IMG/VR virus record: IMGVR_UViG_3300025086_000135
Span: 1-31,079 of that record
Length of the DNA stretch: 31,079 nucleotides
Direction: 5' to 3' (one strand)
Origin: a virus
In this document: in pieces, positions 1 through 31,079 of the stretch
How the letters are laid out: each line of letters starts with the position of its first letter
Numbering within the stretch: position 1 is the first letter of the stretch
The notes under the pieces: model-generated
The model's input: the letters and a program-made list of their open reading frames with translations, nothing else
What the model was told of the DNA's origin: nothing
Database searches by the model: none
Position numbers and translations under genes: made by a program

Positions 1-522
1 TTTGATGGTGTATTAAAGCAAATAGGTAATTGTTTTGATGAACCTACTCCACTTATAAAAGAGTTTAGTATGACTGGCTCTAATGGAGTTACTGTTGAGT
101 TTGGTTTTATACCTCAATTAGATGAAATGACTTTTGGTGAGTATGTGGATTTAGAAAACTTTATTTCTGATTGGGATAACATGCACAAAGCTATGGCTGT
201 ATTATACAGACCTATTACTTTTAAAAAGAATGGAAAGTATAGAATAGAAGATTATGATGGCTCAGATAAGTACTGGGAGGTTATGAAAGATGCTCCAGTA
301 AATGTTTCTTTAGGTGCGATGCTTTTTTTTTATCGTTTAGGGAAAAAATTGTCAAAATATACGATGGATTATTTAATCCTACAAAAGCAAGCTCAGGAGG
401 ATTCCAAGTCGGAGATGGATTCGGGAAAAAATGGGGATGGTATCAATCAATTTATGCTCTTGCTGGAGGAAAGGTATCAGGAATTAATAAAGTTACAAAA
501 ATTCCATTACACCAATGTTTAA
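1..522 (+). CDS. Tail assembly chaperone, short (G-like) form; 5' end cut by window
   Basis: The reading frame is open from base 1, so the gene starts upstream; the first internal ATG is at 70. The visible part is about 173 residues. It has an acidic, helical N-terminal region (FGEYVDLENF, around the first third), and a conserved stretch MAVLYRPIT. This look, the position at the head of a tail gene chain and the frameshift signal at 423-429 fit the gpG class of siphophage tail chaperones. These bind the tape measure during tail assembly in the cytoplasm and are absent from the virion. After the slip site the zero frame continues 31 codons to the stop at 522. Function is inferred from architecture, not from a specific motif. 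Confidence 0.7.
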   Translation, partial: FDGVLKQIGNCFDEPTPLIKEFSMTGSNGVTVEFGFIPQLDEMTFGEYVDLENFISDWDNMHKAMAVLYRPITFKKNGKYRIEDYDGSDKYWEVMKDAPVNVSLGAMLFFYRLGKKLSKYTMDYLILQKQAQEDSKSEMDSGKNGDGINQFMLLLEERYQELIKLQKFHYTNV

Positions 523-599
523 TATGGTTGGAGTTTGAAAAAGAGAAAAACGATTTAGAACAAAAGATGATTAAAAACGCATATAATAAAAATAGATAA
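1..599 (+). CDS. Tail assembly chaperone, -1 frameshifted long (GT-like) form; 5' partial
   Basis: Reading to the AAA codon at 427-429 and slipping back one base gives a second open frame, 429 to the stop at 597-599, that adds 56 residues. The extension is protein-like: it begins KWGWYQSIYALAGGKVSG and contains a CLIWLEFEKEK helix. It fills the otherwise empty gap 523-598 and its stop overlaps the next ATG (TAATG), as with the following genes. In lambda the same arrangement makes gpG and gpGT at a fixed ratio, the T part contacting tail tube subunits. The join would be 1..429 and 429..599. Ratio and 5' end cannot be judged here. Confidence 0.75.
423..429 (+). promoter_or_regulatory. Programmed -1 ribosomal frameshift slippery site GGGAAAA
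   Basis: In the zero frame the sequence reads TC-G GGA AAA AAT, so the heptamer is G GGA AAA, matching the X XXY YYZ rule. Both tRNAs can re-pair one base back on GGG and AAA. Lambda uses the closely related G GGA AAG in its G/GT gene. Two more A bases follow. A downstream stimulatory RNA structure was not evident by eye. Confidence 0.75.
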
Positions 600-1057
600 T
601 GACACAAGTTTACGACATACTAGACAAAATAAGAGATAGACTAAGAGATAACCCTAGTGTATTCTCTGTAACCTTTGGAGACATAAGTGAAGTCGACCTT
701 AACAAGACAACAATATTTCCATTAAGCCACCTTACAATAACTAACGTAACATTTGAAAGAAGTGTTGTTAATTTTAATATAGCACTATTATGTTTAGATG
801 TAGTAGATTACAATAAAGAAAAGTATGATGACGATATCTTTTATGGTAACACTAATTTACAAGATATATATAATACTCAACTACAAGTTGTAAATGATGT
901 TGTACAGTCTGTAAGAAGAGGGAGTTTATTTGATAGCAAAATACAATTAGTTGGAGAACCAGTAGCTACTCCATTTAAAGATAAATATGAAAATGAATTA
1001 GCTGGATGGGGTGTAGAAATTAATGTAAGCATGATTAATGATATAAGCATTTGCTAA
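599..1057 (+). CDS. Putative tail terminator/completion protein
   Basis: 152 residues. The ATG overlaps the stop of the frameshifted chaperone (TAATG). An amphipathic N-terminal helix (YDILDKIRDRL) is followed by alternating beta-like segments and a C-terminal GWGVEINVSMIND segment. That helix-then-beta layout, and the location beside an HK97-gp10-like gene, resemble siphophage tail-terminator or tail-completion proteins, which cap the tail tube and join it to the head. Similar proteins in flavobacterial phages are usually left as hypothetical, so the role is inferred from position and fold-like pattern. Confidence 0.5.
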   Translation: MTQVYDILDKIRDRLRDNPSVFSVTFGDISEVDLNKTTIFPLSHLTITNVTFERSVVNFNIALLCLDVVDYNKEKYDDDIFYGNTNLQDIYNTQLQVVNDVVQSVRRGSLFDSKIQLVGEPVATPFKDKYENELAGWGVEINVSMINDISIC

Positions 1058-1545
1058 TGGCTTTTGATAACTTAAAAAATGTATTAGATAAATATGCAAA
1101 GGCATATACTCAAAAATTTAAAGCTAAGTTAAAAAGCGATAGAACCAATGCTTCTGGTAGACTGGTAAATAGTATAAAACCTGAAATGCTACAGGATGGT
1201 TTTGCTATACTAGGAAAAAGATATATAGAACAAATATCTGAAGGTAGAAAGAGAGGTAAAATGCCACCATGGTCCCCTAGGGACAACAGTATCTTGAATT
1301 GGGTTAAAACAAAGAATATAGTTCCAAGAAAAGGAGGTTCAAGTCCCAACAATATTAAAAGGTTAGCTTTTGTAATAGGTAGGTCAATAGGAAGAAGAGG
1401 AACTATAGCTAGATTTGGATACAGAGGAACTGATATAATAGACTTTGTACATAAACAACTTGGTGTTCAAATGGGAGAAGAAATATTTGCAGCATATAAA
1501 ATAGATTTAGAGAAAATATTAAACAAACAAATTAAGAAAAAATAA
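1057..1545 (+). CDS. HK97 gp10-like neck/tail completion protein
   Basis: 162 residues from the ATG at 1057, which overlaps the preceding stop (TAATG). An in-frame TTG two codons earlier (1051) is less likely because all neighbours use this overlap. Features of the gp10-like family are visible: an early helix with ASGRLVNSI near residue 35, a GKRYIEQISEGRKRGKMPP stretch near residue 55-75 (a grip on Gly/Arg and aromatic residues), then a helix ILNWVKTKN, and a late AFVIGRSIGRRGT segment. The protein is strongly basic. In HK97-type phages this class sits at the head-tail junction. Confidence 0.6.
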   Translation: MAFDNLKNVLDKYAKAYTQKFKAKLKSDRTNASGRLVNSIKPEMLQDGFAILGKRYIEQISEGRKRGKMPPWSPRDNSILNWVKTKNIVPRKGGSSPNNIKRLAFVIGRSIGRRGTIARFGYRGTDIIDFVHKQLGVQMGEEIFAAYKIDLEKILNKQIKKK

Positions 1546-2726
1546 TGTCAACAATAATCAATTCAAGAAGTCCTTATTACTTTAAAGTATCTGATGCTAA
1601 TTTAAACTCAGCTACAATTCAAATTTACATTTGGACTGGTTTATATTCAGCTAGAGTAGTTGGAGATTTAAAATATACTTTATCTAAAGAAGAAGTTGGA
1701 GATACTAATTACGTTGTATTTGAAGTAAGTGAGCTTGTAAGAGACTTTCTTGAAACAGAATATGGTAATTACTCTACTGATACAATATGGACTGATATAG
1801 ACACTACAATATACGATTCAGCAGGTGCAATAGTTCAAGTAGGTGGACAAGATATAGTAACAAGCACATTTTTAGTTCTTGATGGTTATGGTTATTTTGA
1901 AGAGAACTCTAATCCTAGAACAAGCATAAACCCAACAGCTTCTTCATATACACCTCAAGTATTACAAGATAATTTAAACATATACTTTAACTCAGGTCAA
2001 GATATTAAAATTCCTGTATTTGCAGAAGCTTTATCTTATGTTACATTAACTTCTGCTGGTGGTGCAAATATAAATTGGGATGATGCAGATGAATTTTGGG
2101 ATACTTATGATGTTAATTGGGGAGCAGCTACCACTCCAATACAAATAGTAGATAGTGGAAACTCTGACCAAAAAATTCAATATATAATATTAACTGACAC
2201 CGAAAACTTACAAACAGGAGACAAGGTTACTTTTGTTAGCCCAGCTCCTCCAGCAACTGCTACCCAAACTACAGTTATAAATCTAATTTCTGTTGCAGAA
2301 GCAAAATACACTCCATTAAACATAATATTTTATAATAAATATGGAGCATTACAGAATATGTGGTTCTTTAAGAAGTCAACAAATTCAATAAATGTTATGT
2401 CTGAAAACTACAAGTCTAACATACTAGATTTAGATAATAGTGGAGGAACACCTTCTTATGTTATAAATAAACATCAAGAAAAAATATTTATGGTAAACTC
2501 AAGAGAATCTATAAGTGTAAGTACTGATTTTATAAGTGAAGAATATAATGAGGTAATAAGACAACTATTAAACAGTGAACAAGTTTGGGTTGATGATGGA
2601 ACTAATGTATTGCCTATAAATTTAAAAAGTAAATCATTTGAACTTAAAAAGGGTGTTAATGACAGATTTGTTAATTATACTATATCTTTTGATTATGCGT
2701 TTGACAAAATAAACAACATTCTGTAA
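1545..2726 (+). CDS. Large structural tail protein, family unknown
   Basis: 393 residues; starts with another TAATG overlap and ends in one. It is rich in Thr, Ser, Asn and short beta-like segments, with a conserved-looking N-terminus (INSRSPYYFKVSDANL) and the motif FEVSELVRDFLE near residue 60-70. Proteins with this start are common in tail modules of Bacteroidota siphophages. There is no signal peptide and no enzyme motif. Position between the neck protein and another large tail protein suggests a distal tail or baseplate part, but this is inference. Confidence 0.5.
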   Translation: MSTIINSRSPYYFKVSDANLNSATIQIYIWTGLYSARVVGDLKYTLSKEEVGDTNYVVFEVSELVRDFLETEYGNYSTDTIWTDIDTTIYDSAGAIVQVGGQDIVTSTFLVLDGYGYFEENSNPRTSINPTASSYTPQVLQDNLNIYFNSGQDIKIPVFAEALSYVTLTSAGGANINWDDADEFWDTYDVNWGAATTPIQIVDSGNSDQKIQYIILTDTENLQTGDKVTFVSPAPPATATQTTVINLISVAEAKYTPLNIIFYNKYGALQNMWFFKKSTNSINVMSENYKSNILDLDNSGGTPSYVINKHQEKIFMVNSRESISVSTDFISEEYNEVIRQLLNSEQVWVDDGTNVLPINLKSKSFELKKGVNDRFVNYTISFDYAFDKINNIL

Positions 2727-4936
2727 TGCAAAAAATAGTATTATATATAAAAAATAGCGAAGGAGTTTTTAAGAGAATGGACATGTTTAATGATGAATCT
2801 GTTGTTCTTAAATCTCAAATACAAAATATTAAAGATGTAGGAAAAGTGTTTACTGATTTCTCAAGAACATTTACCCTGCCATCCTCAAAAGAAAACAACA
2901 AGCTATTTAAACATTATTATAATGAAGCAATAGAAAACGGTTTTGATGCTAGAAACAAAAAAGAAGCAATAATAGAGTTAGATTTCTTACCTTTTAAAAG
3001 AGGAAAGATATATCTAAATTCTGTAAAAATGAAAAATAATCAAATTCATTCTTACAATATAATATTTTATGGGAATACTGTAAGTTTAAAAGATTTGCTT
3101 GGAGATGATGAATTAAGCCTTTTGTCTGAATTAGATACTTATAAGCATGAATATAACAATATTAATGTAAAAGCAGGACTAGAAAGTGGACTTTCTTCAG
3201 GAAAAATAATATATCCTTTAATTTCTCACACTAAAAGATTTTATTATGACTCAGCACAATCTTCTCCAAATTACAGCGGAAATTTATATTACAATACTAC
3301 TCAAAATAATATAGGACTTTCTTTTGATGATTTAAAACCAGCAATAAAATGTTTAACTATAATAGAAGCTATAGAAAACAAATATTCTATATCTTTTACT
3401 AGAGACTTTTTTAGTACAACTCCATTTAGCAATTTATTTTTATGGTTAAGCAGAAACAAAGGTGCTGTTGGAGGAGATGAAAACCAAGAACAATTACTAA
3501 CAAGAATATGTGGTGATTGGGCTTTCAATGGAACAGGAACGATAGGTTTTGCTGTTGTTAATGATACATGGACCGTAAGTACTAAAGATAATGATGAAAG
3601 GTTTCAGGCTAGTATAACAGTAACCCCTACTTCTGGTGGTCAGACTGTTCCCTATAAAATAAAAGTTATTGATTATGAATCAGGGAATATTATTGGAGAA
3701 AGCTCTTTGGCGGCTGGAACAAAAACATTTACTACACAAATAGTTCCAAGTTTTGAGTTGGTCACATATAAAATTAAATTTATAATAGAATCTGAATCTA
3801 CTCTTTCTTTTACTCCTCTTTTAGAATTAACTAAATATGTTTTAAATCCAGTAACAGAACAAGTTATAAGTACGAGTTCTGCTCAATATGATATAGATGG
3901 AACAGGCAATTCTATAAGTACTGTTTCTGAAATATTAATAACAGAGAATGTTCCTAAAATAAAAATAATAGATTTCTTAACAGGATTATTTAAGATGTTT
4001 AATTTAACAGCTTATTATATTGATGACTATGGAGATGCTGATTATGGGAAGGTTTATGTGGATACTTTAGACAACTTTTATGCAGATGCTTCTAACAATC
4101 CTTCTGGAGGAAAAATAAACATAACAAAGTACGTTGATATATCGAATACAGAAATAAAACCATCTATTCAATTTACTGAGCTAGACTTTAAATATCAAGA
4201 ACCTTCTACTTTATTGTCAATAAATCACAAAGAACAGTTTAATAAGGTTTTTGGAGATGAATCATATAAACCAAATAATGTAGATAGGGGAACTCCATAC
4301 GATATAGAAACTCCTTTTGAACACATGAAATTTGAAAGAATAATAGATAGCAATAAAGCTTCCTCAAGTCCGTATAGCTCAATAACCTCACCTCAAGCCT
4401 ATATAACAGACATTTTGTGGGGATACTCTGCTAGTGGAGAATTTGATACTGATTTAGATGCTATTCCTAAAACAGGAAACTATGAACCAACCTTAACTAA
4501 ACCTCTTGTTTTTTATGCAATTCAAGAAACAGGATTAACTGCTGGTTCTGGTATAAAATGGGTTTCTACTACAACTCCTTCTGAGATAACACAATATTAT
4601 AGACCTTCTAACACAAACGAAGATGGCTCTTCTTCTACAGCTCCAGCACATACTATAAATTTTAGTGATGAGATTGATGAATGGAATCTTATTAATTATG
4701 CTAACAGTGGATATACAAACTCATTATTTAAGAAGTTTTATGAGAGTTATATAGTAGATGTTTTTAATCAGTACAAGAGAATATATAAATTAAAAGCAAA
4801 GTTTCCTGCTGACTTTTTAATTAACTATAGACTAAATGATATCCTTATTATACAAGACAGGGAATTTACAATAAACTCAATAAGTACTAATTTAAAAGAT
4901 GGTAAGAGTGATTTAGAATTATTAATAAAATTATGA
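2726..4936 (+). CDS. Large tail/baseplate protein, putative tail hub
   Basis: 736 residues, coupled by overlap to both neighbours (TAATG upstream, ATGA downstream). The N-terminal 130 residues carry a recognisable pattern of Bacteroidota phage tail proteins: SQIQNIKDVGKVFTDFSRTF, LPSSKENNKLFKHYY and ARNKKEAIIELDFLPF, all in the first 100 residues. The middle is beta-rich; the C-terminus (NYRLNDILIIQDREFTINS) looks like the closing barrel of a hub-type protein. It is the largest protein before the tape measure and probably belongs to the tail tip. Enzymatic motifs were not seen. Confidence 0.5.
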   Translation: MQKIVLYIKNSEGVFKRMDMFNDESVVLKSQIQNIKDVGKVFTDFSRTFTLPSSKENNKLFKHYYNEAIENGFDARNKKEAIIELDFLPFKRGKIYLNSVKMKNNQIHSYNIIFYGNTVSLKDLLGDDELSLLSELDTYKHEYNNINVKAGLESGLSSGKIIYPLISHTKRFYYDSAQSSPNYSGNLYYNTTQNNIGLSFDDLKPAIKCLTIIEAIENKYSISFTRDFFSTTPFSNLFLWLSRNKGAVGGDENQEQLLTRICGDWAFNGTGTIGFAVVNDTWTVSTKDNDERFQASITVTPTSGGQTVPYKIKVIDYESGNIIGESSLAAGTKTFTTQIVPSFELVTYKIKFIIESESTLSFTPLLELTKYVLNPVTEQVISTSSAQYDIDGTGNSISTVSEILITENVPKIKIIDFLTGLFKMFNLTAYYIDDYGDADYGKVYVDTLDNFYADASNNPSGGKINITKYVDISNTEIKPSIQFTELDFKYQEPSTLLSINHKEQFNKVFGDESYKPNNVDRGTPYDIETPFEHMKFERIIDSNKASSSPYSSITSPQAYITDILWGYSASGEFDTDLDAIPKTGNYEPTLTKPLVFYAIQETGLTAGSGIKWVSTTTPSEITQYYRPSNTNEDGSSSTAPAHTINFSDEIDEWNLINYANSGYTNSLFKKFYESYIVDVFNQYKRIYKLKAKFPADFLINYRLNDILIIQDREFTINSISTNLKDGKSDLELLIKL

Positions 4937-5082
4937 TAAAGAATATAATAGATTTATTGTCTGCTTCTGATTGGTATTTATATGATGAAGATATAGATAT
5001 TGCAAAAGGTAAATATAAATCTCCTTTAACTTGGAAAGAAATAAAACAAAGCATAAAACGAAATACATACAACAATGGCTGA
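4933..5082 (+). CDS. Small protein between hub and tape measure, unknown function
   Basis: 49 residues (starts MIKNIIDLLSASDWYLYDED). The ATG overlaps the preceding stop (ATGA), and its own stop lies 5 bases inside the tape measure gene. It exactly fills a 138-base gap in an otherwise tightly packed chain of overlapping genes, which is the main reason for calling it real. It has a mildly acidic, aromatic N-terminal half and a basic C-terminus. No family recognised. Confidence 0.6.
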   Translation: MIKNIIDLLSASDWYLYDEDIDIAKGKYKSPLTWKEIKQSIKRNTYNNG

Positions 5083-7135
5083 AAACAATATTAAAATATT
5101 TACTATAAAGGTTGACACTAAAAGTGGTGAGGTAAAAATTAATGGAATAACTAAAAGTTTTAAGGAAGCTGAAATTGCACTTAATAAATTAAACAAACAA
5201 TCTCAGGCTACAACTAAAACTGGATTAAATCCATTAACAGGTGCGACAGGTTTGGCAGGTGCAGCAGTAACAGAACTTGGTAGAACTGTTTCTGATTTAA
5301 ACTATGGATTTCCTGCTGTAGCAAACAACATTTCTCAGCTAGGTTCTTTATTTACTATACTTACAACTAAAGCTGGAGGTGCAAAAGGAGCTTTTCAGCT
5401 AATGTTAAAAGAAATGAGAGGTCCTTTGGGTATTTTATTTGCTTTTCAAATTGGAATTACTCTTTTAGAGGCTTTCAGTAAAGGATTCTTTGATACTGGA
5501 AAAGAAGCTAAAAAAGTTTCAGAAGAGTTAAAGAAATTAAAAGGAGAATTAGCGTCTAATATTGTTGTTGCAAATCAATATGTAAAAATATTAGAAGACA
5601 CAAATACTTCAGAAAGAAAAAGAGCTTCTGTAATAGAAGAGTTAAAAGATTTAGTTCCAAGCCTAAAAGATGAGGATTTTAAATATGGTCAGCAATTAGA
5701 TATTGTTAAACAAAAAATAATTGACTATTCAATAGCTCAGGCTGCTAGAATTGAAATAGACAAGTTAGTAGAGGAAAATTCAGAGTTATTATCAGAAAGA
5801 AGAAAGATAAATATAATAAATGAAATAGAAAATGAAGAAGAAAAAACAAAAGCAATAAGAGAATATGCTAGAGAAAATGATTTCAACCTTACATCTACTG
5901 CTGTAGGTTTTGGGGTTCAAGCTAAAGAGTTTGAAAAAAGTGATGAAAATATAAAAAAATCATTTGAAAAAAGAAGTAAAACAACTATTGAAGAGTCTGA
6001 TAAAATATTAAAAAAAATAAATGAATTATCAGTTGGGTTTGAAAATGGTTTTGTTAAAGAAAAGAAAAATGCTAAATTAAGAAAAGATTTTGTTGCTAAA
6101 AGATTGTCTTTTGCTGATGACATATTAAAATCAGAAGAAAATGTAACAAAGCAAACTATACATGGTAAAGAACAACAATTAAGAGCAGAATCTCAATATC
6201 AAATGGATTTAGCACAATTAAAGTTTGATGAGTTTAAGAGGAAACAACAAGAAAGAGTAGATTCAATAAAAGACAATGAGGACAGAATAAAAGCACAAAA
6301 GAAAGCAGACGAAGCTATTAAAGAATCACAAAACTCATTGTCTCTGTTTAAGATACAGAAGATGAAAGAAACAAATCAACTTATAGATATAGAAAGGATA
6401 AATGATTTACAAGGAGCAAGACTTAGACAGGCTGATTTTATGGCAAAAGAAAGAGAGGATATTTTAGCTTTTGATGTTGTTATGGCTGAAAACGAAATGA
6501 ATAAAATAGAAAATGAAAGATTGTTAAATGAAGAAATACATAATAATAAAATAAAAAATATACAAGATGAAATAGCTGAAAGAAAAATAGCTAATAAGAG
6601 TTATGTGGATTTAATGATAAAAGAAACTAATGAGGTAAATAAACAAACAAGACTTCAAACAAAGCTAAAGAGAAAAGAAGAAAAAGCCAAACTTGCTATT
6701 GCTAATCAAGTAGCTCAAGCCATGATAAGCATTGCTGGGGAGGGTTCTGCTGTAGGTAAAGCAGTTGCGGTTGCTATGGCTATAATGAATACCAAGGAGG
6801 CTATTACTGCCGCTTTAGGAGCAAAACCTTATGGACCTTGGAATATAGCACAAGCAGTTGCTACAGGTGTGTTTGGATTTAAACAGGTACAGGAAATTAT
6901 GGCAACTAAACTTCCTGCTGGTGCTGGTGGCAGAGCAGGTTCAGGTGGTGCTGGGGCTTCTATGTCTGTATCTGCACCGAGCTTCAACGTAGTAGGTGCC
7001 TCAGGAACAAGTCAAATTGCGGAAGCTGTTACTGGTGCTCAAGACAGACCATTTAGGGCTTATGTGGTTAGTGGAGATGTAAGCTCTGCTCAAGAATTAG
7101 ACAGAAAAACAGTTTCAGAATCTTCCTTAGGATAA
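5075..7135 (+). CDS. Tail tape measure protein
   Basis: 686 residues. The N-terminal 100 residues contain AVTELGRTVSDLNYGFPAVA, typical of tape measures from Bacteroidota phages, followed by a hydrophobic segment near residues 112-135 (GPLGILFAFQIGITLLEAF). A long, charged coiled-coil region covers residues 145-540. A second hydrophobic/Ala-rich part follows (AVGKAVAVAMAIMNT, near 565), then a Gly-rich tail (AGAGGRAGSGGAGA). At roughly 0.15 nm per helical residue this would specify a tail of about 100 nm, in the siphovirus range. Unusually, five genes separate it from the chaperone gene, which normally lies next to it. Confidence 0.75.
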   Translation: MAENNIKIFTIKVDTKSGEVKINGITKSFKEAEIALNKLNKQSQATTKTGLNPLTGATGLAGAAVTELGRTVSDLNYGFPAVANNISQLGSLFTILTTKAGGAKGAFQLMLKEMRGPLGILFAFQIGITLLEAFSKGFFDTGKEAKKVSEELKKLKGELASNIVVANQYVKILEDTNTSERKRASVIEELKDLVPSLKDEDFKYGQQLDIVKQKIIDYSIAQAARIEIDKLVEENSELLSERRKINIINEIENEEEKTKAIREYARENDFNLTSTAVGFGVQAKEFEKSDENIKKSFEKRSKTTIEESDKILKKINELSVGFENGFVKEKKNAKLRKDFVAKRLSFADDILKSEENVTKQTIHGKEQQLRAESQYQMDLAQLKFDEFKRKQQERVDSIKDNEDRIKAQKKADEAIKESQNSLSLFKIQKMKETNQLIDIERINDLQGARLRQADFMAKEREDILAFDVVMAENEMNKIENERLLNEEIHNNKIKNIQDEIAERKIANKSYVDLMIKETNEVNKQTRLQTKLKRKEEKAKLAIANQVAQAMISIAGEGSAVGKAVAVAMAIMNTKEAITAALGAKPYGPWNIAQAVATGVFGFKQVQEIMATKLPAGAGGRAGSGGAGASMSVSAPSFNVVGASGTSQIAEAVTGAQDRPFRAYVVSGDVSSAQELDRKTVSESSLG

Positions 7136-7140
7136 ATAAA

Positions 7141-7165
7141 ACAAAACATAAATATAAAAGTTATC
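7141..7165 (+). promoter_or_regulatory. Candidate late promoter, copy 1 (ACAAAAC-N11-AGTTATC)
   Basis: ACAAAAC at 7141-7147 and AGTTATC at 7159-7165 are separated by 11 bases and followed by ATATT and the protease ATG. Two other sites with the same boxes and spacing precede other structural units (9211 and 11330). No host-type TAnnTTTG box is present. If it is a promoter, the mRNA would be nearly leaderless. Confidence 0.5.
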
Positions 7166-7170
7166 ATATT

Positions 7171-9069
7171 ATGAAAACCATTGAACTATATATAGACGAA
7201 GAAAACGAATTTAGTGGAATAGAAGCTATAAGCGTTGTCGAAAACCCAGCAATAGAAGAAGACTTTATTGCTCTTAAGAAACAACAAGTTAAACTTGCTG
7301 AGGTAGATAGAGAAAAAAGAATCCTTATGGGTGCTGCTTTAATACCTAATAAAAAAATACTAAGAACCAACGGAGAAGAAGAATATAACATATTCTTTAG
7401 TAAAGATACTGTAAGAAAAGCTTCTGAATTATTTTTATCAAGAGGTAAACAAAACAATTCAACACTAGAACATGACGTTAAACTCAATGGGTTGTCTGTT
7501 GTAGAATCTTGGATTATTGAGGATAAAAAGAAAGATAAATCAAGAAAGTATGGATTTAGTTTACCTGTAGGAACTTGGATGGTTTCTGTAAAGGTAAACA
7601 ATGATGAGATTTGGAATGACTTTGTAAAAGAAGGAAAAGTAAAAGGATTTTCTATAGAAGGATTCTTTGCTGATAAACTAGATGAAAGACCAAAAGAAAG
7701 TGTAGAAGAAGACTTTGATGAAATAGAAGCGTTGTCTAAATTATATGAAATAGAAGAAGCCTTTTTAGAATCTCAAAACATACAATTAGAATCTTACAAC
7801 GACTATCCTCAAGCGGCTGTAAACAATGCTAAACGTGCTTTAAAATGGAAAGAAGAAAATGGCAGTTCTTGTGGAACTCCTGTAGGATGGAGAAGAGCTT
7901 CGATGTTAGCATCAAAATCTAATTTAACAAGGTCAACGATTGCAAGAATGGCTTCATTTAAAAGACACCAGCAAAATAAAGACGTACCATATTCAGAAGG
8001 GTGTGGTGGTATTATGTGGGATGCTTGGGGGGGTAGTGCTGGTATTAATTGGGCTATATCTAAACTAAAACAAATAGACAAAAAAGAGATGTCTGAAATA
8101 GATGAGTTTGAATTACAATTACAAGACTCTTTGGAATGCAACGGTTTAACTCTTGCTGAGGATAAATTCAAGGATTATCCTGATGCCGCTCATAAAAATT
8201 CATTAAGAGCATTAAAGTATAAAATAGACAACAAGTCACAATGTGGTACTAAGGCTGGATGGCAAGTTTCTCAAATGTTAGCCAAGAAAGAACCTATATC
8301 AAGATGTATAATATCTCAAATGGCTTCTTATGTTAGATTTAGAAGAGACAAAGGAGTTCCTTATTCTGAAGGTTGTGGTAAATTGCTTTGGGATGCTTGG
8401 GGCGGAGATGCAGGAATAAACTGGGCTTCTAAAAAGATAAAAGAAATAGACCGAGAAATAAAGCCTATAGATTCTTTAAACATGGCTTCAATGGAAATAA
8501 ATGAAGATTATGCTATAATAAATGATAGGTTAGCTTATTCTACAAAAGAAAAGGCTATGGAAATGTCAGATGACTTAGGATGTCAAGGTATACACCAGCA
8601 TGAATATGAAGGGAAGATTTGGTATATGCCTTGTGAAAAACATAGCATGGCTGAGATTGGACCTAGGGGCGGAGTAAAAAAAAGTCCTAAAGCTCCTAAG
8701 TCTGCAACTCCAAACAAAAACCCAAAAGGGAAAGGTACGGCAAAAGGAGATGCTTCGGGTAAATCAGGAGCAAAAGTTTCTGAAAAAGACAGAGAATCAC
8801 TTAAAAAAAAGGCTGATGAATTTAATGAAAAATATAAACAAAAACTAGGCTATGGAATAACTGTTGGTATGTTGGCTTCAGTATTTCAAAGAGGTCTTGG
8901 TGCTTTTAACACAAGTCATTCTCCAAACGTAAAGTCACCTTCACAATGGGCACACGCTAGAGTAAACGCTTTTATGTATTTGGTTAAAAATGGCAGACCA
9001 CAAAACTCAAAATACACAACTGATTATGATTTGTTACCAAATAAACACCCTAAAAGCAGTAAGAAATGA
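7171..9069 (+). CDS. XkdF-like prohead protease with duplicated domain and C-terminal extension
   Basis: 632 residues, far longer than a plain prohead protease. Residues 1-180 match the XkdF/S78-like serine protease pattern: LEHDVK with His101, VGTWMVSVKV, and KVKGFSIEGFF with Ser161. Residues 209-303 and 333-427 are two copies of one domain, about 124 residues apart, each with DYP-AA-N-RALK, a CGT motif, an MAS-helix, VPYSEGCG and WDAWGG-AGINWA. Residues 440-500 hold a Cys/His-containing GCQGIHQHEYEGK segment. The C-terminus (545-632) has YGITVGMLAS, GAFNTSHSPNVKS and LVKNGRPQNSKYTTDYDLLP, a recurring phage domain (DUF5824-like). The protease would mature the capsid; the other domains are of unknown role. 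Confidence 0.75.
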   Translation: MKTIELYIDEENEFSGIEAISVVENPAIEEDFIALKKQQVKLAEVDREKRILMGAALIPNKKILRTNGEEEYNIFFSKDTVRKASELFLSRGKQNNSTLEHDVKLNGLSVVESWIIEDKKKDKSRKYGFSLPVGTWMVSVKVNNDEIWNDFVKEGKVKGFSIEGFFADKLDERPKESVEEDFDEIEALSKLYEIEEAFLESQNIQLESYNDYPQAAVNNAKRALKWKEENGSSCGTPVGWRRASMLASKSNLTRSTIARMASFKRHQQNKDVPYSEGCGGIMWDAWGGSAGINWAISKLKQIDKKEMSEIDEFELQLQDSLECNGLTLAEDKFKDYPDAAHKNSLRALKYKIDNKSQCGTKAGWQVSQMLAKKEPISRCIISQMASYVRFRRDKGVPYSEGCGKLLWDAWGGDAGINWASKKIKEIDREIKPIDSLNMASMEINEDYAIINDRLAYSTKEKAMEMSDDLGCQGIHQHEYEGKIWYMPCEKHSMAEIGPRGGVKKSPKAPKSATPNKNPKGKGTAKGDASGKSGAKVSEKDRESLKKKADEFNEKYKQKLGYGITVGMLASVFQRGLGAFNTSHSPNVKSPSQWAHARVNAFMYLVKNGRPQNSKYTTDYDLLPNKHPKSSKK

Positions 9070-9203
9070 AAAAAAAATATAAAAAAACACCAAGTAAAAC
9101 AAGCCCTCGCTCTTCAAGAAGAGGTTGTCTTTGTAAAGATGGAACCTATTCGGTAAAATGTTGCGATGGTTCTTTACAGGCTCAGGGCGTAGGAAAAGTG
9201 TAA
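9066..9203 (+). CDS. Small Cys-rich protein, unknown function
   Basis: 45 residues, ATG overlapping the protease stop (ATGA). A Lys/Arg-rich N-terminus (MKKKYKKTPSK) precedes a compact motif RRGCLCKDGTYSVKCCDGS with four cysteines (CxC and CC), then QAQGVGKV. The four cysteines could bind a metal ion. Proteins with the same GCLCKDGTYS-KCCDGS core are common as tiny genes in Bacteroidota phage structural regions. Function unknown. Confidence 0.65.
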   Translation: MKKKYKKTPSKTSPRSSRRGCLCKDGTYSVKCCDGSLQAQGVGKV

Positions 9204-9210
9204 AAATACA

Positions 9211-9235
9211 ACAAAAACAAAACCACAAAGTTATC
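9211..9235 (+). promoter_or_regulatory. Candidate late promoter, copy 2 (ACAAAAA-N11-AGTTATC)
   Basis: ACAAAAA at 9211-9217 and AGTTATC at 9229-9235, spacing 11 bases, lying in the gap before the scaffold-capsid genes. The ATG is 31 bases downstream, so a short leader is possible. Same architecture as the sites at 7141 and 11330. Confidence 0.45.
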
Positions 9236-9266
9236 AAGTTATACTATTAATTTAAATCAATAATAT

Positions 9267-9710
9267 ATGAAAGCTACCGATATTGTAGACAAATTTAAGA
9301 AAATCTTACTATCTGAGACCGAAGAAAAGGTTGAAGAGATAGAAGTACAAGAAGAGGTTAAATTAGCGGAAGAAGAAATCGAAGAAGTGAAAGACGAAGT
9401 TTCTGAAGAAGATGCAAAAGAAAAGGAAGAAGTTAAAGAAGAGGAAATGTATGCTACTAAAGAAGAACTTTCTAAAGCGATTGCTGAAATGAAAGCTATG
9501 TATGACCAATTAATGGAATCAATGAGTGATGAAAAATCTCCTGAAGTTCCAGAAGAATTAAAAGAGGAAGTTGAATTATCCTCTCAAGAATCAGAAACTG
9601 AGCCTATTGCTCATTCTCCTGAGTCTAATGTAGAAAAAAACAATATTCATTTGTATGGTAATAAAGGACCACAAACAATAATGGATAGAGTACTAAACAA
9701 AATTTCATAA
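9267..9710 (+). CDS. Putative capsid scaffolding protein
   Basis: 147 residues, extremely acidic: residues 15-65 are mostly Glu with Lys and Val (heptad-like EEVKLAEEEIEEVKDEV), then a helix KEELSKAIAEMKAMYDQLME, an acidic Ser/Pro linker, and a short C-terminal helix TIMDRVLNKIS. Size, charge, coiled-coil character and position directly before the capsid gene fit a scaffold that guides procapsid assembly and is removed by the protease encoded upstream. The sequence alone does not prove the role. Confidence 0.6.
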   Translation: MKATDIVDKFKKILLSETEEKVEEIEVQEEVKLAEEEIEEVKDEVSEEDAKEKEEVKEEEMYATKEELSKAIAEMKAMYDQLMESMSDEKSPEVPEELKEEVELSSQESETEPIAHSPESNVEKNNIHLYGNKGPQTIMDRVLNKIS

Positions 9711-9735
9711 TAAACCAAAACTAAAATAATAAAAA

Positions 9736-10668
9736 ATGGCTACTACAACTTCAATTACAAGTACTTATGCTGGAGAATTTGCTGGAAAGTATATTTCTGC
9801 TGCATTATTATCTGGTTCTACTATCGAAAATGGTGGAATTTCAGTAAAACCTAACGTAAAATTTAAAGAAGTAATCAAAAAGGTTGCAACAAGCGGTCTT
9901 ATTGCTAATGCTTCTTGTGATTTTGCTGATACTGGTTCAGTTACATTAACAGAAAGAATCCTTCAACCAGAAGAATTCCAAGTTAATGTTGAGCTATGTA
10001 AAAAAGACTTCCGTTCAGATTGGGAAGCTGTACAAATGGGATATTCTACATTTGACAAATTACCTCCAAAATTCAGTGATTTCTTAATTTCTCACGTTGC
10101 TGCTAAAGTTGCTGAGAAAACTGAACAAAACATCTGGGCTGGTGTTAATGCTAATGCTGGTGAATTTGATGGATTCTCTACTTTATTAGCTGCTGATTCT
10201 GATGTTATAGATGTAACTGGTTCTGCAATTACTTCTGCTAACGTAATCTCTGAATTGGGCTCTATAGTAGATGCAATTCCTTCTTCTTTATACGGACAAG
10301 AAGATATGTTTGTATATGTATCACAAAACATCGCTAGAGCTTATGTAAGAGCTTTAGGTGGATTTGGAGCTTCTGGATTAGGTGCTGCTGGTACAAACTC
10401 TCAAGGAACTCAATGGTGGAACAATGGCTCATTAAGCTTTGATGGTGTAAAACTATTTGTTGCAAATGGTCTTGCTGATGACACTGCTGTTGCTGCTGAA
10501 AAATCTAACCTATTTTTTGGAACAGGTCTTTTATCTGACCACAACGAAGTAAAAGTTATCGACATGGGTGACTTAGATGGTTCTCAAAATGTAAGAGTAA
10601 TCATGAGATTTACAAGTGGAGTACAATACGGAATCGGAGGAGATATCGTATACAGAGTAAACTCTTAA
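9736..10668 (+). CDS. Major capsid protein (HK97-fold candidate)
   Basis: 310 residues. It follows the protease and scaffold genes and is followed by a terminator. The N-terminus (MATTTSITSTYAGEFAGKYI) and the sequence of alpha/beta segments match major capsid proteins of flavobacterial siphophages: RILQPEEFQVNVELCKKDFR near 75-95, a helix SDFLISHVAAKVAEKTEQNI, an EFDGFSTLL loop, and a C-terminal GVKLFVANGL ... VIMRFTSGVQYG. Codons ending in C (TTC, ATC, GAC, CGT) are visibly more frequent than in neighbours, as expected for the most highly expressed phage gene. Confidence 0.85.
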   Translation: MATTTSITSTYAGEFAGKYISAALLSGSTIENGGISVKPNVKFKEVIKKVATSGLIANASCDFADTGSVTLTERILQPEEFQVNVELCKKDFRSDWEAVQMGYSTFDKLPPKFSDFLISHVAAKVAEKTEQNIWAGVNANAGEFDGFSTLLAADSDVIDVTGSAITSANVISELGSIVDAIPSSLYGQEDMFVYVSQNIARAYVRALGGFGASGLGAAGTNSQGTQWWNNGSLSFDGVKLFVANGLADDTAVAAEKSNLFFGTGLLSDHNEVKVIDMGDLDGSQNVRVIMRFTSGVQYGIGGDIVYRVNS

Positions 10669-10680
10669 TAATAATTAAAT

Positions 10681-10710
10681 AAAGGGTGGGCTTAACCACT
10701 CGCCCTTTTA
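10681..10710 (+). terminator. Intrinsic terminator after capsid gene
   Basis: AAAGGGTGGG (10681-10690) pairs with CTCGCCCTTT (10699-10708, two G-U pairs) around an 8-base loop, followed by TTA. An alternative inner stem GTGG/CCAC is possible. It starts 13 bases after the capsid stop, and may lower expression of the following gene relative to capsid. Confidence 0.7.
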
Positions 10711-10735
10711 ATACTAACTTAAAAAAACTAATAAT

Positions 10736-11266
10736 ATGTCTTGTAATTTATCGCTATATAGAACAGAACCCTGCAAGGATAGTGTTGGTGGATTAGATAA
10801 AGTTTACTTTGTTAATTATAGTTCTTCTTTGTATTCAACAATTACGTTTGATACAACGAATACAGATGCCATAGAGTCCATTACTGGAACTCCATCTGCA
10901 TACGAATATGATATTAAAGGAACTTCTTCTTTTACACAAAACATCCAAGCTAGTAGAGAAAATGGAACTACTGCTTTCGAGCAAGTTTTAGAATTAACTC
11001 TACACAAACTGACTATAGCAGACCACAAAGAATTAAAATTAATGTCTTTCAATAGACCTCACGTTATTATAAAAGATAACAATGGAAATTACTTCCTAGC
11101 TGGAATAGAGCATGGAATGGATGTTTCAGGAGGAACTATTGTTACAGGTGGAGCTATGGGAGATTTAAGTGGATACACTTTAACTTTAACAGGAATGGAA
11201 AAAGCTCCAGCTAATTTTATGGAGTCTGACCCTGCAACTGTTGGATTTACTGTAGTAAACTCTTAA
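10736..11266 (+). CDS. Putative major tail tube protein
   Basis: 176 residues. The pattern fits phage tail tube proteins: a beta-rich body with SFTQNIQASRENGTTAFEQV near residues 65-85, LTLHKLTIADHKEL, an RPHVIIKDNNGNYFLAG beta hairpin, then a glycine-rich MGDLSGYTLTLTGME close to the C-terminus. Such subunits polymerise into the tube on the tape measure. It lies right after the capsid gene, between two terminators, instead of beside the chaperone and tape measure. Confidence 0.7.
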   Translation: MSCNLSLYRTEPCKDSVGGLDKVYFVNYSSSLYSTITFDTTNTDAIESITGTPSAYEYDIKGTSSFTQNIQASRENGTTAFEQVLELTLHKLTIADHKELKLMSFNRPHVIIKDNNGNYFLAGIEHGMDVSGGTIVTGGAMGDLSGYTLTLTGMEKAPANFMESDPATVGFTVVNS

Positions 11267-11292
11267 ACATAGTAAGTTCTTAAACATAGAAG
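11263..11292 (+). repeat. TTAAACATAG repeat, two diverged copies after tail tube gene
   Basis: TTAAACATAGTAAG at 11263-11276 and TTAAACATAGAAG at 11280-11292, start-to-start 17 bases. The first copy contains the stop codon of the tail tube gene. A terminator hairpin follows immediately. Related to the copies at 18472-18513 and 28144-28261. Confidence 0.75.
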
Positions 11293-11296
11293 ATAC

Positions 11297-11320
11297 AAAG
11301 CCCCTTTATTGGGGCTTTTT
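11297..11320 (+). terminator. Strong intrinsic terminator after tail tube gene
   Basis: Perfect 8-bp stem AAAGCCCC (11297-11304) and GGGGCTTT (11311-11318) with loop TTTATT and continuing T bases. Ends the capsid-tail tube unit. It sits directly before the candidate promoter at 11330. Confidence 0.85.
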
Positions 11321-11329
11321 CTATATAAA

Positions 11330-11354
11330 ACAAAACAGACACTTTTCAGTTATC
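11330..11354 (+). promoter_or_regulatory. Candidate late promoter, copy 3 (ACAAAAC-N11-AGTTATC)
   Basis: ACAAAAC at 11330-11336 and AGTTATC at 11348-11354, spacing 11, followed by TTATT and ATG. The layout is identical to that at 7141 although the spacer sequences differ. It starts 10 bases after a strong terminator, where a new promoter would be expected. Confidence 0.5.
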
Positions 11355-11359
11355 TTATT

Positions 11360-11713
11360 ATGATAAGATTACTTCCTAACTCAAATTCTCAAACAATTAA
11401 GATAATACCTAGAGACAATACCTCTTTGTCAAACATTAGTCTTATAATAACAGAAGATGGAACTAACAAAAGTGAAACACTAACAAGCCTTAGTGCTACT
11501 GTTAATGGAAATTTTACTCATGTCCCAATAACATCCACTATTTTAAAAGAAGGAAGTAGTTATTATTTGCAATTCAGCAAAAACAGTAGTTTATGGTATA
11601 GAGACAAAGCTTATGTTACCTCTCAAACAAATGATGAGGTAATACATACATTGAACACAAACCAATACGACCAATATGGTGAAGGGTCAGAAGACGAATA
11701 TATAGTATTATAA
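11360..11713 (+). CDS. Small beta-rich structural-region protein, unknown function
   Basis: 117 residues from the ATG at 11360 (TTATT-ATG context). A longer frame reaches an ATG at 11309, but that lies inside the terminator hairpin. The protein starts MIRLLPNSNSQTIKIIPRDN, then has alternating beta segments (ISLIITEDGT, SSYYLQFSKNSS) and ends WYRDKAYVTSQTN ... DEYIVL. Proteins of this form frequently precede or follow the portal in flavobacterial phages. An Ig-like or small decoration fold is possible but not shown. Its 3' part shares a 33-base near-repeat with 30655-30687. Confidence 0.6.
   Translation: MIRLLPNSNSQTIKIIPRDNTSLSNISLIITEDGTNKSETLTSLSATVNGNFTHVPITSTILKEGSSYYLQFSKNSSLWYRDKAYVTSQTNDEVIHTLNTNQYDQYGEGSEDEYIVL
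11666..11698 (+). repeat. 33-bp dispersed repeat, copy A
   Basis: Matches 30655-30687 at 30 of 33 bases, including an exact 17-base core GGTGAAGGGTCAGAAGA. Here it is read as YDQYGEGSEDE; at the other site it is read in a different frame. Confidence 0.7.
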
Positions 11714-11714
11714 T

Positions 11715-13445
11715 ATGGAAAATAAAAATATTAGAGTAGTTAATCTTTCTGGATATGAAATTCCAGAAATAAAAGAAGTTTACGGAAAAGACTGGATTCA
11801 ATACGGTGATTGTAACGATTATTTTGATGAACTTATAAATAAATATTTAGGAAGTCCAACTAACGCTAGATGTATAAACGGTATAGTTGACATGATATAT
11901 GGAAGAGGTTTAGAAGCTACAGACAGTGAGCTTAAACCTGAGATGTATACTAAAATGAAAATGTTATTAAAACCCAAGGATTTAAGAAGGGTTGTTAATG
12001 ATTACAAAATGTTAGGGCAGTCTGCTGTTCAGATAATATATAATAAACAAAAAACCTCTATAATTAAAGTTTTGCATTTTCCAATGGAGACTTTAAGAGC
12101 TGAAAAAGCCAAAAAGGGTCAAGTAGAAGCTTATTACTACCACCCTAAGTGGTCAGAAATGGCTCCTAGTGACAAACCTAAGAGAATACCTTCTTTTGGT
12201 AATGGCTCAAAAAGAGAGGCTATAGAAATATATGTATTTAAGCCTTATAGGTCAGGATTTTATTATTATTCTCCAGTAGATTATCAATCTTGTTTACAAT
12301 ATGCTGAATTAGAAGAGGAAGTAAGTAATTATCATATAAATAATATTAAAAACGGTTTACAGCCATCTTTATTAGTTAATTTTAATAATGGAGTGCCAAA
12401 TGAAGAAACTCAAGAGTTAATTGAGCATAAAATATATGATAAATTTAGTGGTTCTTCAAATGCAGGTAAATTTATACTTACATTTAATGAATCAGCAGAA
12501 ACTCAGGCAGACTTACAACCTATTCATCTTCCAGACGCTCATGCTCAATATCAGTTCTTAGCTGATGAGAGTAGAGAAAAAATAATGCTTGGTCATGGTA
12601 TCGTTTCTCCTATACTATTAGGTATAAAGGACAATACTGGATTTGGTAATAATGCAGAAGAGCTTAGAACAGCATCTATTCTTATGGACAACATAGTTAT
12701 TAGACCATTTCAACAAGGAATTATTGATGGTTTAAATGAAATACTTGCTTTTAACAAAATATATCTTAACCTATACTTTGTAACGCTACAGCCAATAGAA
12801 TTTACAGAATTAGATAACATTTCTACTAAAGTAAAGAGAGAGGAAGAAACTGGAGAGAAATTAAGCTCACAAGAAGAAATAGACCTATCAGACGATGGTG
12901 CAGAAGACCTGTACACGCAATTAGAGAGCCTAGGAGAGGTTATCTCTAGTGAATGGGAGCTTATACATAGCGAGGCTGTAAATGACAAGAATGAAGAGTT
13001 TGATTTAACTAAATTAAGTGTGTCTGAAGATGATGCTAGTCCTAATAAGCGTTCTGGACAAGATAATTCAGGTTATAAAGTAAGATATGCTTATTCTCCT
13101 GTAAGAAACTCGGACAAAAGTAGGGTGTTTTGCAAGAAAATGGAAGCACTAACATCTAAAGATTTAGTATTTAGAAAAGAAGATATTACCTTAATGTCTT
13201 TTAAAGGTTTAAATAGTGAATTAGGACACGATAAAAAGAAATATAATCTTTTTAAGTATAAAGGGGGTAAAAATTGTCACCACTTCTGGGAAAGAAGAGT
13301 ATATAAAAAGAAAGTAACATCAGATACCGAAGTTGAAGCTTCAGATGCTGTGCAAGACGGATTTAAGGAACCAAATAATCCTCAAGAAGTCGAAGTTAGA
13401 CCAGTAGATATGCCAAACAGAGGTGCTTACCCAAAAACTAAATAA
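11715..13445 (+). CDS. Portal protein with C-terminal extension
   Basis: 576 residues. The first 370 fit an HK97-type portal: an N-terminal YGKDWIQYGDCNDYFDELI, a helix with ARCINGIVDMIYGRG near 50-65, VVNDYKMLGQSAVQIIYN, an FKPYRSGFYYYSPVDY wing segment, and LGHGIVSPILLGIKDNTGFG, followed by the helical crown region. Portals form the dodecameric DNA channel at one capsid vertex. Residues about 445-532 form an extra basic module with an FCKKM motif, FRKEDI, MSFKGLN and YKGGKNCHHFW, suggesting a Cys/His metal site like that at the end of MuF-type proteins. The portal lies downstream of the capsid gene, the reverse of the usual order. Confidence 0.85.
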   Translation: MENKNIRVVNLSGYEIPEIKEVYGKDWIQYGDCNDYFDELINKYLGSPTNARCINGIVDMIYGRGLEATDSELKPEMYTKMKMLLKPKDLRRVVNDYKMLGQSAVQIIYNKQKTSIIKVLHFPMETLRAEKAKKGQVEAYYYHPKWSEMAPSDKPKRIPSFGNGSKREAIEIYVFKPYRSGFYYYSPVDYQSCLQYAELEEEVSNYHINNIKNGLQPSLLVNFNNGVPNEETQELIEHKIYDKFSGSSNAGKFILTFNESAETQADLQPIHLPDAHAQYQFLADESREKIMLGHGIVSPILLGIKDNTGFGNNAEELRTASILMDNIVIRPFQQGIIDGLNEILAFNKIYLNLYFVTLQPIEFTELDNISTKVKREEETGEKLSSQEEIDLSDDGAEDLYTQLESLGEVISSEWELIHSEAVNDKNEEFDLTKLSVSEDDASPNKRSGQDNSGYKVRYAYSPVRNSDKSRVFCKKMEALTSKDLVFRKEDITLMSFKGLNSELGHDKKKYNLFKYKGGKNCHHFWERRVYKKKVTSDTEVEASDAVQDGFKEPNNPQEVEVRPVDMPNRGAYPKTK

Positions 13446-13447
13446 TT

Positions 13448-13963
13448 ATGGCACAGAAAGCACTTTTCATAACGATAAATGATTTAAAAAGAAAATCTAT
13501 TATAGACGGTAATGTAGATGCCGATAAATTAATACAATTTATTGAAGTAGCACAAGATACACATATTCAAAACTACCTAGGAGGATTACTTTACAATAAA
13601 ATACAAAGTTTAATAATTAATAATACTATTGATGATGCTGGTAATTCAGACTATAAAACTCTTTTAGAGAGTTATATAAAACCCATGTTGGTTTGGTTTA
13701 CACAAAGTTCTTATTTGCCATTTGCTATGTACCAAATTAGTAATGGAGGTGTATTTAAACATAGAAGTGAAAATTCTGAAACTATCTCACTAGAAGAAAT
13801 GAGAATGATGTTAGCTAAAGTTACTGAAACAGCAGAGTTCTACACAAGAAGATTTGTTGATTATATGGATTACAATAGCACTTTATTTCCAGAATATACT
13901 TCTTCAACTAATGGAGAAATGTATCCAGACAAAGATGTTAATTTTAATTCATGGGTTCTTTAA
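13448..13963 (+). CDS. Head-tail connector/adaptor-like protein (DUF6712-like)
   Basis: 171 residues, mostly helical. It starts MAQKALFITINDLKRKSIIDG and has IQFIEVAQDTHIQNYLGGLL near residues 30-50, as in the all-helical adaptor proteins that attach below the portal. A second helical half (KPMLVWFTQSSYLPFAMYQI) and a TRRFVDYMDYN region follow. The position directly after the portal supports a connector role. Family assignment is from recall of the N-terminal pattern. Confidence 0.6.
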   Translation: MAQKALFITINDLKRKSIIDGNVDADKLIQFIEVAQDTHIQNYLGGLLYNKIQSLIINNTIDDAGNSDYKTLLESYIKPMLVWFTQSSYLPFAMYQISNGGVFKHRSENSETISLEEMRMMLAKVTETAEFYTRRFVDYMDYNSTLFPEYTSSTNGEMYPDKDVNFNSWVL

Positions 13964-14088
13964 TGGAACAAAAAAAAATAAAAACATATAAACCTAAAGA
14001 AAGTAATGTAATTAAATTAGATTCTTTCTTACAAAAATTAAACAAAGATGGCAAACACAATAAATTGGGGAAAAATATATTGCAGTAG
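13963..14088 (+). CDS. Small basic protein, unknown function
   Basis: 41 residues (starts MEQKKIKTYKPKESNVIKLD), ATG overlapping the connector stop (TAATG). Very Lys-rich, with one short helix DSFLQKLNKDG. It overlaps the next small gene by 41 bases in another frame. The overlap signature supports translation. No family recognised. Confidence 0.5.
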   Translation: MEQKKIKTYKPKESNVIKLDSFLQKLNKDGKHNKLGKNILQ

Positions 14089-14155
14089 TTCGTGGGGAGA
14101 TGACAGCAACGATGATACAGTTAAAAACGGAAGCGAACCAACTTGTTTTAGTTAA
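14048..14155 (+). CDS. Small virion-region protein, unknown function
   Basis: 35 residues: MANTINWGKIYCSS, then an acidic Asp/Asn stretch and a PTCFS end. Tiny proteins starting with N-x-INWG-IY and ending in CF are common between connector and fibre genes of flavobacterial phages, which is why it is called despite its size. Stop is 2 bases before the fibre ATG. Function unknown. Confidence 0.55.
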   Translation: MANTINWGKIYCSSSWGDDSNDDTVKNGSEPTCFS

Positions 14156-14157
14156 TT

Positions 14158-17100
14158 ATGGCTACTCTTTCAGGAAATAAAATAAAAAATACCTATCAGT
14201 CTCTTGTTAAGTTTTCTGACAATGGTAATATAACAACCTCAGCTAAACAACTAACTGATGGATTTGGCAACAATTCTCCTATATATGTTTCAACAACTCA
14301 AGTAGGTATAGGGGTTACTCCAGAATCAGGATTAAATCTACACGTTTACGGAGATGCAAAAATAGGAAGCAATTTAACTGTAATAGGAAACCTAGTAGTT
14401 GAAGGAAGCACAACAACTGTAGGAACTGATACATTAACAGTAAAAGACCCGTTAATTGTACTGGCTAACAACAACACTTCAACAGATGCAGTAGATATAG
14501 GTTTTTACGGTAAATATACACCTTCAGGAACCACATTATACTCTGGATTGTTTAGAGAGGCTCTAACAGGCAAATACAGGCTATTTAAAGGGTTAGAAGC
14601 AGAACCAACAACTACCGTAAATTTATCAGGAACAGGGTACGCTAAAGCAGATTTAATAATAGGTAATATAGAGACTAATGGACTTTCAGAAGGTTCATCG
14701 TTATTTGATTTTACAAAAAATGTTGCAATAGATGGAACTTTTGCCGTTACTGGAGGTTCTGAGTTTGATAGCACTATAAGTCATATAGAAGTTGCAACTA
14801 CAGTTACTAAATTTACTGGTATAACTGGTAGTGGTTTTAATGCGAGTAAACTAGAATTTTTTAAAAATACAGATTTACAAATAAGATTAAATGGTGAGGA
14901 CGGAGGAATAACCACTCTCGGAATTTTGTCTGGTGGAGGAATAACTAGTACTGGTAATTTAGGTGTTGATGGAAATATATCAGCTGGAGGCACTGGTTCG
15001 TTTACTGGACAAGTTACTATTCCACAAACACCAACCTCAAATACTCACGCAGCATCAAAAGGATATGTGGACACACAAATTGGTGCTAACAACGAATTGT
15101 CAGAGGTTTTAGCAAACGGAAATACTACTGGTGGAAATGATATAGCTATAACAGGTGGAGACAAAATAACTAATTTTACATCTACTGGAATTGATGACAA
15201 TGCCACTTCTAATATATTGACAATATCTGATGCTAGTTCAACTTTTGCAGGGAATGTATCTGTAACAGGCAATATAACCGCTAGCGGTACAAGTTCTTCA
15301 CTAAACACTGGTAACTCTGGAACTTTTGTTACAAATGATGCTAATAATTATCCAAGAATATCAACCTCACAAGCAAATATTCAATTAGGATTATTTAGGA
15401 CAACAACAGGTGTGGGTGGTGTGTATATTGGAGGAAGTAGTGGAGGGTTTGAGCTTAGAAATGGAACAACTTTAGCTCCAATATTTGATGTAGACCAATC
15501 TGGCAATGCAACTTTTGCAGGAAAAGTAGGAATAGGAAATAACAATCCTTCATATGCACTAGATGTGCGTCAAGCCACTAGTGGAAATGGAACTTGCGAT
15601 TTTAGGTTAGCAGGTCGTAGAGCTGATAGCACTACAAGTTTTATTGTTTCTACTATTTATGCTGAAAATTTTGATAATGGAACAGGTGATGTAACTATCG
15701 GTAAAATTGATTTTAGCATTGACGGAGATGCAACAAGTGACCAGAGCCAATATGGAAAAATGATTTTTAGTACAACAAACAACAGTTCTGAAGTTATAGC
15801 TTTAACCATAGACAGTTCACAAAACGCAACTTTTGCAGGAAACGTGATTCAATCGGGAACAAGTCCGCAACATCAATTTGTGACTCCAAACAACTTCAAT
15901 TTTCAAATAGCGGTACAAGAAAACGTATCTAATACTTTAGAGATTACACCATCTACTACAGCTGGTGGTACTACTTTTTCTACACCTGCTGTACTTGTAA
16001 ACTCTTCAGGAGATGTGGGAATAGGAGCAACAGGATTATATTCAACAGATAGAGCATTAAACTTACCAGGAAAAGGAATATCTTTTAAAAATAATGTTAA
16101 TGGCTCTAATAATAATTGGAGTTATATTTATAATACAGCAACAGGCAGTTCTTCTAATTTAGTTTTCGCAACAGGTCAAAGTTTAACTGCTTTAACTTTA
16201 GCACATAGTGGTAACGCAATTTTTGCAGGAAATGTAGATATAAATGGTTCAGGAAATAATTCTATTGCAGGTGATTTATATTTTGGTGTTAATGCTGATA
16301 TATTTAAAAGTTCAGGAACATTAGGTATAAATGCTGATAACTCAACTTTTTCAGGAAATGTAAGTATTAATTCAACATCAGCACCTGTTAAAAATTTAGT
16401 AGTTGAAGGAGATTCCTTAGCTTATGCTACTATCAGAGTTTTAAGTAATTCAACATCACACGGAGCAGAAATAGAATTTGGAGATTCTACCGATGTTGAT
16501 TATGGTTCTATAACACAATTTGCTTCAAGTGCAGGTGAAGGTGGCAGAATGAGATTTAGAGCAGGAGGAATTGAAACAATGAATTTGAAAGATGGAAACG
16601 TAGGAATAGGAAAAAGTCCTTCTAAAAAATTAGATGTAGAAGGTGCAATAAGAGTAATAAATACAGCAGGAACTTCTGCTGCTGAATTGGATGTTACAAG
16701 TGGTGGAACTTGGAGGTTTAGGTCAAATCCAGTCACTGGTGATAATAGTTATGGTTTAGACATAATAAAAGGTAGTGCTGGAACAGATGTAAAAATGTCT
16801 ATATCATCTGGGGGGGATGTTACTATTGGTGATTCATCTATTACAAATACAGGAAAAGTTGAAATTAGTACAGGAGTAGGCACTTATTCTGGAAGTATGA
16901 ATATAAGACATAGTACAACAAATGCTGATGGTTCTGGGTTTATCAACTTTTTTAGAAACAATGCTGTTATTGGTTCAATAGGTCAAGTAGGCACAACAGG
17001 TGTTAATTACAATACATCTTCTGATTATAGATTAAAAGAAGATTTACAATACTTTGACGGATTAGATATGGTTTCTAAAATACCTGTCTATGACTTTAAA

Positions 17101-17301
17101 TGGAAAACAGATGAAAGCAGAAGTTATGGAGTTATTGCTCACGAATTGCAAGAAGTTTTACCTGATGCAGTTACAGGACAAAAAGATGCAGAAGAAATGC
17201 AAGGAGTTGATTATTCTAAAATAGTTCCTTTGTTAGTTAAGTCAATACAAGAGTTACAACAAAAAGTAGATTTATTAAAGAAACAATGTAAATGTAAATA
17301 A
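14158..17301 (+). CDS. Tail fibre with C-terminal S74 intramolecular chaperone
   Basis: 1047 residues, the largest protein in the window and the likely receptor-binding fibre. The N-terminal 170 residues resemble attachment regions of long fibres (GNLVVEGSTTTVGTDTLTVK, DPLIVLANNN). A collar-like motif QTPTSNTHAASKGYVDTQI lies near residue 285-305. The shaft carries five FAGNV-type repeats. The last 95 residues are a Peptidase_S74 domain: SSDYRLKEDL with Ser955 and Lys960 as the probable catalytic pair, SYGVIAHELQEVLPDAV, and VDYSKIVPLLVKSIQELQ. In this family the domain trimerises the fibre, then cuts itself off in front of the serine. Confidence 0.9.
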   Translation: MATLSGNKIKNTYQSLVKFSDNGNITTSAKQLTDGFGNNSPIYVSTTQVGIGVTPESGLNLHVYGDAKIGSNLTVIGNLVVEGSTTTVGTDTLTVKDPLIVLANNNTSTDAVDIGFYGKYTPSGTTLYSGLFREALTGKYRLFKGLEAEPTTTVNLSGTGYAKADLIIGNIETNGLSEGSSLFDFTKNVAIDGTFAVTGGSEFDSTISHIEVATTVTKFTGITGSGFNASKLEFFKNTDLQIRLNGEDGGITTLGILSGGGITSTGNLGVDGNISAGGTGSFTGQVTIPQTPTSNTHAASKGYVDTQIGANNELSEVLANGNTTGGNDIAITGGDKITNFTSTGIDDNATSNILTISDASSTFAGNVSVTGNITASGTSSSLNTGNSGTFVTNDANNYPRISTSQANIQLGLFRTTTGVGGVYIGGSSGGFELRNGTTLAPIFDVDQSGNATFAGKVGIGNNNPSYALDVRQATSGNGTCDFRLAGRRADSTTSFIVSTIYAENFDNGTGDVTIGKIDFSIDGDATSDQSQYGKMIFSTTNNSSEVIALTIDSSQNATFAGNVIQSGTSPQHQFVTPNNFNFQIAVQENVSNTLEITPSTTAGGTTFSTPAVLVNSSGDVGIGATGLYSTDRALNLPGKGISFKNNVNGSNNNWSYIYNTATGSSSNLVFATGQSLTALTLAHSGNAIFAGNVDINGSGNNSIAGDLYFGVNADIFKSSGTLGINADNSTFSGNVSINSTSAPVKNLVVEGDSLAYATIRVLSNSTSHGAEIEFGDSTDVDYGSITQFASSAGEGGRMRFRAGGIETMNLKDGNVGIGKSPSKKLDVEGAIRVINTAGTSAAELDVTSGGTWRFRSNPVTGDNSYGLDIIKGSAGTDVKMSISSGGDVTIGDSSITNTGKVEISTGVGTYSGSMNIRHSTTNADGSGFINFFRNNAVIGSIGQVGTTGVNYNTSSDYRLKEDLQYFDGLDMVSKIPVYDFKWKTDESRSYGVIAHELQEVLPDAVTGQKDAEEMQGVDYSKIVPLLVKSIQELQQKVDLLKKQCKCK
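15238..16361 (+). repeat. Five in-frame FAGNV repeats within the fibre gene
   Basis: Near-identical 20-base units of the type GCAACTTTTGCAGGAAA(T)GT start at 15238, 15508, 15826, 16216 and 16342 (the last has TTTTTCAGG). Distances are all multiples of three, so each encodes (A/S)TF(A/S)GNV. They mark repeating shaft modules and are obvious sites for recombination between fibre segments. Confidence 0.75.
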
Positions 17302-17312
17302 AACAAATAGAG

Positions 17313-17636
17313 ATGAAAAATACTTATAGTTGGCAAATTATTGGTGTAAAAACTAAAAATAAAAAAAGAATAACTAATATTATACATAATGTTCACTGGA
17401 TGTTAACTGCTAAAGACAGTTCTGATTTACATATAACAAAAACAACTTTTGGTGATTTAGATATTAAATATGAAGAAGGAAATGTTTTTATAAAATATTC
17501 TGACTTAAAAAAATCTGATATTGTAGGATGGCTTGAATCAAACCCTTATTTTGATTCTATAAAAGAAAAATTAGATAGTCAAGTAGAAGAAGCAAAAAAA
17601 TCAGAAGAGGAATTATTACGTCCTAATTGGGCTTAA
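17313..17636 (+). CDS. Post-fibre accessory protein (DUF7936-like), unknown function
   Basis: 107 residues. It starts MKNTYSWQIIGVKTKNK, followed by beta segments (NIIHNVHWMLTAKDSS), an IKYSDLKKSDIVGWLESN motif near residue 65-85, and a charged helical tail (EKLDSQVEEAKKSEEELLRP). The YSWQI ... VHW-LTA ... Y-DL-----GW-ES pattern matches small proteins often encoded after tail fibre genes in marine phages. Role not known. Confidence 0.55.
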   Translation: MKNTYSWQIIGVKTKNKKRITNIIHNVHWMLTAKDSSDLHITKTTFGDLDIKYEEGNVFIKYSDLKKSDIVGWLESNPYFDSIKEKLDSQVEEAKKSEEELLRPNWA

Positions 17637-17641
17637 TTTAT

Positions 17642-17649
17642 TATATTTG
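17642..17649 (+). promoter_or_regulatory. Possible host-type -7 box TATATTTG
   Basis: Exact match to the Bacteroidota TAnnTTTG box, 24 bases before the ATG at 17674, in the short gap after the preceding gene. No TTTG or TTG at the expected -33 distance, so only weakly supported. Confidence 0.35.
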
Positions 17650-17673
17650 TTATATAAACTTAAACTTAATAAA

Positions 17674-17910
17674 ATGTCAAAAATTACTAAAGAAGAATTA
17701 GAATCGTTAAAAGAATCAGAGAAGAAGTTTGCTGCTATAAAACACGACTTGGGTACTTTAGAGGTACAGAAGCACGGCTTATTACACGCCTTTGCACAAT
17801 TGCAAGAAGAAAGTAATAAAGAGAAAAAAGAATTAGAGGATAAATATGGTAAAATAAACATCAATTTAGAAGATGGTTCTTACGAAGAAATAAAAGAAGA
17901 AAAAGAATAA
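17674..17910 (+). CDS. Small coiled-coil protein, unknown function
   Basis: 78 residues from the ATG at 17674 (AAA-ATG context). An ATG nine codons earlier lies on the possible promoter box and is less likely. The protein is one long charged helix: KITKEELESLKESEKKF, then IKHDLGTLEVQKHGLLHAF and LQEESNKEKKELEDKYGK, ending in an acidic tail with INLEDGSYEE. Proteins of this kind are frequent next to lysis genes in flavobacterial phages. No enzymatic motif. Confidence 0.65.
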   Translation: MSKITKEELESLKESEKKFAAIKHDLGTLEVQKHGLLHAFAQLQEESNKEKKELEDKYGKININLEDGSYEEIKEEKE

Positions 17911-17914
17911 TATT

Positions 17915-18055
17915 ATGGATTTTGCAGATATGAAGATTTATACTTTAAACTCAATGGCTTTTCTAGTTACTATGACTGAAGTAGAAACTTGGTTAAAGAT
18001 AATTCTTCTAGTCTGTACTATCATTTATACAGTAATGAAAACTAAGAAGCTATGA
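17915..18055 (+). CDS. Holin-like single-span membrane peptide
   Basis: 46 residues, ATTATG start. One clear membrane segment near residues 26-41 (WLKIILLVCTIIYTVM) followed by the basic end KTKKL, after a moderately hydrophobic N-terminal half. The stop overlaps the amidase ATG (ATGA), so the two are probably translated together. This fits a small holin that lets the amidase reach the cell wall. Another holin candidate lies at 19034. Confidence 0.6.
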   Translation: MDFADMKIYTLNSMAFLVTMTEVETWLKIILLVCTIIYTVMKTKKL

Positions 18056-18468
18056 GAAAAATAAACAAGCTCATAGTACACTGTTCAGCTACACCAGAAC
18101 ATAAAGAGTTTGATGTCGAAGATATTACTGAGTGGCACGTTACTGGAAATGGATGGTCTGATTGTGGTTATCATTATGTAATTACTCTTAGTGGTAAAAT
18201 TCAAGAAGCTAGACCAGAAAGAAAGATAGGTGCTCATTGTAAAGGTCACAATAGAAACTCTATAGGTATATGTTATATAGGAGGTATGGATAGAACTATG
18301 GATAACTGGATTGATACTAGAACAGAAAAACAAAAAGAGTCATTAAAAGAACTATTAAAAGGTTTAAAACAAAAATATCCAGAAGCTACAGTTTATGGAC
18401 ATAACGATTTCACAAATAAAAAAGTTTGTCCTTGTTTTAATGCTAAGGAAGAATATAGAGAGATATAA
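18052..18468 (+). CDS. Endolysin, N-acetylmuramoyl-L-alanine amidase (T7 lysozyme type)
   Basis: 138 residues, close to the size of T7 lysozyme, a single Amidase_2 domain. The zinc ligands are visible: His10 (LIVHCSAT), His117 (VYGHNDF) and Cys126 (KVCPCF). The catalytic Tyr40 (DCGYHYVI) and Lys124 are also in place, as are GAHCKGHNRNSIGICYIGG and the W33-containing N-terminal half. It would cut the amide bond between muramic acid and the stem peptide. No signal peptide, so it depends on a holin. Confidence 0.92.
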   Translation: MRKINKLIVHCSATPEHKEFDVEDITEWHVTGNGWSDCGYHYVITLSGKIQEARPERKIGAHCKGHNRNSIGICYIGGMDRTMDNWIDTRTEKQKESLKELLKGLKQKYPEATVYGHNDFTNKKVCPCFNAKEEYREI

Positions 18469-18471
18469 TCA

Positions 18472-18513
18472 TTAAACATAGTAGGTTTAATTATGCTCTT
18501 AAACATAGTAGGT
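18472..18513 (+). repeat. TTAAACATAGTAGGT repeat, two exact copies after the amidase gene
   Basis: Exact copies at 18472-18486 and 18499-18513, start-to-start 27 bases. The first begins 4 bases after the amidase stop and can fold as ATTAAAC-loop-GTTTAAT. The second ends directly against the ATG at 18514, so it is also the leader of that gene. Confidence 0.85.
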
Positions 18514-18666
18514 ATGAAATATAAGATAGGATTTGGAGAAACATTTTCAACAGGTCCTTTATTAGGCTTTTCGTATTACGAAGCTGAAGATGAATTTGAT
18601 TATCATGAGTTACAAATATATTTAATATTTATACTAATACACATAAAATTTAAACAATGGGAATAG
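18514..18666 (+). CDS. Small protein with hydrophobic C-terminus, unknown function
   Basis: 50 residues (starts MKYKIGFGETFSTGPLLGFS). A Gly-rich N-terminal half is followed by the acidic stretch YYEAEDEFDYHE and a hydrophobic end LQIYLIFILIHIKF that could insert in a membrane. Similar short proteins occur in many flavobacterial phages. The ATG follows directly on a TTAAACATAGTAGGT repeat and the 3' end overlaps the next gene by 10 bases. Confidence 0.6.
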   Translation: MKYKIGFGETFSTGPLLGFSYYEAEDEFDYHELQIYLIFILIHIKFKQWE

Positions 18667-18953
18667 AAAACAAGAAAGTTAATGTAGATATAGATGGAGA
18701 TGGTAAACCAGATTTAAACCTTGATTTAAAGACATTAATTTTAGTTATTGGAGGTATTATAAGTTTAACAATGACTTATTCTACATTAACAAAACAAATA
18801 GAATTAAACAAGCAAGAAATTGAAGTAGCAAAGAAACTTCCTCCTGCACAATCAAATGAAATATTAAAACAAAAAATATTATTTTTAGAACAGCACATTG
18901 AAACAGAAGCAAAAAGATTAGACAAATTAGAAGATAAAATATATAAAAGATGA
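18657..18953 (+). CDS. Membrane-anchored coiled-coil protein with EF-hand-like loop
   Basis: 98 residues. The N-terminus has VDIDGDGKPDLNLDLKTL, a Dx-DGDG-x-D loop like that of calcium-binding EF-hand or dockerin segments. A membrane segment follows at about 26-42 (LILVIGGIISLTMTY), then a charged coiled coil to the end. It lies in the lysis module, so a holin, holin partner or spanin-like role is possible. Metal binding is inferred from the loop only. Confidence 0.6.
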   Translation: MGIENKKVNVDIDGDGKPDLNLDLKTLILVIGGIISLTMTYSTLTKQIELNKQEIEVAKKLPPAQSNEILKQKILFLEQHIETEAKRLDKLEDKIYKR

Positions 18954-19030
18954 ATAAGTTAATTGAGCTATTTTTTATGGTTTTAATCATGTTATTAATT
19001 GGCTCATTTACTATTTTACCATTAAGTTAA
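18950..19030 (+). CDS. Tiny membrane peptide
   Basis: 26 residues (starts MNKLIELFFMVLIMLLIGSF), almost entirely one membrane span. The ATG overlaps the preceding stop (ATGA) and the stop is 3 bases before the next ATG. Gene packing and its place among lysis genes support it; size limits confidence. Confidence 0.5.
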   Translation: MNKLIELFFMVLIMLLIGSFTILPLS

Positions 19031-19033
19031 ATT

Positions 19034-19429
19034 ATGAAGAAAATACTAGCAAAAATATTTGGAGGAGCGGCAGGAGGAGTAGCAGAAAAAATAAGTAACA
19101 TAATAGCTAAACATACTTTTTCTAAAGAAGATAGAGCAAGGTTTGAAAATGAAATGGCTAAAGTGTTCCTTGAAGCTGAAAGTGAAATGCAACAAAATGT
19201 TACTGAAAGGTGGAAAACAGATATGTCAAGTGATAGTTGGTTAAGTAAAAATGTTAGACCTCTTGTATTAATCTTCTTAGTTGTATCTACAGTTCTAATG
19301 GTTTTTATTGATGCAGGGATTATATCCTTTAACGTAAAAGACTCTTGGATTGATTTATTAAAGCTAATTCTTATAACCGTAATAGGTGCTTATTTTGGAG
19401 GAAGGTCTTACGAAAAAATAAAGAAATAA
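19034..19429 (+). CDS. Holin of the 3TM gene-transfer-agent type
   Basis: 131 residues, AATT-ATG start. An amphipathic Gly/Ala N-terminus (IFGGAAGGVAEKI), a charged helix, then SWLSKNVRPLVLIFLVVSTV, a segment with IDAGIISFNVKDSWIDLLK, and LILITVIGAYFGGRSYEKIKK at the end. The WL-KNVRPL ... DSWIDLLK ... GAYFGGRSYEK pattern is characteristic of the GTA_holin_3TM family, which forms lysis-related lesions in the inner membrane. Two strong spans are visible near 75-95 and 108-124; the N-terminal part may be the third. Confidence 0.8.
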   Translation: MKKILAKIFGGAAGGVAEKISNIIAKHTFSKEDRARFENEMAKVFLEAESEMQQNVTERWKTDMSSDSWLSKNVRPLVLIFLVVSTVLMVFIDAGIISFNVKDSWIDLLKLILITVIGAYFGGRSYEKIKK

Positions 19430-19437
19430 TTAACCCG

Positions 19438-19510
19438 TATACAAATAACTTAACTTACTTCAAATGATTCAGGCTACGTTTGGGACTTCGCCTGAACATA
19501 TATTTGTATA
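19438..19510. other. Nested inverted repeat in non-coding gap
   Basis: Outer arms TATACAAATA (19438-19447) and TATTTGTATA (19501-19510) pair over 10 bp. An inner stem TTCAGGC (19468-19474) and GCCTGAA (19490-19496) pairs over 7 bp with a 15-base loop. A TATATTTG box (19499-19506) overlaps the right arm. No T-tract follows, so it is not a typical terminator. Could be an RNA structure, operator or recombination site. Confidence 0.6.
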
Positions 19511-19570
19511 TTAAAAATCAAAGTTACAAAAAATAATTGATAAAGTCAAGTAAAATAAAATATTTATTTT

Positions 19571-19602
19571 CTTGCGATTGTGTTAAATAATAATTATATT
19601 GC
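19571..19602 (+). promoter_or_regulatory. Host-type promoter before M15-like gene
   Basis: CTTG at 19571-19574, a 20-base spacer, then TATATTGC at 19595-19602, 8 bases before the ATG at 19610. Spacing fits the Bacteroidota TTTG-N19-21-TAnnTTTG promoter, with the second box off by two bases. Confidence 0.45.
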
Positions 19603-19609
19603 ATTGATT

Positions 19610-19990
19610 ATGGAAATAAACAACTGTGAAGGATTATCATTTTTAACTTGGGATATGTTTGATAGTCCCGACCTTCCTAATTCTGGTTATAAGTTTATGG
19701 AGAGAGAACCAGTTATTTTATTAGATAATATAATTAAGAGATATAGAATTATTATAAAAGTAGTTTTAGGATATGTAAGCAAACCTTATGCAGATAAATT
19801 AAGATTAGTAAGAAGCAATTCTCATAGAGTTGGTAAAGCTGTTAAAATTAGATGTGTGGGTACTAAAAAAAGATTAACCCTTGTTAGAGGTTTAGTTCAA
19901 CAAGGAGTACATAGAATAGGTGTTAGTAACGATTATGTGTATTTTGATACTGATGACCTTAAAGAGAGAGCTTTCTACATTTGGAATTAA
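19610..19990 (+). CDS. M15A peptidase-like protein with degenerate active site
   Basis: 126 residues from the ATG at 19610. The layout follows the M15A D-Ala-D-Ala carboxypeptidase-like family: an acidic FDSPDLPNSGYKFM motif near 17-30, a helix VILLDNIIKRYR, a GYVSKPYADK segment in place of GYRSP, then SHRVGKAV and RIGVSNDYVYFDTDD. The zinc ligands are altered: the family's S-x-H-x-x-G-x-A-x-D has His72 but Lys79 instead of Asp, and the later H-x-D reads Tyr111-Phe-Asp113. The protein is therefore probably not a working zinc peptidase. It may bind peptidoglycan or serve structurally. Confidence 0.65.
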   Translation: MEINNCEGLSFLTWDMFDSPDLPNSGYKFMEREPVILLDNIIKRYRIIIKVVLGYVSKPYADKLRLVRSNSHRVGKAVKIRCVGTKKRLTLVRGLVQQGVHRIGVSNDYVYFDTDDLKERAFYIWN

Positions 19991-20026
19991 TGTAGAATGT
20001 TTGTTTTGTTTAAATGTGTTGTGTGG

Positions 20027-20058
20027 AAAGGAGTGGTTAAATAAGCCACTCCTTTTTT
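20027..20058 (+). terminator. Intrinsic terminator at end of late/lysis region
   Basis: Perfect 10-bp stem AAAGGAGTGG (20027-20036) and CCACTCCTTT (20046-20055), 9-base loop, then further T bases. It separates the M15-like gene from the replication region and lies directly before a promoter. Confidence 0.88.
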
Positions 20059-20078
20059 GTTAAAGTAATGTTAAAGGT

Positions 20079-20110
20079 CTTGTTTGCATTATTTACTCAC
20101 CATATATTTG
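20079..20110 (+). promoter_or_regulatory. Host-type promoter of the replication region
   Basis: CTTG at 20079-20082, 20-base spacer, TATATTTG at 20103-20110, an exact TAnnTTTG box. The first ATG (20126) follows 15 bases later. Follows a strong terminator, so it probably starts the early/middle transcript. Confidence 0.65.
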
Positions 20111-20125
20111 TGTAAAATTAAAACA

Positions 20126-20311
20126 ATGAAAGATTTATTAGAATTTCAAAGAGTAAGAATAGAATTTTTAGTTAATAAGTTAAAAGAATCCAAAGAAAGA
20201 ACAATAGAACTAGAAGATTATATTATGGATTTATGCGACAAAGATTGTCCTGATGAATATAAAAACGTAGTTAAATCTGAATTATATAAACACTATAATG
20301 ATAGTAAATAA
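20126..20311 (+). CDS. Small helical protein, unknown function
   Basis: 61 residues from the ATG at 20126 (AACA-ATG). An upstream ATG at 20084 lies in the promoter and is rejected. The protein is a charged helix, FQRVRIEFLVNKLKESKER, then an acidic part with two cysteines (DLCDKDC). First gene of the replication transcript. Overlaps the next gene by 14 bases. No family recognised. Confidence 0.65.
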   Translation: MKDLLEFQRVRIEFLVNKLKESKERTIELEDYIMDLCDKDCPDEYKNVVKSELYKHYNDSK

Positions 20312-20564
20312 CCCAACCAAAACAGAAATAAATTATTACGATAAGTTTTGTCTATTGTCAGACACTATTCTTAAATTAAGAGAAGGCAGAATAAATGAAA
20401 GACATATAGACACGATTATCAGTCAATTAAACGATATGGCTTTTTATGTAAATGAATTACAGTTAGAAGTTATGCAAAAATCCCTAGAATTAAATTTTTA
20501 TAAACAAGCAATAGAAGACCTTACTACTGGGGTTGGTACACATAAATTTGTAGATATCAAATAA
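20298..20564 (+). CDS. Small helical protein, unknown function
   Basis: 88 residues, overlapping the previous gene. Starts MIVNNPTKTEINYYDKFCLL, then helical segments (HIDTIISQLNDMAFYVNELQ, EVMQKSLELNFYKQAIEDL). No known motif. Its end contains the -33 box of a promoter for the following annealase gene. Confidence 0.6.
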   Translation: MIVNNPTKTEINYYDKFCLLSDTILKLREGRINERHIDTIISQLNDMAFYVNELQLEVMQKSLELNFYKQAIEDLTTGVGTHKFVDIK

Positions 20565-20578
20565 AGGTTGTATATTGT
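20547..20578 (+). promoter_or_regulatory. Possible host-type promoter of the annealase gene
   Basis: TTTG at 20547-20550, exactly 20 bases, then TATATTGT at 20571-20578. The second box has two mismatches to TAnnTTTG. The annealase ATG is 15 bases further on, similar to the spacing at 20110-20126. Confidence 0.45.
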
Positions 20579-20593
20579 TAAAAACAAAACAAA

Positions 20594-21151
20594 ATGAAAC
20601 AAATGAATTTTGAACAAAAGGTAATTTCAATTCAGACAGAATTAAAAGCACCTAAAAACCAATACAATAGTTTTGGTAAGTACAGATACAGAAACCAAGA
20701 AGACATCTTGGAAGCTGTTAAACCTCTTTTAAGTAAACATGAGTTATCAATAACTTTAACCGACACTATAAAAGAGACTAACTCAGGAATATGCTATGTA
20801 GAGGCTAGAGCAATATTGCATGGCACTGACGGGAAGATTGAATCAGTTGCACAAGCTGGTATTGATATTAACAAAAAGGGTATGGACATATCCCAGTCAT
20901 TTGGCAGTTCTAGTTCTTATGCTAGAAAGTATGCTTTAAATGGTCTCTTGTTAATTGATGATACTAAAGATGCTGATTCAACTAATACACATGATACTTC
21001 AAACCTTAAATGGTTAAACGAAGGAACTCCAGAGTTTACTAAAGCAATGGCTTATGTTAAAAAAGGAGGTAAAGTTAATGATATAAAAAAGAAATACAAT
21101 GTATCAAAGACAGTAGAGAATAGGCTAACCAAAATTAAAAGTAATGGCTGA
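20594..21151 (+). CDS. erf: ERF-family single-strand annealing protein
   Basis: 185 residues. The N-terminal 130 fit the ERF family: KVISIQTELKAPKNQYNSFG, the YRYRNQEDILEAVKPLL core near residues 30-48, a beta sheet region (YVEARAILHGTDGKIES), and the glycine-serine motif QSFGSSSSYARKYALNGLL at about 100-118 followed by LIDDTKDAD. ERF proteins anneal complementary single strands in phage recombination and genome circularisation. The C-terminal 45 residues look like a small helix-turn-helix (VNDIKKKYNVSKTVENRLTK). An SSB-like protein and a RecE-like nuclease nearby complete the module. Confidence 0.88.
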   Translation: MKQMNFEQKVISIQTELKAPKNQYNSFGKYRYRNQEDILEAVKPLLSKHELSITLTDTIKETNSGICYVEARAILHGTDGKIESVAQAGIDINKKGMDISQSFGSSSSYARKYALNGLLLIDDTKDADSTNTHDTSNLKWLNEGTPEFTKAMAYVKKGGKVNDIKKKYNVSKTVENRLTKIKSNG

Positions 21152-21308
21152 ATACACTTATAAAGAAAAGGACCATCATCCATTTGAGAACCAAATATTC
21201 AATCATTATAGGGAAAAAGCAAAAGCTATAAATGAGGCAATAGAACTTTTGATAGAACATAACTATACAGTTATTGACCTTGAAGGTAGATGGATAAAAA
21301 AAAATTAA
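21144..21308 (+). CDS. Small protein, unknown function
   Basis: 54 residues (starts MAEYTYKEKDHHPFENQIFN), ATG 5 bases inside the annealase gene. A His/acidic N-terminus is followed by one helix (KAKAINEAIELLIEHNYTV) and DLEGRWIKKN. Overlap and location between two DNA-processing genes support expression. No family recognised. Confidence 0.6.
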   Translation: MAEYTYKEKDHHPFENQIFNHYREKAKAINEAIELLIEHNYTVIDLEGRWIKKN

Positions 21309-21337
21309 ATATTAACTTAAATTTAAATAAATAAATT

Positions 21338-21625
21338 ATGGCAGGATTAATCACAATGTCTTTAGATGTAACAAAGTTACCTAAAGAAAAATTCGTTAAA
21401 GGTAAAAAAGGAATTTATTATAATTTCACTATTGCAATTAATGATGAAACTAAATATGGAAACAATGTTTCTATGTTTGACACACAAACTCAAGAAGAAA
21501 GGGATGCGAAAGCACAAAGAACTTATCTTGGTAATGGCAAGGTTGTTTGGAACAATGGAACGATTGTAAATGCAGAGAAAGAACCTCAAGTTGCTGAAGT
21601 TTCGGCAGACGGAGACTTGTTTTAG
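21338..21625 (+). CDS. Single-stranded DNA-binding-like protein
   Basis: 95 residues, AATT-ATG start. Beta segments (LITMSLDVTKLPKEKFVKG, GIYYNFTIAINDETKYGNN), an EERDAKAQRTYLGNGKVVW stretch, and an acidic C-terminal end VSADGDLF. Short OB-fold-like proteins with this N-terminus and a DDLPF/GDLF-type tip serve as phage SSBs; the tip contacts partner proteins. It lies between the annealase and the ATPase. It is too short to be an ordinary bacterial SSB. Confidence 0.65.
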   Translation: MAGLITMSLDVTKLPKEKFVKGKKGIYYNFTIAINDETKYGNNVSMFDTQTQEERDAKAQRTYLGNGKVVWNNGTIVNAEKEPQVAEVSADGDLF

Positions 21626-21630
21626 TTTTG

Positions 21631-21657
21631 AAGGGGGAGATTAATTTCTCCCCTTTT
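21631..21657 (+). terminator. Intrinsic terminator after SSB-like gene
   Basis: AAGGGGGAGA (21631-21640) pairs with TCTCCCCTTT (21647-21656, one G-U pair) around loop TTAATT, followed by T-rich sequence. The hairpin starts 5 bases after the stop codon. Confidence 0.85.
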
Positions 21658-21663
21658 ATTATA

Positions 21664-21678
21664 ACACACACACACACA
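21664..21678. repeat. AC dinucleotide run before ATPase gene
   Basis: Seven AC units plus A, ending 2 bases before the ATG at 21681, so it forms almost the whole leader of the ATPase mRNA. Such a run can change length by slippage. Confidence 0.8.
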
Positions 21679-21680
21679 AA

Positions 21681-22541
21681 ATGAATATAAAAGATTATAC
21701 TAATGAAGAGCAACAATATATGCAATACATTGAAGAAAAAGCATATATTGACCCTAGAAAAGAGGTTAAATATCCTCCAATAGCATTAAGCATGGGAAAT
21801 TTTAAAGCAGGAAACCAAACATATCCAATACCAATAGGTACTTATGGCAACTTTTCTTTCGTATGTGCACCACCAAAAAGCAAGAAAACATTTTTTGTTT
21901 CTTTACTTTCAGCAGTATACCTAAGAGATAAATTAAATAGTCATGCTAAAGGAATGTTAGGACACAGAGACGGCAGATGTTTAGTACACTTTGATACGGA
22001 ACAAGGTAGATTTCATGCTCACAAAGTATTTAGAAGAGTAGTTGATATGACTGGAATGGATAATCAGTGTTATCATACTTTCGGATTAAGAACATTAAAC
22101 AATAAAGACAGATTAAATTTTATAGAATACTTTTTATATAATAAAGTGCAGGATGCAGGACTTATTGTTATTGATGGAATTGCTGATTTAGTTTCTGATG
22201 TAAACAACTTAGATGAATCTAGTATGGTTATACAAAAACTAATGAAATGGACCGAAGAATTAAATTGTCATATAATTACAGTTATACATAGTAATTATGG
22301 TAGTGAAAAGCCAACTGGTCACCTTGGTTCTTTCCTTGAAAAAAAGGCGGAGACAATGATACAATTAGAATTAAACACAGTACACGATGAATTAGTTACT
22401 GTTAAATGTAAAAGAAGTAGAGGTTTTCCTTTTGAGAAGTTTAGTTTTACAATAAACAAAAAAGGACAGCCTGAAATAGTAGATGACTTATATGAAGTTA
22501 TAGAACAAAATAATATAGATGCGACTAAAACTTACGTTTAA
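21681..22541 (+). CDS. RecA/DnaB-like ATPase with atypical P-loop
   Basis: 286 residues. The nucleotide-binding loop is FVCAPPKSKKTFF at residues 60-72, which lacks the glycines of the standard GxxxxGK(S/T) but keeps Lys69 and Thr70. LVHFDTEQGR follows near 101-110. Walker B is AGLIVIDGIADL near 159-170, with a catalytic-type acidic residue, and TVIHSNYGS near 200-208 matches the sensor region of RecA-fold ATPases. HLGSFLEKKAETMIQLE follows. Similar proteins in Bacteroidota phages are annotated as replicative helicases or RepA-like. A replication or recombination ATPase is likely; helicase activity is not shown. Confidence 0.75.
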   Translation: MNIKDYTNEEQQYMQYIEEKAYIDPRKEVKYPPIALSMGNFKAGNQTYPIPIGTYGNFSFVCAPPKSKKTFFVSLLSAVYLRDKLNSHAKGMLGHRDGRCLVHFDTEQGRFHAHKVFRRVVDMTGMDNQCYHTFGLRTLNNKDRLNFIEYFLYNKVQDAGLIVIDGIADLVSDVNNLDESSMVIQKLMKWTEELNCHIITVIHSNYGSEKPTGHLGSFLEKKAETMIQLELNTVHDELVTVKCKRSRGFPFEKFSFTINKKGQPEIVDDLYEVIEQNNIDATKTYV

Positions 22542-22929
22542 TATAAAGCCTGTTCCTCATCAGTCAGTAAGAATTGGTAGGAATAATATTGCTTATAAAC
22601 CTAAGAAAATAGTAAATTATCAAGTAGCTATAAAATCCTTAGCCATACAACAATTACCAAAAGGATTTGAAATGATTCCAGCAGGTACAGAAATAACTAT
22701 AGAGAGACTGACTTATCAATTTGAATACCTTAAAGCAACACCAAAGAAAAGAAGAACAGGTAAAATTCCTAAAACCACAAAACCAGATTTACACGATAAC
22801 TTAAACAAAGCTTTTATAGATGCCCTTGAAGGTATAGTATTTGAACAAGACCAAAACATTGTTAAAATAAATAATCTTGAGAAATACTATGACAAAGAGG
22901 ATTTAATAACATTAATATTAAAATACTAA
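22519..22929 (+). CDS. rusA: RusA-like Holliday junction resolvase
   Basis: 136 residues, overlapping the ATPase gene by 23 bases. The RusA signature is clear: TTKPDLHDNLNKAFIDALEG at about 86-105, supplying Asp90, Asp93 and Asp101, then IVFEQDQNIVKINNLEKYY with Asp111. The N-terminus FNIKPVPHQSVRIGR is typical too. The family cleaves four-way junctions symmetrically, here probably resolving recombination intermediates before packaging. The PDLHDN spacing has one residue more than the E. coli D-L-D form, as is usual in this phage group. Confidence 0.88.
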   Translation: MRLKLTFNIKPVPHQSVRIGRNNIAYKPKKIVNYQVAIKSLAIQQLPKGFEMIPAGTEITIERLTYQFEYLKATPKKRRTGKIPKTTKPDLHDNLNKAFIDALEGIVFEQDQNIVKINNLEKYYDKEDLITLILKY

Positions 22930-22930
22930 T

Positions 22931-23488
22931 ATGCTAGACTTGTTGGCTAAAAATCATTTATTGTGGGTAAAAATGGTTTGTAATATGGGATGTCCTAAAC
23001 ATCTTTGTGAAGATATAGTACAAGAAATGTATTTAAAAATAAACAGACTTGTAAAAGATAAAAGAAAAATAATGTATGGTAATGATGATGTAAATAGATT
23101 TTATGTTTATGTTACACTAAGAAATTTATATACCGATTATCAAAAAGCAAAAAACAAATACACCTTTTTTAATTACTTAGAAACAGATGATGCAGATACC
23201 ATACATACAGCAGAGTATTTATATACTGATTCAGATGCAGATAAAGAAGAAGCTTTTTATAAGATAACAAGTAAGATAGCAAAAGAGATTAATTCTTGGC
23301 ACGTTTACGATGCTAAGTTATGTGATACTTATTATAAGAGTAGTATGTCTTTAAGGCAAATATCAAAAGGCAGTAACATTAGTTTAACAAGCCTATTCAA
23401 TTCAATTAAAAATTATAAGAAAATACTTAGAAATAAATTTATAGAAGATGTAGAGGATTACTTAAACGGAGATTATCATTTACTTTAA
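22931..23488 (+). CDS. ECF-type RNA polymerase sigma factor-like protein
   Basis: 185 residues. A region 2-like part covers residues 5-75: HLLWVKMVCNMGCPKHLCED, IVQEMYLKINRL (the usual AEDIVQE-x-F helix), and FYVYVTLRNLYTDYQKAKNK, comparable to the -10-binding helix. After an acidic linker (ETDDADTIHT) a region 4-like helix-turn-helix appears at 125-165: SLRQISKGSNISLTSLFNSIK. This is the size and layout of ECF sigma factors. It is the best candidate for directing host RNA polymerase to phage-specific late promoters such as the motif at 7141, 9211 and 11330. Confidence 0.7.
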   Translation: MLDLLAKNHLLWVKMVCNMGCPKHLCEDIVQEMYLKINRLVKDKRKIMYGNDDVNRFYVYVTLRNLYTDYQKAKNKYTFFNYLETDDADTIHTAEYLYTDSDADKEEAFYKITSKIAKEINSWHVYDAKLCDTYYKSSMSLRQISKGSNISLTSLFNSIKNYKKILRNKFIEDVEDYLNGDYHLL

Positions 23489-23499
23489 AACATAAAATT

Positions 23500-23916
23500 A
23501 TGAAAGAACCAAAAGACAAAAGAACAAAAGCGTACAAAGAATGGAAAAAGAACTTTGATGCAGAACAAGAAACAAAGTCAAAAGGACTGGGAGATGACAT
23601 TGAAAAGATAACCAAAGCCACAGGAATTAAAAAAGCAGTTGAATGGGCTTTTGGACAAGATTGTGGATGCGATGGTAGAAAAGAAAAATTAAACAGAATA
23701 TTTAGACATAATAAGTTAGAATGTTTAAATGAAGGAGAGTATGATTATCTTACAGGTTTCTTTGCTAAAAACAAAACAGTTGTTAGCCACAAGGATGCTG
23801 TAGAACTTTACAGGGTTTATAATAGAATATTTAATAAAAACAACAAACCCTCTTCTTGTTCTTCTTGTATTAGAACAGTAGTTATGAAACTACAAAAAAT
23901 TGTAGATGCCTACTAA
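23500..23916 (+). CDS. Conserved phage protein with Cys clusters, unknown function
   Basis: 138 residues. Features: a Lys-rich start, SKGLGDDIEKITKATGIKKA near 27-46, DCGCDGRKEKLN near 54-65, a lone Cys in KLECLNEGEYDYL, and SSCSSCIRTVVMKLQK near the end. The five or six cysteines in CxC and CxxC form could bind zinc. Proteins with the same GLGDxIEKITKATGIKKAV ... CGCDxRKEKLN pattern occur in many flavobacterial phages, next to DNA-metabolism genes. Function unknown. It overlaps the nuclease gene by 11 bases. Confidence 0.65.
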   Translation: MKEPKDKRTKAYKEWKKNFDAEQETKSKGLGDDIEKITKATGIKKAVEWAFGQDCGCDGRKEKLNRIFRHNKLECLNEGEYDYLTGFFAKNKTVVSHKDAVELYRVYNRIFNKNNKPSSCSSCIRTVVMKLQKIVDAY

Positions 23917-24310
23917 CAAATCATTAATAAGAAATTCTAAACAAGTAAAACAAGTTATTGATTTTACTGGTGTTCAAAACGGAAAGATTCATCCTTCTGA
24001 TATTGATGCTGTATTAGAATTTAACAATGATGCTCTTATTTTAATTGAGGTTAAAAGAAAATACAATAGGATTCCTACTGGTCAAAGATTATTATTAGAA
24101 AGAATAAATGATTCTTGGCATAATCAAGAGAAAGCTATTGTGCTTAAAGTAACGCATACTTTTAAAGATGATACAAAAGATATTCCTTTAGAAGAATGTT
24201 CTGTAGAGGTTTGTTACTATAAAGGAAAATGGTCTGAAAGAAGCGGACCTTTATTAGAAGTGTTAAATAAACTAGGAGAATCATGGAATATCAAGAAGTT
24301 GTCTTTTTAG
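23906..24310 (+). CDS. PD-(D/E)XK-type nuclease
   Basis: 134 residues. The nuclease core is visible: SDIDAVLEFN with Asp34, then ALILIEVKRKYNR with Glu48 and Lys50, giving the D-x13-E-x-K arrangement. GQRLLLERINDSW follows as the supporting helix near 59-72. Compact enzymes of this kind act as phage endonucleases, Holliday-junction or VRR-NUC-like enzymes. The exact substrate cannot be read from the sequence. Confidence 0.7.
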   Translation: MPTNKSLIRNSKQVKQVIDFTGVQNGKIHPSDIDAVLEFNNDALILIEVKRKYNRIPTGQRLLLERINDSWHNQEKAIVLKVTHTFKDDTKDIPLEECSVEVCYYKGKWSERSGPLLEVLNKLGESWNIKKLSF

Positions 24311-24358
24311 ATTGGACATTAAACTGTTCTTATGATATTAATGTAAATTATATATACA

Positions 24359-24637
24359 ATGAGCGATAGAAAAAAAATACCAGTTTATTCAGGAGTATTA
24401 AAGTATTTTCCTGATGCTATTATTGAAGTAGCTAAATGTAGTTATGCTGGGAACTATCAGCATAATCCAAATAAACCTTTGCATTGGGATAGGAGTAAAT
24501 CTGGAGATGAATTAGATGCTCTTGCTAGACATTTGCTTGAGGCAGGTACAATAGACTCAGACGGTATTCGTCATAGTGCAAAAGTGGCTTGGAGGGCATT
24601 AGCTAACCTACAAAAAGAGATTGAAAATGAAATTTAA
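24359..24637 (+). CDS. dATP/dGTP diphosphohydrolase-like protein (DUF5664 type)
   Basis: 92 residues, almost wholly one conserved domain: IPVYSGVLKYFPDAIIEVAK at 7-26, NPNKPLHWDRSKSGDELDAL near 37-56, ARHLLEAGTIDSDGIRHSAK and VAWRALANLQKEIE at the end. This pattern is that of the phage domain described as the N-terminal part of dATP/dGTP diphosphohydrolases. It would adjust the deoxynucleotide pool, possibly as part of genome base substitution or simply nucleotide supply. No purZ or modified-base polymerase gene is in the window. Confidence 0.7.
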   Translation: MSDRKKIPVYSGVLKYFPDAIIEVAKCSYAGNYQHNPNKPLHWDRSKSGDELDALARHLLEAGTIDSDGIRHSAKVAWRALANLQKEIENEI

Positions 24638-24670
24638 CAAGTCTTTAACAACATTTAATTAACAAGTTTG

Positions 24671-24678
24671 TATATTAG
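24671..24678 (+). promoter_or_regulatory. Possible host-type -7 box TATATTAG
   Basis: One mismatch to TAnnTTTG in the 56-base gap before the RecE-like gene (ATG at 24694, 15 bases downstream, the same distance as at 20110 and 20578). No good -33 box at the expected place. Confidence 0.35.
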
Positions 24679-24693
24679 CTTAAAATATAAATT

Positions 24694-25458
24694 ATGATAA
24701 AAACATTTGACAATAAAGAGTGGCAAAGAGAAGATATATTAAGTAGAATGTATGATGACGAGTTTTACTACGGTTATCTTGGTTCTAACGCACTTTCTTC
24801 TTCTTCTGCTAAAAAGCTAATACAAAGCCCTAAAGCATACCTTAAATCGCTTAAAATCAATTCTGATGCTCAACCTCTTAGGGATGGTAGGCTTGTACAT
24901 TTATCTGTATTAGAACCACACAAGGTTAAGGACCTTACGATTATCAATGGTTCAAAAGCAACTAAAGCATTTAAAGAGGCTGTTATTGAATTGGGCTCAG
25001 CTAATGTTTATACTAGAAGCGAGTTTAATAATGCAAACTATATTGCTGAAGCTGTTCTTAAATGCAGTGAAGTTACAAGCTTATTGAAAGGTGCTGAGTT
25101 TGAGGTTCCTGAAATAGCTATGATAGATGGATTGCCTTTTAGAGGGAAGGCAGATGTTTTAAATGGCAATGTGGTAATAGACCTAAAAACTACAGGAGAT
25201 ATAACTAGATTTAAATGGAGTGCAAAGAATTTTTCTTATGACCTACAAGCATCGTTATATAAGAAAATGTTTAATGTAGATGCTTTTATATTTGTTGTAG
25301 TAGATAAAGACACTAAGGATATAATGATATGTGATTGTTCAGATAGTTTTATTAGAAATGGATTAGAAAAACTTAATACTGCCATAAGTCAATATAAGTA
25401 TTTCTTTCAAAATGAAATGCCCAATTTGAATAATTACATAACTCATGAAACATTATAG
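24694..25458 (+). CDS. RecE/exonuclease VIII-like PD-(D/E)XK nuclease
   Basis: 254 residues. The motifs of the RecE/DUF3799 nuclease group appear in order: a substrate region LSSSSAKKLIQSPKAYL near 34-50, GRLVHLSVLEP with His69, EVPEIAMIDGLPFRGKADVL with Glu140 and Asp154, VIDLKTTGDI with Asp163 and Lys165, and the YDLQASLY (Q-x3-Y) helix near 182-189. These enzymes chew one DNA strand to expose single-stranded ends for an annealase, here the ERF protein at 20594. The C-terminus ends in a helix (NGLEKLNTAISQYKYFFQ). Confidence 0.8.
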   Translation: MIKTFDNKEWQREDILSRMYDDEFYYGYLGSNALSSSSAKKLIQSPKAYLKSLKINSDAQPLRDGRLVHLSVLEPHKVKDLTIINGSKATKAFKEAVIELGSANVYTRSEFNNANYIAEAVLKCSEVTSLLKGAEFEVPEIAMIDGLPFRGKADVLNGNVVIDLKTTGDITRFKWSAKNFSYDLQASLYKKMFNVDAFIFVVVDKDTKDIMICDCSDSFIRNGLEKLNTAISQYKYFFQNEMPNLNNYITHETL

Positions 25459-25714
25459 GGGCAAAGAGATTAAAGATGAATTTTTTAATATCTCTATGTT
25501 TGATTTAGAAGAGGGAATGTCTATAGATGATTTAAGAGGAATACTAGAAGAATATGCAAACAAGGAATTATACTGGGAATGTGCAGGAATACAGAAAGCA
25601 ATAGACTATATGGGTTTTATGTTACTTACTGTTATGAGCGATAAATTAAATACCAAATCAATAAACTTACAATATGCCAATACCGAAAAAGAGACCACAA
25701 GAAAAAGAGGATGA
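25445..25714 (+). CDS. Small acidic helical protein, unknown function
   Basis: 89 residues, start 14 bases inside the nuclease gene. Acidic (FDLEEGMSIDDLRGILEEYA) with YWECAGIQKAIDYMGF near the middle and a basic end (TEKETTRKRG). It overlaps the next small gene by 41 bases. No family recognised. Confidence 0.6.
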   Translation: MKHYRGKEIKDEFFNISMFDLEEGMSIDDLRGILEEYANKELYWECAGIQKAIDYMGFMLLTVMSDKLNTKSINLQYANTEKETTRKRG

Positions 25715-25811
25715 TTTTATAAGTAGATGTATGTCTGACCCTACTATGAACAAGGATTATCCTAGGAGAGACCAGCGATTAGCTGTATGTATTAACCAAT
25801 TAAAAAAATAA
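25674..25811 (+). CDS. Small conserved phage protein, unknown function
   Basis: 45 residues. The core DDFISRCMSDPTMNKDYP and RRDQRLAVCINQLKK matches a short motif seen in many phage proteins (DFISRCM-D--M-KEFPD--QR-AVC), sometimes at the head of prohead proteases and sometimes alone, as here. The two cysteines are conserved in that motif. Ends 3 bases before the DnaA-like gene. Confidence 0.6.
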   Translation: MPIPKKRPQEKEDDFISRCMSDPTMNKDYPRRDQRLAVCINQLKK

Positions 25812-25814
25812 ATA

Positions 25815-26321
25815 ATGGAATTAAACAAAACAATTCAAACAAAAGAAATTAGAAATTATGTAGAATCTTGTCTTAACTTAAAATTAAATGTTGTAAGTAG
25901 AAAAAGAAGTTATGTATATGCAAGAGCAATATATTTTAAACTATGCAGAGAGCAAACTAAATTAAGTTTAGCAGATATAGCAGGTACAGTAAATATGGAC
26001 CATGCTTCAGCTTTACACGCTATAAATAATGTTTTCCCTAGTGTAATATTTTATGACAAATACCTCAAAGATGTGTATGATGATTTCAGACTTGATAACA
26101 TACATAAAAACGAAAACATATATGAAAATTATGCTAGATTATTAAGAGAAAATACCGCCCTAAAAAATGATTTAAATTCTATAAAGGAAGACGGAGGTTT
26201 AGAAAAAAGATTTATAAAGTTGATAAATAAAATACCTGAAAGCAAAAAAGAAGATGTTTATGTTAAGCTTGGTGCTATAGTGAATATTGTTAGTCTTGCT
26301 CATGAAAGGGAGGCTGTATAA
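25815..26321 (+). CDS. Stand-alone DnaA domain IV-like DNA-binding protein
   Basis: 168 residues. Residues 25-75 look like the DNA-binding domain of the replication initiator DnaA: SRKRSYVYARAIYFKLCREQ, then LSLADIAGTVN and MDHASALHAINNV, corresponding to the DnaA helix-turn-helix and its (R/M)DHxTVxHA signature. There is no ATPase domain. The C-terminal half is a coiled coil (YENYARLLRENTALKNDLNS) and a second helical part. It could recognise DnaA boxes at the phage origin or compete with host DnaA. Near-consensus boxes lie at 27787 and 28175. Confidence 0.7.
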   Translation: MELNKTIQTKEIRNYVESCLNLKLNVVSRKRSYVYARAIYFKLCREQTKLSLADIAGTVNMDHASALHAINNVFPSVIFYDKYLKDVYDDFRLDNIHKNENIYENYARLLRENTALKNDLNSIKEDGGLEKRFIKLINKIPESKKEDVYVKLGAIVNIVSLAHEREAV

Positions 26322-26541
26322 TTTAAAGGCTCAAAGTTGGTGTTTAAAAAAAGGTTACAGAATATATATAATACCTCAAGACAATAAAGGTACTATATGT
26401 AAGATAGGAATAGAACTTGGCGTAAAAAAAGCAATAACAAAAGAAACTTATACTAAAAAAGAAGTTAGTGACGAAATATGGAAACTATATACAAAACTAT
26501 ATAAAAAATGGCTAGAGCAAAACAAAACTCAGCATACATAA
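26302..26541 (+). CDS. Small basic protein, unknown function
   Basis: 79 residues from the ATG at 26302; a TTG five codons earlier is less likely. MKGRLYNLKAQSWCLKKGYR is followed by IYIIPQDNKGTICKIGIELG (a beta hairpin) and a Lys-rich helix with YTKKEVSDEIWKLYTKLY. Overlaps the genes on both sides. The arrangement before the small terminase recurs in related phages; function unknown. Confidence 0.6.
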   Translation: MKGRLYNLKAQSWCLKKGYRIYIIPQDNKGTICKIGIELGVKKAITKETYTKKEVSDEIWKLYTKLYKKWLEQNKTQHT

Positions 26542-26933
26542 AACCTAATGATGGTAGAAAGAATAATGGCAGAAAGAAAGGAGACAAGTATGGACCAAAG
26601 AAACAGTTAATTAAATCGTCTTCACAATTAACTCCAGCTAAGAAAGAGAGAATATCTATTTATGCGTTAAATGCAATGAAAGATGTTTTTGGTAGTGAAG
26701 AAGAAGCTTGGAAAGCGTTAGCAGAACAAGCTAAGGATTCTTTTGCCCATATGAATTTACTATGGCAATATAGATATGGCAAACCTCAAGATGGAAACGA
26801 AGGAAGTTCTAATAAGAAGTTAGATGTACCTGTAATTAATTTCTATGCTTCCACAAATCAAGTAGAAAAACTAGAAGATACTATAGATATAGAATCTGAG
26901 GAAGTTGACGTAGATAAATTAAATGATGAATAA
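26508..26933 (+). CDS. Putative terminase small subunit
   Basis: 141 residues, directly before and overlapping the large terminase gene by 11 bases. A basic N-terminus (NDGRKNNGRKKGDKYGPKK) suggests DNA binding; a helical middle (AMKDVFGSEEEAWKALAEQA, then FAHMNLLWQYRYGKP) matches phage small-terminase-like proteins; the end is acidic. It would recognise the packaging site and recruit the large subunit. A classical helix-turn-helix is not obvious. Confidence 0.65.
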   Translation: MARAKQNSAYIKPNDGRKNNGRKKGDKYGPKKQLIKSSSQLTPAKKERISIYALNAMKDVFGSEEEAWKALAEQAKDSFAHMNLLWQYRYGKPQDGNEGSSNKKLDVPVINFYASTNQVEKLEDTIDIESEEVDVDKLNDE

Positions 26934-28140
26934 CATAAAGCTTAATGATAAATACAGTTCTTTGTTTACTGCTGATAGTAGATATTTTGTGTGTACTGGA
27001 GGCAGAGGTTCTGGTAAATCATTTGGTGTAGCAGTTTTCTTATTGTCGTTGACTTATGAGCAAGGACATAAAGTTTTGTTTACTAGATATACAATGATAT
27101 CTGCACAAACTTCTATTATTCCTGAATTTATAGAGAAAATAGATTTAATGGGTGTAAACGAACATTTTAGAATAACTAAAGATGAAATCATAAATATGAC
27201 CACAGGGAGCTCAATAATATTTAAAGGTATCAGAACATCAAGTGGTAATCAAACTGCCGCCCTGAAGTCTCTAAATGGCGTTACAACCTTTGTTATAGAT
27301 GAAGCAGAAGAGTTAACTGATGAATCTACTTTTGATAAAATTGATTTCTCTGTACGTTCATTAACTAAGCAGAATAGGTGTATACTTATATTAAATCCAA
27401 CAACTAAAGAACATTGGATATATCAAAGATTCTTTCAGAACTCTGGAGTAAATTCTGGCTGGAATGGTTCTACAAATAAAACAACTTACATACATACAAG
27501 TTACAAAGACAATAAAGACAATTTATCTAGTTCTTTCTTAGAACAGATATTTGAAATGAAACTAAAAAGACCAGACAAGTATGAACATCAAATTCTTGGA
27601 GGTTGGTTGTCTTCAGCAGAAGGAGCTATATTTAGAAATTGGAGAGTAGGAGATTATATACAAACAGAGGTTACTTGCTATTGTCAAGATTTTGGATTTT
27701 CAGTAGATTTAACAACTCTTGTAAAAATATCAGTAGACAAAGCTTTAAGTAAATTATATGTAAAAGAGATTTATGGTAAGGCAGGTTTATCCACGACCGA
27801 TATAGCCATGAAGAATAAAATGGAATGTGGAGCAGATTTAATTATATGTGATTCTTCTGAGCCACGTCTTATAAAAGAGATAAAGCAGAAAGCAGATTTA
27901 AACATAAGACCTACAATAAAAAAGAAAGGTAGTATACTTTCTGGTATAGCCTTAATGCAAGACTATGAGATTGTAGTTGATAGGAAGTCTCATGGTATTG
28001 TAAGAGAATTAAATAATTATGTATGGCAAGAAAAGAATACTAAGCCAAACATTGGTTATGAACATTACATAGATGCCATTAGATACGGATTGACATTTCT
28101 TATACAAGGTCAGAACTCTGGCAAGTATGTAATTAGGTAA
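26923..28140 (+). CDS. terL: Terminase large subunit
   Basis: 405 residues. ATPase motifs: Walker A TGGRGSGKS at 25-33, Walker B TFVIDEAEE at 122-130, and the coupling motif LILNPTT at 155-161. The RNase H-like nuclease has CQDFGFSVD with Asp256, LIICDSSEP with Asp310, and EHYIDAIRYG with Asp384. This is the packaging motor that pumps DNA into the procapsid through the portal and cuts genome ends. Two ATGs in tandem (26923, 26926) are possible starts. It lies far downstream of the portal, and near-DnaA-box TTATCCACG occurs within it at 27787. Confidence 0.95.
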   Translation: MMNNIKLNDKYSSLFTADSRYFVCTGGRGSGKSFGVAVFLLSLTYEQGHKVLFTRYTMISAQTSIIPEFIEKIDLMGVNEHFRITKDEIINMTTGSSIIFKGIRTSSGNQTAALKSLNGVTTFVIDEAEELTDESTFDKIDFSVRSLTKQNRCILILNPTTKEHWIYQRFFQNSGVNSGWNGSTNKTTYIHTSYKDNKDNLSSSFLEQIFEMKLKRPDKYEHQILGGWLSSAEGAIFRNWRVGDYIQTEVTCYCQDFGFSVDLTTLVKISVDKALSKLYVKEIYGKAGLSTTDIAMKNKMECGADLIICDSSEPRLIKEIKQKADLNIRPTIKKKGSILSGIALMQDYEIVVDRKSHGIVRELNNYVWQEKNTKPNIGYEHYIDAIRYGLTFLIQGQNSGKYVIR

Positions 28141-28143
28141 TCA

Positions 28144-28261
28144 TTAAACGCAGTAGGTATTTTATAAGGCATGATTATCCACGACTTAATCATTAAACAT
28201 AGTAGGTTTTTTGCCTAATCGTTAAACATAGTAGGTTTTGTAATCATTAAACATAGTAGGT
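28144..28261 (+). repeat. TTAAACATAGTAGGT repeat cluster, four copies after terL
   Basis: Copies at 28144-28158 (TTAAACGCAGTAGGT), 28193-28207, 28222-28236 and 28247-28261 (all three exact). Start-to-start distances are 49, 29 and 25 bases. The surrounding TAATC(A/G) before and TTTT after are partly shared. The first begins 4 bases after the terminase stop, exactly as the copy behind the amidase gene does. Confidence 0.85.
28175..28183 (+). promoter_or_regulatory. Near-consensus DnaA box TTATCCACG
   Basis: One mismatch to TTATCCACA. The same 11 bases TTATCCACGAC also occur at 27787-27797 in terL. The phage encodes a DnaA domain IV-like protein at 25815. Confidence 0.45.
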
Positions 28262-28292
28262 TTTTACTAATGCTTTATTCTTTCTGCTTTTT

Positions 28293-28380
28293 GATATTTC
28301 AAATATCTATTTGTTAATTGCTAGTAGTCAATACAAAATAGTTTTGTTAGTCTCAATTATTTTTTGTATACGCGTACGCG
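28293..28380. promoter_or_regulatory. Three palindromes, candidate operators
   Basis: GATATTT-C-AAATATC at 28293-28307, ACAAAA-TAG-TTTTGT at 28333-28347, and CGCGTACGCG at 28371-28380. All are perfect and their centres are 40 and 36 bases apart. They lie just upstream of the promoter at 28425, where regulator-binding sites would be expected. Confidence 0.55.
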
Positions 28381-28424
28381 CAATTATAATGACAGATTAA
28401 ATATGTTAAACTTTTGTTAATGCT

Positions 28425-28456
28425 TTTGACATGTTAATTATTTGTTTATATATTTG
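28425..28456 (+). promoter_or_regulatory. Strong host-type promoter of the small-gene region
   Basis: TTTG at 28425-28428, exactly 20 bases, TATATTTG at 28449-28456: a full match to the Bacteroidota TTTG-N19-21-TAnnTTTG promoter. The first gene starts at 28521, leaving a leader of about 60 bases. Likely early promoter, active without phage factors. Confidence 0.75.
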
Positions 28457-28520
28457 GGTAAACAAAAAAACAATTACAGAGCGACTTATTTAAAACATAA
28501 ATAATTAATAATTAAACACT

Positions 28521-28685
28521 ATGGAATTAAACGCAAGAGAATTAAGAATAATAATTAATGGATTAAGAAGATTAGAGAGATTAGAAAACCCTACTTCATA
28601 TAATGCAAGTGCTGAAGAGGTTGACATAATAGAGTGTAAAATATTAGATGAATTAAATAATAAAGAACATATAAACAAAAAATAA
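28521..28685 (+). CDS. Small helical protein, first gene of the early cluster
   Basis: 54 residues: MELNARELRIIINGLRRLER, then ENPTSYNASAEEVDIIECK and a basic end. It starts after the leader AAACACT-ATG, which is repeated before the next gene (28692), suggesting a shared translation signal. Two helices, no known motif. Confidence 0.6.
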   Translation: MELNARELRIIINGLRRLERLENPTSYNASAEEVDIIECKILDELNNKEHINKK

Positions 28686-28691
28686 AACACT

Positions 28692-29189
28692 ATGATTAAA
28701 ACATTAAACAAAACAAAATTCTTAATAGACTTCGGGGGTTTTTATGGCTCTATTCATTCCAGTTTTATAGATGACAAGATTCAGTATAATGGAATCAACG
28801 AAGACAATGTTAATTATAAAGAGACTTACAAAGATTATTGTATTGAATATTTAGAATTATTAAATAATATTTTAGATTTAAATTTAGAATTTATCCAAAT
28901 TGAATCACCTAAATTTTACAATTTCACTAATGATAAAATAGAGGCTGAAATTAATGAGAATGACTTTAATAGATTAAAAGACACTTATTTAAATGATAAG
29001 GAATTTATAGATTATATAAACGAAAATAGCAAATCTTATGATGGTTTTATGAGTTTCTATAATGGATTTGATGAAGTTGTAAAAGAAGATGAAATTTTAT
29101 TGCAATATATGTTTAATTACATATTAAAAGAATATAATGATGACATTTATTTAATGGAATCAGACTTTGAAATAATAGAAAATAATTAA
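28692..29189 (+). CDS. Conserved acidic phage/plasmid protein, unknown function
   Basis: 165 residues, AAACACT-ATG start. Very acidic. A pattern LIDFGGFYGSIHSSFIDDKI near 12-31 and IESPKFYNFTNDKIEAEI near 69-86 recurs in uncharacterised proteins of phages and mobile elements in several phyla. The C-terminal half contains YDGFMSFYNGFDEVVKEDEI. Strong acidity and an early-region location would suit a DNA-mimic or antirestriction role, but there is no direct evidence for it. Confidence 0.55.
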   Translation: MIKTLNKTKFLIDFGGFYGSIHSSFIDDKIQYNGINEDNVNYKETYKDYCIEYLELLNNILDLNLEFIQIESPKFYNFTNDKIEAEINENDFNRLKDTYLNDKEFIDYINENSKSYDGFMSFYNGFDEVVKEDEILLQYMFNYILKEYNDDIYLMESDFEIIENN

Positions 29190-29195
29190 TATGAT

Positions 29196-29321
29196 ATGAA
29201 ACAGAAACAATTTAAACATAATTTAAGTAAAACTAAAAGATTGAGTAAACATGAAAGGTATTTACTAGAAAAGAAATTCATGGAAACATTTAACCCATTA
29301 AACATTAGTAATTTAAAATAA
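29196..29321 (+). CDS. Very small basic protein, unknown function
   Basis: 41 residues (starts MKQKQFKHNLSKTKRLSKHE). Lys/Arg/His-rich N-terminus, one helix (HERYLLEKKFMETF), and a NPLNISNLK end. It fits the tandem layout of small genes with 3-10 base gaps. Its 3' end contains CATTAAACATTAGTAA, weakly like the TTAAACATAGTAGG repeat. No family. Confidence 0.5.
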   Translation: MKQKQFKHNLSKTKRLSKHERYLLEKKFMETFNPLNISNLK

Positions 29322-29329
29322 TAAATATA

Positions 29330-29494
29330 ATGATAAATAAAGTAACAAAGGTAGAAGTAATGGATGCCATAGAGTATCTGCACGTTCAGGGTTTCGTTGA
29401 AGAAATGACAACAGATAAAAAATACTACACCGAAATCTTATTAAAAAAAGTAGCGAATGTATATAAAATAAACTTAGGAATTAATTTAAAATAA
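29330..29494 (+). CDS. Small protein, unknown function
   Basis: 54 residues: MINKVTKVEVMDAIEYLHVQ, then GFVEEMTTDKKYYTEILLKK and VANVYKINLGINLK. Starts 8 bases after the previous stop. Possibly a small winged-helix-like or helical-hairpin fold, but nothing decisive. Expression is supported only by its fit in the gene row. Confidence 0.5.
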   Translation: MINKVTKVEVMDAIEYLHVQGFVEEMTTDKKYYTEILLKKVANVYKINLGINLK

Positions 29495-29499
29495 TAAAC

Positions 29500-29688
29500 A
29501 TGAGAGCAAAATATCAAAAAGTAATTGATTTTTACAATGAAACATCACCAAATCAACATCAATATTTTTTACAATTAATATCAAATAACATTACGTTTTT
29601 TAATACGGAAAGTAAAGAATGTTATGAGGTTGACGAAGAGTGGTCAATAAATTTTAATGGGACACAACATCAAATAAATATTAAATAA
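29500..29688 (+). CDS. Small acidic protein, unknown function
   Basis: 62 residues: YQKVIDFYNETSPNQHQYFL, an FFNTESKECYEVDEEWSINF middle and QHQINIK end. Starts 5 bases after the preceding stop. No family recognised. Confidence 0.55.
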   Translation: MRAKYQKVIDFYNETSPNQHQYFLQLISNNITFFNTESKECYEVDEEWSINFNGTQHQINIK

Positions 29689-29711
29689 TATAATTAAACA
29701 TATCAAAAATT

Positions 29712-29924
29712 ATGAACGTAATAAATAGAGCAAATAGACCCATGTTGAAAATGGGAAAGCTATTAAAAGACATATTTAGCCCCAGAGAACCAAAATATTT
29801 CTGGTTAAGAATAAAGAAAAAATTTAGCACAAAAAAAGAAAAAGAAGACTTTATATATAAAACAATAGAGTTTTTAAGTAATGAAATCAAAGTAAATAAA
29901 AATTATTATAACTTAAAACAATAA
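29712..29924 (+). CDS. Small basic protein, unknown function
   Basis: 70 residues, AATT-ATG start. Strongly basic: RANRPMLKMGKLLKDIFSPR, then EPKYFWLRIKKKFSTKKEKE and a helical end. Charge and size would fit nucleic-acid binding, which is inference only. Confidence 0.55.
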   Translation: MNVINRANRPMLKMGKLLKDIFSPREPKYFWLRIKKKFSTKKEKEDFIYKTIEFLSNEIKVNKNYYNLKQ

Positions 29925-29927
29925 ATT

Positions 29928-30040
29928 ATGACACAAGAACGCAAAGTAGAATTAATAGACAATTATTATGAATGGTTTACGGAAAAGAAAAAGAGAACAT
30001 TATTGAAGCTTTAGAAACTACATATAAAGACTATAATTAA
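29928..30040 (+). pseudogene. Small gene apparently split by a -1 frameshift
   Basis: The frame from ATG 29928 reads MTQERKVELIDNYYEWFTEK, then stops early at 30012-30014 after 28 codons. The -1 frame carries on as ENIIEALETTYKDYN to a stop at 30038-30040, which joins smoothly to the first part and fills the space before the next gene. The change of frame falls in an A-rich stretch (GGAAAAGAAAAAGAG, about 29980-29994). Explanations are a real indel, an error in the sequence, or slippage during translation. A separate 22-residue frame from ATG 29972 is a fourth option. Confidence 0.5.
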
Positions 30041-30052
30041 AAATAATAAATC

Positions 30053-30154
30053 ATGAATGAACACACAGACGAAGAAATAGTAGATGTATTATTTAGCGAC
30101 TTCCCAAAAGTAGCTGAACAAATATTAGAATATTTAGATAATATAAACCAATAA
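30053..30154 (+). CDS. Very small acidic protein, unknown function
   Basis: 33 residues (starts MNEHTDEEIVDVLFSDFPKV), acidic and helical. Starts 12 bases after the preceding stop with the usual AT-rich leader. Real mainly by its place in the tandem row. Confidence 0.45.
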   Translation: MNEHTDEEIVDVLFSDFPKVAEQILEYLDNINQ

Positions 30155-30164
30155 ATAAATAATT

Positions 30165-30368
30165 ATGACACACACAAAACAAAAGAAACAATTAACAAGA
30201 ATGCAAGGTTTTTTAATGGATGATTTAAAAAAACTAGAATATCACACAAATGAATTAATTGAAAATATCTATGTAAGCGGACAAAAAGAAAACTTTAAAC
30301 ATGATGTTGAAGAGATTGAAAGGTTTTTTAGTTATTGGAATAACCATATAAAAAATATAAATAAATAA
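30165..30368 (+). CDS. Small helical protein, unknown function
   Basis: 67 residues, AATT-ATG. Starts MTHTKQKKQL; the body is one or two helices (FLMDDLKKLEYHTNELIENI, DVEEIERFFSYWNNHIKN). The next gene also begins MTHT with the same leader, so the two may share an ancestral start region. Confidence 0.55.
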   Translation: MTHTKQKKQLTRMQGFLMDDLKKLEYHTNELIENIYVSGQKENFKHDVEEIERFFSYWNNHIKNINK

Positions 30369-30370
30369 TT

Positions 30371-30721
30371 ATGACACATACAGAAGACATTAAAAGAATT
30401 AGAGAAGATTTAAAGAAATTAAACAGCGAATCGTTAACAATAGATTCAAAACATAGAAAAGAGATGGAAAGCGATATAATTATCGATATAAAGAGTTATT
30501 GGACTATACAAGGCGAAGATAAGGTATATTCAATGCGATTAGCGAAGCTTTCTATATATTCACATACAATAACATCAAAAGAGTTTGAAGTGTTGTTAGA
30601 ATCGCTTAAAATGATTTACATGAATCATCCAGATGGGGAAGTAAGATTGGTCGTTACGACCAATACGGTGAAGGGTCAGAAGATGGAAGTTAAGTATAAT
30701 TACGAGTATTTAAACGGATAA
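30371..30721 (+). CDS. Protein of unknown function
   Basis: 116 residues, AATT-ATG, 2 bases after the previous stop. A charged helix (DIKRIREDLKKLNSES) is followed by a probable beta region (DIKSYWTIQGEDKVYSMRLA, GEVRLVVTTNTVKG). The 3' part contains copy B of the 33-base dispersed repeat and a perfect palindrome GGTCGT-T-ACGACC at 30649-30661. Confidence 0.6.
   Translation: MTHTEDIKRIREDLKKLNSESLTIDSKHRKEMESDIIIDIKSYWTIQGEDKVYSMRLAKLSIYSHTITSKEFEVLLESLKMIYMNHPDGEVRLVVTTNTVKGQKMEVKYNYEYLNG
30655..30687 (+). repeat. 33-bp dispersed repeat, copy B
   Basis: 30 of 33 bases identical to 11666-11698. The gene at 30371 reads it as VTTNTVKGQKM, whereas the frame used at copy A would give YDQYGEGSEDG here. 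Confidence 0.7.
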
Positions 30722-30745
30722 ATATAACAATAAAAACAAATAAAC

Positions 30746-31079
30746 ATGAGACAAATAACAAAACAAGCAGTAAACAAATTTAATAATAATAAGAATTATA
30801 AAAAAGATAACACAAGGATTGAACGTCAAACCACATTTACCGAACCCACTACAATAATGTATCTACACAATAATATAATTGCACAAAAGCTAAATAAAGA
30901 AATAAGAATAAGCAATTGCGGTTGGTTTAGTAACACCACAAAAGAGAGATTAAACGGATTGCTAGACTCAATAGGTTTTAATAAGATTTATCAAAAGAAC
31001 TTTGAATGGTTTTTAGCTGATAAAAAATGGAATGGCAAACCTGTTAAATTAATAGGCACTAATAACTGGGAATATATAT
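30746..31079 (+). CDS. Conserved phage protein of unknown function, 3' end cut by window
   Basis: At least 111 residues, open to the last base. It contains DNTRIERQTTFTEPTTIMYL, HNNIIAQKLNKEIRISNCGW, then FSNTTKERLNGLLDSIGF and FEWFLADKKWNGKPVKLIG. This succession (a small L-HNN-IA strand, GW-S-TTKERLN, then a W-x-W-G-G closing part) is shared by short uncharacterised proteins encoded by many phages. Function unknown. Confidence 0.6.
   Translation, partial: MRQITKQAVNKFNNNKNYKKDNTRIERQTTFTEPTTIMYLHNNIIAQKLNKEIRISNCGWFSNTTKERLNGLLDSIGFNKIYQKNFEWFLADKKWNGKPVKLIGTNNWEYI

Follow-up and report, generated by a model that had tools for sequence, protein, structure and literature searches.

In E. 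coli DnaA, R399 contacts TTA and helix 5 contacts TnCACA (PMC5742627), and residue 434 lies where helix 5 begins, in the part that reads bases (PMC5043019; PMC5742627). When bound inside a transcribed region, DnaA is described as acting as a roadblock to RNA polymerase (PMC11317965). Stoperators are asymmetric sites that point one way in short intergenic gaps and impose a polar block on elongation, which is lost when the site is reversed (PMC9283540; PMC6550527). Finally, stand-alone DnaA C-terminal domain proteins recur in flavobacterial phages, including Harreka_1, phi46:1, phi19:1, Gundel_1 and P12024L. In the open-access papers that we searched, we found neither a description of the system reported below nor a function for these flavobacterial-phage proteins.

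The uncultivated marine phage investigated here, whose named relatives are flavobacterial phages, encodes the same kind of stand-alone DnaA C-terminal domain, together with an array of short sites of a kind not seen in Harreka_1, phi46:1 or P12024L. Like the stoperators of the cluster A mycobacteriophages L5 and TipsytheTRex, these sites are numerous, 12-14 bp long, asymmetric and intergenic, keep one orientation relative to transcription and vary in sequence among related phages. Stoperator phages, however, carry more than 20 sites, read by a repressor with HTH and stoperator domains, whereas we found 8-14 sites in tandem clusters at stop codons, a protein with a DnaA fold and no lysogeny module in the window (the whole stretch of DNA that was analysed, 31,079 nucleotides of IMG/VR record IMGVR_UViG_3300025086_000135). 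No integrase or repressor was found among the annotated ORFs of the window, which comes from a linear and possibly fragmentary record. The DnaA-like gene and its base-reading segment are as follows.

25815..26321, plus strand: stand-alone DnaA domain IV protein of 168 aa, with the fold in residues 7-97 and a helical C-terminal tail in residues 102-167 (from Pfam, AF2 and synteny)
25995..26018, plus strand: codons for residues 61-68 (MDHASALH), with which the recognition helix begins, aligned with E. coli residues 432-439 (RDHTTVLH); base-contact positions from PMC5043019

An earlier note on this DNA had described the protein as a DnaA DNA-binding domain lacking an ATPase, and this description was borne out by profile, by fold and by 80 relatives. 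Bac_DnaA_C (PF08299) matched residues 26-73 with an E value of 1.6e-9 and a score of 38.1 bits, above the Pfam cut-off of 31.5, and this ORF was the only one in the whole record to match it. No other Pfam family exceeded its cut-off in the protein, and an AAA+ ATPase (DnaA domain III) was not found. An AF2 model computed from an alignment of 30 own-locus sequences (pLDDT of 86.7) was then superimposed on known structures. Residues 7-97 of the model overlaid residues 374-467 of E. coli DnaA domain IV in complex with a DnaA box (1j1v; Z 14.1, rmsd 2.1 over 90 residues), and the M. tuberculosis DnaA-DBD (3pvp) gave a Z of 13.9. Other DnaA structures ranged from Z 9.8 to 13.9, and the best non-DnaA row reached Z 6.5. 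In a phmmer search of the PDB, the M. tuberculosis DnaA DNA-binding domain was the sole match, and a weak one. Because the Pfam match agrees with the fold match of the model to DnaA, the next fold standing at Z 6.5, the assignment holds: as judged from sequence profile and predicted structure, ORF 25815-26321 encodes DnaA domain IV on its own, followed by a helical tail. Beyond the domain, the model contains helices at residues 102-125, 131-138 and 142-167, the first of them zipper-like in appearance.

The similarity to DnaA domain IV extends from the fold (Z of about 14 to 1j1v and 3pvp) to the base-reading positions, since the alignment places R29, D62 and H63 at the positions of the base-reading residues R399, D433 and H434, and the R399 position is retained in most members. 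Unlike DnaA, the phage protein has no domains I-III, carries an alanine at the position of T435 and possesses a helical tail of its own.

The earlier note had further proposed that matching DnaA boxes lie near the gene. In the window, however, TTATNCACA was absent (2.5 copies expected) and TTATNCAC occurred twice (6.4 expected), and the TTWTNCACA box class was not enriched in 17 genomes. The count of boxes against chance, which had been set beforehand as the refuting test, was thus at or below chance level; the box part of the proposal is refuted, and standard DnaA boxes were rejected as not enriched. The sequence TTATCCACGAC, quoted as occurring twice within 400 bases, was indeed located at 27787 and 28175, with no further copies in the window, but a role for these copies as matching boxes did not survive, since neither is conserved. 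The 27787 copy consists of terL codons (G-L-S-T-T) As a background for such recurrences, 12 pairs of 11-mers with at least five G/C recur within 400 bp in the window, several of these being overlapping words of one repeat.

The 28175 site turned out to be enclosed by a four-copy direct-repeat array, TAATCATTAAACATAGTAGGTTTT (28138-28265), which had been overlooked. The core of this array, TTAAACATAGTAGG, starts at 28144, 28193, 28222 and 28247, straight after terL (stop at 28140), and its motif is the most repeated 11-mer of the window. Further copies were observed past a capsid-cluster gene and past the lysis amidase, in all three places on or just past the stop codon; the copies at 11263 and 11280 carry 1-2 changes.

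26923..28140, plus strand: large terminase subunit gene (terL), the conserved neighbour of the array
28141..28520, no strand: intergenic gap of 380 bp, the largest of the window, containing the array and the promoter-like site
28144..28157, plus strand: gene-end site TTAAACGCAGTAGG with 2 mismatches, 3 nt past the terL stop
28193..28206, plus strand: gene-end site TTAAACATAGTAGG, terL array
28222..28235, plus strand: gene-end site TTAAACATAGTAGG, terL array
28247..28260, plus strand: gene-end site TTAAACATAGTAGG, terL array
28426..28454, plus strand: promoter-like TTGACA-17-TATATT, 11/12, a consensus match only, past the array and ahead of the next genes
18472..18485, plus strand: gene-end site TTAAACATAGTAGG, 3 nt past the amidase stop (18468)
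18499..18512, plus strand: gene-end site TTAAACATAGTAGG, immediately 5' of the next ATG
11263..11276, plus strand: gene-end site TTAAACATAGTAAG, which overlaps the ORF 10736-11266 stop codon
11280..11293, plus strand: gene-end site TTAAACATAGAAGA with 2 mismatches, 17 bp beyond the 11263 site
11297..11318, plus strand: intrinsic terminator adjoining the 11263/11280 pair and shared by the relatives listed

No intrinsic terminator was found at the amidase cluster.

The conservation of the sites was then investigated in 80 loci that IMG/VR yielded in a search for terL. Nearly every locus of this set with enough flank has the DnaA-like gene upstream of terL, and nearly every terL-clade locus that is long enough has an array directly past terL. 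Counted over whole contigs, the motif ranks first among the 11-mers in most related A-type contigs, and the copies listed have no counterpart on the opposite strand. Across 11 related contigs, some of which are also related to each other, we counted 86 forward copies and 1 reverse copy, whereas shuffling gave an expected total of 0.43 per strand; of the 86 forward sites, 83 fall outside ORFs. Clusters often open with a copy that overlaps a stop codon or begins 3 nt past one. The clusters occupy homologous places from contig to contig, namely the ends of terL, of the homologue of ORF 10736 and of the amidase/holin genes, and in some contigs the end of a block of small genes. Intrinsic terminators are associated with these places: they were detected at 13 of 23 cluster-bearing gene ends versus 30 of 128 other gene ends (Fisher p 0.002), and a terminator follows every capsid-side cluster among those listed. 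A terL-based scan of genome contigs yielded no prophage relatives.

Arrays of this kind were absent from phages that encode a DnaA-like protein but have a remote terL (such as L239-L260) and from P12024L, whose DnaA-like gene is divergent; the remote-terL phages rule out a general coupling of phage DnaA-like proteins to arrays. In P12024L (L084), the divergent protein is encoded at 10926-11387 next to ERF, and the deposited annotation gives it no function. The phi46:1 repeat AAAAAGTTATCTAAAAGTTTT lies upstream of a promoter-like TACTTTTG and is seemingly a promoter element. Another word, GCTATACAC, is over-represented in the DnaA-like-encoding L123, L124, L125, L140, L149 and L176, but many of its copies fall in coding frames and some of the words occur on both strands; CTATACACA agrees with a DnaA box at 7/8 positions. 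In L006-L083, about 100-200 bp past the terL array and ahead of the next genes, we observed further conserved elements, namely near-palindromes resembling TTATTTAGAATGATTCTAAATAG and a block resembling GTATACGCGTACGCGC, followed by a promoter-like TTTATATATTTG. Three records labelled as Staphylococcus or Shigella phages (OR849898.1, OR844989.1 and OQ791282.1) were picked up by the DnaA-like query or by a terL of the Riemerella type, and their labels may be wrong or mixed.

The motif itself exists in several types. Type A is TTAAAC-RY-AGTA with a G-run or a C-run, type B is GTTTAATATGATGGGG, type C is TTTAATRYAGG, type D is CCGTCTTTGTTATGG and type E is GTTTAAYATTA (L264-L268). A T-run type, T, has CTCTTTTTTTTAGTA (L040), and type F has TGTAAATTCAATAGG (L126), located about 1.4 kb past terL and ahead of a terminator. 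At the position of E. coli residue 434, all 39 A-type proteins carry H and all 34 proteins of types B and D carry R; Y is found in type T, and H in types C, E and F. Motif type tracking residue 434 in this way is suggestive, not proof, because the terL tree contains only two changes of that residue (H to R and H to Y) against six changes of motif type, and an independent-pairs test of covariation had only 3 supported pairs, so that its sign test was unable to reach significance. In types C and E, the motif changed and H was retained. L041 and L043 encode an H-type protein within the B-type terL clade, on contigs that stop before any array, and scans for longer contigs of this type found none with an array in view.

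Similarity of the sites to the DnaA box is partial. TTAAACATA agrees with TTATNCACA at 6/8 positions, a likeness that comes from free alignment and could be a chance product, and the TTAAACACA variant (L051) agrees at 7/8. The suggestion that the protein occupies host boxes gains no support: among the conserved phage sites, every A-type copy departs from TTATNCACA at position 4 (T to A), and usually elsewhere too. The cognate sites of the protein are probably TTAAACRYAGTA rather than the DnaA box.

The spacing of neighbouring sites was found to be unusual. Start-to-start distances of 13 to 53 bp, in the window (28144-28260) as well as in the arrays of L006-L268, are nearly all odd, with 82 odd versus 15 even values among non-redundant linkers (p 2e-12); some repeats were counted by simple regular expressions, and a few even spacings are chance matches or reflect a degenerate middle copy. 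This preference is present in types A to E. Among the other repeated 8-mers of these loci, the split was 319 to 249. The geometry of B-DNA offers no obvious means of sensing parity.

The short one-way repeats are probably the DnaA-like protein's own sites. The protein is the best candidate for their reader because it is conserved together with them, has the right fold and faces a motif that resembles a box. Most likely, the targets of the 168-aa protein are asymmetric sites of the phage itself, whose core TTAAAC-RY-AGTA is a diverged DnaA box, and not host DnaA boxes. The sites stand in tandem clusters where gene blocks end, on their 3' side, and all are oriented with transcription; we infer that the bound protein would form a polar roadblock or aid termination, separating the transcription units of the phage in the manner of stoperators. 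The protein may therefore be a punctuation mark in the reading of genes, not a starter of replication. As a whole, the reading in which it binds the gene-end sites as a polar, stoperator-like punctuation system for transcription is our preferred one, put forward tentatively. Slightly more tentative still is the wider proposal that such a system was built on a captured DnaA domain IV, that the protein evolves together with its one-way sites across marine phages of the flavobacterial type, and that the odd spacing hints at a geometric or mutational rule.

The best-surviving alternative is that the terL array is the origin of the phage: the repeats would be iterons that are bound by the DnaA-like protein, mark the adjacent AT-rich region and recruit the host helicase, the other clusters being secondary. 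This is unlikely but deserves weight, and it could hold together with the punctuation reading; it also keeps alive the earlier note's suggestion that the protein recruits replication proteins to phage DNA, here by way of the array at 28144-28260. It draws on the direct repeats within the largest intergenic gap (380 bp), on a low-GC stretch at 28-30 kb and on the location of the DnaA-like gene within a recombination/replication block (ERF, AAA, RusA, exonuclease); profile searches identified no replicative helicase or primase in the window. Direct repeats beside an AT-rich intergenic region, as in an iteron origin, are present, but confinement to the origin fails at the 11263 and 18472 clusters and in the relatives. 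An origin does not account for the further copies at two to three more gene ends, over stop codons and ahead of terminators, and the protein has no AAA+ domain for melting DNA.

Rather improbable is a function of the sites in RNA, as a 3'-UTR element for termination, processing or mRNA stability with another reader and an unrelated DnaA-like gene. Strict co-orientation with transcription and the placement at stop codons and ahead of terminators would suit it, but the fold of the array is not significant (z -0.42), the linkers form no more hairpins than shuffled linkers and pair less than these do, and an Rfam search gave no match, so that an RNA structure of the array was rejected; moreover, the change in motif accompanies a change of residue in the DnaA-like protein. 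That the terL array is a packaging site (pac or cosB) read by the small terminase is highly improbable: the array does lie directly past terL in nearly all terL-clade loci with enough sequence and is missing from the remote-terL phages, but identical sites in the same orientation occur 10-17 kb away, past other genes. The least probable reading, late promoters for a phage sigma factor, can point to the one-way sites and to ORF 22931-23488, a weak match to phrog_1740 RNA polymerase sigma factor (E 2.2e-4), but the sites are single blocks with no second element at a fixed distance, stand in tandem 13-53 bp apart and, on the capsid side, have terminators immediately 3' of the pairs; like the packaging reading, it misfits dispersed clusters ahead of terminators.

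If proteins of this family do read one-way gene-end sites, the DnaA C-terminal-domain proteins of flavobacterial phages would gain a testable role, and a reader of DnaA boxes would have been turned into a transcription punctuation factor. Stoperator-like control would then have a second origin beyond the mycobacteriophages, and the pairs of matching protein and site that occur in nature would permit the dissection of DnaA-box specificity.
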